Shown here one piece after another: positions 1 through 64,000 of a stretch of 64,000 bases of DNA. Where the stretch lies: NCBI GenBank assembly GCA_002701395.1, contig NZVC01000008.1, positions 1 to 64,000 of the forward strand, given 5' to 3'. Position 1 is the first letter of the stretch, and each line of letters starts with the position of its first letter. Made by a program: the position numbers and the translations under genes. Under the pieces are notes generated by a model, which saw nothing but the letters and a program-made list of their open reading frames with translations, had not been told where the DNA came from and did no database searches. The stretch comes from Maritimibacter sp. GTDB taxonomy: Bacteria; Pseudomonadota; Alphaproteobacteria; Rhodobacterales; Rhodobacteraceae.

Positions 1-1481
1 GGGGCCGCGATAGCTATCACTGGGTCCATATTCCCGTTGGCTATCTTTATTGCATCGGCAATCCGCGCACCGACTGGGGCTTTCGCACCGCCGAGGAAAA
101 GGGCCTGAACGGGCGGTCCCTTCTGTACCCGCGCGGGCGTATCCTTGGCGGATGCTCTTCGATCAACGGCATGATCTACATGCGCGGGCAGGCCGCCGAC
201 TATGATCATTGGCGCCAGCTTGGACTGCCGGGCTGGGGCTGGGATGACGTGCTGCCGTGGTTCCGGAAGTCCGAGGATTACTTCGACGGCGAAAGCGATG
301 TGCACGGCGCCGGCGGCGAATGGCGGGTCGAGGAACAGCGGCTAAGCTGGAAGATCCTTGACGATTTCATGGCCGCCGCCGAACAGGCGGGCCTGCCGCG
401 CACCGAGGATTTCAACACCGGCGACAACGAGGGTGTCGGCTATTTCAAGGTGAACCAGCGGCGCGGCTGGCGTTGGAACACCGCCAAGGCGTTCCTGCGT
501 CCGGTCGAGGGGCGCGGCGGGCTGCGTGTCGAGACCGGGGCCCAAGTGACCCGCGTGCTGTTCGACGGACGCCGCGCCGTGGGAGTCGAGTTTCGGCAGA
601 ACGGCGAGTTGCGGCAGGTTCGCGCGCGGCGCGAGGTCGTGCTTGCGGCGGGGGCCATCGGGTCGCCGCAGATCCTGCAGCTGTCGGGCATCGGCCCCGG
701 CGGGCTGTTGCAAGAGCACGGGATCGACGTGGTGCACGAGGTGCCGGGCATCGGAGAGAACCTGCAGGATCACCTGCAGCTGCGGTGTTCCTACAAGGTG
801 TCGAACGCCAAGACGCTGAACACCATGTCGGCCACGCTGTTCGGCAAGGCGAAGATCGCCGCCGAATATGCCCTGTTCCGCTCTGGCCCGATGTCGATGG
901 CCCCATCGCAGCTTGGGGCCTTTGCCAAGTCCGGGCCCGACGTGGCCACCGCCGACCTTGAATACCACGTTCAGCCCCTGTCGCTGGACGCGTTCGGCGA
1001 ACCACTGCACGCCTTCGATGCCATCACGGCCAGCGTCTGCAACCTGCGGCCCGAAAGCCGGGGCCATGTGCGCATCGTGTCCCCCGATCCGACCGCCGCG
1101 CCCGAGATCCGGCCGAACTATCTTGCGGCCGAGCGTGACAGGCAGGTCGCCGCCGCCTCGATCCGGCTGACGCGGCGCATCGTCGGGCAGCCAGCCTTCG
1201 CGGGCTACGATCCGGTCGAGTTCAAGCCGGGCACCAACTTCGAGACCGACGCGGATCTTGCCCGTGCGGCGGGCGACATCGGCACGACGATCTTCCATCC
1301 CGTCGGCACCGTGCGCATGGGGGCCGACGATGCGGCGCCACTGGACGCCGAATTGCGGGTGCGCGGCATCGACGGTCTTCGCGTCGCGGACGCCAGCGTG
1401 ATGCCGACGATCACAAGCGGGAACACCAATGCGCCCACGATCATGATCGCCGAGAAAGGGGCCGCGATGATCCTGTCCTGA
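1..1481 (+). CDS. GMC family FAD-dependent oxidoreductase (choline dehydrogenase-like), 5' partial
   Basis: The reading frame is open from base 3 of the window, so the N-terminus with the FAD-binding GxGxxG lies upstream; about 492 codons are visible. The glucose-methanol-choline family signature (PRGRILGGCSSINGMIYMRG) is encoded at about 127-186. The C-terminal GMC domain ends with the His-containing HPVGTVRMG segment and the Asn-containing SGNTNAPTIMIAEK segment, which carry the usual catalytic His/Asn pair. Family members oxidise alcohols such as choline with FAD. The exact substrate cannot be read here and no bet genes are adjacent. The next gene, motB, has its own promoter region, so this gene is unrelated to the flagellar locus. 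Confidence 0.93.
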   Translation, partial: GRDSYHWVHIPVGYLYCIGNPRTDWGFRTAEEKGLNGRSLLYPRGRILGGCSSINGMIYMRGQAADYDHWRQLGLPGWGWDDVLPWFRKSEDYFDGESDVHGAGGEWRVEEQRLSWKILDDFMAAAEQAGLPRTEDFNTGDNEGVGYFKVNQRRGWRWNTAKAFLRPVEGRGGLRVETGAQVTRVLFDGRRAVGVEFRQNGELRQVRARREVVLAAGAIGSPQILQLSGIGPGGLLQEHGIDVVHEVPGIGENLQDHLQLRCSYKVSNAKTLNTMSATLFGKAKIAAEYALFRSGPMSMAPSQLGAFAKSGPDVATADLEYHVQPLSLDAFGEPLHAFDAITASVCNLRPESRGHVRIVSPDPTAAPEIRPNYLAAERDRQVAAASIRLTRRIVGQPAFAGYDPVEFKPGTNFETDADLARAAGDIGTTIFHPVGTVRMGADDAAPLDAELRVRGIDGLRVADASVMPTITSGNTNAPTIMIAEKGAAMILS

Positions 1482-1545
1482 CGCCAGTCGGAATTTACCA
1501 AGAAAACCGCGGCATTCGCCGTTGGGTGTCCGGAAACCGGCCCGG

Positions 1546-1560
1546 TTAAGGCCACGTTCA
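1546..1560 (+). promoter_or_regulatory. CtrA-like box (TTAA-N7-TTCA) upstream of motB
   Basis: TTAA at 1546-1549 and TTCA at 1557-1560 are separated by exactly 7 bases, matching the TTAA-N7-TTAA geometry known for CtrA with one mismatch. It lies 47 bp before the motB start. One such site would be weak evidence, but the same geometry recurs at three other flagellar promoters in this window. Confidence 0.4.
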
Positions 1561-1607
1561 TGACCCTTTGCTAAGCCGATGCGGGGGCGCGTGTACGAGG
1601 TGGATGG

Positions 1608-2459
1608 ATGAGCGGGAACGGAAACGCGCCCGTCATCATCAAAAGGAAGAAGGTCGTCGGCGGCGGCGGGCACCACGGTGGGGCGTGGAAGGTCGCGTAT
1701 GCCGATTTCGTGACGGCCATGATGGCATTCTTCCTTCTGATGTGGCTGTTGAACGCAACGACCGAAAAGCAGCGCAAGGGTATTGCGGACTACTTCAACC
1801 CGACGATCCCGGTGAACCGGATCTCTGGCGGGGGCGAGGGGACGTTCGGCGGCGAGGATGTCGCGTCCGAGGTCACGTTGGCCCGCAACGGCACCGGCGC
1901 GTCGCAGAGGTTTCCGACCGACAGTTCGATGGCGCGGGGCGATACCGGCGTCGATGCGTCGACAGAGGCCGGCAACGGCGAAGCCGAGGAAGACGCCGCC
2001 TTCGCCGAGATCGAAGACGCGCTGTCGGCCCGCGCGGGTGAAAGCATGGTCGCCGACGGGCCAGCGCGACACATCGTGACCCGCCTGACCGACGAGGGCC
2101 TGATCATCGAGGTGTTCGATCTGCCCGACGAGCCGCTGTTCTTCGAAGGCACCGACCGGCCGAATCTGGTCCTGCAAGAGATCGCGCGTCTTGTCGCCGA
2201 GGTCTTTTCGATCGTGACCAATGACGTGGCGATCAACGGCCATACCCGGTCGCATGCGTTGGTTCTGGCGCAGAATCCGGTCTGGGACCTGTCCAGCGAC
2301 CGGGCCGACACGGTGCGCAGGCTGCTGGAGGGCGAGGACCTTGATCCCGACCGCATAGAACGGGTGTCCGGCTTCGCGGACCGCAAGCCCGTGGCCGAGA
2401 ACCGGATGGCGGCGCGCAACAACCGGATCGAGATCATCCTGCTGCGGTCGCAGCCGTAG
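1608..2459 (+). CDS. motB: Flagellar motor protein MotB
   Basis: Stator subunit that anchors the MotA/MotB proton channel to peptidoglycan. The 283-aa product has a basic, Gly/His-rich N-terminus and one membrane helix at about residues 29-48. The AYADF motif places the proton-accepting aspartate at D33. The C-terminal OmpA-like peptidoglycan-binding domain covers about 160-280 and contains the INGHTR and NNRIEI segments. The start is supported by a GAGGTGG ribosome site just upstream. It opens the flagellar superlocus, about 10 kb from motA, whereas motA and motB are adjacent in many bacteria. A CtrA-like box lies upstream. Confidence 0.93.
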   Translation: MSGNGNAPVIIKRKKVVGGGGHHGGAWKVAYADFVTAMMAFFLLMWLLNATTEKQRKGIADYFNPTIPVNRISGGGEGTFGGEDVASEVTLARNGTGASQRFPTDSSMARGDTGVDASTEAGNGEAEEDAAFAEIEDALSARAGESMVADGPARHIVTRLTDEGLIIEVFDLPDEPLFFEGTDRPNLVLQEIARLVAEVFSIVTNDVAINGHTRSHALVLAQNPVWDLSSDRADTVRRLLEGEDLDPDRIERVSGFADRKPVAENRMAARNNRIEIILLRSQP

Positions 2460-2484
2460 CAGAGAATAGACCGCATTTTAGCTG

Positions 2485-2499
2485 TTAGCGCGACCTTAA
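2485..2499 (+). promoter_or_regulatory. CtrA-like box (TTAG-N7-TTAA) upstream of flgE
   Basis: TTAG at 2485-2488 and TTAA at 2496-2499 with a 7-base spacer, one mismatch from the CtrA consensus TTAA-N7-TTAA. It lies 58 bp before flgE, a suitable distance for a promoter of flgE-flgK-flgL-flgI. Confidence 0.5.
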
Positions 2500-2557
2500 G
2501 GCGGGGTGCTTAGGCAAGGGCGGGACAGCGGGCAATGCATCAGAAAGGCGCACTCAG

Positions 2558-3868
2558 ATGACGATCTCTTCTTCCCTCTCCGCAGGTGTCGCCGGGCTTG
2601 CCGCCAATGCGACGCGGCTGGCCACGATCTCTGACAACATCGCGAATTCGAACACGCATGGGTACAAACGTGCGACCGCGGAATTCCAGTCCTTCGTGAT
2701 CAACGGCAACGCCGGAAGCGGTACGTACTCGGCCGGCGGGGTCCAGTCGGTGACCACCCGTCTTATCGACGAACACGGGCCGCTGGTCGCAACCGGCCAC
2801 CCGATGGACATCGCCGTGACCGGGCGCGGCATGCTGCCCGTCACATCCGAGGTCGCGCTTGATACCGGCGCCACGGATGAACCGATCATGATGACGACCA
2901 CCGGATCTTTCCGCACCGACGCGGACGGGATCCTGAAGACGGAAACCGGGCTTGTCCTTCTGGGCTGGCCCGCCGACGCGGACGGGTCGATCCCGACCTA
3001 TGCGCGCGATACGACGGCGGACCTTGAACCCGTGGTCGTGAACTTCAACCAGACCTCGGGCGACCCCACGACGCAGATGAGCCTTGGCGCCAACCTGCCG
3101 GCCACGGAAACCGACGCGACCGCCTCGGGCGATCCGCTGCCGCTGTCAGTGGAATATTTCGGCAACCTCGGCACCTCGGAATCGCTGGACATCACTTTTA
3201 CCCCGACAATCCCGGGGGTGCCCGGCATGTCGAACACCTGGACGATGGAGATTACGGATTCCGCGCTCGCCGGCGCGGTGATCGGGAACTACACGCTGGT
3301 CTTTGACGACACCCGCGCCAACGGCGGGACGTTGCAAAGCGTCACGGTAAACTCGGGCGGGACCTATGACGGCGCGACCGGAACGCTGGACCTGACGGTG
3401 GCTGGCGGTCCGCTGGCCCTGACCATCGGGCGGCTCGGCGATCCAAATGGGCTGACACAGCTGTCCGACAGCTTCGCGCCCACCTCCATCACCAAGGACG
3501 GCTCGCCGGTCGGCAACCTGACCTCGGTCGAAATCGACCAGAACGGTTATATTCAGGCGTCCTATGACACTGGTTTCACCCGCACCCTGTACCAGGTGCC
3601 GCTGGTCGATGTGCCGAACCCGAACGGTCTGCTGTCGCTTGGAAACCAAGCCTATCAGGTGTCGCCGTCGTCCGGGTCGTTCTTCCTGTGGAACGCCGGT
3701 GACGGCCCGACCGGCGAGGTTTCCGGTTTCGCGCGCGAAGGATCGACGACCGACGTGGCGGGGGAACTCACGCTGCTGATCCAGACACAGCGCGCCTATT
3801 CCTCGAACGCGAAGGTGATCCAGACCGTGGACGAGATGCTTCAGGAAACCACCAACATCAAACGCTGA
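2558..3868 (+). CDS. flgE: Flagellar hook protein FlgE
   Basis: Subunit of the hook, the universal joint between rod and filament. The N-terminus has the flagellar rod/hook pattern (SDNIANSNTHGYKRA). The C-terminus has the matching axial segment (QTQRAYSSNAKVIQTVDEML) that forms the inner helical core. At 436 aa it falls within the range for hook proteins, and the central region (about 90-370) is Thr/Gly-rich as expected for the outer hook domains. It is first in a run with flgK, flgL and flgI. AAAGG lies 11 bases before the ATG. Confidence 0.93.
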   Translation: MTISSSLSAGVAGLAANATRLATISDNIANSNTHGYKRATAEFQSFVINGNAGSGTYSAGGVQSVTTRLIDEHGPLVATGHPMDIAVTGRGMLPVTSEVALDTGATDEPIMMTTTGSFRTDADGILKTETGLVLLGWPADADGSIPTYARDTTADLEPVVVNFNQTSGDPTTQMSLGANLPATETDATASGDPLPLSVEYFGNLGTSESLDITFTPTIPGVPGMSNTWTMEITDSALAGAVIGNYTLVFDDTRANGGTLQSVTVNSGGTYDGATGTLDLTVAGGPLALTIGRLGDPNGLTQLSDSFAPTSITKDGSPVGNLTSVEIDQNGYIQASYDTGFTRTLYQVPLVDVPNPNGLLSLGNQAYQVSPSSGSFFLWNAGDGPTGEVSGFAREGSTTDVAGELTLLIQTQRAYSSNAKVIQTVDEMLQETTNIKR

Positions 3869-3891
3869 TACGACGCTGACGGAGCTACGAT

Positions 3892-5346
3892 ATGTCCATT
3901 TCTTCTGCACTCGGCGCCGCGCTATCCGGCCTTACGGCGGCCTCCCGCCGGGCAGAGGTCGTGTCGTCCAACGTCGCGAATGCGTCTACCCCCGGCTATG
4001 GCCGCCGTCAGGTGGAACTCGGCGCCGGCCTCGTCGGCAGCCTGTTGCCCGGCGTCACCGTGGCCGGGGTGATCCGGAACGAAGACGTCGTGCTTCTGGG
4101 CCAGCGGCGCGAAGCGCAGGCGGGGTTGGCCTATGCGGAAACCGGGGCAGAGTTCCTGACCGGAATCGAAGCGGCGATCGGCATTCCGGGCGAACCCAAC
4201 TCTCTGTCTCAAAAGCTGACCGCCTTTGAAACCGCCCTGATCGAGGCATCAAGCCGCCCAGACAGCGACGCGCGCCTGCTCGGCGTCGCCAACACGGCCT
4301 CGGATGTCACGAACCATCTCAACACGCTGGCCGACCGAATCCAGGACGAACGCCTGCTGGCCGATCAGCGGATCGATACGTCCGTCGACCGGCTGAACAC
4401 CGCGCTGCAGCAGGTCGTGGATCTGAATAACCGGATCGTCCAGTTCCAGGGGTCGACGCGTGATGCCACCTCGCTGATCGACCAAAGGCAAAGCCTGATC
4501 GACGGCATTGCCGACCTGATCCCCATTCGCCAGACCGCTCGCGACAACGGAGCGGTCGCGCTCTACACCGAAGGGGGCGCCGTTCTGGTCGACAGCAAGG
4601 CTGCGGTCTTCGACTTTCAGGGCGCGACGGCCCTGACCGTCTACATGACGCAAGCCGGGGGCGGCCTGTCGGGCCTCACAATCAACGGTCAGGCCATTTC
4701 GACCGGGGCGACCTCTGGCCCGATCGCAGGGGGGCGGCTGGCCGCTCTGTTCGAGATCCGCGACGAAACCGCCCCCGCCCTGCAGGTGCAACTCGATGCC
4801 GTGGCACGCGATCTGATGGAGCGGTTCGAAACACCGACGGTCGATCCAACGCTGGCCGTCGGCGACCCGGGGCTGTTCACCGACAATGGCCTTGCCTTCG
4901 ACCCGGTCGAGGAAACCGGGCTCGCGGCACGCATCACCCTGAACGCCGTCGCCGACCCCGATCAGGGCGGGGCCGTTTGGCGCCTGCGCGACGGGCTGAA
5001 TGCCCCGGCGGTCGGTGACCCCGGCAACGCGGCCATTCTCGATGCGATGAGCGTGGCGCTTTCGGATCTGCGCACGCCCCTGTCGGGCGGCTTCACCACT
5101 TCCCACAACGCCGTCGGCCTTGCCGGGGACCTGCTGTCGCGCGTCGCGATCTCTGCGCATGACGCCGAGACGCGCGTGGGCTTCACCCGGGCGCAAACGG
5201 ACGCGTTGCTGACGGCCGAGTACCAGGACGGTGTCGATACCGATCAGGAGATGCAGGAACTTCTGCTGATCGAACAGGCCTACTCGGCCAATGCACGTGT
5301 GATCCAGACCATCGACGCCCTTATCAACCGCCTGCTGGAGATCTGA
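3892..5346 (+). CDS. flgK: Flagellar hook-associated protein FlgK (HAP1)
   Basis: Junction protein between hook and filament. The 484-aa product has the N-terminal rod-like motif (SSNVANASTPGYGRRQVEL) and the C-terminal coiled segment (EQAYSANARVIQTIDALINR) shared with FlgE and FlgG. Its long helical N-terminal half (about 100-210) and middle domain distinguish it from rod proteins. It sits 23 bp after flgE with GGAG before the ATG, and flgL follows 2 bp after its stop. Confidence 0.92.
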   Translation: MSISSALGAALSGLTAASRRAEVVSSNVANASTPGYGRRQVELGAGLVGSLLPGVTVAGVIRNEDVVLLGQRREAQAGLAYAETGAEFLTGIEAAIGIPGEPNSLSQKLTAFETALIEASSRPDSDARLLGVANTASDVTNHLNTLADRIQDERLLADQRIDTSVDRLNTALQQVVDLNNRIVQFQGSTRDATSLIDQRQSLIDGIADLIPIRQTARDNGAVALYTEGGAVLVDSKAAVFDFQGATALTVYMTQAGGGLSGLTINGQAISTGATSGPIAGGRLAALFEIRDETAPALQVQLDAVARDLMERFETPTVDPTLAVGDPGLFTDNGLAFDPVEETGLAARITLNAVADPDQGGAVWRLRDGLNAPAVGDPGNAAILDAMSVALSDLRTPLSGGFTTSHNAVGLAGDLLSRVAISAHDAETRVGFTRAQTDALLTAEYQDGVDTDQEMQELLLIEQAYSANARVIQTIDALINRLLEI

Positions 5347-5348
5347 AA

Positions 5349-6359
5349 ATGACGATGCTCACACTTGGCGACCTCGCCACGTCCTACCAGCAGAAGCTGC
5401 ACAGTTCGCGCCTGAAACATCAACTCGCGCGGTTGACCGATGAAATGGCGACCGGCCGCGTCAGTGATCTGCGCAAGGCGACGGGCGGGCATTTCGGCAC
5501 GCTTGGCTCGCTTGATCATCAGCTGGGATCGCTTGGCGCCTACACGACTGCGGGCAAGGAAGCCGCCTTGTTCCTCGGCACCCTGCAAGAGGCGCTTGGA
5601 ACCATTCATGAGGGCGCGGGAAAGCTGTCCCCTGTCATGTTGCAGGCCTCGGACTCGGCGCATGCCTCTTTCATATCGGCCACCGCCGCCGACTCGCGGG
5701 CGCAGTTCCAAAGCGTGGTGTCTGCCCTGAACAGCCATGTCGCGGACAGGACCCTGCTCGGTGGGGCGGCGACGGGTGGCCCGGCGCTCGCATCCTCCGA
5801 AACCATGCTAGCAGACCTGTCGACGGCGATCGCCGGCCTGACAACGGCGGCTGATATCGAGACGGCCGTCGATGACTGGTTTGATCTGGCCGGCGGCGGG
5901 TTTGAAACCGTGGGATACCTCGGCAGTACCACGACACTGGCCCCGTTCCGGGTCGGACAGCATGAAGCGGTCGACATGTCGCTGACGGCCGCAGACGCCG
6001 AGATCCGCGATTTCCTCAAGGGCTACGCGATGGCATCGCTGATCGACCTCGGCGCTCTCGCGACAGAGCCGGGCGAACAGGCGATCTTGCTGACCCGCGC
6101 CGGTGAAAAGCTGTTCAACGCCAATGCCACTTTGGCAGAGGTGCGGGGGCGGATCGGCAGCGCCGAAGCCGAAATAGATACCGCGCTCGCCCGCAACGCC
6201 AGCGCAACCAGCGCCTTGGAACTTGCACGGAACGAGATCGTCGCCGCCGATCCCTACCAGACGGCCGTGGATCTCGAGGCGGCGCAGCTGCAGCTGGAAT
6301 CGCTGTTCACGATCACCGCGCGCCTTTCCCGCCTGACCCTGACGGAGTTCATCCGGTGA
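5349..6359 (+). CDS. flgL: Flagellar hook-associated protein FlgL (HAP3)
   Basis: Second junction protein, linking FlgK to the flagellin filament. The 336-aa product is mostly helical at both ends, like flagellin. Residues 1-130 carry the N-terminal helical pattern (TYQQKLHSSRLKHQLARLTDEMATGR), and the C-terminus (TAVDLEAAQLQLESLFTITARLSRLTL) matches the flagellin-like C-terminal helix. Position right after flgK is diagnostic. The divergent middle is typical of alphaproteobacterial FlgL. Confidence 0.88.
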   Translation: MTMLTLGDLATSYQQKLHSSRLKHQLARLTDEMATGRVSDLRKATGGHFGTLGSLDHQLGSLGAYTTAGKEAALFLGTLQEALGTIHEGAGKLSPVMLQASDSAHASFISATAADSRAQFQSVVSALNSHVADRTLLGGAATGGPALASSETMLADLSTAIAGLTTAADIETAVDDWFDLAGGGFETVGYLGSTTTLAPFRVGQHEAVDMSLTAADAEIRDFLKGYAMASLIDLGALATEPGEQAILLTRAGEKLFNANATLAEVRGRIGSAEAEIDTALARNASATSALELARNEIVAADPYQTAVDLEAAQLQLESLFTITARLSRLTLTEFIR

Positions 6360-7456
6360 AGCACCTGATCCTGGCGCTCTTTCTCTCCGTCCTGTCCACC
6401 GCCGCTGCCGCAGCACCGGTGCGTATCAAGGACCTTGTCGAATTCGACGGGGTCCGCGGCAACGACCTTGTCGGTTACGGCCTTGTCGTCGGCTTGAATG
6501 GAACCGGCGACGGTATTCGCAACGCGCCGTTCACCGAAGAGATCATGTCGAACATACTCGAGCGTCTCGGGGTCAACGTCACGGGCGAACAATTTCGGCC
6601 CCGCAATGTCGCCGCGGTCTTCGTAACAGCCGAACTGCCGCCCTTCGCGCGCGCAGGCTCGCAGATCGACGTCACCGTCTCGGCGATCGGGGATGCCAGC
6701 AGTTTGCTGGGCGGCACGCTGGTGATGACTCCGCTGAATGCGGCCGACGGGCAGATCTATGCCGTGTCGCAGGGCACCGTCATTGCCGGTGGAGCCGCGG
6801 CAGAGGGCGATGCCGCCACGGTGGTTCAGGGGGTGCCCACGGCGGGTGTCATCCCATCGGGCGCGCGGGTCGAACGGGAGATCGAGTTCGATTTCCAAGG
6901 GCTCGAGACGGTGCGTCTGGCGCTCAGGACGCCTGATTTCACCACTGCGGGCCTGATCGAGGCCGCGATCAACAACACCCTGAACCGCCGTGTCGCACGT
7001 ATGCTGGACCCAGGAACCGTCGTCGTCGATATTGGCGCGACACGCGCCGCATCTCCGGCTCATGCGATCGGACGTATCGAGAATATTGCCATCGAGCCCC
7101 AGCGCCGGGCCCGCGTCGTTGTCGACCAGAGGTCCGGCACCATCGTGCTGGGCGAAGACGTGCGGATCAGCCGGGTTGCCGTCAGTCAGGGCAACCTGAC
7201 CCTGCGCATCGAGGAAGATCCTCTCGTCATTCAGCCCAACCCGTTCTCTCCGGGCAACACCGTCGTGGTGCCGCGGACCCAGGCGGATATCCAGGAAGAG
7301 CCAGGCATCGGCTTGGCCGAGATCCCCGATGGCACCTCGCTGTCCGAAGTGATCGCGGGACTCAACGCTTTGGGTGTCAGCCCACGGGACATGATCGACA
7401 TCCTCAAAAGCATCAAGGCCGCCGGCGCCCTGCATGCTGAGTTCATAGTGCGGTGA
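6356..7456 (+). CDS. flgI: Flagellar P-ring protein FlgI
   Basis: Forms the periplasmic P ring around the rod. The GTG start overlaps the flgL stop by 4 bp. A signal peptide covers about residues 1-20 and ends in an Ala-rich AAAAA stretch. The mature protein opens with the family hallmark RIKDLVEFDGVRGNDLVGYG and GLVVGLNGTGD. It ends with the conserved PRDMIDILKSIKAAGALHAE. The length of 366 aa is normal. It is the last gene of the flgE operon and is convergent with fliP, about 200 bp away. Confidence 0.95.
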   Translation: MKHLILALFLSVLSTAAAAAPVRIKDLVEFDGVRGNDLVGYGLVVGLNGTGDGIRNAPFTEEIMSNILERLGVNVTGEQFRPRNVAAVFVTAELPPFARAGSQIDVTVSAIGDASSLLGGTLVMTPLNAADGQIYAVSQGTVIAGGAAAEGDAATVVQGVPTAGVIPSGARVEREIEFDFQGLETVRLALRTPDFTTAGLIEAAINNTLNRRVARMLDPGTVVVDIGATRAASPAHAIGRIENIAIEPQRRARVVVDQRSGTIVLGEDVRISRVAVSQGNLTLRIEEDPLVIQPNPFSPGNTVVVPRTQADIQEEPGIGLAEIPDGTSLSEVIAGLNALGVSPRDMIDILKSIKAAGALHAEFIVR

Positions 7457-7660
7457 AGCGGCGTCTGGCTTCGTTGCCGGGGTTGAAAGGACGTCAGTCC
7501 GCACGCGAAGCGGCCTTTCCCCGGATGCATCACGCGCCGGCGAAAGCGTGCGGAGTTTGTAGAGCGGTTCGCCACGCCGATCCCTCCGAATTAACGCGGC
7601 GGTTCGCCCGGGAAAGGCAAAGTCGCGGAGGAGTGTGTGAAGCCTTAGCTTCGGTCGCGA

Positions 7661-8407
7661 TCAGAAATAGCTTCTCACCAGCGCGCCGGTGATCAGGCTC
7701 CAACCATCCGCAACGACGAAGAAGGCAAGCTTGAAGGGCAAAGAGACGATGGCCGGCGGGACCATCATCATCCCCATCGACATCAGGATGGCCGCAACGA
7801 CGAGGTCGATGATCAGGAACGGCAGGAAGACCAGAAATCCGATCTGGAAGGCACGTTCAATCTCGCTCAGTAGGAAGGCCGGCACCAGAACCGACAGCGG
7901 CGCATCCTGCATCGCACCGCTCACGTCTTCTCGACCCTCGCGAAGAGCTGCAAGGTGGTCGAACGTATCGGGATCCAGCCGGGCCGACATGAAGATGCGG
8001 AACGGTGCAATCGCTTCCGTGAACGCAGCGTCCAGTTCCAACTCACCCGCGATCAGCGGCTGGGCGCCGCGTTGCCACGACTCGGTGAATACGGGCTCCA
8101 TCACAAAGTAGGTCAGGAAAAGAGCCAGGCTGACGATCAGCATGTTGGGTGGCGATTGCTGTAAGCCGATCGCGGTGCGAAGAATGGAAAGAACAGTCAC
8201 GATAAAGGGGAAACAGGTGATCATGATCGCCAGCCCGGGCACAAGGCTGAGCACCGTGATCAACAGGATCAGTTGGATCGACCTTGCCGTCAGGGTGCCG
8301 TCTGATCCACCAAGATCGACCGTTACCTCCTGCGCCGATACTGGTGCTGCAAGACCTAGCAGCACCGAAAGGAGGATTGCGGCCGCCCACCCGCATCGCG
8401 CCAACAT
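7661..8407 (-). CDS. fliP: Flagellar export gate protein FliP
   Basis: Core inner-membrane component of the type III flagellar export gate, forming the FliP5-FliQ4-FliR1 pore. The 248-aa product has a cleavable signal peptide (about 1-25) and FliP-specific stretches: ITVLSLVPGLAIMITCFPFI, RTAIGLQQSPPN, and MSMGMMMVPP near the C-terminus. Its ATG overlaps the fliN stop (ATGA). It ends the fliF-fliH-fliN-fliP operon, away from its partners fliQ and fliR. Confidence 0.95.
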   Translation of the reverse strand: MLARCGWAAAILLSVLLGLAAPVSAQEVTVDLGGSDGTLTARSIQLILLITVLSLVPGLAIMITCFPFIVTVLSILRTAIGLQQSPPNMLIVSLALFLTYFVMEPVFTESWQRGAQPLIAGELELDAAFTEAIAPFRIFMSARLDPDTFDHLAALREGREDVSGAMQDAPLSVLVPAFLLSEIERAFQIGFLVFLPFLIIDLVVAAILMSMGMMMVPPAIVSLPFKLAFFVVADGWSLITGALVRSYF

Positions 8408-8670
8408 CAGAGACCGTTCGACAGGTCGGCCACCTCGGTCAGCCGGACGGCCAACTGACCCGCGTTGTCGCCGTCGAGTTCTTGCAACTCGCCACGGGCA
8501 ATAAGGCGGTCGCCGACATACAACTCGACGGGATCTTCGACCCGCTTGTCCAAAACCAGCACGGCGTCGCTGTCGAGAGCCAGCAGTTCACGCACCATTG
8601 GCCGGGCCCGTCCGACAGAGACCGTGATCTCGATCGGGACTCGGGTGAAGGGATTATCGTCCTCAGCCAT
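8407..8670 (-). CDS. fliN: Flagellar motor switch protein FliN
   Basis: C-ring protein involved in rotation switching and docking of export substrates. The 87-aa product is essentially one SpoA/FliMN_C domain with the pattern VPIEITVSVGRARPMVRELL, VLVLDKRVEDPVELYVGDRL and ARGEL. I chose the ATG at 8670, overlapping fliH by 8 bp, over an upstream in-frame codon that gives an unrelated extension. It is the only C-ring gene in the window; fliM and fliG were not found. Confidence 0.92.
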   Translation of the reverse strand: MAEDDNPFTRVPIEITVSVGRARPMVRELLALDSDAVLVLDKRVEDPVELYVGDRLIARGELQELDGDNAGQLAVRLTEVADLSNGL

Positions 8671-9265
8671 GCTGAAGGGTCCTTTCGTTGAGTTCGTATA
8701 GCGCCGCAACGGCGCTGCGAATACGCTCCAATGCGCCGCTTAGGTCGATCTGCCGTTCGACCTTGCCGACGCGCAGATAAGCTTGGCCTTCCGCCAGCGT
8801 CGGCTCTTCCACCAGGCGGACGGCCGCAGCAGCGGAACGTTCGATCTCTGCGCCAAGGATCGCGCTGCCCCCGGGCCCGACGACGAGTTCAACGGGCGTA
8901 TCGACATTCTCGGCGATCAGTGGCCGAAGCTCTTCCTGAACCGCAAGCGCGAAGGTCTCGGCCACAAGCCCGGGAAGCAAACAGCCGACCAGTTCGTTCA
9001 GCAAGGGCTCCAGCGACTGGATGACGTGGGCGCGCGCTTCGTGGAAGGTGAAGGACATCTCTTGGAGATTGCGGGCGAATTCCGCGCCGATCCTTTCCTG
9101 CTCTTCAGTGTTCGCGCGGTTGGCATCATCCCAGCCCGCGCGGTATCCGTCTTCATAGGCGGCGGTGCGGTCTGCCTCTGACGGGCCAGGGGCGTTGGGT
9201 GTCACAGGGTCTGCCGGCGCCGGCTGGACGGCGGTATCGAAGTCCTCCAGCGACAGGCCGGGCAT
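8663..9265 (-). CDS. fliH: FliH-like flagellar export regulator
   Basis: Likely the negative regulator and stalk of the FliI export ATPase. It is 200 aa, with a helical, Ala/Glu-rich middle including an AYEDGYRAGWDDA stretch characteristic of FliH glycine-repeat regions. The C-terminal domain is FliH-like (LVEEPTLAEGQAYLRVGKVERQIDLSG, split across this region). FliH is poorly conserved, so position between fliF and fliN carries much of the weight. Its ATG overlaps the fliF stop. Confidence 0.78.
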   Translation of the reverse strand: MPGLSLEDFDTAVQPAPADPVTPNAPGPSEADRTAAYEDGYRAGWDDANRANTEEQERIGAEFARNLQEMSFTFHEARAHVIQSLEPLLNELVGCLLPGLVAETFALAVQEELRPLIAENVDTPVELVVGPGGSAILGAEIERSAAAAVRLVEEPTLAEGQAYLRVGKVERQIDLSGALERIRSAVAALYELNERTLQHG

Positions 9266-10899
9266 CACGCCGTTTCCTCCGGTTCTTCGATCCAGGTCCG
9301 AAGGATCTCTAGCGTTTCGTCCCGGCGTTCATCGATCAGTTGTCGCAGCCGGTCGACGGGGTTCTCTTCGTAGTGGAAGCCGGGTGTCGGCATGATGTCA
9401 TCAAGCCCGCCGGTGTCGCCGACCAGCGACATTTGCGGCAGCGGATCCAACCCGTCGTCGATTTCTCCCGTCAGCACCGGCTCGGTGCCCGGCAGATCAG
9501 AGCCTCCGCCCGCCGCGGTAGGGCCGGCAAGGGCCGGCACCTGCGACGGAGAGGACAGGATCGGTCGGACGACGAAGAGACCGAGGACCAAAGCCACCAC
9601 TGCAAGAATTGCCATCTGGATCAGAGACATGGCGTCAAGGTGGATGCGGGATAGAAGCCCGGGTGGTTCCGCCGTGCCGTCGGTGTCGAGCGGGCGGAAT
9701 TCAAGCGACTTGATCGTGATGGTGTCGCCCCGGTCGGCGTCGAAGCCGATCGCCGACTCCACCAGTTCGCGCAGGGCGGTGATTTCCTCGTCCGAGCGGG
9801 GTTCCCAGTCTTGTTGCCCGGTGTCCGCATCGGTCGTGCGGATGCCGTCGACCAGCACCGCGACGGATATTTTTCGGATGGCTCCGGGCGCGCGCACCAG
9901 TTCGCGGGTGGTTTCCGACACCTCGTAATTCACCCTTTCGCGCGTCTCGGTATTCTCACTCTGCGAGGTGGAATCGCCGCCCGCGGCGTCGCCGTCCGGC
10001 AAGTTGCTTGCTACGGTGACTGCACCATTTTCCGTTCCGCTGGAGGTGCTTGAACGTTCTTCAGTATCGGTGCTTATCGCGACCCGGTTCTCGGGATCGA
10101 ACCTGCGTTCGATGATCGCCTCTCGATCGGTTTCAGTGTCGACATTAACCTCGACCACCGCGTTTCCGGGGCCGACGCGCGCCTCGATGATGCGTTGGAT
10201 ATTGCGCCGCAGCTCGGCGGCGCGGTCGTCTCCAGAGGTTGCCAAATCATCGTCCGGCGTGACCAACGCCCCGTTGCCGTCGATGATTGACACGTCTTCG
10301 GGCAGCAAGCCGGCCACGGCCGAGGCCACGAGGTACTTGAACGCTTTCGCCTGTGCCGGAGAAAGGGTGCCAGCCGAGCTGGTGATTGCCACAGAGGCCG
10401 TCGGTTTGAGGTCACGCTGGAACGGGTTCGAACTTGGGTTCGAGATGTGGACCCGCGCCGCCCGGACCATCGGGCTGGCTGTGATCGTCCGGGCGAGTTC
10501 TCCTTCCTTCGCGCGCCAGTAGGCGGCGTCGAACATCTGGCTTGTCGTCCCGAATCCGTTCAGGGAATCAAGCAGTTCGTACCCGGTCGCGCTATTCGCC
10601 GGCAGACCATCGGATGCAAGAGTCATGCGCAAGGCGTCGCGTTGCGCGCTATCGACGAAGATGGCCCCGTCCCGCACCTCGTACGTGACGCCCTGCTGGT
10701 CGAGGGCTTCGACGACCTCGCCCGCCGCGCCCGGTTCCAAGCCGGCGTATAGCAGCGAAAGCGGAGGCTGACCGGCCATGCGGGACAGCGCAAGAACGGC
10801 GATGAAAACGACAGCCGTCGCGCCGATTACCGTGGCGCGGCGCCGGGCATCCAGAGATGACCAGACCGATATGATCTGCTGCACGGGCGACTCCTCCAT
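9265..10899 (-). CDS. fliF: Flagellar MS-ring protein FliF
   Basis: Builds the inner-membrane MS ring on which the flagellum is nucleated. The product is 544 aa from the ATG at 10899; an upstream TTG at 10941 would add 14 residues and is less likely. The first membrane helix is at about 21-41. The YscJ/FliF domain includes LLYAGLEPGAAGEVVEAL and ARVHIS. A second helix lies at about 430-450, and the C-terminal tail (VDRLRQLIDERRDETLEILR) is the expected FliG-binding segment. FliG itself is not encoded nearby. It is divergent from fliL. Confidence 0.95.
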   Translation of the reverse strand: MEESPVQQIISVWSSLDARRRATVIGATAVVFIAVLALSRMAGQPPLSLLYAGLEPGAAGEVVEALDQQGVTYEVRDGAIFVDSAQRDALRMTLASDGLPANSATGYELLDSLNGFGTTSQMFDAAYWRAKEGELARTITASPMVRAARVHISNPSSNPFQRDLKPTASVAITSSAGTLSPAQAKAFKYLVASAVAGLLPEDVSIIDGNGALVTPDDDLATSGDDRAAELRRNIQRIIEARVGPGNAVVEVNVDTETDREAIIERRFDPENRVAISTDTEERSSTSSGTENGAVTVASNLPDGDAAGGDSTSQSENTETRERVNYEVSETTRELVRAPGAIRKISVAVLVDGIRTTDADTGQQDWEPRSDEEITALRELVESAIGFDADRGDTITIKSLEFRPLDTDGTAEPPGLLSRIHLDAMSLIQMAILAVVALVLGLFVVRPILSSPSQVPALAGPTAAGGGSDLPGTEPVLTGEIDDGLDPLPQMSLVGDTGGLDDIMPTPGFHYEENPVDRLRQLIDERRDETLEILRTWIEEPEETA

Positions 10900-10934
10900 T
10901 CTGCAGGACCCGCCTTGTTTGTGATCGATCCGTC

Positions 10935-10949
10935 TTAACAATCGGTTAG
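10935..10949. promoter_or_regulatory. CtrA-like box (TTAA-N7-TTAG) between fliF and fliL
   Basis: TTAA at 10935-10938 and TTAG at 10946-10949 with a 7-base spacer, one mismatch from the CtrA consensus. It lies 36 bp before the fliF ATG and 46 bp before the fliL ATG, so one site could serve both divergent operons. Confidence 0.55.
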
Positions 10950-10994
10950 TTCCCGACCGCTATACCGGCACCGTCACATTCGAAGGTGTCGGGC

Positions 10995-11501
10995 ATGTCC
11001 GAAGAGTCCGGGGCGCAGGATGAAGAAGCGCCGAAAAAGAAGTCGAAACTTCCAATGTTGCTGGGGCTCGTGCTGGCTATCGTCCTCGGCGGCGGCGGCT
11101 TTTTCGCGGTCTATTCCGGCATGATCCTTGCACCCGACGAATCGCACGCAGCGGAAGAGGACGAGGCGGCGATGTCGGCGGAAGAGGTCTTGGATCTGCC
11201 GCAGGTTGCATTCGTTCCGCTCGATCCGCTGGTCATCAACCTCGGGTCCGCTGCCGCCAGCAGGCACCTTAGATTCCGGGCGCAATTAGAAGTCGTTCCT
11301 GAATACCAGCAACAGGTGACCGACATGCTGCCCCGCGTGCTGGATGTGCTGAACAGCTACCTGCGCGCGGTGAATGCCGAAGACCTGGAAGATCCGACGT
11401 CGCTGATCCGGCTGCGCGCGCAGATGCTTCGGCGCGTGAAGATCGTGACCGGCGAAGGGCGCGTTAAGGACTTGTTAATCATGGAATTCGTTCTGAATTG
11501 A
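10995..11501 (+). CDS. fliL: Flagellar basal body-associated protein FliL
   Basis: Inner-membrane protein that surrounds the stator and supports motor torque. The 168-aa product has a short acidic/basic N-terminus, one membrane helix at about 21-43, and a periplasmic FliL/stomatin-like domain (VPLDPLVINLGS, RFRAQLEV, DMLPRVLDVLNSYLR, RLRAQMLRRVKIVTGEGRVKD). The ATG at 10995 is preferred over the GTG 9 bases upstream because AAGGTG sits at a good distance. It is the first gene of the stator and export operon. Confidence 0.93.
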   Translation: MSEESGAQDEEAPKKKSKLPMLLGLVLAIVLGGGGFFAVYSGMILAPDESHAAEEDEAAMSAEEVLDLPQVAFVPLDPLVINLGSAAASRHLRFRAQLEVVPEYQQQVTDMLPRVLDVLNSYLRAVNAEDLEDPTSLIRLRAQMLRRVKIVTGEGRVKDLLIMEFVLN

Positions 11502-11510
11502 GGGGGCCAG

Positions 11511-12053
11511 ATGGAGCTGATATCCGATATTCTGCTTATCGCGGGGGCGTTGGGCGCGGCTTTCTACTGTGTCGTCCTGTCCCGGCGTCTTCGGCGTTTC
11601 AACGATCTGGAAAAGGGTGTCGGCGGCGCCATCGCGGTGCTGTCCGCCCAGGTGGATGACATGACGAAGACGTTGCAGATGGCGCAAGGCGTCGCGCGCG
11701 GATCAAACGCATCGCTCGAAGACCTGACGACTCGGGCTGAAAGCGTATCCCGAAAGCTGGAGATCCTGGTCGCGGCGTTGCATGACCTGCCCGAGCCGGA
11801 GGCTGCCCGCGGCAATGAGAAGACCGCGGACAGCGCGTCTGAGACGCCCGCTTCCCAAGGGGCAGAGCCTGCGGTGGATGTCGCGGGGGATGCCTTTTCG
11901 CGCGATGCGGCTCGGGCTGAACCCATCGCCGCGGAGGCCGTGGCATCCAGCGCGGAAACGCCGCCTGTTGAACCGTCACCGTCCGAGCCGCAAGCGCCCG
12001 CAACCGGGCTGTTCCGGAGCAACCGAAGCTGGTTGCCGGAGGCGGCGGAATGA
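11511..12053 (+). CDS. DUF6468-like membrane protein of the flagellar locus
   Basis: Function unknown. The 180-aa product has one N-terminal membrane helix (about 5-22), then RRLRRFNDLEKGVGGAIAVL and a likely coiled coil to about residue 90, then an Ala/Pro/Glu-rich low-complexity tail. The pattern matches my recollection of DUF6468, a family found beside fliL and motA in alphaproteobacteria. It starts 9 bp after fliL, and its stop overlaps the motE-like start. A structural role near the stator is an inference from position. Confidence 0.7.
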   Translation: MELISDILLIAGALGAAFYCVVLSRRLRRFNDLEKGVGGAIAVLSAQVDDMTKTLQMAQGVARGSNASLEDLTTRAESVSRKLEILVAALHDLPEPEAARGNEKTADSASETPASQGAEPAVDVAGDAFSRDAARAEPIAAEAVASSAETPPVEPSPSEPQAPATGLFRSNRSWLPEAAE

Positions 12054-12679
12054 GAATTCCAAGACGTCGCAACCCATCGGCTCGCACCCGGCCCGCTCGG
12101 TCGCGCGGGGGCAGGGGGCCATTGTGGATCCTGGTCCTGATGCTGCTTGCCTCTGGGGGGCTGCGCCTGATGTCGGGCACCGGGCAGGTGATCGCCGAAG
12201 AGATGGCCGGGCTCGCCGGCGGGAACGAAACCGCGGATGCGAGCGCAGAGCCGGAAGCCTGTGATGTGCCCGAAGATATCGCGGCGGTGCTGGAGGCGTT
12301 GGACCTCAGGGAAGCTCGGATTGAGACGCGCGAGGCTGCGCTGGCAGACCGCGCGGCTGCGCTGAAGCTGGCGGAGGAAGAGATCGCGCGAAACCTGGCT
12401 GCTCTGCAGGCCGCCGAGCAAGAGCTCGAGGCGATGGTCGCGTTGTCGGAAGAAGCGTCCGAAAGCGATCTGGCACGGCTGACGACGGTATACGAATCGA
12501 TGAAGCCGAAGGAAGCCGCGGCCTTGTTCGAGACGATGGCACCCGATTTCGCGGCCGGGTTCCTGGGGAGGATGCGGCCCGACGCGGCGGCGGCCATCAT
12601 GGCGGGCCTTACACCAGAGACGGCCTATACCGTCAGCGTGCTTCTGGCTGGGCGCAACGCGAATGCGCCAACGGAATGA
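12050..12679 (+). CDS. MotE-like stator accessory protein
   Basis: The 209-aa product has a basic N-terminus, a membrane helix at about 24-38, a heptad-rich coiled coil at about 85-140, and a C-terminal MgtE-N-like helical domain (YESMKPKEAAALFETM, FAAGFLGRMRPDAAAAIMAG). This layout resembles the MotE family; in rhizobia MotE is a periplasmic chaperone of the stator partner MotC. The start overlaps the upstream gene by 4 bp, and motA follows after 78 bp. The family match is good, but the exact role here is inferred. Confidence 0.75.
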   Translation: MRIPRRRNPSARTRPARSRGGRGPLWILVLMLLASGGLRLMSGTGQVIAEEMAGLAGGNETADASAEPEACDVPEDIAAVLEALDLREARIETREAALADRAAALKLAEEEIARNLAALQAAEQELEAMVALSEEASESDLARLTTVYESMKPKEAAALFETMAPDFAAGFLGRMRPDAAAAIMAGLTPETAYTVSVLLAGRNANAPTE

Positions 12680-12757
12680 TGCGCCGCACACCGCGGATTA
12701 ACGAAATTGCGGTTACCCTGACCCCGCGATCGAGCGGACAGGAAAGAGAGATGGCTG

Positions 12758-13627
12758 ATGATCGGGCTTATCGGTATCGCGGTGATCTTCATCATGGTGT
12801 TCGGCGGCTATCTGCTTGCCGGTGGCAAGATGTCGATCATTTTGAAATCCCTTCCTTTCGAGATGATGATGATCGGGGGCGCGGCCGTCGGCGCCTTCGC
12901 AATTTCGAACGACATGTCGGGCATCAAGCACACGCTCAAGGACGTCGGCAAGGTGTTCAAAGGGCCGCGCTGGAAGCACGAGGACTATCGCGATCTGCTT
13001 TGCCTGCTGTTCGAGTTGATCCGCCTTGCCCGGTCGAACGCTGTCGCGCTTGAAGAGCATATCGAGGATCCGCCAAGCTCAGCTATTTTCCAGCGATATC
13101 CGAAGATCCTGAAAGACCACGAGGCGATCGATCTGATCTGCGACACGTTGCGCGCAGCGTCGATGAACTACGACGACCCGCACCAGGTGGAAGAGGTCCT
13201 TGAGAAGCGGATGGAAGCCAACCTGCACCATGCGATGCACGGTAGTCACGCGCTTCAGACGGTCGCCGACGGCCTTCCGGCGCTGGGCATCGTGGCTGCC
13301 GTGCTTGGTGTGATCAAGACGATGGGCTCAATCGACCAACCGCCAGAAATCCTTGGCAAGATGATTGGCGGCGCGCTTGTGGGAACGTTTCTTGGGGTGT
13401 TCCTTGCCTACGGGCTGGTGGGCCCGTTCTCGGCCAAGGTTAAATCTGTGGTCGAAGAGGATGCGCATTTCTACCAGCTCATCCGCGAGGTTCTGGTGGC
13501 AAACCTGCACAACCACGCAACAAACATTTGTATCGAGGTCGGGCGTCAAAATACCCCCAGCCACTGCCGCCCCAGCTTTTCCGAGCTTGAGGACGCGCTG
13601 AAAGAGGTCAAGCAGGACGCGGCATGA
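12758..13627 (+). CDS. motA: Flagellar motor stator protein MotA
   Basis: Proton-channel stator subunit that presses on FliG. The 289-aa product has the expected four membrane helices: two near the N-terminus (1-55) and two at about 165-225 around the conserved GLPALGIVAAVLGVIKTMGS and GGALVGTFLGVFLAYG segments. The cytoplasmic loop between them carries the charged region that contacts the rotor. Its last 4 bases overlap the start of the 811-aa exported protein, so the two are almost certainly co-translated. Confidence 0.95.
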   Translation: MIGLIGIAVIFIMVFGGYLLAGGKMSIILKSLPFEMMMIGGAAVGAFAISNDMSGIKHTLKDVGKVFKGPRWKHEDYRDLLCLLFELIRLARSNAVALEEHIEDPPSSAIFQRYPKILKDHEAIDLICDTLRAASMNYDDPHQVEEVLEKRMEANLHHAMHGSHALQTVADGLPALGIVAAVLGVIKTMGSIDQPPEILGKMIGGALVGTFLGVFLAYGLVGPFSAKVKSVVEEDAHFYQLIREVLVANLHNHATNICIEVGRQNTPSHCRPSFSELEDALKEVKQDAA

Positions 13628-16059
13628 GGTGTTGGTTGGTCGCAGTCTTGCTCGCGGTTCTGGGGTTCCCGGCCTCTGCCCAATCGTTCCGCGTCGAATC
13701 TGGAGAGCATCCGGGCTACACGCGGTTGGCCATTCTCTTCGGCGCACTTCCGGACTGGCAGACCGGGCGAGTCCCGGGCGGCTATGAGGTGCGGACCGAC
13801 TTGCCAGACGCGACCTATCGGCTGCAGAAGGTGTTCAACCGCATTCCGCGGACTCGCGTCCGAGACATCCGCAATCTTCCCGGCGGCGGCCTAGCGATAG
13901 AGTCGGACTGTGACTGTCATCTCGAGGTGTTCGAGTACAACGGCAATCTGGTCATCGACATCCGGGATGGTCCGGCCCCTGAAGGATCGGCGTTCAACCA
14001 ACCCTTCCCGTCGGACGAACCGTCCCGTGAGACGGAGGTAATGCCGCCTATGCCACCTTTGGCCGACCCAGCCGCGCGGGTGCGGCCGGAACTGGCAGGG
14101 TTCGTGCCGGATCTTGCTTCTCCGGAGGCGTTCGAAACGGGTCGGCTCCGCACTCCCTACGCGTGGGAGGACACGCTTTCGCTGGATCTGGACGATGTGG
14201 CCGGCAACGCGGCATCGGACGTCCCGCAATCTGTCGATGATGCCGATGGCGATCCCGAGGTGGCGGGGCTTGGCATGGCGGACCGGCTGGACGCATTGCA
14301 GGCAGAGCTGATTTCACAGATCAGTCGCGCCGCCGGGCAAGGGGTCGTGGAACCGGATGCTTCGCAGATCGAGGCGGCGCTGGATCGCGCCCGAGCCACG
14401 GCGGAAACGTCACCGCCCGATGAGGCACCCCCAGAGCCGGCGCCCGACCCGGAACCCGCTGTCGAACCCGACCCGGAGCCGGTCGGCGAGGGCCTCGCAT
14501 TAGAGGATCGGGACAACATCAAGATCGAGACATCGGTTGATCGCGGGCGCAGCGGCCTTCGGGAAGTGCTGCCGTTGACGGAAGAGGGGGGCCACTGCAT
14601 CGCCGATGCTCAACTGGACCTACCGAACTGGGGCGCATCGCCTGAATCCGGCGCGGATTTGTCCAACTATCGCAGTCGGATCGTTGGGGAATTCGACGCG
14701 GCGGATGCCGACAGTATCGCGGCGCTTGCGCGAAACTATCTTTTCCTGACCTTCGGCCTCGAGGCGCGGGTGCTGATCCACGCATTCGGAACGCCGATCG
14801 AGGATGCCGAAATCTACGAGTCGATGTCTCACATCATGGACGATGGCTTCGCGCCGCCGGAGGGTCCCTTCGACGACCAACTGTCCTGCCGCAACCGGTC
14901 GGCGCTGTGGGCGGCATTGGCGCGACCACATCTTCGGCCCACCGACAGGATCGCGACGCCATCGATCTTGGCGGCGTTCTCCGAGCTTCCCGTGCACCTC
15001 CGCCGCCATCTTGGTCCGTACCTGGTTGAGCGTTTTCTGGAGGCCGGGGACGAACAGGCCGCAAGCACCGTCCGCAATGCCGTCGCCCGCGCGCCCGGCG
15101 ATCATGGGGACGGTTTCCGCATGATCGAAGGCGACATCGCGATGGGGGCCGGGGATGTGGCAGAGGCAGAGTCGCACTATGACGACATCGTTGCTTCGGA
15201 CGGACCGCTTGCGCCCGATGCACTGGTCAAGCTGATCGACACGCAGATCGCCAACGACGAACCGGTCTCGACAGCCGACCGTGACAATGCGGCCGCCATG
15301 GCCTTTTCCCACCGCGGCAACCCGACCGGGTCTGAGTTGATGCGGGTCTACCTTCGGGCGCTGGCCCACGGGGGCCAGATCCCCGAGGCGCTGACCGGGC
15401 TGGAAGACCAAGGCGATGCCTTTGACGAAACACTCCGACAGGACTTGCTACTTGAGTTTCTTGCGCTTGCCGCGTCCGACTCTCCGCAGGACCAGTTCCT
15501 GCGAACGGTGCTGCCTGGGCCGCTCGACCTGGGGGTCGATGACGAGGCCGACGCGGTGCGGCGGGCGATCGCGGAGCGACTAATCGGGCTTGGCCTGACA
15601 GAAGCGGCGCGCGCGCAGATGTCGGCCGATCTGTCAATCCCGTCTCCGGAGGACAGAGTGTTGTACGCTAGGGCCTATCTGGCGGAACAGAGACCCGATC
15701 TTGTGTTCGGCTACCTTGCCGGGTTGGAGGACACAGAAGCCGCGGTGCTGCGCGCGCGCGCCCACGAGATGGCGGGAGAGTACGAGGCGGCAGCCCGGAT
15801 CTACGGACAGATTGGCGACGCAGAGGCGCAGTCGCGGGCGTTGTGGCGCGCCGAAAATTGGGACGCCGCCCGCGAACTAACCGACGGGGCTGAACAGGCG
15901 GCCGCGGAGCTGGCAAGTACCATCGAGCCCGCGGAAGACACCCCCGCGCCGTTGCCTGAGGGGATGCTGTCGAATTCCCGTAGTCTTCTGGACAGCAGCC
16001 GCGAGAGCCGACGCATCCTGGACGACCTGTTGTCGGAAACCGCGCCGGCGGGCGGCTGA
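13624..16059 (+). CDS. Exported 811-aa protein coupled to motA, possible MotC-like stator component
   Basis: Not assigned to a named family. It has a clear signal peptide (1-19, ending ASAQS). An AMIN-like beta domain covers about 20-115, with a YTRLAILF strand and a CDCHLEVFEYNGNLVIDIRD end. A Pro/Glu-rich linker lies at about 255-295. A long helical C-terminal region (about 330-780) is rich in Ala/Leu/Glu and looks like TPR/SEL1-type repeats. The start overlaps the motA stop (ATGA) and sltF follows. Position suggests a periplasmic stator or ring factor, as MotC is in rhizobia, but this is inference. Confidence 0.7.
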   Translation: MRCWLVAVLLAVLGFPASAQSFRVESGEHPGYTRLAILFGALPDWQTGRVPGGYEVRTDLPDATYRLQKVFNRIPRTRVRDIRNLPGGGLAIESDCDCHLEVFEYNGNLVIDIRDGPAPEGSAFNQPFPSDEPSRETEVMPPMPPLADPAARVRPELAGFVPDLASPEAFETGRLRTPYAWEDTLSLDLDDVAGNAASDVPQSVDDADGDPEVAGLGMADRLDALQAELISQISRAAGQGVVEPDASQIEAALDRARATAETSPPDEAPPEPAPDPEPAVEPDPEPVGEGLALEDRDNIKIETSVDRGRSGLREVLPLTEEGGHCIADAQLDLPNWGASPESGADLSNYRSRIVGEFDAADADSIAALARNYLFLTFGLEARVLIHAFGTPIEDAEIYESMSHIMDDGFAPPEGPFDDQLSCRNRSALWAALARPHLRPTDRIATPSILAAFSELPVHLRRHLGPYLVERFLEAGDEQAASTVRNAVARAPGDHGDGFRMIEGDIAMGAGDVAEAESHYDDIVASDGPLAPDALVKLIDTQIANDEPVSTADRDNAAAMAFSHRGNPTGSELMRVYLRALAHGGQIPEALTGLEDQGDAFDETLRQDLLLEFLALAASDSPQDQFLRTVLPGPLDLGVDDEADAVRRAIAERLIGLGLTEAARAQMSADLSIPSPEDRVLYARAYLAEQRPDLVFGYLAGLEDTEAAVLRARAHEMAGEYEAAARIYGQIGDAEAQSRALWRAENWDAARELTDGAEQAAAELASTIEPAEDTPAPLPEGMLSNSRSLLDSSRESRRILDDLLSETAPAGG

Positions 16060-16137
16060 TCCGCCGCCGGTTACGGTTTGTTCAGGCGACTCGGTTACCT
16101 AGGACCCGATGGCCAGAATGGCAGCAAGGGTGCGGCG

Positions 16138-16860
16138 ATGGGACGAAAGGTCTACCGATTTCCTGTAAGGATCGTCGTCTTTCTTGGGCTTGTCAGTTCC
16201 TTTTTGTTGTACGGTGCGGTTGGCGTGCAGGCCCGCACCGTCAGCGATCTCCCCGGTTTGTGCGAAGACGCGGCACGACAGGTCTCTGCTGAAAGTGGCG
16301 TGCCGCTGGACGTGCTGCGTGCGATCGCCTTGACCGAAAGCGGCCGCGCAAACGGCGGCACGGTTCGGCCCTGGCCCTGGACCGTCAACATGGAAGGGGC
16401 TGGCAAGTGGTTCGAATCCCTGCCCGCCGCGCTCGCGTTCGTCGATCTGCATGTCTCTGCCGGGGCGCGAAGCTTTGATGTCGGCTGTTTTCAGATCAAT
16501 CACCGCTGGCACGGACACGCCTTCGGTTCGATCCGTGAGATGTTCGACCCGGTGGCCAACGCACGCTACGCCGCGAATTTCCTTGCCGATCTGCACCGGG
16601 AACTGGGGGACTGGAGCCTTGCTGCAGGGGCCTATCATTCCCGCACACCGGAACTCGCCGCGCGGTACCGCGCCCGCTTCGACGCCATACGCGTCAGCCT
16701 TGCGCCATCTGCGGTCCCGACAACGACCGCTGGATTGCCGCCTGACGACGCACAGACGCCAAATGGCTATCCGTTGATGGTCAGCGACGCGAGCGGCCAG
16801 ACGCTGGGTTCGCTTGTGCCCCTGACGGGTTCGGGTCGCGCCCTGTTCGCGGTGGAATGA
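16138..16860 (+). CDS. sltF: Flagellum-specific lytic transglycosylase SltF
   Basis: Cleaves peptidoglycan so that the rod can pass the cell wall. The 240-aa product has a signal peptide or membrane segment at about 11-32 and an SLT (goose-lysozyme-like) domain from about 40. The catalytic glutamate is E67 in ALTESGR, followed by FDVGCFQIN and ANARYAANFLADL motifs. The ATG at 16138, with AAGGG upstream, is preferred over a far-upstream TTG. The flagellar context matches SltF of Rhodobacter, which supplies the muramidase activity absent from its short FlgJ. Confidence 0.9.
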   Translation: MGRKVYRFPVRIVVFLGLVSSFLLYGAVGVQARTVSDLPGLCEDAARQVSAESGVPLDVLRAIALTESGRANGGTVRPWPWTVNMEGAGKWFESLPAALAFVDLHVSAGARSFDVGCFQINHRWHGHAFGSIREMFDPVANARYAANFLADLHRELGDWSLAAGAYHSRTPELAARYRARFDAIRVSLAPSAVPTTTAGLPPDDAQTPNGYPLMVSDASGQTLGSLVPLTGSGRALFAVE

Positions 16861-16864
16861 CGCC

Positions 16865-18952
16865 GTGCCCTTGAAACTCGACGCCCTGTTTCAGCCCACG
16901 ATCCTGTTGGCCCTCGCCCTGATGGCGGTGATCGTCATGATGATTCTGCCGATGCCGGCCTGGGTGCTCGACATCGGGCTGGCCGCATCCTTCGCGCTGG
17001 CGATCCTAATCTTCACGGTCACGCTGTTCATTGAACGACCGCTTGATTTCTCTGTGTTTCCTACAGTGCTGTTGGCCTCTCTTATGCTGCGGCTATCGCT
17101 GAACGTCTCTTCGACCAAGCTCATCATCGGCGAGGGACACACAGGCACCCGCGCGGCGGGCGATGTGATCGAGGGGTTCGCAATGTTCGTCATGGGCGGC
17201 AGCGTGTTCCTTGGCCTTGTCGTGTTCGGCGTTTTGCTGATCGTGAACTTCATCGTCATCACGAAGGGCGCCGCGCGGATGGCCGAGGTCGGCGCGCGCT
17301 TTGCGCTGGACGGGATGCCCGGCAAACAGCTTGCCATCGACAGTGACATGTCCGCAGGCGCCATCGACCACGCAGAGGCGAAGGCCCGCCGCGAGCGCGA
17401 GCAGCAGGAAACGACCTTTTTCGGTTCGCTGGATGGCGCATCGAAGTTCGTCAAGGGCGACGCGGTGGCCGGTCTATTGATCACCCTGCTGAACATGGTC
17501 ATGGGATTGGTGATCGGCACCGCGTTGCATGGGATGCCCCTGAGCGAAGCGTTTGAAACCTATACGATTCTGACGGTTGGCGACGGGCTGGTTTCGCAGA
17601 TTCCCGCGGTTGTGATCTCGATCGCGTCGGCGCTTCTGTTGGCGCGGGGCGGGCTGGCCGGGTCCACGGACCTTGCGCTGTTCAGCCAGATCGGGCGCCC
17701 CCCCGCCGCCTTGGCAACGGTCGCCATCCTGATGGCGATGTTCGCGTTGGTGCCCGGCCTGCCGTTCGTGCCGTTCGTGTGCGGCGCGATCGCCCTTGGT
17801 CTTGCCGCATGGTCCGGCGCCCGGATGACCGCCCGCAAGGCGGCCGAGGCCGCCCGGGTCGTCCCGGACGCGGCGCAGGACCAGCCGCAGAACTCGCTGG
17901 GCGATATGCTGGACCTGGATGACATCCACGTCGAATTCGCGCCGGACTTAGTCGCGATGGTGCTGGATCCGGCCACCGGGCTGGACGCGCGGATCGCCAA
18001 CATGCGCATGCACGTGGCCACCGTCTATGGTTTGATCCTGCCCGAGATCCGGCTGACGGACGAGGCCGCGCTGCCGCCGGGCACCTATGTGGTGAAGATC
18101 CAGGGCGTCGAACAGGCGCGCGACCGGCTGATGCCCGACAGGGTTCTGGCCATCGTCCCGGGTGAACCCGGCGATCTGCCGCCCGGCGACGACGTGAAGG
18201 AACCGGTCTACGGTGCGCCCGCCCGGTGGATCCCGGCCCCAGACCGCGAGCAGGCGGCGCTGGCTGGCACCACCATTGTGACCCCGACAGAGGTTCTGGC
18301 GACGCATCTGCTGGAAGTCATGAAACGCAACTTCTCGCGTCTTCTGGGCCACAAGGCGCTGCGCCGGCTGCTGGATGAGTTCGTCAATCTAAGCGATCCC
18401 AAACGCGCCGACGCCAACCGTCGCCTGCTGGACGAGATGGTGCCCGACAAGGTGCCGATGGATCTTCTTCTGTCGGTGCTGCGGTTGCTTCTTGAAGAAA
18501 GGGTATCGATCCGGAACCTGCCGCTGATCCTTGAAAGCATCTCGGAGGCGCGGGGCGCACAGGCCACGCCCGAGTCGATCTGCGAACACGTCCGCCAACG
18601 GCTGGGGTTTCAACTGGTCGCGGAACTGAAGCGGGACGACGGGACGCTTCCGCTGGTCCAGTTGGCGCCCGAATGGGAAGAGCGGTTCGCGTCGCACCAG
18701 CTTGACGGGGATTACGGCCACCACGACGTCGCGCTGCCGCCCGAGGATTTCAATCGGCTGGCTAATGCCGTCGCCGACCGACTGGCAAAGGCCGGGGAAT
18801 CCGGCATCTACCCGGCGCTGGTCACATCACGCCGGCGGCGCCGGTTCCTGCGGACGGTTCTGAGTGCGAAGGGTATCATGAACCCAGTCTTTTCGTTCGA
18901 GGAAATCGGAACCGACGCGCGCCCGTCGCTGGTGGGCATGGTGCCGGCATGA
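16865..18952 (+). CDS. flhA: Flagellar export gate protein FlhA
   Basis: Large export-gate protein that couples proton flow to export and docks substrates. At 695 aa it has the normal length. The N-terminal half holds about eight membrane helices with the FHIPEP hallmarks: FPTVLLASLMLRLSLNVSST, KGAARMAEVGARFALDGMPGKQ, and GDGLVSQIPAVVISIASALL. The C-terminal cytoplasmic domain starts at about 340. The GTG start follows sltF by 4 bp, and the stop overlaps fliR. Confidence 0.97.
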   Translation: MPLKLDALFQPTILLALALMAVIVMMILPMPAWVLDIGLAASFALAILIFTVTLFIERPLDFSVFPTVLLASLMLRLSLNVSSTKLIIGEGHTGTRAAGDVIEGFAMFVMGGSVFLGLVVFGVLLIVNFIVITKGAARMAEVGARFALDGMPGKQLAIDSDMSAGAIDHAEAKARREREQQETTFFGSLDGASKFVKGDAVAGLLITLLNMVMGLVIGTALHGMPLSEAFETYTILTVGDGLVSQIPAVVISIASALLLARGGLAGSTDLALFSQIGRPPAALATVAILMAMFALVPGLPFVPFVCGAIALGLAAWSGARMTARKAAEAARVVPDAAQDQPQNSLGDMLDLDDIHVEFAPDLVAMVLDPATGLDARIANMRMHVATVYGLILPEIRLTDEAALPPGTYVVKIQGVEQARDRLMPDRVLAIVPGEPGDLPPGDDVKEPVYGAPARWIPAPDREQAALAGTTIVTPTEVLATHLLEVMKRNFSRLLGHKALRRLLDEFVNLSDPKRADANRRLLDEMVPDKVPMDLLLSVLRLLLEERVSIRNLPLILESISEARGAQATPESICEHVRQRLGFQLVAELKRDDGTLPLVQLAPEWEERFASHQLDGDYGHHDVALPPEDFNRLANAVADRLAKAGESGIYPALVTSRRRRRFLRTVLSAKGIMNPVFSFEEIGTDARPSLVGMVPA

Positions 18953-19740
18953 CGGGGGCGATGACCGATCTGCTGGCTCAGCTGATGGCCACCGGAAACA
19001 CGGCGCTGGCCGCCGGGTTCGTCGTGTTCCTGCGCGTGGGCGCAGTGATGGCGACGCTTCCGGCGTTCGGCGAACATTCGGTGCCACAACGGGTGCGGCT
19101 GATGCTGACGCTTGCCTTTACGGCAATCGTCTTTCCGGCCGTGGCGGACGACGTGCTTGCGCGGCTTGCCGGGCGACCGCCGCCAGTCCCCGTCCTGCTG
19201 GCAGAGATCACCACAGGACTGGCGCTGGGCATGGCCTTGCGCCTGTTCGTCGCGGTCCTCCAGACCGCCGGATCGATCGCCGCGCAGTCCACCTCTCTGG
19301 CGCAGATCCTTGGCAGCGCCGGGGTCGAGCCGATGCCCGCGATGGGCCACCTGATGGTCGTCTCGGGCCTTGCGGTGGCGGTGATGTCGGGCCTGCACCT
19401 GCGGGTGTCCGAGGCCCTGATCGGGTCTTACACGGTGTTTCCGCCCGGCGTTTTCCCGTCCCCGGCCGCGCTGTCCGAATGGGGCATCGCGCGCGTTGCG
19501 GCGACCTTCGCCTTCGCCTTCTCGCTTGCCGCACCGTTCGTCATCGCGTCGTTCATCTACAACCTTGCGCTTGGCGTCATCAACAAGGCGATGCCGCAGC
19601 TGATGGTCGCCTTCGTCGGCGCGCCCGCGATTACCGCAGGCGGGCTGCTGCTTCTATTGCTGACGTTGCCGATCATCCTGCCGCTGTGGAACCGTGCCTT
19701 CGCGACGTTTCTTGCCAATCCCTTCGGGGCCGGACCGTGA
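18949..19740 (+). CDS. fliR: Flagellar export gate protein FliR
   Basis: Single-copy subunit of the FliPQR export pore. The 263-aa product is hydrophobic throughout, with about six membrane segments and FliR-like stretches: VFLRVGAVMATLPAFGEHSV, FNLALGVINKAMPQ-like segments, and VAFVGAPAITAGGLLLLLLT. The ATG overlaps the flhA stop and the end overlaps the flhB GTG start. Confidence 0.93.
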   Translation: MTGAMTDLLAQLMATGNTALAAGFVVFLRVGAVMATLPAFGEHSVPQRVRLMLTLAFTAIVFPAVADDVLARLAGRPPPVPVLLAEITTGLALGMALRLFVAVLQTAGSIAAQSTSLAQILGSAGVEPMPAMGHLMVVSGLAVAVMSGLHLRVSEALIGSYTVFPPGVFPSPAALSEWGIARVAATFAFAFSLAAPFVIASFIYNLALGVINKAMPQLMVAFVGAPAITAGGLLLLLLTLPIILPLWNRAFATFLANPFGAGP

Positions 19741-20843
19741 GCGGGGCCCCGGACGACAGCGCCGAGAAGTCACACGAGCCATCGCAGAAAAAGCTCGATG
19801 ACGCGCGGCGGCGCGGCGAGGTGCCGAAGTCGACCGATCTGACGACCGCGGCGGGATACGCGGGGCTTTTGCTGGTCATGATCGCGTTCGGCAGCGCGAC
19901 CTTGTCGGCCGGCGGTACTGCGCTTTCGTCACTGGTCGGGCAATCGGACCGGTTGGCCGAGCTGTGGTTTGCCGAGGCCGCGACACCGCTGTCGCTGGGG
20001 CTTGCCGCCCGGATCGTGCCGCCGTTGTCGGTTTGGCTGGGGGTTCCCGCGATTGTCGTGCTAATCGCGCTGATCGGCCAGCGCGGCATTGTCTTCGCGC
20101 CGGAACGGCTGCAGCCAAAGCTCAGCCGCGTTTCGCTTTTGTCGAACGCGAAGAACAAGTTCGGGCGCGGCGGCCTGTTCGAGTTCGCGAAAAGCGCGGT
20201 AAAGCTGACGATCTACTCGGTGGTGCTGGGGGTGTTCCTGGCACGGCAGATGCCGGACATCGTCACCACGTCGCTGCTGGCCCCGGCTGGCGCGCTGGTG
20301 CGTCTGGGGGCACTGGCGACGGGCTTCATGGCGATCGTTCTGACCATCTCTTTGGCGATCGGCGTGGTGGACCTGTTGTGGCAGCACCAGGAACACATTC
20401 GCAAAAACATGATGTCCCGCAAGGAATTGACGGACGAACACAAGCAGACCGAGGGCGACCCCCATGTGAAACAGCAGCGTCGGCAACGGGCGCAAGAGAT
20501 CGCGATGAACTCGATGCTGGCCGATGTTCCCGACGCCGACGTGGTCGTCGTCAATCCGACGCATTATGCCGTCGCGCTGAAGTGGAACCGCAGCAAGGGC
20601 GCGGCGCCGATCTGCGTGGCGAAGGGCGTCGACGAGATCGCCGCCCGCATTCGCGAGACCGCGGTCGAGGCCGGTGTGCCCGTGCACCGCGACCCGCCAA
20701 CCGCGCGCGCCTTGTATGCCACCGTCGGCATCGGAGACGAGGTTCGGCCCGAACATTACAAGGCGGTCGCCGCCGCCATCCGATTTGCCGAACGGATGCG
20801 CCAGCGGGCCCGGCGCGGGCATGGGGTGGAGCTGCGGCGATGA
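19737..20843 (+). CDS. flhB: Flagellar export switch protein FlhB
   Basis: Controls the switch from hook-type to filament-type substrates. The 368-aa product starts at a GTG overlapping the fliR stop (GTGA). The N-terminus has the family pattern EKSHEPSQKKLDDARRRGEV, followed by four membrane helices. The cytoplasmic domain holds the self-cleavage motif NPTH in VVVNPTHYAVALKW at about residue 272. The open frame extends further upstream, but that part lies inside fliR and is not FlhB-like. Confidence 0.95.
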   Translation: MSGAPDDSAEKSHEPSQKKLDDARRRGEVPKSTDLTTAAGYAGLLLVMIAFGSATLSAGGTALSSLVGQSDRLAELWFAEAATPLSLGLAARIVPPLSVWLGVPAIVVLIALIGQRGIVFAPERLQPKLSRVSLLSNAKNKFGRGGLFEFAKSAVKLTIYSVVLGVFLARQMPDIVTTSLLAPAGALVRLGALATGFMAIVLTISLAIGVVDLLWQHQEHIRKNMMSRKELTDEHKQTEGDPHVKQQRRQRAQEIAMNSMLADVPDADVVVVNPTHYAVALKWNRSKGAAPICVAKGVDEIAARIRETAVEAGVPVHRDPPTARALYATVGIGDEVRPEHYKAVAAAIRFAERMRQRARRGHGVELRR

Positions 20844-21193
20844 CGCGTGACAGGCAGCTGGACCAGTTGGCGCAGTTGGCGCGGATGCTGCGCGACCGCG
20901 AGCTGAACCGGCTTTCGGTGCTTGCGGCACGCCGTCAGGCCGCCCGGGTACAGATGGAAGACTGCCGCGAGGATCGCCGGCGGGCGCTGGCCTCTGCCGC
21001 GGCGGACCCGGCCCATATCGCCGGTGCGGATGGTCCGTGGCTGGCGTGGAACGTGGCCCGGCACCAAAAGTTGAGTGCAAGCGCGGCCCTGGCGGCTGCG
21101 GATGTAGAGGCTCAGTTGCTGATTGCCCGCCGCGCTTTCGGTCGAGCCGAGGCGCTGGGCCGGATCGCAGAGCGGAAACAGCAGAAACGGTAA
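20840..21193 (+). CDS. fliJ: FliJ-like small coiled-coil protein
   Basis: Possible export chaperone or ATPase stalk protein. The 117-aa product is Arg/Ala-rich and predicted to be almost all helical (DQLAQLARMLRDRELNRLSV, LARRQAARVQMEDCRED), as in FliJ. Its ATG overlaps the flhB stop and it ends the long operon. FliJ sequences are too variable for a firm call, so the name rests on size, coiled-coil character and position. Confidence 0.6.
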   Translation: MTRDRQLDQLAQLARMLRDRELNRLSVLAARRQAARVQMEDCREDRRRALASAAADPAHIAGADGPWLAWNVARHQKLSASAALAAADVEAQLLIARRAFGRAEALGRIAERKQQKR

Positions 21194-21203
21194 CGGCGGT
21201 GCG

Positions 21204-21716
21204 TCAGGCGTCCTGCCGGACGATATCCAGGATCAGCACGTCCGAGGCGGTCGGTCCGATGGTCTTCTGCGCGACCTCGCGCAGGGCGCGGCGCAGGACA
21301 TCCATCTGGTTGCTGTTGGTGAAGGCGCCGTCGAAGCCGCCGGCATTCGCGTGATCGAACATCACGCGCAGGAAGGCGTCCCTTAGTTTCGGCTCGCGCT
21401 CGTAGACCATCTCGGACTGACCGGGCTGGACCTCGATGCTAAGCGACATCACCACCAGCGAACCGACGCGACCATCCTGAACGACCGGAACGACGAACTG
21501 GTTGTTCAGCTTGACGTAGTCAAAGGCCGCCTCCTCGGCCGCTTCGGCATCGTCCCCTGTGTCGTCGTCCTCTGCGGTCGGCGCGTTGGGATCTTCCATG
21601 TCGCCGCATGGGTTCTCAAGCGCCGTTTCGTCGGGCGGCGGACGCAGGGCCATCCCCGCGCCGATGCCGCCGCCAAGCCCCACAAGGGCAAGAATGATCG
21701 GGATGAGCTTTCCCAT
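21204..21716 (-). CDS. Second FliL-like protein
   Basis: The 170-aa product has one N-terminal membrane helix (about 4-25), an acidic Asp/Glu/Ala linker (about 45-65), and a periplasmic domain with FVVPVVQDGRVGSLVVMSLS and REPKLRDAFLRVMFDHANAG. This reads as a divergent FliL domain. It lies 12 bp after flgH at the end of the flgB operon. Together with the gene at 10995 it gives the locus two FliL-type proteins with little direct similarity. It may act at the basal body, but the role is unknown. Confidence 0.72.
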   Translation of the reverse strand: MGKLIPIILALVGLGGGIGAGMALRPPPDETALENPCGDMEDPNAPTAEDDDTGDDAEAAEEAAFDYVKLNNQFVVPVVQDGRVGSLVVMSLSIEVQPGQSEMVYEREPKLRDAFLRVMFDHANAGGFDGAFTNSNQMDVLRRALREVAQKTIGPTASDVLILDIVRQDA

Positions 21717-21728
21717 GATCGTGCCTCC

Positions 21729-22448
21729 TCAGAACGGCAGAACGATGTCGGCGATCTGCTGGCCCCACCGCGGCTGCTGCACGTCGGTGATCTGGCCGCG
21801 ACCGCCATAGGAAATCCGGGCGGACGCGATCTTGTCGTAGGTGATCTCGTTCTGGCGCGAGATATCCTGTGGCCGGACGTAGCCGGTCACCTGCAGCTCG
21901 CGCAGTTCGAAGTTCACGCGCACCTCTTGCTGGCCGACGATCTGTAGGATGCCGTTCGGCAGCACCCCGGTCACCGTCGCGGCGACCCGCAGGGTCAGTT
22001 TTTCGTTGCGCCGCACCGAACCGTCGCCAGAGGACGAGCTGGAACTGTCGGCGGACACCGCGTTGCCCAGCGTGGCACCGTCCGGCAGCGTCGGATCGAC
22101 GCGCTGGGGAATGCCGAACAGCTCTGGGATGCCCATGCTTTCCGAACCGCTGCGGGTGCGCGCCGTAGAGTTCGAGATCTCGGCGCTGTCGTCGATCTCG
22201 ATCACCACCGTCAGGATGTCGCCCTGCGTCATCGCGCGCCGGTCGCCCAGAAGCGACGTGCGGCCGCCATTCCACAGCGACGACGGGTCGATCGGACCTT
22301 CGGGATCCAGCGAGACCGGAAGCGGGCGGGTCATCATCGCGTAGTATTCGTCGGTATCCATCACCGGCGTGAAATCCGGCGCCCGGCCGACATCTTCGAT
22401 CCGGCTACAGGCCGAGACGAGGAACAGGGCAAGAAGGCAAAGGCGCAT
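21729..22448 (-). CDS. flgH: Flagellar L-ring lipoprotein FlgH
   Basis: Forms the outer-membrane L ring. The 239-aa product has a lipoprotein signal with lipobox LVSAC, so Cys14 is the likely lipidated residue. Typical FlgH features follow: SLWNGGRTSLLGDRRAMTQG, GDILTVVIEIDDSAEISNST, and the C-terminal REVRVNFE-like beta-strands ending in YGGRGQITDVQQPRWGQQI. It sits between flgA and the second fliL-like gene. Confidence 0.95.
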   Translation of the reverse strand: MRLCLLALFLVSACSRIEDVGRAPDFTPVMDTDEYYAMMTRPLPVSLDPEGPIDPSSLWNGGRTSLLGDRRAMTQGDILTVVIEIDDSAEISNSTARTRSGSESMGIPELFGIPQRVDPTLPDGATLGNAVSADSSSSSSGDGSVRRNEKLTLRVAATVTGVLPNGILQIVGQQEVRVNFELRELQVTGYVRPQDISRQNEITYDKIASARISYGGRGQITDVQQPRWGQQIADIVLPF

Positions 22449-22463
22449 GGGTCGGGTCCGTTG

Positions 22464-22895
22464 CTAGCCTGGAAACTGGGTGGCACCGACCGAAACGGTG
22501 CCGTCGGCGCGGACGATGCCTGTGACGGTGGTGCGCGACGCCAGGTTCATGACCCGCACTGCATCGCCGACACCGGCGCGGGACATCGCGCGCGCTTCTG
22601 CGGCAATCGACAGGGGGCCGCTTCGGTAGATCAACGTGACGATCTGGTTGCGTTCGATGATGGCGGGCGGGCCGATGTCGCCGGGGCGGATCGGCCGGCC
22701 CGAGTACAGGATGACGCGGGCCTCCAGCCCGACCGCCTCTGCGGGCAGCGACAAGGTGCCGGGGACCGTCTTTTCGATCACGGTGACATCCGCCGGCGTG
22801 ATGATCGCCTGAGCGCGGATGGTCCGGGCGGCCACCACGGTTTCGGCCGCAGCCGGCGCGGCCAGCAGGAACAGGAATGCGATCAGCCGCATCAC
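22464..22895 (-). CDS. flgA: Flagellar P-ring assembly chaperone FlgA
   Basis: Periplasmic chaperone for P-ring assembly. The 143-aa product has a signal peptide (1-19) and a SAF-type domain (TVVAARTIRAQAIITPADVT, GLEARVILYSGRPIRPGDI) ending in the FlgA-like VMNLASRTTVTGIVRADGTV. It is shorter than the 220-aa enterobacterial protein, as is common in alphaproteobacteria. Its start overlaps the flgG stop. Confidence 0.92.
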   Translation of the reverse strand: MMRLIAFLFLLAAPAAAETVVAARTIRAQAIITPADVTVIEKTVPGTLSLPAEAVGLEARVILYSGRPIRPGDIGPPAIIERNQIVTLIYRSGPLSIAAEARAMSRAGVGDAVRVMNLASRTTVTGIVRADGTVSVGATQFPG

Positions 22896-23677
22896 CGGAC
22901 CTGGGCCGTCGAGGCCAGCATCTGGTCGGCGGCGGTGATCACCTTGGCGTTCAGCTCGTAGCCGCGCTGCGCCTCGATCAGTTCGGTGATCTCGCGGACC
23001 GCATCGACGGAACTGTCCTCCAGATAGCCTTGTCGGATCGTTCCAAGTCCATTCTCGCCGGGCACGCTGACCAGCGCGGCGCCCGAGGCGGCGGTTTCCA
23101 CGAACAGGTTGCTGCCGATCGCTTCAAGCCCTTTGGCGTTCGAGAAGCCCGCCAGCGTGATCTGGCCAAGGTTCTGGGCTTCGACCACGTCGGCAAAATA
23201 GGCGAAGACCTCTCCCTGTGCGTTGATCGAAACGGATCGGGCGTCGTCCGGGATGACGATGTCGGGCACCACAGGAAAGCCGTCCGACGTCACGATCAGC
23301 CCGTCCGCCGTGCGTTTCAAGCCACCGTCGCGGGTATAGGCCGCGCGGCCGTCCGGCAGGGTGACCTCGAAGAAGCCGTTACCTTCGATCGCCACGTCAA
23401 GATCGCCGCCGGTGACGGACAGCGAGCCTTGCGCCAGCACCACCGAAACCGATGCCGGGCGGACGCCCAGCCCAAGCTGCACGCCGGTCGGCAGCACCGT
23501 GCCGTCGGTCGCATTGACGGTGCCGGGGCGGGCCAGCTGTTGATAATGCAGGTCGGCGAATTCGGCGACGCGGGCGTTGTAGCCTGTCGTGCTCATGTTC
23601 GCGAGGTTGTTCGAGACGACCTCGACCCGCATCTGCTGGGCGCTCATTCCGGTGGCGGCAATCTGCAGGGCGCGCAT
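22892..23677 (-). CDS. flgG: Flagellar distal rod protein FlgG
   Basis: Main component of the distal rod. At 261 aa it has the usual length. Diagnostic parts are the N-terminal AATGMSAQQMRVEVVSNNLA and TGYNARV, the middle IEGNGFFEVTLPDGRAAYTR, and the C-terminal LIEAQRGYELNAKVITAADQ. It follows flgF and overlaps flgA (ATGA). Confidence 0.97.
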   Translation of the reverse strand: MRALQIAATGMSAQQMRVEVVSNNLANMSTTGYNARVAEFADLHYQQLARPGTVNATDGTVLPTGVQLGLGVRPASVSVVLAQGSLSVTGGDLDVAIEGNGFFEVTLPDGRAAYTRDGGLKRTADGLIVTSDGFPVVPDIVIPDDARSVSINAQGEVFAYFADVVEAQNLGQITLAGFSNAKGLEAIGSNLFVETAASGAALVSVPGENGLGTIRQGYLEDSSVDAVREITELIEAQRGYELNAKVITAADQMLASTAQVR

Positions 23678-23698
23678 GGTGGCTCCTTCGTGGTGGCG

Positions 23699-24415
23699 TT
23701 ATTGGCCGAGCGTCCTGATGACGGCCCGGATGCGTTCGTCTTCGCGTTCTAGGAATTTCTGGCCCTGTTCGTAGGCGTGCTGCACCTCGATCATGCGTGC
23801 GATCTCGGTGATGGCGTCGACGTTGGAATCCTCGAGAAAGCCCTGAAGGATGACGCCGCCCTCGATGGGCTGGGCCCCGCCGTCGGGCAGAAACCTGCTG
23901 CCGGCGCGGCGGTTAAGGTCGATGGGATCCAACGGCTCCCACAGCCCCAGCTGGGCAAAGGGCTGACCGTCCACCGAAAGCGTTCCGTCCGCCGACACCG
24001 CGACCGATGCCGCGTCCGCCGGAACGAAGACGGGCGCGCCCGCCGCGTCCAGCAGTCTGGCGCCGTCCGGGGCGACGAGCTCTCCCTCGGCGCTGGGCGT
24101 GAAGCTGCCGGCGCGCGTCAGCATCTGCCCCTCGGGCGTTTCGACAAGGAAGAATCCGTCGCCCTCGATCGCGAAATCGAAGGTGCCGTTGGTCTGGCTG
24201 AGCGGACCCTGCTGCCGGTCGATGTTGCGCACGTTGGCGTTGGCCATCGACAGGCTGTCGGTGCCGTGCCCGGTGGCGCGCACGAATTCCTCGAAGATCA
24301 GGGCCTCGCGCCGATAACCGGTGGTCGAAATGTTCGCGATATTGTGGGCGATGGCATCCATCGACCGCATCAGCCCGGACTGCCGGGTCAGGATGACGTA
24401 ACCGGGATTGTCCAT
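23699..24415 (-). CDS. flgF: Flagellar proximal rod protein FlgF
   Basis: Rod subunit next to FlgG. The 238-aa product has SGLMRSMDAIAHNIANISTT and GYRRE at the N-terminus, IEGDGFFLVETPEGQMLTR in the middle, and RMIEVQHAYEQGQKFLEREDE at the C-terminus. It is shorter and more divergent than FlgG, as usual for FlgF. It is preceded by fliQ, with a 3-bp gap. Confidence 0.93.
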   Translation of the reverse strand: MDNPGYVILTRQSGLMRSMDAIAHNIANISTTGYRREALIFEEFVRATGHGTDSLSMANANVRNIDRQQGPLSQTNGTFDFAIEGDGFFLVETPEGQMLTRAGSFTPSAEGELVAPDGARLLDAAGAPVFVPADAASVAVSADGTLSVDGQPFAQLGLWEPLDPIDLNRRAGSRFLPDGGAQPIEGGVILQGFLEDSNVDAITEIARMIEVQHAYEQGQKFLEREDERIRAVIRTLGQ

Positions 24416-24418
24416 GGC

Positions 24419-24688
24419 CTAGCCTCCGGCGATCAGCGGTACGAGGTCGCGGGCGAAGAAGCCCGTGAGCGTTTCGGTCATGAACCCCATCGACACCCAG
24501 AACACCGCGACGATCGCGGCCAGTTTCGGCACGAAGGTCAGGGTCATCTCCTGTACCGAGGTCAGCGCCTGGAACAGGCCAATCGCCAGACCGGCCACCA
24601 GCGCGACGGCCAGGATCGGGGCCGAGATCTTGACCGAGATCCAAAGTCCCTGTCGCAGGGTGTCGTAGAACAGCAGTTCGTCCATCAT
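24419..24688 (-). CDS. fliQ: Flagellar export gate protein FliQ
   Basis: Small subunit of the FliPQR export pore. It is 89 aa with two membrane helices (about 17-40 and 52-75) and the family pattern SAPILAVALVAGLAIGLFQA and TSVQEMTLTFVPKL. Two ATGs in a row (24688 and 24685) could start it. Placement inside a rod-gene operon after fliE is typical of alphaproteobacteria. Confidence 0.95.
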   Translation of the reverse strand: MMDELLFYDTLRQGLWISVKISAPILAVALVAGLAIGLFQALTSVQEMTLTFVPKLAAIVAVFWVSMGFMTETLTGFFARDLVPLIAGG

Positions 24689-24692
24689 CGGG

Positions 24693-24989
24693 TCAGACCG
24701 GCATTCTCAGGATTTCCTGATAGGCCTCGACCACCTTGTCGCGGACGGTGACGGCGGTTTCGACCGCCAGCTCCGTCTGCGCCAGCGCCGTTACCAGCGC
24801 GTGCGGGTCGGCATTGCCGGCCATCGCGGCGGTGGCGGTGGATTCGCCCTGGCGCAGGGTTGCGACGAACCCGTCCGCGAGGTCGCCAAGCCCATCGCCA
24901 AAGGAAGGTCCGTCCGGCAACGGCTTCGGCTCTGTCGCCGGACGGGTCGCAGCATATCCCTGCGTGGCAAGTAAAGATCGGATATCCAT
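24693..24989 (-). CDS. fliE: Flagellar hook-basal body complex protein FliE
   Basis: Joins the MS ring to the proximal rod. The 98-aa product ends with the family segment ALAQTELAVETAVTVRDKVV followed by EAYQEILRMPV, which is diagnostic for FliE. The N-terminus is variable and Pro/Gly-rich. It lies between flgC and fliQ. Confidence 0.95.
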   Translation of the reverse strand: MDIRSLLATQGYAATRPATEPKPLPDGPSFGDGLGDLADGFVATLRQGESTATAAMAGNADPHALVTALAQTELAVETAVTVRDKVVEAYQEILRMPV

Positions 24990-25000
24990 TCTGGGTCCTC

Positions 25001-25393
25001 CTATCTCCGGAGAAGTTCGAGAAGGCGGGTCGACATCTGCCGGGCCTGATCAAACATCTTGAGGTTCGCCTCGTAGCTGCGCTGCGCTTCGCGCGCGTCA
25101 GCGATTTCGACCACCAGATCGACGTTCGATCCATCATGGTGGCCGGTTTCGTCGGACATCGGGTGCGACGGGTCGAACACCCGTGGCAGGTCCGTCCTGT
25201 CCAGCCGCACGCGCCCGGTCTCGACAAGACCGCTGGGGCGTCCGGAGTCGAGGGCTTCGGAAAAGCCCACGGTCTTGCGCCGATAGCCGGGTGTGTCGGC
25301 ATTGGCGATGTTTTCGGACACATGCCGCAGTCGCGTGGCCTGCGCCTTCATGCCGCTGGACGATGCGGCCAGTGTCTTCATCAGGTCATTCAT
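25001..25393 (-). CDS. flgC: Flagellar proximal rod protein FlgC
   Basis: Rod protein of 130 aa with the N-terminal ASSSGMKAQATRLRHVSENI and ANADTPGYRRKTV, and the C-terminal EAQRSYEANLKMFDQARQMS. I chose the ATG at 25393 because AGGTG lies 6 bases before it. A GTG three codons upstream (25402) is possible but lacks such a site. The gene begins 9 bp after flgB. Confidence 0.95.
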   Translation of the reverse strand: MNDLMKTLAASSSGMKAQATRLRHVSENIANADTPGYRRKTVGFSEALDSGRPSGLVETGRVRLDRTDLPRVFDPSHPMSDETGHHDGSNVDLVVEIADAREAQRSYEANLKMFDQARQMSTRLLELLRR

Positions 25394-25402
25394 CGGCGGC
25401 AC

Positions 25403-25795
25403 CTATCGTCCACGGCCAAGCGAGGTGCGCAGGATGTTCCTGGCGCTTTCGTAGACCGACAGGGCCGTTTCGTGATCGTGCTTGATCGCGACCGATTTCA
25501 TCATCTCTGCCTCGACCGAGACGGTGTTCCCGTTCGGCGCCGCGCCCGAGCGCGTTTCCGTGCGTGACGTCGGGGCAGCCGCCGAAGCAGAGACCGCGAT
25601 ATGCCCGGGGCGCGTGGCCCGCAGGCCGTCGCCGGGCCGGCTGTTGCCATAGACTTCGGAAAACGGTGCAAGGTCCCCGGCGCGATAGCCTGGGGTGTCT
25701 GCATTGGCGATATTGGCGGCGACTTCGGCCTGCCGGGCGCTGGAATGCTGTGCCAGCGCGTTCGCCATGCGAAAGATCTCTAGATTCTGGAACAT
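25403..25795 (-). CDS. flgB: Flagellar proximal rod protein FlgB
   Basis: Rod protein of 130 aa with the N-terminal HSSARQAEVAANIANADTPG and a C-terminal AIKHDHETALSVYESARNIL, as in the FlgB family. It is the first gene of the long minus-strand rod and ring operon and is divergent from fliI. The shared upstream region (25796-25877) holds one TTAA half-site at 25828-25831 but no full CtrA-type box. Confidence 0.93.
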   Translation of the reverse strand: MFQNLEIFRMANALAQHSSARQAEVAANIANADTPGYRAGDLAPFSEVYGNSRPGDGLRATRPGHIAVSASAAAPTSRTETRSGAAPNGNTVSVEAEMMKSVAIKHDHETALSVYESARNILRTSLGRGR

Positions 25796-25877
25796 CGGGG
25801 CTTCTCCCTCGAAACTTCAACCGGGATTTAACCCTGATTCCTTTAGAAACCGTTTCGTGGACACGGGAGGTTTCGGA

Positions 25878-27206
25878 ATGAACGGTATCGGGCTCGACGC
25901 TTTGCGGGCGGAAATCTCGGCAATCAAATCCGTGCGCCCCGTCGGGCGGGTCAGCGCGCTTGGGGGTGGTATCGTTTCGGTCTCTGGGCTGTCCGACTGC
26001 GCGGCGCTGGGCGACCTTGTGTCCCTGCCGGACGGGCATGGGAACGCGATGCTTGGCGAGATCCTGACGCTGACGCCAGCCAGCGTGACCATCCTGCCGG
26101 ATGGCAGCGCAGAGGGGCTGCAGATCGGCGACCATGTCGTGCATCTTGGACAGAATTCGATCGCGCCCCACGACAGCTGGATCGGCCGCGTGATCGACCC
26201 TTTCGGGCAGGCGCTGGACGGCGGCGCGATTCTGCGCGGGGACAGCCCCCGGCCCCTGCGTGGCCTTCCGCTGAACCCGACGGCGCGGCGCGGGCTGGGG
26301 CGGCGGCTGGACACCGGCATGGCCGTGTTCGACACCTTGCTGCCGATTGTCCGGGGGCAAAGGATCGGGCTGTTCGCGGGATCGGGGGTCGGCAAATCGA
26401 CGTTGCTGGCGCGGCTGGCATTGGGCCTGCAGGCCGACATCGTCGTCATCGCCTTGATCGGCGAACGCGGACGAGAGGTTCGGGAATTCGTCGAGCGGGT
26501 GCTTGGGCCAGAGGGCATGAAACGCGCGGTGGTTGTGGCGGCGACGTCTGACACCTCGCCGATGGTGCGCCGCCGCTGCGCCTGGACGGCGATGGCGGTG
26601 GCAGAGCATTTCCGCGACAAGGGCCGTCAGGTGTTGTTCATGGCGGATTCGGTGACCCGTTTTGCCGATGCGCACCGCGAAGTCGCGCTTGCCGCCGGAG
26701 AAACGGGCAACCTGCGGGGGTATCCCCCGTCAACGGCGCATCTCGTGACAGCCCTGTGCGAACGCGCCGGGACCGGGACGGAAACCAGCGGGGACATCAC
26801 CGCGGTGTTCAGTGTGCTGGTGGCAGGGTCCGACATGGAAGAGCCGGTGGCTGACATCCTGCGCGGGGTTCTTGACGGCCACGTTGTACTCGACCGGCGG
26901 ATTGCGGAGCGCGGTCGCTTTCCCGCGATCGATCTGTTGCGGTCTGTATCTCGGTCCCTGCCGCTTGCCGCGACAGAGGCCGAGAATGCCCTTATCGCAG
27001 AAGCACGGAACAGGTTGGGAACCTATGATCGGTCCGAGATGATGATTCAGGCCGGGCTGTACAACGCCGGGTCGGACCCCGAAATCGACGCGGCGATCCG
27101 GGTGTTCCCGGCGCTGGACGCCTTCCTGGCCGAGCATGCGCGGGGCGGAACCGCCGAAAGTTTTGCCCGGCTGCGAACGTGCCTTGGCCATGACACGGCG
27201 GCATGA
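25878..27206 (+). CDS. fliI: Flagellum-specific ATPase FliI
   Basis: Export ATPase that unfolds and delivers substrates to the gate. The 442-aa product has the Walker A motif AGSGVGKST at about residues 169-177, an ALIGERGREV segment, Walker B VLFMADSVTRFADAHREVAL (hhhhD), and the FliI-type C-terminus GTYDRSEMMIQAGLYNAGSD. The start is fixed by GGGAGG 9 bases before the ATG. It stands alone on the plus strand, divergent from flgB and convergent with the DUF1217 gene. Confidence 0.96.
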   Translation: MNGIGLDALRAEISAIKSVRPVGRVSALGGGIVSVSGLSDCAALGDLVSLPDGHGNAMLGEILTLTPASVTILPDGSAEGLQIGDHVVHLGQNSIAPHDSWIGRVIDPFGQALDGGAILRGDSPRPLRGLPLNPTARRGLGRRLDTGMAVFDTLLPIVRGQRIGLFAGSGVGKSTLLARLALGLQADIVVIALIGERGREVREFVERVLGPEGMKRAVVVAATSDTSPMVRRRCAWTAMAVAEHFRDKGRQVLFMADSVTRFADAHREVALAAGETGNLRGYPPSTAHLVTALCERAGTGTETSGDITAVFSVLVAGSDMEEPVADILRGVLDGHVVLDRRIAERGRFPAIDLLRSVSRSLPLAATEAENALIAEARNRLGTYDRSEMMIQAGLYNAGSDPEIDAAIRVFPALDAFLAEHARGGTAESFARLRTCLGHDTAA

Positions 27207-27212
27207 CCCCGA

Positions 27213-28043
27213 CTAGCCGGTGAGGATGTTCAGCAGGCCACCGGCGCCGCCTGCATTTTGCAGAAGGGTCAGAGCGGGGCTTTCGCCCACCCGGCTGGTG
27301 GCGAAACTCTCTGTCTGGCTGCGAAGCAGGAACAGCTTCACCAGCTCTTCGCGCTTCGCGGGGTCCGTGAATTGCGCCACTTCGCCGTCGCCAAACCGCG
27401 CGGCGGCCTTGTCCCGGAAGATGGTCAGTTGCTGGTCCAGATCCAGCGCGCCGACCGATGCCGGCATACCCAGCGCGTATTCGAAAACCCGTCGAACCGG
27501 AGCCTGCCCCATGACCGTGAACCAGCGACCATTTTCGGACGTGTCCCGCGTGGCGATCTCGGACAGCGCGCTGTCTAGGCCGAGCGCGAGGCGCATCGAT
27601 TCATCCTGCTCGCCGACCGCGATTTCGAACTGTTTTTGCCGGTAGGCGTCCGTGATCTCGTCGGCAAAAGTGGACAGAACCGTACGGGGCGTGTCGAAGT
27701 CACCAAAGCCGAACGCCTTCGACAGCTGGAAATAACGCTTGTCGGACAGGCGGTTCGCCAGCGCGTCATCCTTCAGTGTCCCGTCCTCTAGAACCTTCTG
27801 AAGGAAATACTTGCTGTTGATATCCTCATCGAGGCCAAAGGCGCCAAGGGCCACCTGAAGCAGACGCCGATCCGCGACAAGGTCTTCTGCGGTCTGCACC
27901 GATGCGATATTCTCGGCGAAATAGTCCGTGTTCCGCCGTATCGTGGTCGAGTTGTCGAAGGCCGCCTGCTGATCCGCGCGCGTGCGGGACAGGAAAGCCC
28001 AACCAGCGTAGCCGCTTACAGGTACAACGGGTGTGTAGGTCAT
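27213..28043 (-). CDS. DUF1217 domain protein of the flagellar locus
   Basis: Function unknown. The 276-aa soluble protein has no signal peptide and begins MTYTPVVPVSGYAGWAFL. It is mainly helical, with the DUF1217 pattern SKYFLQKVLEDGTLKDDALA, SDKRYFQLSKAFGFGDF and YALGMPASVGALDLDQQLTI. DUF1217 proteins occur in flagellar loci of rhizobia and rhodobacters. Its start overlaps the flbT stop, so it is probably in the flaF-flbT operon. It may be secreted by the flagellar system or act as an assembly factor. Confidence 0.8.
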   Translation of the reverse strand: MTYTPVVPVSGYAGWAFLSRTRADQQAAFDNSTTIRRNTDYFAENIASVQTAEDLVADRRLLQVALGAFGLDEDINSKYFLQKVLEDGTLKDDALANRLSDKRYFQLSKAFGFGDFDTPRTVLSTFADEITDAYRQKQFEIAVGEQDESMRLALGLDSALSEIATRDTSENGRWFTVMGQAPVRRVFEYALGMPASVGALDLDQQLTIFRDKAAARFGDGEVAQFTDPAKREELVKLFLLRSQTESFATSRVGESPALTLLQNAGGAGGLLNILTG

Positions 28044-28444
28044 TCCTTCATCGCGGCCAGAAGCCGTTCCTCTCGGGGGATCAGGTTTCGCAAAGCTTTC
28101 AGGGCTTGATAGAACTGGGTGTCCATCACTGCCTCGGTCGCGGCGGCAAGCTGGGCACGGCTGTCAGCGTCCCGCAACACCTGGCTCAGCTGTTCGATTC
28201 CGCGCAAAAGTTGCACCTTTGCTTCCTCGGGTTCCGCATCGCCGGACAAAACGAGTTGCGCGATGTAACACACCCGCCTGACAGGGGTCGTGACCTCTTC
28301 CGGGTGGATGGCATCGCGCAGCCGAAGGATGCTCACGTTGGGCGTGACGATCGAAAGCCGAGACCGACGTTCGCCATTCTCGATTACTGCGCCGTTGATC
28401 AGGACCCGTTCACGCGGGCCGAGCTTCAGGACCAGACCGCTCAT
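28040..28444 (-). CDS. flbT: Flagellin post-transcriptional regulator FlbT
   Basis: In Caulobacter FlbT binds the 5' leader of flagellin mRNA and promotes its decay when no hook is present. The 134-aa product begins MSGLVLKLGPRERVLINGAV with IENGERRSRLSIVTPNVSIL, as in the family. The ATG at 28444 overlaps the flaF stop (ATGA). An upstream extension in the same frame overlaps flaF and was not used. Confidence 0.95.
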   Translation of the reverse strand: MSGLVLKLGPRERVLINGAVIENGERRSRLSIVTPNVSILRLRDAIHPEEVTTPVRRVCYIAQLVLSGDAEPEEAKVQLLRGIEQLSQVLRDADSRAQLAAATEAVMDTQFYQALKALRNLIPREERLLAAMKE

Positions 28445-28821
28445 GGTGTCGCAGCCTCTTGCTGACGCAAACCGCGCATTACGGCCATGTTTATCTCGAT
28501 CAGGATCTCGACGCCGGCTTTCCCGGACAGAACCTTGGCGCTGTGTTGGCCGGTAAACTCGGCGAGGTAGAATATCTGGGCCCGCAACTGCTCGGGAAGG
28601 GTGTTTCCGTCGTCCGCAACGTCCCCGGCCAGAATGGTCCACAGTCTGCGGTTCTCGTGAATGGCGGTGACCAGGGCGTTGAAGCCGGGCTTGCCACGCG
28701 TCGCGGCTTCTTTCATTCGCCGCGTGATCCGGGCGAAGGCGTCGTATTCGTTTCCCTGGTGGGTGCGGATGGGCACCGCAGAGTTGGTGTAGGCCGTTCG
28801 AGCCATGTTCAGGGCGCTCAC
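28441..28821 (-). CDS. flaF: Flagellin synthesis regulator FlaF
   Basis: Partner and antagonist of FlbT in flagellin production; in Caulobacter it is needed for flagellin secretion. The 126-aa product carries the family pattern MARTAYTNSA and YDAFARITRRMKEA. The probable start is the GTG at 28821 because AAAGGA lies 7 bases before it. The ATG five codons later (28806) is the alternative. It is separated from flaA by a terminator hairpin. Confidence 0.93.
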   Translation of the reverse strand: MSALNMARTAYTNSAVPIRTHQGNEYDAFARITRRMKEAATRGKPGFNALVTAIHENRRLWTILAGDVADDGNTLPEQLRAQIFYLAEFTGQHSAKVLSGKAGVEILIEINMAVMRGLRQQEAATP

Positions 28822-28879
28822 GTCGGAATCCTTTCCGAAAAGTGCAGAAGCTGGGTGCGGCCGATGCCGCGGCTAAGCT

Positions 28880-28903
28880 GGGGCGCGGGTGTAACCGCGC
28901 CCC
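28880..28903 (-). terminator. Hairpin after flaA
   Basis: A perfect 9-bp inverted repeat (GGGGCGCGG / CCGCGCCCC) with a 6-base loop lies 10 bp after the flagellin stop and before flaF. It is a good attenuator or mRNA-end stabiliser for the abundant flagellin message. There is no U-tract, so strict intrinsic termination is uncertain. Confidence 0.6.
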
Positions 28904-28913
28904 GACCGGTGGC

Positions 28914-30413
28914 TTAGCGGAACAGCGACAGGATCGACTGCGGCGCCTGGTTGGCGATCGACAGCGACTGGATCGCCAGCTGCTGCTGGACCTGCAGCGC
29001 TTGCAGCCGGGCCGATGCTTCTTCCATGTCGGCGTCGACCAGCGACCCGATGCCTGCCTTGAGAGAGTCCATCATGCCTTGGACGAACTCTGTCTGGGTC
29101 TCGATCCGTCCTTCATCCGAGCCGAACGACGATGCCGCGTCGATCGAGTTCTGGATCAGCGTCTCGATGTTGCCCAGCGCCGCATCGGCGCCTTCGTCAG
29201 TCGTGACGTCGATGTTATCCAGACCGAACAGGCCACCCGTCGCCTCGCCGCCGGCAGCGCCGGTCGAGGAGAAGGCCAGGGTGGTCCCGTCGTTGTCGAC
29301 CTGAAGCGTCCAAGCGCCGGTGGTGCTGTCCTGGACCACGTTGGTCGAGATGTCCGTGACGGCAGCAGCGTCGATGGCCAGTTTAAGGCCGCGCGCCACG
29401 TCTTCGAAGGTCTCGTTCTTGCCGGCAACGTAGTCATAGTTCGCCGAGCCGATCGTGACACGATAGCCGTCACCCTCGCTGACGCCCGCGGTGGTCGAGA
29501 ACGTAACGGTCTCGGCCCGCGCCGCGATGGTCCCGGTGGCGTTGGCAGAGGCACCGCCAGCATCGATGTTGAACGTACCGGCCGCCGAGTTGGTGCTGGC
29601 GACGATGTCGACGTCTTCGAACTTCGACGTCGAATACACCTCGACGGTAGAGGTGTTCAGAACGGCGGTGATACCCTCGATCCCGGCGGCGTTGATCGCC
29701 GAAACCAGTCCACCGGCGACGTCGGCGGTGGTGGCTGCACCAGCGGCGTAGCTGACCGTGACGCCCGCGATCTGCATGTTGAACTGCTCGCCGATCACGA
29801 TCGTGCCGGCGATCACGGTATCCGACTGGATCGCGGTGTTGACGACAGCGGCCGCACTGTCCGCCGTGTTCGCGGCCAGCGAGGTGCCCGTGCCGAAGAC
29901 GCCGGCATCGGTGGTCAGATCCTGACGGGTGACGGTGATGTTCGAAGCGCTGACGCCGCCGTCGGACGACCGGTCAAGCGACGACAGGATGTTCACGTCA
30001 TCGGTGCCCGAGATCAGGTTCAGACCGTTGAACTGTGCCGCGCCGGTGACCGAGGAGATCTGGTCGCGAAGCGCCTGGATGTCGGTCTGGATCTTCGCGC
30101 GGTCGACGTTCTGTTCCTGAGCGGCGACGATCTTGCCCTTGATCTCGGTCAGCAGGTCAGTGACCGTTTCCGAAGCGTTCCGGGCGACGGCGACGGTGGA
30201 CTGGCCCAGCGAAAGGCTTTCCGAGATGCCCTTGAAGCCGTTGACGTCGGATTCCATGACTTTCGAGATGGCCCAGATCGAGGCGCTGTCCTTTGCAGAT
30301 CCAACGGACTTGCCGGTCGAAATCTCGTTCTGTGTCATCGAAAGCTTGGCGTTCACGCCGCGCAGGGTTTGCAGCGCGACCATTGCGCTGGTGTTGGTCA
30401 GAATACTCGACAT
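28914..30413 (-). CDS. flaA: Flagellin
   Basis: Filament subunit, 499 aa. The N-terminal helical domain (1-140) begins SSILTNTSAMVALQTLRGVN and includes QNEISTGKSVGSAKDSAS. The C-terminal domain (about 415-499) ends ALQVQQQLAIQSLSIANQ. The large Thr/Ala-rich middle (about 180-400) makes it longer than the 270-280 aa flagellins of many relatives. The ATG at 30413 follows AAGGA. An upstream in-frame extension is not flagellin-like. It is the only flagellin gene in the window. Confidence 0.95.
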   Translation of the reverse strand: MSSILTNTSAMVALQTLRGVNAKLSMTQNEISTGKSVGSAKDSASIWAISKVMESDVNGFKGISESLSLGQSTVAVARNASETVTDLLTEIKGKIVAAQEQNVDRAKIQTDIQALRDQISSVTGAAQFNGLNLISGTDDVNILSSLDRSSDGGVSASNITVTRQDLTTDAGVFGTGTSLAANTADSAAAVVNTAIQSDTVIAGTIVIGEQFNMQIAGVTVSYAAGAATTADVAGGLVSAINAAGIEGITAVLNTSTVEVYSTSKFEDVDIVASTNSAAGTFNIDAGGASANATGTIAARAETVTFSTTAGVSEGDGYRVTIGSANYDYVAGKNETFEDVARGLKLAIDAAAVTDISTNVVQDSTTGAWTLQVDNDGTTLAFSSTGAAGGEATGGLFGLDNIDVTTDEGADAALGNIETLIQNSIDAASSFGSDEGRIETQTEFVQGMMDSLKAGIGSLVDADMEEASARLQALQVQQQLAIQSLSIANQAPQSILSLFR

Positions 30414-30671
30414 TGAGATGTTCCTTCTTCGAACGACGCAGATTTTCGCGCCGGATCTTCGATTGCGCCCCGTCGGGGCGGTTCCGATGTCGTTCTGACT
30501 GTTGCGTGATGGTGTTCGGGCCACGCGCCACCCCGTCGGGTGCGACGCCGTTTCTCGGATGAAATCGGTAATAGAATGTGAATTTCCTGCGTCCGCTTCA
30601 GGCGTTTTCGATAAAACTTATTATTAACAAAGCGTTCGTGGCACGGCGCTAGGCGGCGCGGACAATGGAGA
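30414..30671 (-). promoter_or_regulatory. Flagellin promoter and structured 5' leader
   Basis: The 258 bp between flaA and the flgN-like gene hold no gene. Two GC hairpins lie in the would-be leader: CGCCCC/GGGGCG at 30466-30480 and CACCC/GGGTG at 30529-30542. They are candidate targets for FlbT, which acts on flagellin leaders in Caulobacter. Upstream is an AT-rich block (about 30558-30632) with TTAA-N7-TTTT on the minus strand, a poor CtrA-type match. No clear sigma-54 or sigma-28 promoter was seen. Confidence 0.45.
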
Positions 30672-31022
30672 TTATTCCCGTCTTGTCAGGGCTTTGGGGT
30701 GGGCGAACAGTGTCGTGCGCCGGCCGGCAGAGTCGTAGGTATGCAGTTCCAGCGGGGTGTTCAGCGCCTCGAGCTTGCGGCGGGCGTCGGATAGCCCTTG
30801 GCGGGCCGCCTCCAGCAGCGCGCCGTTCCGATCCGACATCCGGCGCAAATCCGCGATGTCCTCGGGGTCGGGTCTCGACTGGCCCAGCCGCACAACCAGA
30901 CGTTCCTTTTCATTGGCGATTTTCTCCAGAGACTGGAAATCGCCGCGCAGAACCGCCGCCCGTTCGCGCGCCAGCAGCTGTTCCATCGTGCGGGTGCAGC
31001 TGCCGCTATCAAACAGGGCCAT
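30672..31022 (-). CDS. flgN: FlgN-like flagellar export chaperone
   Basis: The 116-aa protein is mainly helical, beginning MALFDSGSCTRTMEQLLARE with a central ERAAVLRGDFQSLEKIANEK segment that is FlgN-like. FlgN chaperones the junction proteins FlgK and FlgL. The ATG at 31022 overlaps the flgJ-like gene by 14 bp; the longer open frame upstream lies within flgJ and was rejected. FlgN is weakly conserved, so the call leans on size, helicity and position. Confidence 0.65.
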   Translation of the reverse strand: MALFDSGSCTRTMEQLLARERAAVLRGDFQSLEKIANEKERLVVRLGQSRPDPEDIADLRRMSDRNGALLEAARQGLSDARRKLEALNTPLELHTYDSAGRRTTLFAHPKALTRRE

Positions 31023-31305
31023 CGCGCTGTTCCTTGAGCGACTCGAAAAGGGATTCGGCCAGCCCGATGCCACCGGCGGCCACCATTTCCTTTGCCTGCG
31101 CCTGGACCAGGAACGAGCTGAACTGGTCCTCTCCCACACCGCCGCCGAAGGCATCGCGGGCCTCGCCGAACCGCGCGGCCTTGAGCATTTCCGCAAGGAA
31201 CGTCGCCTCTAAAGCGCGCGCGGCATCGCGCAGGCGAATGTCTGACGCATCCGGCGAAGAGGGGCGGGTGACGGGTTGGGCTGGAGGGCCTTCGATGGCT
31301 TGCAT
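31009..31305 (-). CDS. flgJ: Rod-binding protein (FlgJ N-terminal domain only)
   Basis: The 98-aa protein has the FlgJ rod-capping pattern LRDAARALEATFLAEMLKAA, EDQFSSFLVQAQAKEMVAAG and IGLAESLFESL. The C-terminal muramidase domain found in enterobacterial FlgJ is absent, so peptidoglycan cutting probably falls to SltF. It is divergent from fliK. Confidence 0.85.
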   Translation of the reverse strand: MQAIEGPPAQPVTRPSSPDASDIRLRDAARALEATFLAEMLKAARFGEARDAFGGGVGEDQFSSFLVQAQAKEMVAAGGIGLAESLFESLKEQRDGPV

Positions 31306-31356
31306 CCCGTGGTTCCTTCAATTCGAGCTAGTTTCGGCGTGTATGCCCTGCCACCG

Positions 31357-31371
31357 GTAAACATCCGGTAA
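31357..31371 (-). promoter_or_regulatory. CtrA-like box (TTAC-N7-TTAC) between flgJ and fliK
   Basis: On the minus strand TTAC, 7 bases, TTAC; on the plus strand it reads as a direct repeat of CCGGTAA with a 4-base gap. It lies between the divergent flgJ and fliK starts. Each half differs from the CtrA consensus at its last base, so it is the least certain of the four sites. Confidence 0.35.
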
Positions 31372-31422
31372 TCAATATGCGGGATAAGCGCCCAGTGGGC
31401 CGAGGCAGAACACCCGGGGCAG

Positions 31423-33237
31423 ATGATGCAGCCGATACCAATGACCGATATCCCGAACTCCGCGCCGGCAAGGCGCGGCAGTGCGCCAATGGTCGGCGAA
31501 AAATCCGCGAAGGCGTCGTCAGAGCGACCATTCTCGGCATTCCTTTCCGGAGATTCGGACAGCCATTCGGGTTCGGCGGTCGCGGACCGTGGCGGCCTTG
31601 GCAGCGGACAAAACCCGGAAGAGACGCCGTCATCCGAACCGACGCGGAAAGCCGCGCCCAAGGCCGCACGCGATGGTTCGAAAGTGAACGCGGAAGAGGC
31701 GGGGCCTATTGTCGAGGAAGACCCGCCTGCAGAGGTGCTGGTCGCCACGTTACCTGTTGGACAGGCGTCGACCGACCCAATTCCGGACCCTGATGCCATC
31801 TCTGCCATCCAAGAATCTAAGCTGCGAGTTTCGGCGGCGGCGGCCACGCGGGAAATCGCTGCAGATTCCACGGCTGGCGCCCTTCGGGCGACCGGTCCGG
31901 GTCTGACTGATCCTGCCACTGGCTCGGGCATGGACCCAGATGCCGACCTCAGAGTCGTCAGAGGCTTAATCGAAGCCAACGTTATCAGTTCTGGGGGCGC
32001 ACCGCGGCCGCAATCAATGCTCGCAGTGGCACACCAGAACGCGGCGGCGGATGGTGATACGGGTGCCAGAGGGGCGCGCGCAGCAGACGGGTCGGTGGTT
32101 TCTGGCCCGGCGAACACAGCGGCAGAGCGCCCGCCGGGGCCGTCGACTGACAGTGCGACGGCGGCGCGATTGGACAGTCGCACGACGTCCCCTGTTGGCG
32201 GGACAGGACAGGATATGCCTTGGTCCGGCGACCGTGCAGAAGCCCGGGCGGACCGGGCGCAGCGTGAAGTCCCGGCCGACGCGCGGATCGACACCCGCAT
32301 GCTGCCGCCGGATGCACAAGGTGCCGCCCGACAGGCGAAACGCCCGGGCGTTGCCAATGAATCGCGAGGTAAGCCCGAGCGGCTCGTCGAAACGCCGGTG
32401 GCAGTGCCGCCCGGACTTTCCGGCGACCGCCCCCCGGCGCCTGCCGCCCCCGGCTTCGCGGAGGCAGAGCGACCGTCGGATGGCAGGGCAAACCCCTCCA
32501 CACCGTTTCCCGAGTCGGGTCTGCCGGCAGGCCAACTGATGCCGCAACCGCAGGCGAAGTCTGCCGATACGACCGCAGGGCGCCGCACGGGTCGAGCTGC
32601 GGCCGTCCCGGACGCGCCGCGCACCGATTCCGCACCCGCAACAGCGGTTTCGGCCCCGGCCCTGATGACGGCGATGTCAATCGCGCCACCGGCAAGTGCT
32701 CCTGTGGCAAACGCGGTATCGCGCGAGGCGGAGCGTGGGTTCTCCTCTGTCATCGGGGAAGGGCCATCGCCTGAAATGTCCGGTATCACGTCGTCAGCGG
32801 ATCGCGCCGGATCGACGCCGCAGGCGCGCGCGATCGTGAGCGATCCCGCGCTGCCTCGTCAGATTGCCGTGCAACTGATGGATGCGATGCGCGGCAACCC
32901 GGACAGGCCGGTGGAACTGGTGCTGGAACCCGCGGAACTGGGCCGCGTCCGCATGTCGATGGCGGGCGGCGATGGGACGATGCAGGTCTCGCTGACCATC
33001 GAACGCATGGAAACCGCCGACCTTCTGCGCCGTCATATCGAGACGCTCGCACAGGAGTTCCGCCAGCTTGGGTATCGCGATGTCTCTTTCCGGTTCAGCG
33101 GCGAGGGGGCGTCATCGAATGGTGGTCAAGGCTTTGCGAGCGGTACCGCCGGCGACGGTTTGATAGAGGGCGCAGAGCCCGACGGCCCCAGCCCGGTAAG
33201 GCTTTTGCTTGGCGACCGGATGGATATTCGGCTTTAG
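31423..33237 (+). CDS. fliK: Flagellar hook-length control protein FliK
   Basis: Exported ruler that sets hook length and triggers the FlhB switch. Of 604 aa, the first 450 are low-complexity and Ala/Pro/Ser-rich, as expected for a ruler. The C-terminal Flg_hook domain (about 470-570) has VELVLEPAELGRVRMSM, VSLTIERMETADLLRRHIET and LAQEFRQLGYRDVSF. The first ATG is at 31423, with other ATGs at 31426 and 31441. flgD follows after 13 bp. Confidence 0.9.
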   Translation: MMQPIPMTDIPNSAPARRGSAPMVGEKSAKASSERPFSAFLSGDSDSHSGSAVADRGGLGSGQNPEETPSSEPTRKAAPKAARDGSKVNAEEAGPIVEEDPPAEVLVATLPVGQASTDPIPDPDAISAIQESKLRVSAAAATREIAADSTAGALRATGPGLTDPATGSGMDPDADLRVVRGLIEANVISSGGAPRPQSMLAVAHQNAAADGDTGARGARAADGSVVSGPANTAAERPPGPSTDSATAARLDSRTTSPVGGTGQDMPWSGDRAEARADRAQREVPADARIDTRMLPPDAQGAARQAKRPGVANESRGKPERLVETPVAVPPGLSGDRPPAPAAPGFAEAERPSDGRANPSTPFPESGLPAGQLMPQPQAKSADTTAGRRTGRAAAVPDAPRTDSAPATAVSAPALMTAMSIAPPASAPVANAVSREAERGFSSVIGEGPSPEMSGITSSADRAGSTPQARAIVSDPALPRQIAVQLMDAMRGNPDRPVELVLEPAELGRVRMSMAGGDGTMQVSLTIERMETADLLRRHIETLAQEFRQLGYRDVSFRFSGEGASSNGGQGFASGTAGDGLIEGAEPDGPSPVRLLLGDRMDIRL

Positions 33238-33250
33238 AAAGGACCCGAAG

Positions 33251-33925
33251 ATGGAGATCACGCAAGCGCAGACGTCTCCGGTTGCCGCGACCCTGTCCGG
33301 CGACCCGACGCCCGAACGCACATCGGACGAACCCACCATCGCCTCCGACTTCGAGACGTTCCTTAAGATGCTCACGGTCCAGATGGAAAATCAGGATCCG
33401 CTGAACCCGGTGAAGGCAGAGGATTTCGCGGTGCAGCTGGCCACGTTTTCCGGCGTGGAGCAGGCGGTTTATACCAACAAACTGCTGGGGCAGCTTCAGT
33501 CGCAGATGGGGCTTTCCGGCATCGGCCCCTACGCCGACTGGATCGGGAAAGACGCGCGGGCGCCGGTTGACGCGTATTTCGATGGCTCCGCGATCAACAT
33601 CGCGACCGAGCCTGATCCCACAGCGACAGAAGCGTTTCTTGTTGTGCGCGACGGCAACGGAATAGAGGTGCAGCGCGTCGCGATCCCGACCGACCCCCGG
33701 TTGGTCGAGTGGGACGGCACCACTGCCAGCGGGCTGCCATTCCCCGAAGGCCGCTACGGCTTCACGGTCGAAAGCTGGTCGGAGGACGGGCTGGAAGCGG
33801 TCGAAACCGCGCAGGTCTACACCCGTGTCCTAGAAGCGCGCGGCGATGCCGACAAGACCGTGCTGGTGACGGCAGGGGGAATCGAAGTGCCCGTTGATAA
33901 GGTCACCGGCCTCCGGCAACCATGA
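33251..33925 (+). CDS. flgD: Flagellar hook assembly scaffold FlgD
   Basis: Hook cap protein. The 224-aa product has the FlgD N-terminal signature FETFLKMLTVQMENQDPLNP followed by VKAEDFAVQLATFSGVEQAV. The C-terminal part has the Ig-like/FlgD fold (EVQRVAIPTDPRLVEWDGTT, SGLPFPEGRYGFTVE). The ATG at 33251 is preceded by AAAGGA. It ends the flagellar superlocus and is convergent with ubiB. Confidence 0.95.
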   Translation: MEITQAQTSPVAATLSGDPTPERTSDEPTIASDFETFLKMLTVQMENQDPLNPVKAEDFAVQLATFSGVEQAVYTNKLLGQLQSQMGLSGIGPYADWIGKDARAPVDAYFDGSAINIATEPDPTATEAFLVVRDGNGIEVQRVAIPTDPRLVEWDGTTASGLPFPEGRYGFTVESWSEDGLEAVETAQVYTRVLEARGDADKTVLVTAGGIEVPVDKVTGLRQP

Positions 33926-33933
33926 TCCGACGG

Positions 33934-35463
33934 TCAGATCAGGGTGCCAATCCAGACGCCGAGCGCCACCAGAACACCTCCGAAACCGGCGTAAAGCAAA
34001 GCCTGCCAGCGGGTCGGGCGGGTCGGGCGATGCGGATCTGTCTTTCTGTCGGACAGGGCGGCCTCGACCATCTCTGGCAGGCGCGGCCCGACGCGCGACA
34101 GGACGCCAAGCGTCTTGGACAGGTCGTTCAGAACCGCGCGGGGGCCGACGTTCTGCTTGATGTAATCCTCGACCACCGGCTGCGCCACGCGCCAGATGTT
34201 CATGTGCGGATCAAGCGACCGCGCGACGCCCTCGACCACGACCATCGTCCGCTGCAGCAGGATCAGTTCGGTCCGCGTTTCCATGCCGAACCGCTCGGTC
34301 ACTTCGAACAGGTGGTTCAGAAGCCGTCCCATCGACATGCGCGACGCGTCTAGGTCGAAGATGGGTTCCCCCACGGACCGCAGCGCGCGGGCGAAGGCGT
34401 CGACATCCTGGTCGGCGGGCACGTAGCCCGCTTCGAAATGCACCTCGGCGACCCGCCGGTAATCCTTGCGGATGAACCCGAACAGAATCTCGGCGTAGAC
34501 CCGGCGGGTGTACTCGTCGATCGAGCCCATGATCCCGAAATCGAGCGCGATGAGATCGCCGTTCGGCGCGACCTTCAGGTTGCCCTGATGCATGTCGCCG
34601 TGAAAATAGCCGTCCCGCAGTGCGTGGCGCAGGAACAGTTGCAGCACCCGTTCGGCCAGCGCGCGGCGGTCGTGCCCGGCGGCGTCGATCGCGTCCAGAT
34701 CGTTTAGCGCGATGCCCTCGGCCCACCCCAGCGCCATCGCGCGGCGGCCAGACAGGAACCATTCCACCTGCGGCACGCGGAAGCCTTCGTCGCCGGCGGT
34801 GTTGGCGGCGTATTCGGCCGCGGCAGAGGTTTCCATGCGCAGGTCAAGCTCGCCCAGAACGACGCCTTCGAAATGCTCGATCACGTCGCGCGGGCGCAGC
34901 CGACGCGACGCCGGCGACAGAAGCTCGATCATGTCGGCGGCGAAATAGAAGGCGTCGACATCCTTGCGGAACGCGCGTTCGATCCCGGGCCGCAGCACCT
35001 TCACCGCGACTTCGCGCCCGTCATCGGCCAGCCGGGCGCGGTGCACCTGTGCGATCGATGCAGCGGCGACAGGCTGGGAAAACTCGGAAAAGATCTCTTC
35101 GATGGGATGCTGAAGCTCTGCCTCGATCGTCCTTTTGGCGATGGCCACGGGAAAGGGCGGCAGCTTGTCCTGCAGCACCTGCAGCTGTTTGGCGAGATCG
35201 GCGCCGACCACGTCGGGCCGGGTCGACAGGATCTGACCGAACTTGATGTAGGCGGGACCCAGCGCGGTCAGCGCGCGGGTGACCGGCGGCATGGCGGGAT
35301 CGCCGCTGTAGCCAAGCCACTTGAACGGCCAGCCAAGGATACGCGCCGCGGCCCGCAGCATGGGCGGCGCATCCATCGCGTCCAGGACCACGCCCATCGC
35401 GCCGGTGCGTTCCATCGTTGCGCCGGTCCGGATCAGCCGCCAAATGTTGTGAGGTCCGCGCAA
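33934..35463 (-). CDS. ubiB: UbiB family kinase-like protein, ubiquinone biosynthesis
   Basis: Atypical kinase/ATPase needed for aerobic ubiquinone synthesis at the inner membrane. The 509-aa product shows KFGQILSTRPDVVGADLAKQ (KxGQ motif), AVKVLRPG, HGDMHQGNL and the DFG-like ALDFGIMG. One or two C-terminal membrane helices lie at about 485-507. The family-typical N-terminus MRGPHN requires a TTG start at 35463, three bases after the ubiE stop; the two are clearly co-transcribed. Confidence 0.93.
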   Translation of the reverse strand: MRGPHNIWRLIRTGATMERTGAMGVVLDAMDAPPMLRAAARILGWPFKWLGYSGDPAMPPVTRALTALGPAYIKFGQILSTRPDVVGADLAKQLQVLQDKLPPFPVAIAKRTIEAELQHPIEEIFSEFSQPVAAASIAQVHRARLADDGREVAVKVLRPGIERAFRKDVDAFYFAADMIELLSPASRRLRPRDVIEHFEGVVLGELDLRMETSAAAEYAANTAGDEGFRVPQVEWFLSGRRAMALGWAEGIALNDLDAIDAAGHDRRALAERVLQLFLRHALRDGYFHGDMHQGNLKVAPNGDLIALDFGIMGSIDEYTRRVYAEILFGFIRKDYRRVAEVHFEAGYVPADQDVDAFARALRSVGEPIFDLDASRMSMGRLLNHLFEVTERFGMETRTELILLQRTMVVVEGVARSLDPHMNIWRVAQPVVEDYIKQNVGPRAVLNDLSKTLGVLSRVGPRLPEMVEAALSDRKTDPHRPTRPTRWQALLYAGFGGVLVALGVWIGTLI

Positions 35464-35466
35464 GGC

Positions 35467-36210
35467 TTAGATCTTCCAGCCGGAATGCAGCGCGGCGACG
35501 CCCATCGTCAGGTTGCGATACTTAACCTGACCGAAACCCGCATCGCGGATCATGGCGGCAAAGGTTTCCTGGTCGGGGAACTTGCGGATCGATTCGACAA
35601 GATACTGATAACTGTCGCGATCGTTCGCGATGATCTGGCCCATGTGCGGGATCACGTTGAACGAATACAGGTCGTACAGTTTCTGCATGCCCGGGTTGGG
35701 AAGCTGCGAGAATTCCAGCACCATCAGCCGTCCGCCGGGCTTCAATACGCGATAGGCCTCGGCCAGCGCATCCTGCGGCCGGGTCACGTTCCGGATGCCG
35801 AAGCTGATCGTATAGACGTCGAAGCTGTTCGACTCGAACGGCAGCGCCATCGCGTCACCGACGACCCAGTCCAGACGGTCGGCCATCTTCTCGGCTTCGG
35901 CGCGGGTGCGACCGGCGGTCAGCATCCCCTCGGTCAGGTCGCAGACCACGGCGCTTGCCCCGGGGGCGCGCCCAAGGAACCGGAACGCGATGTCGCCGGT
36001 GCCGCCCGCCACGTCCAGCAGGCGCTGGCCGTCGCGCGGCGCAAGCCAGTCCATCATCGCGTCTTTCCACGCGCGGTGGATGCCGACCGACATGACGTCG
36101 TTCATCACGTCGTACTTCGACGCGACCGACGTGAACACGCCGTGCACACGCCCGGCCTTTTCCTCTTCGGGAATGGTCTGGTTGCCGAAATGCGTCGTCT
36201 TTTCCGTCAT
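35467..36210 (-). CDS. ubiE: Ubiquinone/menaquinone C-methyltransferase UbiE
   Basis: SAM-dependent methyltransferase of quinone biosynthesis. The 247-aa product has [19 protein letters not shown] near the start, the SAM-binding motif [16 protein letters not shown] at about 66-81, and [20 protein letters not shown] and [16 protein letters not shown], all typical of UbiE. It is first in a two-gene operon with ubiB. Confidence 0.96.
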
Positions 36211-36297
36211 CTCATCCGCTCGGTTTGCCCTGTCACGTTCCGATATAGCCCATCGCGGCGGGACACAAATGCCGATGAGGTCGCAGGTGGGTTCGGA

Positions 36298-36948
36298 TCA
36301 GACGGGAACGAAGGTTTCGGTCTTGGGGTCGTAGCAAAGCAACTCGCCATTCGCGATGTCGTTCCAGACGCCGTGCAGCGACAGCTTTTCGGACTCGACG
36401 GCCTCGACCACGAAGGGGAAGGTCATCAGGTTCTCAAGGCTGGTCAGGATCGCCTGCTGTTCCAATGCACGCAGCCGTTCGGTGCGGTCATCGATATCCT
36501 TCACCTTCTCGTAACCCGGGCGCAGGATGTCCATCCAGCGGCCGACGAAGGAGGATTCCTTTTCCAGTTCCGGCGCCTCGCCCGAGCACATGTCGTGACA
36601 GCCTTGGACGCCACCACAGCTGGAATGGCCCATGATCACGATGTTCGCGACCTTCAGCGCGGTCACCGCGTATTCCAGCGCCGCGGACGTGCCGTGCTGC
36701 TGGCCGTCGGGTTTGTGCGGCGGCACGAGGTTGGCGATGTTTCGGTGAATGAAGAATTCGCCCTGATCCGCTTCGAAGATCGCAGTGACGTGGACGCGGC
36801 TGTCGCAGCACGAGATGATCATCGCGCGCGGCCGCTGACCTTCCTCTGCAAGGCGGCGGTACCACGCCTTGTTCTCGGAATATGTCGTGGCCTTCCACCC
36901 TTGATAGCGGGTGGCCAGATAGGCTGGCAGGGGCTTTGCCTCTTTCAT
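36298..36948 (-). CDS. Beta-class carbonic anhydrase
   Basis: Interconverts CO2 and bicarbonate. The 216-aa product has both beta-class zinc motifs: CCDSRVH (Cys and the Asp-Arg dyad) at about 46-52 and HSSCGG (His and Cys) at about 106-111. It starts at an ATG and stands alone between the ubiE-ubiB operon and a plus-strand gene of unknown function. Confidence 0.95.
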   Translation of the reverse strand: MKEAKPLPAYLATRYQGWKATTYSENKAWYRRLAEEGQRPRAMIISCCDSRVHVTAIFEADQGEFFIHRNIANLVPPHKPDGQQHGTSAALEYAVTALKVANIVIMGHSSCGGVQGCHDMCSGEAPELEKESSFVGRWMDILRPGYEKVKDIDDRTERLRALEQQAILTSLENLMTFPFVVEAVESEKLSLHGVWNDIANGELLCYDPKTETFVPV

Positions 36949-37096
36949 CGCATTCTCCGCAACTGGCGTTCAGTGTCGTCCTAGGCTGCATTTTCACGAA
37001 ATTCGAGCGGGAATTCAAAACCGGATCAACGAAATCTTGAGTCGCATGATGCAGAAAGCCGGTGGGTGAGCGGGCATTCCACCGGGGTAGAAGGCG

Positions 37097-37474
37097 ATGC
37101 GGGTATGCAAACTGCGACCGGCCGAGGTCGTGGGGCTGGAATTCGAGAGGCTTGAACGGTTCTGGCGCAGGCTTGGGCCAGAGCATGGAGAGATCGCGCT
37201 GGGCATCGCGATGGAGGATCTTGCCCTGCTGCTGCAAGAGGCCCGTGTGGCGTGGGAGATGGGTGATCGGCGCGCGTTGCGGATGCGCGCACTGGCGTTG
37301 CAGGGCACGGCGGATCGGCTTGGCATGCCGCAGGTCCGGACCGTCGCGGGCGACGTGATCGCGCTGTGCTCTGCCGGGGACGAGGCCACGCTTGCCGCGA
37401 TCGTCGAGCGGCTTCAGCGGCTTGGCGAAGGCTCGCTGTGCGCGGTCTGGGATGCGCAGGTGCCGGTGGTCTGA
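37097..37474 (+). CDS. Hypothetical protein, 125 aa
   Basis: I do not recognise a family. The protein is mainly helical, Arg/Leu/Ala-rich, with no signal peptide or membrane helix. Notable stretches are EFERLERFWRRLGPEHGEIA and LALLLQEARVAWEMGDRRAL, followed by one ending VAGDVIALCSAGDEATLAAI. Codon use matches its neighbours. It stands alone, 68 bp before the aminopeptidase gene, so co-transcription is possible. Confidence 0.7.
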   Translation: MRVCKLRPAEVVGLEFERLERFWRRLGPEHGEIALGIAMEDLALLLQEARVAWEMGDRRALRMRALALQGTADRLGMPQVRTVAGDVIALCSAGDEATLAAIVERLQRLGEGSLCAVWDAQVPVV

Positions 37475-37541
37475 AGGGGGCTTGTCGCCACAGGCGGAAC
37501 GGCTAGGGTCTGGGCGATCCATGAAATGAAGGTCCGCCCCT

Positions 37542-38927
37542 ATGTCTCTCCGCTTCGCTTCCGACAGCCCCGACGCCATCCCCCTGCACGTCGTCCCCAA
37601 GGACGAGGTCGAGGGTTGGACCGCGGCTCAGCCCGAACGGGTGCGCCAGTGGGCGCAAGCGAATGGCTTCGACGGGGCGCTGGGCAAAGTTCTGGTGATC
37701 CCGGCAGAGGATGGCGGAATCGACGCCGCTGCGGTGGGCTTCGGAACGGCGGCTGACCGCGCGCGGGGCCGGTTCGCCCTGGCGCGGGCGCAGGCGGTTT
37801 TGCCGGACGCCACCTATCGTCTGGTGACCGAACTGGAACCGGGCCACCGGGACGAAAACGCGCTGGGCTGGCTGCTGTCGCGCTATCGCTTCGGCCGCTA
37901 TCGGGCGACCGCCCCGGAAGGCGCGGCGCTGGTTGCGCCTGACGGCGTCGACGCGGATCGGCTAGGGGCCATCGCCGGGGGCGAGGCCCTGACGCGCGAC
38001 CTGATCAACACGCCCGCCGCCGACATGGGCCCCGATGCGCTGGAAGAAGCGGCGCGCGACCTTGCGTCGGACATCGGCGCGGAAATTCAGGTGACCACGG
38101 GCGGCGCGCTGCTGGACGACAATTTCCCGATGATCCACGCGGTCGGCCGTGCCGCCACCTCTGCGCCGCGTCTGATCGACATGCGCTGGGGGACCGAGGG
38201 GCCGACGGTCACGCTGGTGGGCAAGGGCGTCTGTTTCGACACCGGCGGGTTGAACATCAAGCCCGGTGCGTCGATGGGGCTGATGAAAAAGGACATGGGC
38301 GGCGCGGCGACGGTGCTGGGTCTGGCCAGCATGATCGCCACTCTGAATCTGCCGGTGCAGTTGCGGGTGCTGGTCCCGGCGGTCGAGAACAACATCGCCG
38401 GCAACGCGTTCCGCCCGCAGGACATCCTGACCTCGCGCAAGGGTCTGACGGTCGAGATCAACAACACCGACGCCGAAGGCCGGCTGGTGCTGGCCGATGC
38501 GCTGGCTCTGGCGGACGAGACGCCGTCGGATCTGCTGATCTCGATGGCGACCCTGACCGGCGCGGCGCGTGTGGCGGTCGGCCCCGACATCGCGCCGTTC
38601 TACGCCACGGACCCCGCGCTGGCCGCGGCGATCCGGGCGGCGGGCAACGCCATCGCGGACCCGGTGTGGGAGATGCCGTATCACCAGCCTTACGAAGAGA
38701 TGATCGAGCCGGGCATCGCCGATCTGGACAACGCGCCGAAGGGCGGCTTTGCCGGGTCGATCACCGCCGCGCTGTTCCTGCGCCGGTTCGTCACTGAAAC
38801 ACCGCGATACGCGCATTTCGACATCTACGGCTGGCAGCCGTCGCCTGCCCCCGCGCGGCCGAAGGGCGGCGTCGGACAGGGTGCGCGCGCGATCCTTCAG
38901 GCGCTGCCCGGGGTGCTGGGTCTGTGA
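37542..38927 (+). CDS. Leucyl aminopeptidase family protein (M17)
   Basis: Dinuclear-metal aminopeptidase of the cytosol. The 461-aa product has GKGVCFDTGGLNIKPG (metal-binding Asp and catalytic Lys region), MGLMKKDMGGAATVLG, and the M17 signature NTDAEGRLVLADAL at about 307-320. The N-terminal domain is shorter and divergent compared with PepA, placing it in the second M17 subgroup common in alphaproteobacteria. Its stop overlaps the GTG start of the NlpC/P60 gene. Confidence 0.93.
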   Translation: MSLRFASDSPDAIPLHVVPKDEVEGWTAAQPERVRQWAQANGFDGALGKVLVIPAEDGGIDAAAVGFGTAADRARGRFALARAQAVLPDATYRLVTELEPGHRDENALGWLLSRYRFGRYRATAPEGAALVAPDGVDADRLGAIAGGEALTRDLINTPAADMGPDALEEAARDLASDIGAEIQVTTGGALLDDNFPMIHAVGRAATSAPRLIDMRWGTEGPTVTLVGKGVCFDTGGLNIKPGASMGLMKKDMGGAATVLGLASMIATLNLPVQLRVLVPAVENNIAGNAFRPQDILTSRKGLTVEINNTDAEGRLVLADALALADETPSDLLISMATLTGAARVAVGPDIAPFYATDPALAAAIRAAGNAIADPVWEMPYHQPYEEMIEPGIADLDNAPKGGFAGSITAALFLRRFVTETPRYAHFDIYGWQPSPAPARPKGGVGQGARAILQALPGVLGL

Positions 38928-39754
38928 CCGACCGCCGCCTGCTTGCGTCCAACGGCCGCGTCGCTGCGGCGCATCTGCAAGGGCAAGTCGAGGCCGACGC
39001 TTTCGTCGAGGGCACACCCGCGCGCATCGCGGTGGCCACGTCCGACCTGTGGCGCAGCCCCGGCGGGCGGCGCGACCGACAGCTTCTGTTGGGCGACGCG
39101 GTGACGGTCTACGAGCGGTATCAGGGCTTCGCCTTCGTGCAGGCGGGCAAGGATGGCTATGTCGGCTATGTCGCCGAGGGCGACCTTGGACCGGCAGGCG
39201 CGGCGCCGACGCACTGGGTCGCGGTGCCCGGTTCGCAGGCCTACCCCGAGCCGGACATGAAGGTGCCGCAGGTGATGGACCTGCCGTTCGGGGCGCAGGT
39301 CTGCGTCGTCACCCACCAGCCGAAGTTCTTCGAGACGGCAGACGGTCACTATATCCCCAAGCCGCATCTCTGGCCGATCGACAAACGCTTTGCCGACCCG
39401 GTGACAGCGGCGCAGCTGATGTTCGGCGCGCCCTACCTGTGGGGCGGCAACACGGCGCGCGGGATCGACTGTTCGGGCCTTGTGCAGGGGGCGTTGCTGG
39501 CCGCGGGGATCGCCGCGCCCGCCGACAGCGACCAGCAGGAAGCCCTTGGCAATGAGATCCCGGAAGGCGCGCCGCTGCAACGGGGCGATCTGCTGTTCTG
39601 GAAAGGGCACGTCGCGATCATGGTCGACGCGGATGTCATGCTGCACGCGAACGCGCATCACATGGCCGTGGCCTATGAACCGCTGGACAAGGCAATCCGC
39701 CGGATCGAGGCGCAGGGCGACGGGCCGGTGACCCATCGCAGGCGTCTGGGATAG
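38924..39754 (+). CDS. NlpC/P60 family peptidase
   Basis: Probable cell-wall or gamma-D-glutamyl peptidase. The 276-aa product carries an SH3b-like N-terminal part (about 30-135) and an NlpC/P60 domain (about 155-270). The catalytic Cys is in GIDCSGLVQ; a His is in WKGHVAIMVDADVMLHANAH. No clear signal peptide is seen, so the site of action is unclear. Start is a GTG overlapping the aminopeptidase stop, implying one operon and perhaps peptide recycling. Confidence 0.9.
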   Translation: MTDRRLLASNGRVAAAHLQGQVEADAFVEGTPARIAVATSDLWRSPGGRRDRQLLLGDAVTVYERYQGFAFVQAGKDGYVGYVAEGDLGPAGAAPTHWVAVPGSQAYPEPDMKVPQVMDLPFGAQVCVVTHQPKFFETADGHYIPKPHLWPIDKRFADPVTAAQLMFGAPYLWGGNTARGIDCSGLVQGALLAAGIAAPADSDQQEALGNEIPEGAPLQRGDLLFWKGHVAIMVDADVMLHANAHHMAVAYEPLDKAIRRIEAQGDGPVTHRRRLG

Positions 39755-40111
39755 CGCGCAAACGCCCGCGGGCGGCTTTGCACGGAACTTGATCTTCTGA
39801 ACGCCGCCGACCGGACGCGACGCATCCGGGGCGGGATGCGTCTGATAGCCAAACTTTTTTGGGGGGTCGAAGCGAGCGGGACGTTCCCGGAGCCGGTGGT
39901 GTGGGGGCTATGAACCTGCCCCGCGATCGTTCCCGCTCGCGACAACTTTGTTATCGCGTGGCATGTCGGCAGCGGAATGGTGCGAGGGTGCCCGTCGCGG
40001 GGTCTTTTTGCGGCGGGAAGTGGGCGCCCGTACCCGCAGGTTGTAAACGGACTTCGGGGAAGGGCATCGAAACGCTTGATTTAAGCGGGCCGTGCCCTCA
40101 ATCTGTTCTGT
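39755..40111 (+). other. 357-bp non-coding gap with several stable stem-loops; possible RNA gene or leader
   Basis: No gene was found. Paired elements on the plus strand are: a 9-bp hairpin at 39819-39842 (GACGCATCC/GGATGCGTC); a T6 run at 39855-39860; a 10-bp stem 39872-39881 with 39931-39940 enclosing an inner GTGGGG/CCCCGC stem; CGCGA-AAC/GTT-TCGCG at 39938-39958; GGGTGCCC/GGGCGCCC at 39986-40029 with an inner stem and GGGAAGT bulge; and GGGCA..CGCTT/AAGCG..TGCCC at 40061-40098, just before DUF2794. The density is high for an ordinary gap. It could be a small RNA or a structured leader; I cannot assign a family. Confidence 0.35.
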
Positions 40112-40459
40112 ATGACGATCCAGACGCCGACCCCGTTTCCCGCGTCACGCCGGATTCCGGAACAGGTTTCGTTCGACCGCAAAGAGCTTGGCATGATCCT
40201 CGGGCTGTATGGCCGGATGGTCGCCGCCGGTGAATGGCGGGACTACGGGATCTCCGCCCTTCGTGACTGTGCCGTGTTCTCGGTTTTCCGACGCACAGCG
40301 GAACGCCCCATGTACCGTATCGAAAAACATCCGCGCCTGCGCCTGAAACAGGGGCAGTATTCGGTGATCGGGATGGACGGGCAGATTCTCAAGCGCGGGC
40401 ATGACCTGAAGACGGTCCTGCGCGTGCTAGAGCGCAAGCTGATCCGCGTGGTGGAATGA
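40112..40459 (+). CDS. DUF2794 domain protein
   Basis: Function unknown. The 115-aa product matches the DUF2794 pattern: VSFDRKELGMILGLYGRMVA, EWRDYGISALRDCAVFSVFR and RTAERPMYRIEKHPRLRLKQ. The family is widespread in alphaproteobacteria and small, with no membrane segment. The structured gap lies upstream, and imuB is convergent 12 bp downstream. Confidence 0.85.
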   Translation: MTIQTPTPFPASRRIPEQVSFDRKELGMILGLYGRMVAAGEWRDYGISALRDCAVFSVFRRTAERPMYRIEKHPRLRLKQGQYSVIGMDGQILKRGHDLKTVLRVLERKLIRVVE

Positions 40460-40471
40460 TCCGGCGGGCGG

Positions 40472-42127
40472 TCATGCGAACCGCCCCTGACAGAACCATC
40501 CCGCCGACAGCGCGCCGCCGTGGGCATAGTACATCCACAGCCGTTCCCCCGTGTCCGCCGTGACCTGCCAGTAATCGCGGACCCCGGTCCGCCATTCCGG
40601 TTCGTCCAGCCACCATTCCGGCGCGATCCGCTCTGGCCCTGAAACCGCGGTGGCCTGCAGACTGCGCCCGCGCCAGCGGAAGTCGGCAGGGGGGCGCGGC
40701 GTGTCCGGCGCGCTGACGGGCTCGGGCCGCCACATGACCAGCGGACGCGGCGTCGGCGGCAGTGGCCAGTTCTTCGCCGGTTCGGACCACGCGGCGGCAA
40801 CCCGATGCGAGGTCTTTTCCGGAATATGGCTGTCGGCGGGGTGCGCGCGGCTGATCCGCTCCAATCCGATCCGCGCGCCAAGCCGCCCGATCAGATCGTC
40901 CAGCCGCATGTCAGAGTTCAGCCGCGCCATCGCCTCGGCCGCCGCGTCCATGTGGCCGCGGTGCTGGCGGGCGTGGACGGGTTCGGTCACATGCGCCTCG
41001 ATCCGGATGCAGTCGATGCCGTAGCCCGCGTCGATCTCGTCCAGCTTCAGGATCAGCAGCGGGCGGATGCGGTCGGGGCTGGCCGAGGGCCGCGCCATGC
41101 CGATCTCGATGGTCTGCATCGTGTTGTCGGCGCGAAACAGCTGCAGCCGCAGCCGCCGAGCGCCGCGTCCCTTCTCGACCAGCCGTTTTTCCAGCTCTGG
41201 CAGCAGGCGGTCGATCGCGGCCATCACGTCCTCGTCCAGCCCGATCGGGTCGGGCAGGGTCAGCCGGACGGCAAAGCTGAACATGGGGCGGGCGGGGGAC
41301 ACGGATTCGGGGGTGTGCCCCATCGCCTGATCCAGCCGCAGCACCAGCGGTTGCCCGAACCGCCGCGCCAGCGAGGCGCGAGGCACGCCGATCAGGTCGC
41401 CGATGGTGCGCAGGCCCAGCTTCGACAGGCTTGCTGCGGTGTCCGGGTCGACCCGCAGCGCGGCAACCGGAAGCGTTGCCAGCGCGGTGCGGGTCTGGCC
41501 CTCTGCCGCGATGCGGCCGCCCCGCGCCTCGACCCCGTGGCGGGGCGGAGGCGGGCCGCCGCGTTCCCAGTTGCGCCGCTTGGCCGCGCGGGCGCGGGTG
41601 GCCGGGGCCTCTTGGTCGATGGCGTCGCCCGACCGGACCGCGCCCGGCGCCCGCCCGGCATAACGCGCCAGCGCCCAGGCCGCGCCCACCGTGTCGGCGA
41701 TACCGGACTGCACCGTCAGCCCAAGGTCGGAACAGTCCAGCTCTGCCTGACTGACCAGTTCGGCTTCGCCCCCGAACAGGTGGGCGCAGCCGGTCAGGTC
41801 GATGATCAGCCCCTCGGGCGGCTCTTCGGCCACCCACGGAGAGAACTTGCCAGCCCAGCGCCGCAACGCCGACAGGAAGGCGGCGTCGGCATGGGTGTTC
41901 GCCAGCCGGGTGATCAGGCCGGGGCACATCGCCTGCGCGTCGCGCAGCGGCTGACCCGCGCGCAGCCCCTCGGCCGAGGCGCGCGCCGACAGCGACACCA
42001 GCACCTGCGCGTTGTTGCGGTCGCCCACCACGGCGAAGGGCGCGTCAAGATAACTTGCCCCCGCGCGCAGAAAACGCTCGGCGGCAAGCCGGGGAAACCA
42101 CAGCGACAGGATACGGCGGATCGGCAT
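40472..42127 (-). CDS. imuB: ImuB, Y-family polymerase-like mutasome protein
   Basis: Non-catalytic Y-family protein that, with ImuA and DnaE2, carries out SOS mutagenesis. The 551-aa product starts MPIRRILSLWFPRLAAERFL, with VVGDRNNAQVLVSLSARASA and GLRAGQPLRDAQAMCPGL, as in ImuB. The acidic catalytic residues of active Y-family polymerases are not evident. The ATG at 42127 is chosen over an upstream extension that runs through the LexA box. No imuA or dnaE2 flanks it: cytochrome c' lies upstream and DUF2794 downstream. Confidence 0.92.
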   Translation of the reverse strand: MPIRRILSLWFPRLAAERFLRAGASYLDAPFAVVGDRNNAQVLVSLSARASAEGLRAGQPLRDAQAMCPGLITRLANTHADAAFLSALRRWAGKFSPWVAEEPPEGLIIDLTGCAHLFGGEAELVSQAELDCSDLGLTVQSGIADTVGAAWALARYAGRAPGAVRSGDAIDQEAPATRARAAKRRNWERGGPPPPRHGVEARGGRIAAEGQTRTALATLPVAALRVDPDTAASLSKLGLRTIGDLIGVPRASLARRFGQPLVLRLDQAMGHTPESVSPARPMFSFAVRLTLPDPIGLDEDVMAAIDRLLPELEKRLVEKGRGARRLRLQLFRADNTMQTIEIGMARPSASPDRIRPLLILKLDEIDAGYGIDCIRIEAHVTEPVHARQHRGHMDAAAEAMARLNSDMRLDDLIGRLGARIGLERISRAHPADSHIPEKTSHRVAAAWSEPAKNWPLPPTPRPLVMWRPEPVSAPDTPRPPADFRWRGRSLQATAVSGPERIAPEWWLDEPEWRTGVRDYWQVTADTGERLWMYYAHGGALSAGWFCQGRFA

Positions 42128-42143
42128 GGCGGGCAGCGCATAT

Positions 42144-42158
42144 GTTCTTGATATGTTC
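42144..42158 (-). promoter_or_regulatory. LexA box upstream of imuB
   Basis: GTTC at 42144-42147, 7 bases, GTTC at 42155-42158; this is an exact match to the alphaproteobacterial SOS box GTTC-N7-GTTC (GAAC-N7-GAAC on the other strand). It lies 17 bp before the imuB ATG, where repressor binding would block transcription. Confidence 0.85.
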
Positions 42159-42310
42159 TCACCATACGCCGAGTCGCCCCGCAGAGTCGAGCCGCCGCGA
42201 ACAGGCGGGGACCGCACGGCCGTTCACGGGTATTTTATGACAAGATTGATTGCAGCGTCACGAAAGCCCTTTAGGCTGCAGTGCAGCAAGCCATTGGAGA
42301 GCCAGTCATC

Positions 42311-42751
42311 ATGAAGACCTCAATTCGCATCGTCGGCGCCGCCGCCGTCCTTTCCGTGACCGCGGCAATTGCCCATTCCGCCGTCGAGAACGAGGCCGTC
42401 AAGGCGCGCATGGACTCGATGTCGACCATCGGCATGAGCCTGAAGACGCTGGGCGACATGGCAAAAGGCACGACCGACTTCGATGCCGCTGCCGCCAACG
42501 CCGCCATCGATGCGGTTGCCGCAGAGGCCGCGACGATCCCCACCCTGTTCGAACCGCAGGAAACCGACCCGGAGTCCGAAGCCCTTCCGGCGATCTGGGA
42601 AAACTGGGACGACTTCACCGCCAAGGCCGGTGATCTGGAAACCGCGGCGACAAATGCCTCTGGCTCGATCGCCTCGGTCGAAGACATCGGCGCCGCCATG
42701 CAGGCGATCGGCCCGACCTGCATGGCGTGCCACCGCGAATACCGCGAGTAA
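42311..42751 (+). CDS. Cytochrome c'
   Basis: Periplasmic high-spin c-type cytochrome. The 146-aa product has a signal peptide (about 1-23) and a four-helix-bundle sequence. The C-terminal haem motif is CMACH in GPTCMACHREYRE, the usual position for this family. In other bacteria cytochrome c' binds NO. The ATG at 42311 is used; a further 10 upstream codons are open but do not begin with a signal-like sequence. Confidence 0.93.
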   Translation: MKTSIRIVGAAAVLSVTAAIAHSAVENEAVKARMDSMSTIGMSLKTLGDMAKGTTDFDAAAANAAIDAVAAEAATIPTLFEPQETDPESEALPAIWENWDDFTAKAGDLETAATNASGSIASVEDIGAAMQAIGPTCMACHREYRE

Positions 42752-42760
42752 TCTCGCGTC

Positions 42761-42788
42761 CCGGCGGCGGGCACATGCCTGCCGCCGG
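42761..42788. terminator. Bidirectional terminator hairpin
   Basis: A near-perfect 13-bp inverted repeat (CCGGCGGCGGGCA / TGCCTGCCGCCGG, one wobble) lies between the convergent cytochrome c' and I78 genes. There is no long T-run on either side, but position and stability suggest a shared terminator. Confidence 0.65.
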
Positions 42789-42800
42789 TGATCCCTGCGC

Positions 42801-43091
42801 TTAGCCGCAGGTGACCGTCAGGATCCGTCCCTCGGGGTCGAGGTTGAAGTTGATCCGTGCCGGGTTGTGATCCATCGTCACCATGCCGTTGTACGGCACC
42901 ACCCGCATCGGCGTGACGAACACGATGTCCTGCAACACCGAGGCCGGTTCGCCGATATACGACCGATACTGCCCGGTTCCGCAGGCATCGGGTTCCACTG
43001 GTGCGGGCGGCCGGGGCGCCGGCGGTTCGAACACTCGGTCGCAGCCGGCGATGGCCGTGCAGCACGCGCAAATCATTACCAGTCTCATCAT
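42801..43091 (-). CDS. Peptidase inhibitor I78-family lipoprotein
   Basis: The 96-aa product has a short lipoprotein signal ([17 protein letters not shown], Cys likely lipidated) and the I78 inhibitor pattern [20 protein letters not shown], then [20 protein letters not shown] and [14 protein letters not shown]78 inhibitors block serine proteases in some fungi; in bacteria the role is unknown. Adjacent ATGs at 43091 and 43088 both follow GAGGTGA. A longer N-terminal extension is not signal-like. Confidence 0.85.
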
Positions 43092-43172
43092 CTCGTCACC
43101 TCGCGGCAAAGGTTGCAAACCACGCGACATTCGCTAAGGGTTCCGGCCAACTTTAACTCTTGGAGACCGCCG

Positions 43173-44303
<1,131 letters not shown>

Positions 44304-44312
44304 GTCCGGGGC

Positions 44313-44332
44313 GGTGCGGTTGAAACCGCACC
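44313..44332. repeat. 20-bp palindrome after adhC
   Basis: GGTGCGGT, TGAA, ACCGCACC forms a perfect 8-bp hairpin 9 bp after the adhC stop and just before the GNAT gene. It looks like a dispersed palindrome or transcription-end hairpin; no T-run follows. Confidence 0.55.
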
Positions 44333-44340
44333 CTACGGCG

Positions 44341-44835
44341 ATGAGCGACGTTGTCGAAATACGCCCTTTCGCGGCCGCCGACGCGGCCGCGGTCTGGGAC
44401 ATCCTCCGCCCGATTTTCCGGGCGGGGGACACCTACGCGGTAGACCCCGATATATCCAAGCCTGACGCGCTGGCGTACTGGACCGCGAACCACTGCTTCG
44501 TGGCCGAGGCCGGGGATGAGGTCCTTGGGACCTATTACCTGAAAACCAACCAGCCGGGCGGCGGTGCGCATGTCTGCAACTGCGGCTTCGCCACGTCTCC
44601 GTCCGCGCGCGGCCGGGGCATCGCCCGGGCGATGCTGACCCATTCGCTGGACCGGGCGGTCGCGCTTGGCTATCGCGCGATGCAGTTCAACTTCGTCCTC
44701 GCCAGCAACACCCGCGCCGTCGACACCTGGCAGCGCGCGGGCTTCGACGTGGTCGGCCGGCTGCCAAAGGCGTTCCTGCATCCCGAACAGGGCTATGTCG
44801 ACGCTCTGGTCATGTTCAGGGATCTGACCGGCTAG
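44341..44835 (+). CDS. GNAT family N-acetyltransferase
   Basis: The 164-aa product has the GNAT acetyl-CoA-binding region ATSPSARGRGIARAMLTHSL (R/Q-x-x-G-x-G/A-type) and a central FVAEAGDEVLGTYYL strand, typical of the fold. It ends in a CAAGxxH-type ASNTRAVDTWQRAGFDVVGR segment. The substrate is unknown. The ATG at 44341 follows a palindrome after adhC; a GTG at 44314 would lie within that palindrome. Confidence 0.85.
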   Translation: MSDVVEIRPFAAADAAAVWDILRPIFRAGDTYAVDPDISKPDALAYWTANHCFVAEAGDEVLGTYYLKTNQPGGGAHVCNCGFATSPSARGRGIARAMLTHSLDRAVALGYRAMQFNFVLASNTRAVDTWQRAGFDVVGRLPKAFLHPEQGYVDALVMFRDLTG

Positions 44836-44963
44836 GGGGCGCTGCCCCCCGCGCGCTGCGCGCGCTTCCCCCCGAGGTATTTCGAAAGAGAAGAAGAGGC
44901 GGGATCCCTTCTGCTTCTTCTGTCCAGAAATATCCCGGGGAGCGCGAGGGGCTGGCCCCTCGC
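44834..44963. repeat. Four-hairpin intergenic repeat element, likely bidirectional terminator
   Basis: Between the convergent GNAT and thpR genes are: GGGGGC/GCCCCC (44835-44849), GCGCGC/GCGCGC (44851-44865), a large imperfect palindrome with arms 44870-44883 and 44927-44940 (CCCCGAGGTATTTC / GAAATATCCCGGGG) holding an inner AGAAGAAG/CTTCTTCT stem (44889-44896, 44914-44921), and GCGAGGGGC/GCCCCTCGC (44944-44963). The segment with GAGGTATTT next to AGAAGAAG recurs widely in Rhodobacteraceae intergenic DNA as I recall; only one copy is in this window. Confidence 0.7.
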
Positions 44964-44987
44964 TTCGACGGGCGCCGCAGGCGGGGC

Positions 44988-45527
44988 CTAAAGCGGGTAT
45001 TCCGCCAAAGGGTCGTGGATCGCGCCGTCCGGCGTCAGGATCGACTGGAACAGGGTGAAGGTCGAAACCTCGAACGGCGGGCAGGGGAAGTTCTGCCAGC
45101 GTTCGAGGAAATTGCGCAGCTTTTCCAGTTCGCCCGGTTCCAGCCGGTCAGGCAGGCGCGCGAGCGTCACGTGGGGGCGATAGCGTTCGCGGCGCAGTTC
45201 GATCCCGGCAAGCCGGGCGGCGCCACGGACCTTTTCGTGCAGCGCGGTCAGCGCCGGTTGCGTCTCGATTCCTGCCCAGACCACCCGGGGCGCGCGGCTT
45301 CCAAAGGTGCCGAGGCCGCGCAGCTGGACCTCGAACGGAAGCGCGCGGATCGACGACAGGTCGTCGTGCAGCTGTTCCAGCAGGTCCTGCGGCTGTTCGT
45401 CCAGGAAGGCCAGCGTCAGGTGCAGCGTGTCCGGGTCCAGCAGGCGCCCGGCGGGGATGCGGTCCTGAAGGTCCTCGAGGACGTCGCGAACGATCTCTGG
45501 AAGGTCGATGGCGACGAAGGCCCGCAT
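44988..45527 (-). CDS. thpR: RNA 2',3'-cyclic phosphodiesterase ThpR
   Basis: Opens 2',3'-cyclic phosphates in RNA. The 179-aa product begins MRAFVAIDLPEIVRDVLEDL and has both 2H-phosphoesterase motifs: HLTLAFL (about 41-47) and HVTLARL (about 124-130). The ATG overlaps the zapE stop (ATGA). Confidence 0.95.
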   Translation of the reverse strand: MRAFVAIDLPEIVRDVLEDLQDRIPAGRLLDPDTLHLTLAFLDEQPQDLLEQLHDDLSSIRALPFEVQLRGLGTFGSRAPRVVWAGIETQPALTALHEKVRGAARLAGIELRRERYRPHVTLARLPDRLEPGELEKLRNFLERWQNFPCPPFEVSTFTLFQSILTPDGAIHDPLAEYPL

Positions 45528-46612
45528 CAGTCCGCTCCTGCCGCCCAGTCGGCCGACTGCATCTCGCGCAGGCGGCTGGCGGTCCGTTCGAATTCGAAGA
45601 CGCCTTCGCCCTCGATGTAAAGCTGTTCCGGCGTATCGGCGGCGCTGGCGATCAGGCGCACCTTCGCTTCGTAGAGCGCGTCGATCAGCGTAACGAACCG
45701 CTTTGCCTCGTTGAAGTTCGAGCGGCCAAGGCGCGGGATGTCTTCCAGGATCAGCACGCGCACCGCTTCGGCCACCGCGAGATAGTCCGCGGGTCCGAGC
45801 ATCCGGCCGCAAAGTTCCCAGAACTCGGCCCGCGCGACGCCGTTGGCATAGCCCGGCAGCACGACCTGCCGCCCTTTGACCGTCAGCGTCAGCGGTTCCC
45901 ATTCGCCGCCGGTGAGATCCTGCCACAGGCGGTCGATCTCGGCGCGTGCCTTGGCGTTCGCGGGGTGGAAGTATACCGGCGATCCCGACAGGCGGTCCTG
46001 CCGATAGTCGTTCGGCGACTGAAGGTGGTGGACTTCCATCCGCTGTTTGATCAGGTCGATGAACGGCAGGAACAGTGCCCGGTTCAGGCCGTCCTTGTAC
46101 AGGTCGTCCGGCACGCGGTTCGACGTCGTCACGACGACGGTGCCGCGGGCGAACAGGATCTCGAACAGCCGCCCCACGATCATCGCGTCGGCGATGTCGG
46201 TGATCTGCATCTCGTCGAAGCACAAAAGCCGCGCCTCGTCCGCGACCTTCTCGGCCACCGGGCGCAGCGCGTCCTCGACCCCGGTGCTGCGGGCTTCGTG
46301 AATGCCCGACTGGATTTCCTGCATGAAAGCGTGGAAGTGGACGCGCCGTTTCGCCTGGATCGGGACCGAGTTGAAGAACAGGTCCATCACCATCGACTTG
46401 CCGCGCCCGACGCCGCCCCACAGGTACAGGCCCTTTGGCGGTTCCGGCGGCTTCGAGAACAGGCTGCGCAGCCCTTTCCGGGGCGCTGGTGCCGTGGCGA
46501 AATGCGCGCGGATGCGTTCAAGCACGGGCAGAACGGCGTGTTGCGCCGGATCTGCCTTGATGTCACCCGCCTGCACACGGGCGTCGTATATGTCGATCAG
46601 GTTCTCGCCCAT
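45527..46612 (-). CDS. zapE: Cell division ATPase ZapE (AFG1 family)
   Basis: AAA-like ATPase that in E. coli acts at the division ring. The 361-aa product has Walker A GGVGRGKSMVMDLFF at about 67-81, HFHAFMQEI, Walker B LLCFDEMQITDIADAM, and TSNRVPDDLYKDGLNRALFL. The ATG at 46612 is used; the open frame extends 200 codons upstream into the MFS gene but lacks family features. Confidence 0.93.
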   Translation of the reverse strand: MGENLIDIYDARVQAGDIKADPAQHAVLPVLERIRAHFATAPAPRKGLRSLFSKPPEPPKGLYLWGGVGRGKSMVMDLFFNSVPIQAKRRVHFHAFMQEIQSGIHEARSTGVEDALRPVAEKVADEARLLCFDEMQITDIADAMIVGRLFEILFARGTVVVTTSNRVPDDLYKDGLNRALFLPFIDLIKQRMEVHHLQSPNDYRQDRLSGSPVYFHPANAKARAEIDRLWQDLTGGEWEPLTLTVKGRQVVLPGYANGVARAEFWELCGRMLGPADYLAVAEAVRVLILEDIPRLGRSNFNEAKRFVTLIDALYEAKVRLIASAADTPEQLYIEGEGVFEFERTASRLREMQSADWAAGAD

Positions 46613-46730
46613 TGCGCACCCATAGACCGCGGTGAAGCATAAGGAAAGATGATGCGCCGGAGCACGAATTACGATTTGACGCCCCCGTGAAATGGGCGGA
46701 GTTTCGCGCGACCCGACAAAGGCCTGCCCC

Positions 46731-47987
46731 ATGAGCACCACCCGCACCCCGCTTTTGACCCCGATCCTGATCGGCGGCTGTATCATCATCATCGTCAACT
46801 TCGCGATCCGGGCGAGTTTCGGGGTATTCCAGATCCCCGTGGCCGAAGAGTTCGGCTGGATGCGGGCGGATTTCTCGATGGCGATCGCGATCCAGAACCT
46901 TGCATGGGGCTTCGGCCAGCCTCTGTTCGCCGCCTTCGCTGAACGGTTCGGCGACAGGCGCGCGCTGCTGCTGGGGGCGGTGATGTACGCGGCGGGGCTT
47001 GTGCTGTCGTCGCTGGCCGTCACCCCGGCGCAGCATTGGGGGCTGGAGGTTCTTGTGGGCTTCGGGATCGCCGGTACGGGCTTTGGCGTGCTGCTGGCCG
47101 TGGTGGGGCGCGCCGCCAACCCCGAGAACCGGTCCATGTCGCTGGCGATCGTTACCGCGGCGGGCTCCGCCGGGCAGGTGGTGGGCGCGCCGGTGGCAGA
47201 GTGGCTGATGACCTTCATGCCGTGGCAATCGGTCTTCGTCGTTTTCGCCGTCGCGATCATCGCCGTGATGGTGTGCCTGCCGATGATGCGTGCCCCGGTG
47301 GCATCGACCGGTGCATCGACAACGGACGAAACGCTGGGTCAGATCCTGGGCCGGGCCCTGCGCGATCCAAGCTATGTCCTGATCTTCCTTGGCTTCTTTT
47401 CCTGCGGCTATCAGCTTGGCTTCATCACGGCGCATTTCCCCGCGATGATCACCGAGATGTGCGCCGCGATCGACCCGTCCGGCGTTTTGGCCTCGGTCGG
47501 GGTCGCGTCGACTTCGGCGCTGGGTGCGGTTGCGATCTCGGTCATCGGTCTGGCGAACATCGTGGGCACGCTGACTGCGGGGTGGCTGGGCAACCGGTTC
47601 CCCAAGAAATACCTGCTGGCGATGATTTACGCGTGCCGCACCGTTGCGGCGGGCCTGTTCATCCTGCTGCCGATCACCCCGGTGACGGTGATCGTTTTCT
47701 CTGTGGTGATGGGCGCGCTTTGGCTGGCGACGGTGCCGCTGACCAGCGGTTTGGTCGCGCAGATCTATGGGCTGCGCTACATGGGCACCCTGTACGGGAT
47801 CGTGTTTCTCAGCCACCAGATCGGGTCGTTCCTTGGCGTTTGGCTGGGGGGGCGGATGTACGACGCCTATGGCGACTATACTGCCGTCTGGTGGATCGGT
47901 GTCGGCATCGGGGCGTTTAGCGCCATCGTGCACCTGCCCGTGAAGGAAGAGCCTCTTGCCCTGCGCAAACCGGCGCTGGCCGCCTGA
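46731..47987 (+). CDS. MFS transporter (monocarboxylate-like)
   Basis: Inner-membrane secondary transporter. The 418-aa product has about 12 hydrophobic segments and the MFS loop motif FAERFGDRRALLLGAVMYAA between helices 2 and 3. The RASFGVFQIPVAEEFGWMRA segment near the start resembles the MCT/oxalate-formate subfamily. Substrate unknown. It ends back-to-back with the ornithine cyclodeaminase gene, with no bases between stops. Confidence 0.9.
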   Translation: MSTTRTPLLTPILIGGCIIIIVNFAIRASFGVFQIPVAEEFGWMRADFSMAIAIQNLAWGFGQPLFAAFAERFGDRRALLLGAVMYAAGLVLSSLAVTPAQHWGLEVLVGFGIAGTGFGVLLAVVGRAANPENRSMSLAIVTAAGSAGQVVGAPVAEWLMTFMPWQSVFVVFAVAIIAVMVCLPMMRAPVASTGASTTDETLGQILGRALRDPSYVLIFLGFFSCGYQLGFITAHFPAMITEMCAAIDPSGVLASVGVASTSALGAVAISVIGLANIVGTLTAGWLGNRFPKKYLLAMIYACRTVAAGLFILLPITPVTVIVFSVVMGALWLATVPLTSGLVAQIYGLRYMGTLYGIVFLSHQIGSFLGVWLGGRMYDAYGDYTAVWWIGVGIGAFSAIVHLPVKEEPLALRKPALAA

Positions 47988-48905
47988 TCAGGCGGTCCAG
48001 GCGTCAAGGATGTAGCGGCTGGTCATAAGGTCCAGGTGCGCGCCGCCGCCGTTCTTGAATACGGTGATCTCGTCGTCGGCCCCCCGCGCGAAACGGCCCG
48101 AGCCGAGGTCGTAGTAATCCGCGACGATGTCGTCCGGGGTGATCACCCCGTCGGCCAGCGGGGTCTTCAGTTCGCCGATATGGCCCAGCGTGGTGTCGCG
48201 GCTGTCGACGAAGATCCGGCCGCGCTGCATCACCGCGTCGTCGGCCTCGCGCATGTCGGGGCGATAGGCGCCGATCAGGTCGATGTGCTGGCCGGGGCGC
48301 AGCCAGTCGCCCTTCAGAAGCGGTTCGGTGGACATCGTGGCGCAGGTCACGATGTCGGCCTGGGCAACGGCGGCGGGAAGGTCCGTGACCGCCTGTGTGT
48401 CGGGGTAGTCCGCCGCGAGGGCTTCGGCCCCCGCCGGGCTTCGGTTCCAGACGATAAAGCGCGCGTCGGGGAAGCCTGCGCCATAGGCCTCACGCAGGCT
48501 GCGGCCCACGGCGCCCGCGCCGACGATCAGGATGGTCCGGCTTTCCGGACGGGCGAGTTTCAGCGCGCCCAGCAGGCTGTCGCCCGCAGTCTTCCACTTG
48601 GTCACAAGGTGGAAGTCGATGATCGCCTGCAGCAGGCCGTCGGTGTCCGCGTACAGCGACACGCCACCGTTTACCGTGCCCAGCCCCGCCGCCTTGTTGC
48701 CCGGAAAGATCGTGGCGGATTTCACCGCGATCCCCAGCCCGCTGATCCACGCGCTGCGGCTCAGCAGGGTGTCATCGCCGCGATAAAGAAACGTGTCGTC
48801 CAGCGTGGCCTTCGGTAGGGCGTGACCGGCGACAAGGGCCACGGTCAGGGCGTGCCAGCTCATGCGGGCCTCTGCCTCGGCGAAGGGGATGACAGGGACC
48901 GTCAT
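47988..48905 (-). CDS. Ornithine cyclodeaminase / mu-crystallin family protein
   Basis: NAD(P)-binding enzyme of the OCD family; members include ornithine, alanine and other imine-forming or imine-reducing enzymes. The 305-aa product has VKSATIFPGNKAAGLGTVNG (substrate/cofactor region), ILIVGAGAVGRSLREA (Rossmann motif), and a C-terminal DLGSGRF segment. The true substrate cannot be told. It overlaps the HAD gene by 4 bp in the same operon. Confidence 0.9.
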   Translation of the reverse strand: MTVPVIPFAEAEARMSWHALTVALVAGHALPKATLDDTFLYRGDDTLLSRSAWISGLGIAVKSATIFPGNKAAGLGTVNGGVSLYADTDGLLQAIIDFHLVTKWKTAGDSLLGALKLARPESRTILIVGAGAVGRSLREAYGAGFPDARFIVWNRSPAGAEALAADYPDTQAVTDLPAAVAQADIVTCATMSTEPLLKGDWLRPGQHIDLIGAYRPDMREADDAVMQRGRIFVDSRDTTLGHIGELKTPLADGVITPDDIVADYYDLGSGRFARGADDEITVFKNGGGAHLDLMTSRYILDAWTA

Positions 48906-49528
48906 GCCGCCGCTTCTTCCGGGGTCAGAAGGCCTTCGGCCACCAGCCGGTCGGCAAAACCCTGCGGTTCCTCGAACAGGTGGACCTGCCAGCCCCGGGC
49001 GCGGGCGGCTTCGATGTTCTCGGGCCGGTCGTCGGCGAACAACAGCGCCTCGGGCGCGATGCCGGTGCCGGCCTCGACATGGGCGTAGATCTCGGGCTCG
49101 GGCTTGATGGTGCGCAACTCACCCGAGATGAAGCGGCGGTCGAACTCGGTCAGCACGGGATAGGCGGCATCGGCCAGCGCCAGCGTCGGGATGCCGAAGT
49201 TCGACAAGGCGAAGGTCGGGATGCCCTTGGCCCGCAGCGCGCGCAGCAGCACGGCGCTGTGCGGGATATCGGGCTGCGCCATCTCGATCCAGTTGTCGTA
49301 CCACGCGTGGATGTTGTCGGCGTGCGCCGGGTATTGCGCGGCGGTCTCGGCGACAAGATCGGCCAGATGCTCGCCCCGGTCGGACCGCAGGTTCATCTCT
49401 TCCAGCGGAACTTCGGCGAACAGCTTTTCGCGCGCCTCGCGGCCGATCCGGGCATCGTACCATGCCTCGGGGTTCCACTTGATCAGCACGTTTCCGAAAT
49501 CGAAAACGACCGCTTCGATGCCTGCCAT
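48902..49528 (-). CDS. HAD family hydrolase
   Basis: The 208-aa product has the HAD motif I VVFDFGNVLIKW (nucleophile Asp), motif II LSNFG, and the motif III/IV stretch KPEPEIYAHVEAGTGIAPEA and LLFADDRPENI. It resembles the YihX phosphatase group. The ATG at 49528 with GGAG upstream is preferred over a GTG six codons earlier. Confidence 0.9.
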   Translation of the reverse strand: MAGIEAVVFDFGNVLIKWNPEAWYDARIGREAREKLFAEVPLEEMNLRSDRGEHLADLVAETAAQYPAHADNIHAWYDNWIEMAQPDIPHSAVLLRALRAKGIPTFALSNFGIPTLALADAAYPVLTEFDRRFISGELRTIKPEPEIYAHVEAGTGIAPEALLFADDRPENIEAARARGWQVHLFEEPQGFADRLVAEGLLTPEEAAA

Positions 49529-49585
49529 GACGTTCTCCGTGTTCACGCGTCCAAGTGGTAGCGGGCGGCGAACGGGTTGGAAAGG

Positions 49586-50023
49586 TCAGCGGCGCCGCAG
49601 CGCGTCTTCCAGCGCCTGAAGAAAGCGGGACCGGTCGGCCTTGCTGAACCCCTTGCCGGATCCCTGACGGAACGGGTCCGCGGCGCGCAGGTCGGTCATC
49701 AGGTCGCGCATGGCCAGCGCGTTGCCGATGTTGGTCGCGGTCAGCTGTTCGCCATTGGGCTTCAGCACCATCGCCCCAGCCGCAACGCAGCGGGCGGCCA
49801 ACGGGATATCCGACGTCACCACGATGTCGCCAGCGGTGGCGCGGTCGGCGATCCACATGTCGGCGACGTCGGGGCCTTCGGGGACGAAAACCGTCTCTAC
49901 CAAGGGGTTTTGAGACGGACGAAGCCCGCCATTCGCCACCTGGACGACAGGTTCGCGGTGGCGGGTCGCCACCTTCTCGATCTCCTGCTTTACCGGGCAG
50001 GCATCCGCGTCGACATAAATCAT
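49586..50023 (-). CDS. YaiI/YqxD family protein (DUF188)
   Basis: The 145-aa product begins [20 protein letters not shown], the hallmark of DUF188, with [20 protein letters not shown] and [20 protein letters not shown]. The family has a PIN/NYN-like fold and may act on nucleic acid, but activity is not established. The start overlaps the glycosyltransferase stop. Confidence 0.9.
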
Positions 50024-50922
50024 CAGTGGGGTCCGTGGCGGACGATCAGGTCCGCGTCCATGAAGCTGCCAAAGCCAAAGTCGGCGGCCTTCAGGGCCAG
50101 CGCCTCGGTCTCGATATGCAGCTGATAGGGGGTTTCGGGGAAATCCGCGCCGGCGGCGATCACGTCGCGGCGGATCAGCAGGAAGGTGCCGCCGACGCAG
50201 GACAGCGGCTGGATCCCGCCGCCGGGCGCGGGCGAGTGGCGAAAGAAGCCGGTGGGCGGCTGGTACAGCCCGTCGCGCAGGAAACGCCGGACCGACCGGT
50301 CGCTGGGCGCGCGGGTGTAGCGGAACGAGTTGCGGTCGAACACCGTGTCGTCGCCGTGCCGCAGGCAGTTCGCCGCAAGGATCGGCGCACTCCAGTCCAG
50401 CGCGCGGCGCAGGGCGTCGGGCGGAATCACCGCCATGTCGGCGTCGATGCACAGGACGAAGGCAGCGGGCGTGTCCATCGCTGCAGCCAGCAGGCGGTTG
50501 CGGCAGGCGGCGATGGCGGCGCGACGGGCGCGCTGCACACTCTTTTCTGTACGCGTTGCGCGAGCATGGCTGGCGCCGATGTCATGCTTGATGAACCGGG
50601 TCGAGGCATAGCCCCGCGCGGCATCCAGCATGGCGCGGGCGGCGGCCTCGGTCCCGTCGGTCGAGTCGCCTTCCAGCACGATCCAGTGCAGCCGGTCCTT
50701 CGGATACTCCAGCGCTTCGATCAGCGCGGCATAGGCGGTCAGGCTGGCCTCGGCATCCTTGCACGGCGTGACGATGGCGACCTGCGGCAGGTCGGTAACC
50801 GCCCGCCGTTCCGGCAGCGGAAAGGCGGGCAGCGGGTGCGTGAACAGCGTGTGGCGCGGGTTGCGTTCCCGCGCGTCGGCAAAGCGGGCCCAGGCGGAGT
50901 GGATGTCCGCCCGGATCCCCAT
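50023..50922 (-). CDS. Glycosyltransferase, GT62 (Anp1)-like
   Basis: The 299-aa product has [20 protein letters not shown] (donor region), [20 protein letters not shown], and a DxD-like [18 protein letters not shown] motif. [20 protein letters not shown] and [19 protein letters not shown] segments are reminiscent of Anp1/GT62 mannosyltransferases, known mainly in fungi. No membrane helix is seen. Donor and acceptor are unknown. Confidence 0.75.
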
Positions 50923-51753
50923 TCAGCCCAGCAGTTCTTCGGCGTGGAACGCGACGTGGTCGGCCATGAAGGTCGAGACGAAGAAATAGCTGTGGTCATA
51001 GCCCGGTTGCATCCGGAACACCGCCTGCTGCCGCTTGGTTGCGATGGCGGAGGCCAGCGTCTCGGGTTTCAGAAGGTCAAGGAACTGGTCCTTGGTGCCG
51101 GTGTCGATCAGCATCGGGCCGTCAAAGCCGGTTTCGGCCATCAGCAGGCTGGCGTCATGCGCCGCCCACTGGCCGCTGTCTTCGCCAAGATACGCCGTCA
51201 GCTGCTTCTGGCCCCAGTCGCTTTGCGTCGGGTTGCAGATCGGCGAAAAGGCGGACACCGAACGGAACCGGCCTTTCAGCCGCATCGCCATCGTCAGCGC
51301 GCCGTGGCCGCCCATCGAGTGGCCGGTGATGCCCTGACGGTCGGGGTCCAGCGGGAATTCCCCGAACAGAAGCTGCGGCAGTTCGTCGGTGATGTAGTCC
51401 CACATGCGGAAATGCGGGTCCCACGGCGCCTGCGTGGCGTTCACGTAGAACCCCGCGCCCTGACCAAGGTCATAGGCGTCGTCATCCGCCACGCCTTCAC
51501 CGCGCGGCGAGGTGTCGGGGAACACCAGCGCGATGCCGGCCTCGGCGGCCCACGCCTGCGCGCCCGCTTTGGTCATCGCGTTCTCGTGGGTGCAGGTCAG
51601 GCCTGACAGATACCACAACACCGGAACGTCGCCGTCCTTCGCCTGCGGCGGCAGGAACAGCCCGAAGGTCATGTCGCAGGAGGTGCTGGTGGCAGTGTGG
51701 GTATAGACACCCTGTACGCCCCCGAAGCAGGCGTTCTCAGATTTCGTTTCCAT
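50923..51753 (-). CDS. fghA: S-formylglutathione hydrolase
   Basis: Hydrolyses S-formylglutathione to formate and glutathione, the second step after AdhC. The 276-aa product has GVYTHTATSTSCDMTFGLFL, the catalytic-serine motif GHSMGGHGALTMAM (about 146-159), and a C-terminal YDHSYFFVSTFMADHVAFHA carrying the catalytic His. It is about 6.6 kb from adhC and runs in the opposite direction. Confidence 0.95.
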   Translation of the reverse strand: METKSENACFGGVQGVYTHTATSTSCDMTFGLFLPPQAKDGDVPVLWYLSGLTCTHENAMTKAGAQAWAAEAGIALVFPDTSPRGEGVADDDAYDLGQGAGFYVNATQAPWDPHFRMWDYITDELPQLLFGEFPLDPDRQGITGHSMGGHGALTMAMRLKGRFRSVSAFSPICNPTQSDWGQKQLTAYLGEDSGQWAAHDASLLMAETGFDGPMLIDTGTKDQFLDLLKPETLASAIATKRQQAVFRMQPGYDHSYFFVSTFMADHVAFHAEELLG

Positions 51754-51795
51754 AGGACTCTCCGCTTGGCTGCTGCCTTTTTGGTTGCGGTCTGG

Positions 51796-52734
51796 CTACT
51801 GGAAGGCGGTGAATTGGGCAAGCCACGCAAGGACAAGCGAAACGGTGACGATCGACGCGGCGGTCGAGATCAGGATCGTCGCCGACACGCGGTGCGGCGC
51901 AACCCCGTAGTACTGCGCGACCATGTAGATATTGCCCGCCGTCGGCAGCGCCGCCGAGGCGATCATGACGGCGGCGGCATAGGGCTCGACCGGCCAGATC
52001 ACGATGGCGGCCAGCGCCACGAAGGCAGGATGGATCACCAGTTTGCCAAAGGACAGCCACGCGGCGACCGAAAGGCGTTCGGCCGACTTGCTGGCCAGCG
52101 AGGCGCCGATGGCGAACAGTGCGCCGGGCGTCGCGGCGTTGCCCAACAGCGTCAGGAATTCGTTCGCCGGGGTCGGTATCGAGATTTCCAGCGCCGAGAC
52201 GCTGAAGCCCGCGAAGATCGACACCAGCATCGGGTTGCTGACAAGCCCAACGGCCACCGTCCGGAACACGCGGGGCGACAACCGTTCCCGGCTGCCGGTG
52301 ATCAGGATCACGATCAGCGACCCGAAAACGCCAAGGTCCACCGCCAGCATCATCATGATGTAGCCGACGGCCGCGTCTCCCATCAGCAGCGCCAGCATCG
52401 GGATGCCAAGAAAGCCGATGTTGCCGATCGCGGCGCACTGCGCCTCGACCGCCGCTTCCGCGATCGGCACCTTGCGCCACATCGCCACCGCGGTGAACAC
52501 CGCATAAGCGGCACCGGTCGCGGCAAGGTAGACCAGCATGAACCGCCCGTCGAAAACCTCGCCGAAGCTGAGGTTGGCGGAAAAGCGGAACAGCATCGCG
52601 GACAGGGCGAAAAAGAAGACGAACCGGGTCAGCGCGTTCGCCGCGCCCTCGGAAAAGAACTTCGAAGCCGCTGCGGCGTATCCGACGCCGATCAGCAGGA
52701 AGAAGGGTAACGTCTTCAGGAAAATCTCGACCAT
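51796..52734 (-). CDS. AEC family transporter (auxin efflux carrier-like)
   Basis: The 312-aa inner-membrane protein has about 8-10 hydrophobic segments. VEIFLKTLPFFLLIGVGYAA is at the N-terminus and a second half begins near residue 170, the typical AEC two-repeat layout. Some members export amino-acid or malate-type acids; the substrate here is unknown. It lies between fghA and mbfA. Confidence 0.88.
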   Translation of the reverse strand: MVEIFLKTLPFFLLIGVGYAAAASKFFSEGAANALTRFVFFFALSAMLFRFSANLSFGEVFDGRFMLVYLAATGAAYAVFTAVAMWRKVPIAEAAVEAQCAAIGNIGFLGIPMLALLMGDAAVGYIMMMLAVDLGVFGSLIVILITGSRERLSPRVFRTVAVGLVSNPMLVSIFAGFSVSALEISIPTPANEFLTLLGNAATPGALFAIGASLASKSAERLSVAAWLSFGKLVIHPAFVALAAIVIWPVEPYAAAVMIASAALPTAGNIYMVAQYYGVAPHRVSATILISTAASIVTVSLVLAWLAQFTAFQ

Positions 52735-52808
52735 GAACCCGCATTAGCAGCTTGTCCGTTCGGCCGGAATGGGGCTCGACCGTTTTTGCGAACCCAGCCC
52801 TTCGCCGC

Positions 52809-53783
52809 CTAGCCGCTGCCGATCAGTACCCCTGCCGCGAAGACCAACGCGCCGCCCAGCACCACCTGAAACGCCGCGCGCAGAAACGGTGTCTGCATGT
52901 ACCGTTTCTGGATCCATGCGATGGCCCACAATTCGACGAAGACGACGATGGTGGCGACGATGGTGGCGGTCCAGAAATGCGGAATCAGGTAGGGCAACGC
53001 GTGGCCCAAACCGCCCAGCGTGGTCATGACACCGGCGGCGATCCCGCGCTTCAGCGGCGAGCCACGGCCCGACAGTTCGCCGTCGTCGGACGCCGCTTCG
53101 GTGAAGCCCATCGAGATGCCCGCGCCAACAGAGGCGGCAAGACCGACAAGGAATGTCGTCCACGTATCCTGTGTTGCGAAGGCCGTCGCGAAGATCGGCG
53201 CAAGGGTCGACACCGACCCGTCCATCAACCCGGCCAGCCCCGGCTGCACCCAAGTCAGCACGAATTGCCGGTGCGAGGCGCGGCTTTCCTCGTCACGGGT
53301 GTCGCCGTCCAGATGCTCGGCGACCAGTTCGTCGGCGCGTTTCTCGTGCTGCGCCTCGGCGGCGGCAAGATCGCCCAGCAGGCTGCGTGTCTCGGCGTCC
53401 TGCACGCGGGCGGCGGCGGTGCGATAGAACTGTTCGGCCTGCCGTTCCATCGCCTCGGCCTCGTCACGGATACGCTCGATCGGCAGGTTTTCGACCAGCC
53501 AAACGGGCCGCCGGGCGTAGTAGCCCGCGACATGCTCGCGCCGGATCAGCGGGATCACGTCGCCGAAGCGCGTGCGGTGCAGGTCGATCAGCCTGCGGCG
53601 GTGGCCATCTTCCTCGTCCGCCATGCCGTCGAACACGGCGGCGCTTGCCGGGAACTCGGCCCGCAGCCGTTCGGCGTACTGGCGGTAGATGCGCGCGTCG
53701 TCCTCTTCCGACGAAATCGCAAGCGCAAGGATCTCTTGCTCGGACAGATCGCGGAACCGGCGGCGGCCAAAGGCTGGAAACAT
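52809..53783 (-). CDS. mbfA: Iron exporter MbfA (ferritin-like plus VIT1 domain)
   Basis: Membrane-bound ferritin that exports iron and protects against iron and peroxide stress in Agrobacterium and Bradyrhizobium. The 324-aa product has an N-terminal ferritin-like domain (about 10-150) with ISSEEDDARIYRQYAERL, DEEDGHRRRL and AAEAQHEKRADEL. The CCC1/VIT1 membrane domain (about 170-320) follows, with GLMDGSVSTLAPIFATAFAT. The start at 53783 leaves room for the Irr box; an ATG at 53795 would be only 3 bp from it. Confidence 0.92.
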   Translation of the reverse strand: MFPAFGRRRFRDLSEQEILALAISSEEDDARIYRQYAERLRAEFPASAAVFDGMADEEDGHRRRLIDLHRTRFGDVIPLIRREHVAGYYARRPVWLVENLPIERIRDEAEAMERQAEQFYRTAAARVQDAETRSLLGDLAAAEAQHEKRADELVAEHLDGDTRDEESRASHRQFVLTWVQPGLAGLMDGSVSTLAPIFATAFATQDTWTTFLVGLAASVGAGISMGFTEAASDDGELSGRGSPLKRGIAAGVMTTLGGLGHALPYLIPHFWTATIVATIVVFVELWAIAWIQKRYMQTPFLRAAFQVVLGGALVFAAGVLIGSG

Positions 53784-53798
53784 GACTGCACCCATGAA

Positions 53799-53813
53799 TT
53801 AGAATGATTCTAA
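53799..53813 (-). promoter_or_regulatory. Irr-type iron control box (ICE) upstream of mbfA
   Basis: TTAGAA, TGA, TTCTAA is a perfect 15-bp palindrome matching the Irr-box TTTAGAAYNRTTCTAAA core. It sits 15 bp before the mbfA ATG. Irr-controlled mbfA is known in other alphaproteobacteria, which supports both calls. Confidence 0.8.
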
Positions 53814-53875
53814 GGTAGACACTTCCGCGCCATATGCAAGAGGCAGCAGGCCGCCGTTCCCCGCGGTCGTTGTTG

Positions 53876-53906
53876 CCCGAACTGAACCGTCCGGTTTATG
53901 TTCGGG
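53876..53906 (+). promoter_or_regulatory. Probable TetR-type operator palindrome
   Basis: An interrupted palindrome with outer arms CCCGAAC (53876-53882) and GTTCGGG (53900-53906) and inner arms AACCG (53885-53889) and CGGTT (53892-53896). It ends 22 bp before the TetR gene, so it is probably its own operator. Confidence 0.6.
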
Positions 53907-53928
53907 AAAGCCACTGTACGGGGAAGAC

Positions 53929-54549
53929 ATGACCGCCGGGACGGGTGCCATCAAGCAGGGACGCAAGTTCGACCAAGTGGTCGAGGGCGCCCGCGAAATC
54001 TTCCTGAGCGCAGGCTTCGAAGGGGCGAGCGTCGACGACATCGCTCGTGCCGCACAGGTGTCGAAGGCGACGCTGTACAGCTACTTTCCCGACAAGCGGC
54101 GCCTGTTCATGGAAGTGGCGCAGCGCGAATGCCAGCGACAGGCCGAGGCCGCGATCGCGCGCATCCAGATGGCGGGACCGGCCAGCGACGTTCTGTACGA
54201 AGCGGCCACCGAGATGACCGGCTTTTTCCTGTCCGAGTTCGGGCGCCAGACTTACCGCATCGCCGTGTCCGAGGCCGAACGCTTTCCTGAGCTGGGACGC
54301 GCGTTCTTCGCCTCGGGTCCCACGCAGGCGCGCAATGCGCTGGTCAGTTATCTTGGCGACCGGATCGACGCTGGCGAGCTTGAGATCGACGACGTCGCCT
54401 TCGCCGCCGAGCAGTTCATCGAACTGTGCAAGGCCGGGCTGCACATCGAATGGGTGATGGGCATCCGCGAAGAGTTCACCCAAGACGAGGTCAGCCGGGT
54501 GATCCGCGGCGCGGTCGAGATGTTTCTGGCCCGTTACGGTCGCCGCTAG
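53929..54549 (+). CDS. TetR/AcrR family transcriptional regulator
   Basis: The 206-aa product has an N-terminal TetR DNA-binding domain (about 10-60): AREIFLSAGFEGASVDDIAR and AAQVSKATLYSYFPDKRRLF. The C-terminal ligand domain has no assignable ligand. GGGGAAG lies before the ATG. It is divergent from mbfA and overlaps the NYN gene convergently by 4 bases. Its target other than itself is not evident. Confidence 0.92.
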   Translation: MTAGTGAIKQGRKFDQVVEGAREIFLSAGFEGASVDDIARAAQVSKATLYSYFPDKRRLFMEVAQRECQRQAEAAIARIQMAGPASDVLYEAATEMTGFFLSEFGRQTYRIAVSEAERFPELGRAFFASGPTQARNALVSYLGDRIDAGELEIDDVAFAAEQFIELCKAGLHIEWVMGIREEFTQDEVSRVIRGAVEMFLARYGRR

Positions 54550-55256
54550 TCGAGCCGCCGTACCTGAAGCTGGTTGCCGGTCTTCCGGGTCTCGAAGCGT
54601 TTCAGCCCCTCGACAAGGTCCGACAGCTTGCGCTTGCCATAGGTCCGGGTGTCGAAGTCCGGGTTGTCGGCGGTGATGTACTGGCCGATCTGCCCCAGCG
54701 CATACCATTCGTCATCCTGCTGGATCTTGTCCATCGCGCGCAGGATCAGCGGGATCGCCTGCGTCGGCTGCTGCTTGCCCGGGGCGGGCGGCGCGCCCTT
54801 CTCGGGCTCCGGCTCGTCCATGATGTTCTCGATCAGCACGAAGCGGTTGCAGACGTTGCGCAGGCTTTCGGGGGCCTTGCCCTCGCCGATGCCGATCACG
54901 TCCAGACCCTGTTCGCGAATCCGGTTCGCCAGCGCGGTAAAGTCACTGTCCGACGACACCAGAACGAACCCGTCGAACCGGCCCGTGTGCAGGATGTCCA
55001 TCGCGTCGATCACCAGACCGATGTCGCTGGCGTTCTTGCCCACGGTGTTGGCGGTTTCCTGATGCGCGACCATGCCCAGCGTGCGGACTTCCTTGGCCCA
55101 TGCCGACAGGCGGCCCGACGACCAGTCGCCATACACCCGGCGCAACGCGGGTTCGCCGAAGGTGGTGATTTCCTTCAGGATCGGCGCAGCGAACTTCGCG
55201 GGGATGTTGTCGGCGTCGATCAGGACGGCATAGAGCGGGCGGTCGCGGTCGGCCAT
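54546..55256 (-). CDS. NYN domain protein with OST-HTH/LOTUS-like C-terminus
   Basis: Likely ribonuclease or RNA-binding protein. The 236-aa product has the NYN (LabA/DUF88) motif YAVLIDADNIPAKFAAPI at the N-terminus, then DIGLVIDAMDILHTGRFDG and VLVSSDSDFTALANRIREQG, which supply the acidic active site of PIN-like nucleases. A C-terminal domain (about 165-232) with DEWYALGQIGQYITADNPDF and TYGKRKLSDLVEGLKRFET is LOTUS-like. The ATG at 55256 follows AAGGAGG. Confidence 0.88.
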   Translation of the reverse strand: MADRDRPLYAVLIDADNIPAKFAAPILKEITTFGEPALRRVYGDWSSGRLSAWAKEVRTLGMVAHQETANTVGKNASDIGLVIDAMDILHTGRFDGFVLVSSDSDFTALANRIREQGLDVIGIGEGKAPESLRNVCNRFVLIENIMDEPEPEKGAPPAPGKQQPTQAIPLILRAMDKIQQDDEWYALGQIGQYITADNPDFDTRTYGKRKLSDLVEGLKRFETRKTGNQLQVRRLD

Positions 55257-55386
55257 CTGGGCCTCCTTTTGGGTCTGCACCATCGGCGGACCCATGACAC
55301 AGCACCGGCCCGATGGGAAGGGCGGCGCGGTCGGTGGGAAAGGTGCGCGACGCGGCGCGCCGCACACCTTCGGTGGGATGTCGGGA

Positions 55387-55878
55387 TTACAGTGCCTCGA
55401 GCACCGCTTCGCCAGACGAGATCTGGCATTCGCCCGGATTCGGCTCGGCGCCGACGTGGGTGATCTTGCCGTTCTCGACGACGCAGACATACCGTTTGGA
55501 CCGACCGTACAGCCCGGCGGGGGGTGCGGTGAAATCCTGCCCCAGCGCCTTTGTCACCTCGCCGCCGGCGTCGGCCAGCATAGAGATCTCGGCATCGTCG
55601 GCGCCCAGCTGGGTGCCCCACGCCGACAGGGTGAACGGGTCGTTCACCGACAGGCAGATCACCTCGTCCACGCCCTTGCCGCGAATGTCTTCGGCGGTGC
55701 GCACGAAGCTTGGCATGTGCGCGGTCGAGCACACGCCGGTAAACGCGCCGGGCAGCGCGAAGATCACCACCTTGCGGCCTTCAAGCTTCTCTCCCAGTTC
55801 GACCGGGGTCGGTCGCCCGTCTGCGTCCAATGTCAGGACCGTTCCGCCCGGAAACGTGTCGCCCACTTCGAGTGCCAT
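55387..55878 (-). CDS. Peroxiredoxin (Prx5-like)
   Basis: Thiol peroxidase. The 163-aa product has KVVIFALPGAFTGVCSTAHM with the peroxidatic Cys, and a second Cys in NPGECQISSGEAVLEAL that may act as resolving residue. ICLSVNDPFTLSAWGTQLGA is Prx5-type. The ATG at 55878 is chosen because GGAAGGA lies 8 bases before it; an in-frame ATG at 55887 is possible. It is divergent from the ferredoxin-reductase gene. Confidence 0.92.
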   Translation of the reverse strand: MALEVGDTFPGGTVLTLDADGRPTPVELGEKLEGRKVVIFALPGAFTGVCSTAHMPSFVRTAEDIRGKGVDEVICLSVNDPFTLSAWGTQLGADDAEISMLADAGGEVTKALGQDFTAPPAGLYGRSKRYVCVVENGKITHVGAEPNPGECQISSGEAVLEAL

Positions 55879-55961
55879 TCTCGGCATCCTTCCCTGATTG
55901 CCATTCGTCTGGCCGAAGATATAGGAATGTGCCGGCAAGCGACAGTTCCGGGAGAAGATGG

Positions 55962-57167
55962 ATGGACGATATCGTTGTGATCGGGGCCGGGCAGGCCGGT
56001 GCGTCGCTGGTGGCGAAGCTGCGCAAGCTGGGGTTCGAGGGTAAGATCACCCTGATCGGCGAGGAACCCGCGCTTCCTTACGAACGCCCGCCGCTGTCGA
56101 AGGCCTATCTGATGGGCGATGTGGGGCAGGAACGGTTGTACCTGCGGCCCGCCAGTTTCTATCAGGAAAACAACATCGAAGTGATCACCGGCCAGCCTGT
56201 CGACATGATCGACCGGGGTGGCAAGGAAGTGATCCTTGGCGACCGTCGCATTCCCTATGACAAGCTGGCCCTGACCACCGGATCGATCCCGCGCAAGCTG
56301 CCCGCCGCGATTGGCGGCGACCTGCCGGGCGTGTTCACCGTCCGCACCCTTGCCGACGTCGACGCGATGGAACCGCTGTTCCGCGAAGGCAAACGCGCGC
56401 TGGTCGTGGGCGGTGGGTACATCGGGCTGGAAGCGGCCGCCGTTGCCCACAAGTCGGGCATGGAGGTCACCGTGGTCGAGATGGCCGACCGCATCCTGCA
56501 GCGCGTCGCCTCGCCCGAGACGTCGGACTATTTCCGTGCGCTGCACACCGAGAAGGGCGTCGACATCCGCGAAGGCACCGGCCTGCAGAAGCTGGTCGGC
56601 GATGATCACGTCACCGGCGCGGTTCTCAGCCACGGCGAGGAACTGCCGGTGGACGTGGTGATCGTGGGGATCGGCATCGCACCGGCCATCGCGCTGGCCG
56701 AAGCCTGCGAACTGGTGATCGAGAACGGCATCCGCACCGACGCGCAGGGCCGCACCTCGGACGAGGATATCTGGTCCGCCGGCGATTGCGCGTCGTTCCC
56801 CTACAAGGGCGGGCGCATCCGGCTGGAATCGGTGCAGAACGCCATCGACCAAGCGGAATGCGTGGCCGAAAACATGCTGGGCGCGGGCAAGGAATACGTG
56901 CCCTATCCGTGGTTCTGGTCCGACCAGTACGATTGCAAGCTGCAGATCGCGGGCCTGTCGACCGGGTACGACCGGATCGTCACGCGCGGTTCGGGCTGGG
57001 CGACGTCGTTCTGGTACTTCAAGGGCGACCAGTTCCTTGCCGTCGATTCGATGAACGACGCGCGCAGCTACATGGTGGGCAAGCGCCTGCTGGAGATGGG
57101 CAAGAACCCCGACCCCGAGGCGATCGCCAACCCCGAGACCGAGCTGAAGACTCTGTTGAAGGCCTGA
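55962..57167 (+). CDS. NAD(P)/FAD-dependent oxidoreductase, ferredoxin reductase-like
   Basis: The 401-aa flavoprotein has an N-terminal FAD motif VVIGAGQAGASLVAKLRKL, ALPYERPPLSKAYL, a central NAD motif ALVVGGGYIGLEAAAVAH, and SAGDCASFP. The C-terminus is of the reductase/dioxygenase type (WFWSDQYDCKLQIAGL). No ferredoxin or P450 gene is next to it, so its electron acceptor is unknown. The ATG at 55962 follows GGAG. Confidence 0.9.
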   Translation: MDDIVVIGAGQAGASLVAKLRKLGFEGKITLIGEEPALPYERPPLSKAYLMGDVGQERLYLRPASFYQENNIEVITGQPVDMIDRGGKEVILGDRRIPYDKLALTTGSIPRKLPAAIGGDLPGVFTVRTLADVDAMEPLFREGKRALVVGGGYIGLEAAAVAHKSGMEVTVVEMADRILQRVASPETSDYFRALHTEKGVDIREGTGLQKLVGDDHVTGAVLSHGEELPVDVVIVGIGIAPAIALAEACELVIENGIRTDAQGRTSDEDIWSAGDCASFPYKGGRIRLESVQNAIDQAECVAENMLGAGKEYVPYPWFWSDQYDCKLQIAGLSTGYDRIVTRGSGWATSFWYFKGDQFLAVDSMNDARSYMVGKRLLEMGKNPDPEAIANPETELKTLLKA

Positions 57168-57168
57168 C

Positions 57169-57735
57169 ATGCGGATCATCGCGGGGACCATGCGCGGCCT
57201 GCGTCTGGCCTCTGTCGGCAAGGGGGACGCCGGCGCGCACTTGCGTCCCACCACCGACCGCGTCCGCGAGTCCCTATTTAACGTGCTGTCAGGCGGGCAT
57301 TTCGGTGACCCGATCGAGGACGCCGTCGTGCTGGACCTGTTCGCCGGAACCGGCGCGCTTGGGCTGGAAGCCCTGTCGCGCGGCGCGGCGCATGTCACCT
57401 TTGTCGACGATGGCGGTAAGGCTCGGTCGCTGATCCGCGAAAACATCGGCCTGACCCGAAGCTCTGACCGCACCACCCAGATCAAGCGCGACGCGACACG
57501 GCTTGGTCCGGTCGCGGGCGACGCGGCGACGCTGGTGTTTCTTGACCCGCCCTATGGCAAGGACCTTGGTGCGCGGGCGCTGGCCGCCGCCGTGGCAGGC
57601 GGCTGGATCGCGCCCGGCGCCCTGATCGTCTGGGAGGAAAGCGCGCCACAGGCGGCGCCGGAGGGCTTCGACCTGCTCGACACCCGGCGGTACGGTGATA
57701 CACACGTGACGTTTCTGGAACGGTCGAAAGACTGA
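57169..57735 (+). CDS. rsmD: 16S rRNA (guanine-966-N2)-methyltransferase RsmD
   Basis: Methylates G966 of 16S rRNA. The 188-aa product has MRIIAGTMRGLRLAS, RPTTDRVRESLFNVL, the SAM motif VLDLFAGTGALGLEALSRGA and the catalytic LDPPYG. It starts 1 bp after the previous gene's stop, so the two are probably co-transcribed. Confidence 0.95.
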   Translation: MRIIAGTMRGLRLASVGKGDAGAHLRPTTDRVRESLFNVLSGGHFGDPIEDAVVLDLFAGTGALGLEALSRGAAHVTFVDDGGKARSLIRENIGLTRSSDRTTQIKRDATRLGPVAGDAATLVFLDPPYGKDLGARALAAAVAGGWIAPGALIVWEESAPQAAPEGFDLLDTRRYGDTHVTFLERSKD

Positions 57736-57769
57736 CGCTTTCATTCAATTCCCAACCGACAGGCATCTC

Positions 57770-58417
57770 ATGCGCCCTTCCCTGGTAATCTTCGACTGCG
57801 ACGGTGTTCTGGTGGACAGCGAGCCGATCACCAACCGCCTGCTGCGCGAGGATCTTGCCGCCCGGGGGCTGGACCTGACGCTGGAGCGCATCGAAGAGAT
57901 CTTCGTCGGCGGCACGATGGCGACCGTGTTCGAGAATGCGCGCGCGCTGGGGGCCGACCTGCCCGATGACTGGGTCGATTGGTTCTATGAACAGATGTAC
58001 GCCGAACTCGCCAAGGGCACGCCGCTGATCGAGGGCATCGAAGACGTGCTGGACCAACTGGACGCGGCGGGGATTCCTTATGCCGTCGGATCGAACGGGT
58101 CGCTTCGCAAGATGTCGATCACGCTGGGCAGCCACCCGGCGCTTCATGCGCGGCTGAAGGATGCGCTGTACTCGGCCCATGCGCTGGGCGTGGCCAAGCC
58201 CGATCCCGAGTTGTACCTGAAACCCGCCCGCGACGCCGGTATCGCGCCCGAAGCCTGTGCCGTCGTCGACGACAGCGCCACGGGATGCACCGCGGGGGTG
58301 CGCGCCGGGATGCGGACGATGGGCTTCGCCGAACACAACGACGGGGCGCGGCTGAAGGCGGTGGGGGCAGAGCCGTTCCACCGGATGGCCGATCTTCCCG
58401 GGCTTCTGGGCCTGTGA
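57770..58417 (+). CDS. HAD family phosphatase (beta-phosphoglucomutase-like)
   Basis: The 215-aa product has motif I VIFDCDGVLVDSEPITNRLL, motif II VGSNGS, and motif III/IV GVAKPDPELYLKPARDAGIA with VVDDSATG. A helical cap (about 20-80) places it with HAD subfamily I phosphatases. The substrate is unknown. The end overlaps the zinc-ribbon gene by 4 bp. Confidence 0.92.
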   Translation: MRPSLVIFDCDGVLVDSEPITNRLLREDLAARGLDLTLERIEEIFVGGTMATVFENARALGADLPDDWVDWFYEQMYAELAKGTPLIEGIEDVLDQLDAAGIPYAVGSNGSLRKMSITLGSHPALHARLKDALYSAHALGVAKPDPELYLKPARDAGIAPEACAVVDDSATGCTAGVRAGMRTMGFAEHNDGARLKAVGAEPFHRMADLPGLLGL

Positions 58418-58767
58418 CCGGACAGGCCGAGCATTTCTGCCCGGCCTGTGGCGCCCCTCAGCGCGCGTTTCTTCGCTATCCTTGGCATGTCTGCAACGAT
58501 TGCCGTGAGCGTGTCACCGATGGCGCTGGGCGCGCGCTGGGTTTCGGCAATACCGCCATGTCGGGCGGCTTTGCGTGGTGGGTGGTCGGTGAAGACGCGC
58601 GGACGGAATGCCGGGGCGCGGTCTGTCTTCTGCTGGGTCGCCCGGTGCTGGTGCACGAGGCGCGGTTCGGCGGTGTCGTGGTCGAGCCCGCGCACAGCGA
58701 AGAGCATTGGCCCGACGGCTATTGGAACCTGACCCGCGCAGACCCGATGCCGCCCCGAACGCGATAG
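58414..58767 (+). CDS. Small zinc-ribbon protein, function unknown
   Basis: The 117-aa product, from a GTG overlapping the HAD stop, has a four-cysteine zinc ribbon (CPACG at 9-13 and CNDC at 29-32). It is followed by a beta-rich region GFGNTAMSGGFAWWVVGEDA and CLLLGRPVLVHEARFGG. I do not recognise the family. Coupling to the HAD phosphatase suggests a joint role, but nothing more can be said. Confidence 0.75.
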   Translation: MTGQAEHFCPACGAPQRAFLRYPWHVCNDCRERVTDGAGRALGFGNTAMSGGFAWWVVGEDARTECRGAVCLLLGRPVLVHEARFGGVVVEPAHSEEHWPDGYWNLTRADPMPPRTR

Positions 58768-58778
58768 CTGCGGCATCG

Positions 58779-59669
58779 TCAGGACAGGTCCGCGAAGACC
58801 TCTTTCAGCCAGTCAAGGAACACCGCCAGCCGCCGCGACACCTGCCGGTCCTGCGGGTGTAGCACGTTCAGCGGCATTGGCGCGGGGGGCACGTCGGGCA
58901 GCACCTCGACAAGGTCGCCCTGCGCTAGTTCCTGCGCGAAGCGATAGCGCGGTGCCTGAATCAGACCGAAGCCCATGCGCGCCAGATCGGCGGTGGTGTC
59001 GGCGCTGTCCGACGACACCGCGACGGGCAGGGTACGGGTCTGGACCCGGCCGTTCTGCACGAACTCCAGCGGCATCACCTTGCCGGTGCGCGATGACACG
59101 AACCCGACCATCCGGTGCCCGTCCAGCGCGTCGATGCTTTTCGGCATCCCGTGGGTCTGAATATAAGCGGGGCTGGCGCAGGTGATCTCTGGCAGTTCGC
59201 CAAGGCGCCGCATCATCAGGCTGCTGTCCTCGGGCTCGCCCGCGCGCAGGGCGCAGTCGACGCCTTCGCGCACCAGATCGACCAGCCGCTCGCCTTGACC
59301 GAACTGGACCGTGATCCGCGGATGGCGGGTCAGGAAGGCGGGCAGGCGCGGGACGATGAACGTGCGTGTCAGCAGGCCCGGCGCGTCGATCCGAAGGTGG
59401 CCGGACGGACTGTCCGCGCTGAACGCGCTGTGGGCGGCCTCGATCTCGGACAGGATGGCACGGACACGGGCGTGATATTCCTCGCCGTCCGGTGTGGGGC
59501 TGACGTGGCGGGTGGTGCGGGCCAGCAGGCGAACGCCCAGTTCCTGTTCCAGTGCCTTGATCGCCTGCGTGGCGGTAGACCGCGCCATGCCAAGCTCGGC
59601 CGCGGCTTTGACGAAGCTTCCGCCTTCGACGATCCGGGCAAAGAGTTGCATCCTGTCGATCCGGTCCAT
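58779..59669 (-). CDS. LysR family transcriptional regulator
   Basis: The 296-aa product has an N-terminal winged helix (about 1-60) RMQLFARIVEGGSFVKAAAE and LGMARSTATQAIKALEQELG, and a LysR substrate-binding domain (about 90-290). It is divergent from the SDR gene it probably controls. A small palindrome in the shared region could be the operator. Confidence 0.93.
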   Translation of the reverse strand: MDRIDRMQLFARIVEGGSFVKAAAELGMARSTATQAIKALEQELGVRLLARTTRHVSPTPDGEEYHARVRAILSEIEAAHSAFSADSPSGHLRIDAPGLLTRTFIVPRLPAFLTRHPRITVQFGQGERLVDLVREGVDCALRAGEPEDSSLMMRRLGELPEITCASPAYIQTHGMPKSIDALDGHRMVGFVSSRTGKVMPLEFVQNGRVQTRTLPVAVSSDSADTTADLARMGFGLIQAPRYRFAQELAQGDLVEVLPDVPPAPMPLNVLHPQDRQVSRRLAVFLDWLKEVFADLS

Positions 59670-59702
59670 CGAAGATTATTAGCTGACCGCGAATTGTCAT
59701 GT

Positions 59703-59719
59703 CAAATCGCGTGCGATTG
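59703..59719. promoter_or_regulatory. Candidate LysR operator
   Basis: ATCGC (59706-59710), GT, GCGAT (59713-59717) is a 5-bp inverted repeat with a 2-base gap, flanked by CAA and TTG. It lies between the divergent LysR and SDR starts. The arms are short, so support is moderate. Confidence 0.4.
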
Positions 59720-59774
59720 TTTGCCGGTCGGCGCCGTTTACATCGGCTGCATCATGCCAAGAAGGATGCAGACA

Positions 59775-60509
59775 ATGACCATCACCCGCACAGCAATCGT
59801 GACAGGTGCCTCTCGGGGGATCGGCGCGGAAATCGCACGTACCCTTGCCGCAGACGGATGGGCCGTCGCGGTGAACTATGCCCGGAACGCCACGGCGGCC
59901 GAGGCGGTCGTGGCAGACATCAACGACGGTGGCGGACGCGCCGTCGCGGTTAGGGCGGACCTGTCACAGGCGGCCGGTGCGGCGGCGCTGTTCGATGATG
60001 CCGAGGCGGCGCTGGGCCCGGCGGGCGGGCTTGTGAACAACGCGGGCGTTATGTCACTGAACCGCGTTTCAGAGACGGATAACGCGTCGCTGGACGCGCA
60101 TATCGCCACCAACCTCGCGGGGCCCTTCCGGCTGATGCGGGAAGCGGCGCGGCGGATGCCGGACGGGGGCCGGATCGTGAACCTGTCGTCCAGCGTCGTC
60201 GGCCTGTACCAGCCCGGCTACGCCGCCTATGCCGCGACCAAGGCGGGGATCGAGGCTGTGACGAAGATCCTGTCGAAGGAACTGGGGCCGCGCGGGATCA
60301 CCGTGAATGCAGTGGCGCCCGGTCCGGTTGCCACCGACCTGTTCATGGACGGCAAAAGCGAAGAGACCGTGGACCGGATCCGCAGCATGATCCCGCTTGG
60401 CCGACTGGGAGAACCCGCAGACATCGCAAGGGTGGTCCGGTTTCTGATCAGCGAAGAGGGTGGGTGGATCAACGGTCAGACGCTGCGCGCCAATGGCGGA
60501 GTTGTCTGA
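59775..60509 (+). CDS. SDR family oxidoreductase
   Basis: The 244-aa product has the classical SDR cofactor motif TGASRGIG (about 10-17), NNAGV, the catalytic YAATK (YxxxK) with the Ser at NLSSSVVG, and PGPVATD. It resembles glucose/3-oxoacyl reductases; substrate unknown. The ATG at 59775 follows AGAAGG. Divergent LysR gene upstream; convergent with map. Confidence 0.93.
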   Translation: MTITRTAIVTGASRGIGAEIARTLAADGWAVAVNYARNATAAEAVVADINDGGGRAVAVRADLSQAAGAAALFDDAEAALGPAGGLVNNAGVMSLNRVSETDNASLDAHIATNLAGPFRLMREAARRMPDGGRIVNLSSSVVGLYQPGYAAYAATKAGIEAVTKILSKELGPRGITVNAVAPGPVATDLFMDGKSEETVDRIRSMIPLGRLGEPADIARVVRFLISEEGGWINGQTLRANGGVV

Positions 60510-60522
60510 CCGTGCGGGGCAT

Positions 60523-60547
60523 GGCCGGCGCTGAAACGCGCCGGGCC
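60523..60547. terminator. Bidirectional hairpin between SDR and map
   Basis: GGCCGGCG (60523-60530) and CGCCGGGCC (60539-60547) form an 8-bp stem, with one bulged G, around an 8-base loop between convergent genes. A T-run is lacking, so this is moderate evidence. Confidence 0.5.
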
Positions 60548-60551
60548 TAGG

Positions 60552-61379
60552 CTATTGCTGGTAGGTCGGGTGGAACAGGCCACCCGGCGACAGCGTGAAG
60601 ATCTCGACCCCGTCCGCCGTGACGCCCACCGAATGCTCGAACTGCGCCGACAGGCTTTTGTCGCGGGTCACCGCTGTCCAGTCGTCGCCCAGCACCTTGG
60701 TCTCGGGGCGGCCAAGGTTCACCATCGGTTCGATGGTGAAGAACATGCCTTCCTCCAGCACCGGGCCGGTGCCGGGGCGGCCATAGTGCAGGACGTTCGG
60801 CGGCGCGTGGAACACGCGGCCAAGGCCGTGCCCGCAGAAATCGCGGACCACCGACATGCGGTTCGATTCCACGTAGGTCTGGATGGCGTGGCCGATGTCG
60901 CCGAAGGTGTTGCCGGGCTTCACCGCCTCGATGCCGATCATCAGCGAGTCGTGCGTAACCTCGATCAGGCGTTCCGCCTTCCGGGGCAGCTTGCCCGCGA
61001 CGTACATGCGGCTGGTGTCGCCGTACCAGCCGTCGACGATCACGGTGACGTCGATGTTCAGGATGTCGCCATCCTTCAGCTTCTTGTCGCTGGGAATCCC
61101 GTGGCAGACGACGTGGTTCACGCTGATGCAGCTGGCGTGCTCGTACCCTTTGTAGCCGATCGTGGCCGAGGTCGACTCGTACACGCCGACCAGACGAGTG
61201 ATCTCTGCGTCTATCTCGGCGGTGGTGCGTCCGACTTCGATCATCGGGGCGATGTCGTCCAGAATCTGCGCCGCGACCTTGCCGGCTGCGTGCATTCCGG
61301 CGAAGTCACCGGGTTCGTAAATGCGGATGCCGTCCTTGGTCATCCTGCCGCGGCTGTTGTCGTCCACGCCGTGCCTCAT
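60552..61379 (-). CDS. map: Methionine aminopeptidase, type I
   Basis: Removes N-terminal Met from new proteins. The 275-aa product has the metal ligands in ILNIDVTVIVDGWYGDTSRM (Asp, Asp), GHGLGRVFHAPPNV (His), TIEPMVN (Glu) and QFEHSVG (Glu), plus CISVNHVVCHGIPSD. The ATG at 61379 has AAGGA too close, while a GTG four codons later (61367) has GAGG at a good distance and gives a family-like DDNSRGRMTKDG start; that GTG may be the real start. Confidence 0.95.
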   Translation of the reverse strand: MRHGVDDNSRGRMTKDGIRIYEPGDFAGMHAAGKVAAQILDDIAPMIEVGRTTAEIDAEITRLVGVYESTSATIGYKGYEHASCISVNHVVCHGIPSDKKLKDGDILNIDVTVIVDGWYGDTSRMYVAGKLPRKAERLIEVTHDSLMIGIEAVKPGNTFGDIGHAIQTYVESNRMSVVRDFCGHGLGRVFHAPPNVLHYGRPGTGPVLEEGMFFTIEPMVNLGRPETKVLGDDWTAVTRDKSLSAQFEHSVGVTADGVEIFTLSPGGLFHPTYQQ

Positions 61380-61503
61380 TCCTTGATACTGTCCCGCTAC
61401 ATAATCCAGCCGGGCCCGCAAAACCAGAGGCGGGCCGCGTTTGCGTGTCCGGCGACCCGTGCTAGGCTTGGTCTATTGTTCATCTGCATTCCGGATTCCG
61501 TTC

Positions 61504-62130
61504 ATGATCAAAGCCGTTTCCGCCTGTCTTGCCGCCCTGCTTCTGGCCGCGCCCGCTGTTGCCGATCCCTGCCTTGAAGAGATTGCCGCGCTGTTCGACG
61601 ACGGCGGCGCGATGGACCCGTTCGCCCGCCCGCCGCTGCACCAGTTCACGCAGGAATACGATACCGACGGCAATCCGACCCGCCTGAACGAGGCGCTGTT
61701 CGACGGGCCGCTGAAGACGATCGCCGGGGTCGCGGCAGAGAACCACTTTACGATGGCGATCGACCGGGACCTGTGGAACGGCCCGTCGCTGGACGGTCCG
61801 TGGACCGGCGTCGATTACCAGTTCCCCCAAGGCCGCGAAGAGCAGATGCGCGCGGCGTTGGCGCAGAACCGGGCCAACCTGACCGACACCGCCTGCCACG
61901 GCACGGAAGACGGCCTGCTGCACTACACGTGGCGGACGCAGACCGACAAGGACGCGACCGGCATGTTCTATGGCGGGCTTACCGATGCGTGGGTCGACCC
62001 GGACACCGGGCTGATGATGCGGATGGAGATGACCGAGTTCGTGAACTCGTGGACCGAGGGCACGGACATGGCGCGGCATGAAGTCCGGTTCGAATACGAC
62101 CCGTCGATTTCGGTCACGGCACCAGAGTAG
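61504..62130 (+). CDS. Periplasmic protein of unknown function, 208 aa
   Basis: A signal peptide covers about residues 1-21 (MIKAVSACLAALLLAAPAVA). Two cysteines in the mature part (DPCLEEI near its start and DTACHG) may form a disulphide. The mature region has FTQEYDTDGNPTRLNEALFD and a Trp/Gly-rich section (WNGPSLDGPWTGVDYQFPQG). I do not recognise a family. The 3' end overlaps sfsA convergently by 17 bp. Confidence 0.8.
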   Translation: MIKAVSACLAALLLAAPAVADPCLEEIAALFDDGGAMDPFARPPLHQFTQEYDTDGNPTRLNEALFDGPLKTIAGVAAENHFTMAIDRDLWNGPSLDGPWTGVDYQFPQGREEQMRAALAQNRANLTDTACHGTEDGLLHYTWRTQTDKDATGMFYGGLTDAWVDPDTGLMMRMEMTEFVNSWTEGTDMARHEVRFEYDPSISVTAPE

Positions 62131-62827
62131 ACACCGGCAGTTCCGGCCCCAGCGTGACGCCCTTTGGGGTGATGCCGCAGGCATGAGCGAGGATGCCGAC
62201 TCCCGCCGTTTCGGCATCGCGCAGGGCCTGTCCATAGGCCGGGTCGATGTCGTGGGCGATGCGGACCATTTGCGCATCGGTCCGTTGGACAAGGAACAGC
62301 GCGTAGGCGCGGTGCCCCTCGGCCACCATCGCCGCCAGTTCCGCCATGTGCCGCGCGCCGCGCGTGGTCTTTGCGTCGGGAAACTCCGCGACGCCGGGCT
62401 GGCGCAACAGGGTGACCGACTTCACCTCGACATAGGCGTCGGGCAGCCCGTTGGCGGACAACAGGAAATCGACGCGGCTTTTCTCGCCGTACTTCACTTC
62501 GGGGCGCACCTGGTCATAGGCGGCAAGCCCCGGCACGGCGCGGGCGATCAGCGCGTCCTTCAGCATCCGGTTCGGCACGGCGGTGTCGATTCCGGTGAAA
62601 TCGCCGGTGTCGTGTTCCACCAGCCGCCAGCCGTATTTCAGTTTCTTCTTCGGGTCGTCGTTCGGCTCTAGCCAGATCCGCATCCCGGGGTCTGCCAGCC
62701 CCATCATGCTTCCGGGGTTGGGGCAGTGCGCGGTGACCTCTGTTCCGTCCTCCAGTCGCACGTCGGCGAGGAACCGTTTGTAGCGGCGGATCAGGCGGGC
62801 GGGGACGAGAGGGGTGGCGAACTGCAT
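62114..62827 (-). CDS. sfsA: Sugar fermentation stimulation protein SfsA
   Basis: The 237-aa product has AHCPNPGSMMGLADPGMRIW, YGWRLVEHDTGDFTGIDTAV, and the nuclease-like VDFLLSANGLPDAYVEVKSV and FPDAKTTRGARHMAEL, all typical of SfsA, a DNA-binding or endonuclease-like family. The ATG at 62827 is used; a long open extension upstream is antisense to the next gene. Confidence 0.95.
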   Translation of the reverse strand: MQFATPLVPARLIRRYKRFLADVRLEDGTEVTAHCPNPGSMMGLADPGMRIWLEPNDDPKKKLKYGWRLVEHDTGDFTGIDTAVPNRMLKDALIARAVPGLAAYDQVRPEVKYGEKSRVDFLLSANGLPDAYVEVKSVTLLRQPGVAEFPDAKTTRGARHMAELAAMVAEGHRAYALFLVQRTDAQMVRIAHDIDPAYGQALRDAETAGVGILAHACGITPKGVTLGPELPVSTLVP

Positions 62828-62884
62828 GGGAACCGACTTACACGGTAGAACGAATTCCGCCACACGAATCCGAGAGAACCCGCC

Positions 62885-63616
62885 ATGCCCAATCCCACCG
62901 CCGCCATGCTTGTCATCGGGGACGAGATCCTGTCGGGCCGCACCCGCGACGCGAACTCGAACCACCTTGCGATCCAGCTGACCGAAGCCGGGATCGACCT
63001 GCGCGAGGTCCGGTTCGTGTCGGACGATCACGCGGCCATCGTTGCGGCGGTACAGGCGCTGTCCAAGGCCTATGACACGGTGTTCACCTCGGGTGGCATC
63101 GGGCCGACGCATGACGACATCACCGCCGACGCGATCGCGGATGCTTTCGGGGCATCCATCGACGTGCGGGACGACGCGCGGGCGATCCTGCAGGCGCACT
63201 ACGACCGCAGCGGGACCGAGATGAACGAGGCCCGCCTGCGGATGGCGCGGATTCCCGATGGCGCGACACTGATCGATAACCCCGTGTCCGCCGCGCCGGG
63301 GTTCACGCTGGGCAACGTGCATGTGATGGCGGGTGTGCCGACGATCTTTAACGCGATGGTAGAGACCATTCTGCCGACCCTGACCGGCGGCGCACCGGTG
63401 GTGTCGCGCAGTGTGCGGGTGGACCGGGGCGAAGGCGACGTCGCTGCCGAACTGTCCGCGCTGGCCAAGGCCAACCCCGAGTTGTCGTTCGGATCCTATC
63501 CGTTCAGCCGCGATGGCAAGTACGGCACCAATCTTGTCGTGCGCGGGCAGGATGCCGACGCCGTCGAGGCGGCGGCGGCCCAATTGGTGGCGGCGTTCGG
63601 CGGCACCGCGCTGTGA
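62885..63616 (+). CDS. Molybdopterin-binding protein (CinA N-terminal/MoCF type)
   Basis: The 243-aa product has AAMLVIGDEILSGRTRDANS, then NHLAIQLTEAGIDLREVRFV, and TSGGIGPTHDDITADAIADA, typical of the MoCF_biosynth domain in CinA. The C-terminal nicotinamide-nucleotide amidase domain of full CinA is missing, as in stand-alone versions of the family. Its stop overlaps the GTG of the next gene. Confidence 0.92.
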   Translation: MPNPTAAMLVIGDEILSGRTRDANSNHLAIQLTEAGIDLREVRFVSDDHAAIVAAVQALSKAYDTVFTSGGIGPTHDDITADAIADAFGASIDVRDDARAILQAHYDRSGTEMNEARLRMARIPDGATLIDNPVSAAPGFTLGNVHVMAGVPTIFNAMVETILPTLTGGAPVVSRSVRVDRGEGDVAAELSALAKANPELSFGSYPFSRDGKYGTNLVVRGQDADAVEAAAAQLVAAFGGTAL

Positions 63617-64000
63617 CGCTTCCGTCCGGCGCCGATCTGTACCCCGTGGTCGAGGCGACGTGGTCCCCGGTGCGGGCGTTCCGCGTCGGGCCGTGGATGA
63701 TCCGCGACGGGCAGGGCGGCGGCAGCCGGGTATCCGCCGCGACGGCCGTCGATGCGGTCTCGCGTGCGGATCTCGCGGTGGCCGAGGCGGCGATGGAAGA
63801 CCTTGGCCAGCAGTCCCTGTTCATGATCCGCGACGGCGATGATGCGCTGGACGAGATGTTGGACGGGCAGGGCTATGCGGTGAAAGACCCGGTGGCGCTT
63901 TACGCGGTCGACGTGGCGCGGCTGACGGATGAACCGCTGCCCCCGGTGTCGGCCATGCCGGCGTGGCCGCCGCTGGCGATCATGGCCGAAATCTGGAGAT
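63613..64000 (+). CDS. Probable GNAT family N-acetyltransferase, 3' partial
   Basis: From the GTG at 63613 (overlapping the previous stop) the frame stays open to the window end, giving about 129 residues. It includes EATWSPVRAFRVGPWMIRDG and VSAATAVDAVSRADLAVAEA and resembles a GNAT-type protein of Rhodobacteraceae that follows cinA-like genes. The acetyl-CoA-binding motif is beyond the window, so the family call is tentative. Confidence 0.6.
   Translation, partial: MTLPSGADLYPVVEATWSPVRAFRVGPWMIRDGQGGGSRVSAATAVDAVSRADLAVAEAAMEDLGQQSLFMIRDGDDALDEMLDGQGYAVKDPVALYAVDVARLTDEPLPPVSAMPAWPPLAIMAEIWR

Follow-up and report, generated by a model that had tools for sequence, protein, structure and literature searches.

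The 811-aa open reading frame on the forward strand at positions 13624 to 16059 of the window (the whole 64,000-nucleotide stretch of Maritimibacter sp. DNA analyzed here) is, judged from its sequence, a member of MotK, a periplasmic flagellar motor protein named in 2024. Since this family was already described, first in the Fla2 flagellum of Cereibacter sphaeroides, the gene itself is not new, and the protein that a first-pass annotation of the sequence could not place in any named family has a name. The same annotation had suggested that the motor of Rhodobacteraceae may contain an extra periplasmic protein working with the stator, a proposal that matches what the accessible part of the C. 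sphaeroides study reports for MotK (PMC10954123). As to how the protein works, we consider it very probable that MotK of the Fla2-type flagellum is exported and acts as a wall-anchored spoke, reaching from a MotE ring to the stators and recruiting them much as PflA does.

For direct comparison with C. sphaeroides, we used locus L093 of genome G079, which we took for this species because its MotK (652 aa), its MotE (185 aa), and the MotE cysteine at position 49 (29 + 20, as published) equal the published values. BLASTP aligned the window protein with the 652-aa L093 MotK in two stretches, one of 446 columns (30%, E 2e-36) and one of 168 columns (35%, E 7e-20); in the helical part the alignment stops at window residue 662. 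A profile of 33 MotK relatives, L093 not among them, matched the L093 protein with E 4e-155, and the homology takes in both the AMIN and the helical parts. The gene order from fliF to fliR is identical in the window and L093, and the operon place of motK is that of the published Fla2 cluster, fliL2-pflI-motE-motA2-motK (PMC10954123). The C. sphaeroides protein is described, in the accessible part of that paper, as periplasmic, with an AMIN-like N terminus, proline-rich stretches, and TPR-like helices (PMC10954123); the window protein has the same order of leader, AMIN domain, Pro-rich linker, and TPR-like helices, differing in length (811 versus 652 aa). Both helical-region cysteines are shared in the alignment, and the conserved linker and C-terminal segments described below can be recognized in L093 by eye. 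General-purpose searches returned little: Pfam and NCBIfam gave zero families above cut-off for the 811-aa protein, its Pfam TPR matches were sub-cut-off, and phmmer against solved structures gave zero matches. The MotK-family profile matched solved structures only weakly, and the top candidate, coatomer epsilon (E 0.00067), was rejected.

The gene sits in a flagellar neighborhood ordered fliF(-)/fliL-pflI-motE-motA-motK-slt-flhA-fliR, in which fliF is divergent and upstream of fliL and in which all features placed below lie on the forward strand. The fliL gene (10986 to 11501; Pfam FliL, 1.8e-15) is followed by a pflI-like gene (11511 to 12053), assigned by position and by a phmmer match of 1e-31 in L093, its Pfam DUF6468 match being sub-cut-off (E 0.0016). 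Then come motE (12050 to 12679; Pfam MgtE_N, 2.8e-07, above cut-off), which belongs with FlgY and FlbB among the E-ring proteins, and motA (12758 to 13627; NCBIfam TIGR03818, 371.5 bits against a cut-off of 303.8). The window MotE aligns with the 185-aa MotE of L093 at 50% over 196 columns; the MotE cysteine reported to be needed for stability is kept in only 38 of 81 MotE sequences. The ATG of motK sits within the motA stop codon, the two genes sharing the ATGA at 13624 to 13627. Behind motK lies an SltF-like lytic transglycosylase gene (16138 to 16860, or from a TTG at 16078; Pfam SLT, 3.6e-08), and motB (1608 to 2459; an open reading frame with a MotB_plug match of 74.4 bits at 1644 to 1802) lies about 10 kb from motA. 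The 811-aa frame overlapping motA and the sltF gene directly after it had been pointed out in the first-pass annotation, and both are borne out. At the divergent fliF/fliL junction, where the fliF start is uncertain, there is an imperfect CtrA-like palindrome, TTAA-N7-TTAG, with 2 mismatches (10935 to 10950); window-wide, the motif has 23 matches versus 14.7 expected, and 5 of 100 shuffles were equally high, so that this signal is weak.

An AlphaFold2 model of the full protein, built with 79 sequences (mean pLDDT 84.1), divides it into several parts. The N terminus (MRCWLVAVLLAVLGFPASAQ; residues 1 to 20, positions 13624 to 13683), with a predicted helix at residues 2 to 13, resembles a Sec leader, as judged by eye. 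It is followed by a domain of about residues 21 to 117 (13684 to 13974), predicted with high confidence when residues 1 to 135 were modeled in isolation (mean pLDDT 93.9). Pfam AMIN did not match the window MotK, and only six of the 33 family members gave a weak AMIN-like Pfam match (E 0.0099 at best); Foldseek returned nothing at E ≤0.001 for the isolated domain, its top hit being AmiC (4bin, E 1.9e-3), with small heat-shock proteins ranking next. A second structural aligner ranked PilQ (3jc8; Z 11.4, rmsd 2.9, 99 aligned) and AmiC residues 34 to 145 (4bin; Z 11.0, rmsd 2.3, 97 aligned) above the best heat-shock protein, which reached only Z 8.0. As modeled, the N-terminal domain of the window MotK has an AMIN fold. 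Residues 118 to 301 (13975 to 14526) form a Pro/Glu-rich linker of mostly low confidence, with pLDDT <50 at residues 134 to 215, 279 to 302, and 308 to 310. Inside the linker, residues 222 to 242 (LDALQAELISQISRAAGQGVV; 14287 to 14349) stand out as a conservation peak across 79 sequences, overlapping a predicted helix (216 to 238) and flanked on both sides by poorly conserved sequence. The TPR-like helical region spans residues 320 to 770 (14581 to 15933), with pLDDT of 85 to 98 in blocks of ten; its matches to TPR superhelices (best Z 13.7) are generic. A conserved C-terminal helix follows at residues 781 to 806 (15964 to 16041), identified from conservation and predicted helix, and together with residues 222 to 242 it makes up two conserved islands in an otherwise variable protein. 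Cys325 and Cys422, both in the helical region, are present in 79 of 79 MotK sequences, and Cys96 and Cys98 are each present in 75 of 79; these cysteines may form disulfides. The AMIN-like N-terminal domain, the Pro/Glu linker, and the long helical repeat region of the first-pass annotation were thus all recovered, and the profile and structure-prediction searches that it had recommended led to AMIN and TPR-like folds.

The linkage of motK to motA is conserved in the family. Among the best 80 of at least 588 MotA loci from named organisms (a scan from which the window's own records may be excluded, and in which the closest locus belongs to a MAG labeled Maritimibacter sp. ih11), MotK lies directly behind motA in 79; in the 80th, L139, the contig stops 125 nt after motA. 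All 79 motA-adjacent frames match the MotK profile, with lengths of 641 to 849 aa, so the "much larger" component of the first-pass annotation is large relative to the 652-aa C. sphaeroides protein but falls within the range of its family. The alignment of MotK covers 78 of the 80 loci, L139 (no MotK on the contig) and L127 having been left out. In all 79 measurable loci motA and motK overlap, by 4 nt in 70 and by 1 nt in 9, as counted by a script that took, of the in-frame starts, whichever lay closest to the end of motA and hence favors small gaps; read from the sequences, this overlap is no chance feature. With Slt, FliL, PflI, and MotE profiles whose source sequences were these named loci plus a few further ones, we found fliL, pflI, and motE upstream in 79 of the 80 loci. 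The exception, L147 (Thalassococcus profundi), has none of the three within 5 kb upstream, where other flagellar genes were recognized by eye, and it keeps motA-motK-flhA together despite its broken-up cluster.

In a wider sample of 394 Rhodobacteraceae genomes, MotK (threshold E 1e-3) was found in 264 and a close MotA (threshold E 1e-60) in 284, with both present in 262, MotK alone in 2, MotA alone in 22, and neither in 108. In one of the two MotK-only genomes (G068), MotK lies at a contig end, where motA would be expected, and the other (G239) is 62% complete. In a direct search, a weak match in G051 (query residues 210 to 293) proved to lie in an unrelated frame, of low complexity by eye; with it discarded, that search stands at 25 of 61 instead of 26. 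Of the 22 MotA-only genomes, 14 carry a distant MotA (52 to 56% identity). We examined the regions of 18 of the 22, leaving out G010, G204, G335, and G411, all with a distant MotA, and in the ten distant-MotA regions the MotE, FliL, and MotK queries from the window were unmatched near MotA. The absence of MotK from the 14 distant-MotA genomes counts only if the distant MotA belongs to the same motor. The other eight genomes have a closer MotA (61 to 82%), and in five of these (G008, G125, G221, G365, and G398) the MotK profile detected a MotK adjoining MotA. Whole-genome searches with the same profile found none in the last three. The G141 contig ends 127 nt past motA, and G253 has an unmatched 608-aa frame in the same motA-overlapping place, with a CxC pair seen by eye, so that absence is less certain in both; G027, with a listed completeness of 100%, carries fliL-pflI-motE-motA, and no MotK was detected in it. 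A related locus without the gene, which the first-pass annotation had named as something that would refute its proposal, is therefore found in G027. In G398, MotK follows MotA, and no FliL, PflI, or MotE was found in the region read. The co-occurrence of MotK and MotA in 262 genomes and the motA-motK pair kept in L147 count for the spoke reading; the gene content of G027 and G398 counts against it, as does the fact that Cys325 and Cys422 are not evident in relatives outside the family.

What MotK does is best seen in C. sphaeroides where, according to the accessible part of the published study, motK and motE mutants have flagella that are paralyzed, MotK binds both MotE and MotB2, the latter with less strength, and MotK-sfGFP gathers at the flagellated pole in a focus that is seen only when MotA2 and MotB2 are present (PMC10954123). 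For the window protein, a role in rotation, binding to MotE and MotB, and a polar focus are carried over from C. sphaeroides only and would hold by analogy. A structural precedent comes from C. jejuni, in which FlgY, a relative of MotE, forms dimers that make up the E-ring, PflA spokes bridge the E-ring and the stators, and the stator density disappears when PflA is lost (PMC11870540, in the part accessible). PflA is built of an AMIN domain, a flexible loop, and TPRs (PMC11870540), the order predicted for the window MotK, and its partner FlgY is a relative of MotE, the partner of MotK. The predicted AMIN domain of MotK aligned with the N-terminal domain of PflA (9leq_A) at Z 6.9 (rmsd 3.0 over 85 aligned residues), a score that heat-shock proteins equaled, and full-length PflA was absent from the fold-search lists for MotK. 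We suggest that MotK is exported to the periplasm, where its AMIN domain may hold peptidoglycan, and that the flexible linker would allow some distance between this domain and the rigid TPR arm. The arm would contact MotE, thought to form an E-ring round the MS-ring, and by touching MotB, MotK would recruit stator units to the rotor and hold them there as PflA spokes do. The motA/motK overlap might serve to keep the production of scaffold and stator in step. Two points loosen the ends of this spoke. C. sphaeroides MotK still localizes, more weakly, without MotE (PMC10954123), and mutation of flgY in C. jejuni leaves cells that retain stators and can swim (PMC11870540, PMC13023049), as far as the accessible text of these papers goes, so that the E-ring end may matter less. 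Peptidoglycan was not visible inside the scaffold of the C. jejuni motor in the part of the report accessible (PMC11870540), which makes wall binding by the AMIN domain less certain.

MotK might instead act mainly like a chaperone, helping MotE and MotB to assemble or to remain stable, and not as a lasting structural spoke, a reading we regard as improbable. C. sphaeroides cells that lack MotK contain far less MotE (PMC10954123), and the MotE of Sinorhizobium meliloti was first named a chaperone of MotC (PMC13023049), both of which speak for it; but no clear effect of the motK mutation on MotB2 is reported in the accessible part of the former study (PMC10954123), the polar focus requires MotA2 and MotB2, and the AMIN-plus-TPR build resembles that of the structural PflA. 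Hardly credible is a main role in cell wall remodeling or in coordination with SltF and the rings instead of in stator function, to which the AMIN fold and the SltF-like gene next to motK would lend themselves, since Slt was matched in only 35 of the 80 named loci (divergent copies could be missed) versus the 79 in which MotK adjoins MotA, and C. sphaeroides motK mutants keep filaments and a similar level of hook protein in the published part accessible (PMC10954123).

The first-pass annotation had likened the protein to rhizobial MotC as a possible analog. The likeness stands as regards a periplasmic stator partner, MotC of S. meliloti being a TPR-rich periplasmic partner of MotE (PMC13023049), but the two are proposed in the accessible part of that paper to be distant homologs and not mere analogs (PMC13023049). 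Compared by description only, MotC differs in having, according to the accessible text of the papers, no AMIN domain and in being encoded behind motB, a placement not seen in the window, where motB ends at 2459 and motK begins at 13624.

Relatives of MotK extend beyond the Rhodobacteraceae. Searched against 115 genomes of the class, the MotK profile matched in 45, of which 43 are outside the family, mostly through the AMIN part and in long frames. We chose 20 outside regions mostly by top score, so that their MotK match follows from selection and only their neighbors are independent evidence; of the remaining 23 outside genomes, single stretches were covered in three (G051, G422, and G433). 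Each of the 20 regions holds a frame of 988 to 1354 aa that matches the profile with filters off, default filters missing it in 2 of the 20 (L200 and L208). MotE is present in 18 of the 20 regions; in the other two, L206 and L209, the contig stops close to the gene. G051 (L222) has, by the MotK profile, a separate 1355-aa frame with two AMIN matches and MotE in the region, and several outside AMIN-TPR frames likewise show two AMIN matches. The profile matches in L220 and L221 were AMIN domains of amidases and were set aside. A MotB-like ORF was found in 13 of the 20 regions, weakly (1e-9) in L203, with a profile for which nine of the 20 loci supplied the sequences, so that these nine match by construction; the same profile found none in the other seven. 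These MotB-like ORFs mostly lie directly before the AMIN-TPR frame or run into it, with an exact 4-nt overlap in L197, L199, L201, L205, and L210. Of ten ORFs picked as MotB-looking, nine passed the Pfam MotB_plug cut-off; the second ORF upstream in L197, one of the ten checked, had no Pfam match. When the 20 outside relatives were aligned with hmmalign, a method biased toward the model, Arg34 and Asp112 were retained in all 16 that have a letter at these columns, and Cys was not among the commonest letters in the four MotK cysteine columns.

These outside proteins thus share with MotK profile similarity in the AMIN and TPR parts and a nearby MotE, and differ in being longer (988 to 1355 aa) and often encoded behind a MotB-like gene instead of motA. 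Their placement with motE and a MotB-like gene favors the spoke reading. CC_2058 appears, by its description in the accessible text of the papers and not by sequence, to be of the same kind. CC_2058 and Dshi_3259 had already been proposed as likely distant MotK homologs; in the accessible part of that work, MotK had no BLAST similarity in Caulobacteraceae and the proteins were linked by structure (PMC10954123), and the PflA sequence is likewise reported as not conserved (PMC11870540, in part). As far as we searched, the profile-level link that we suggest between MotK and the AMIN-TPR proteins of other families is a small addition to the literature. No published account of a MotB-like gene beside an AMIN-TPR scaffold was found in the literature searched, which omits most subscription journals. 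It is tempting to speculate, as a tentative idea that we hold to be somewhat doubtful, that an AMIN-TPR motor scaffold occurs across the class, with MotK as its Rhodobacterales version, and that its gene repeatedly overlaps a stator gene (motA in the window, a MotB-like gene in other families), so that the two would be made and assembled together, with residues 222 to 242 and the C-terminal helix gripping the stator or a neighboring MotK; which segment pairs with which partner is part of this speculation.

These results are of modest interest, for the conserved segments, for the way motK overlaps a stator gene, and for the MotB-like neighbor in other families. MotK, known since 2024 and from a single bacterium, is now found in about two-thirds of the Rhodobacteraceae genomes sampled, and its relatives appear to reach other alphaproteobacterial families at the profile level, where the accessible parts of the papers had linked them by structure. 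The MotB-like gene beside what may be the same scaffold in those families is highlighted by this comparison, and the two short conserved segments of MotK would offer handles on how such a scaffold grips its stators.

According to published work, a cysteine in MotE is necessary for the stability of the protein in C. sphaeroides, as is its counterpart in S. meliloti. The window's MotE (12050-12679) carries this residue as Cys71. Across the 81 aligned MotE proteins (from the window, from L093, the locus taken for C. sphaeroides Fla2, and from 79 named loci), we found it in just 38; another 38 are entirely free of cysteine.

In the rearranged cluster of Thalassococcus profundi (L147, 1-10867), fliL, pflI and motE were not found in the 5 kb upstream of motA, where inspection by eye shows different flagellar genes; despite this rearrangement, motA, motK and flhA are still together. 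In genome G027 (L081, 2400-7408), fliL-pflI-motE-motA is followed by a 235-aa ORF without similarity to MotK and then by flhA, and a profile search of this genome found no MotK. An SltF-like gene was found in only 35 of the 80 named loci (the best 80 of at least 588 MotA loci), using a profile built from this group that divergent copies could escape.

Within the window, CtrA-like sites flank motB on both sides (1545-1561 and 2484-2500), and an exact match lies within the fliL coding region (11463-11478). Elsewhere in the same genome, whose assembly is flagged as 9% contaminated, contig C34 holds a second flhA and an additional MotB, and contig C42 a MotB scoring equal to that of the window. 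Among 20 regions from other alphaproteobacterial families, the stretch separating motE from the large AMIN-TPR gene holds a MotB-like gene, at times two consecutive ones, with a MotB plug and in many cases OmpA as well; this applies to L197, L199, L201, L202, L204, L205, L207, L209-L212 and L215 and, weakly, to L203, with none found in the remaining seven.
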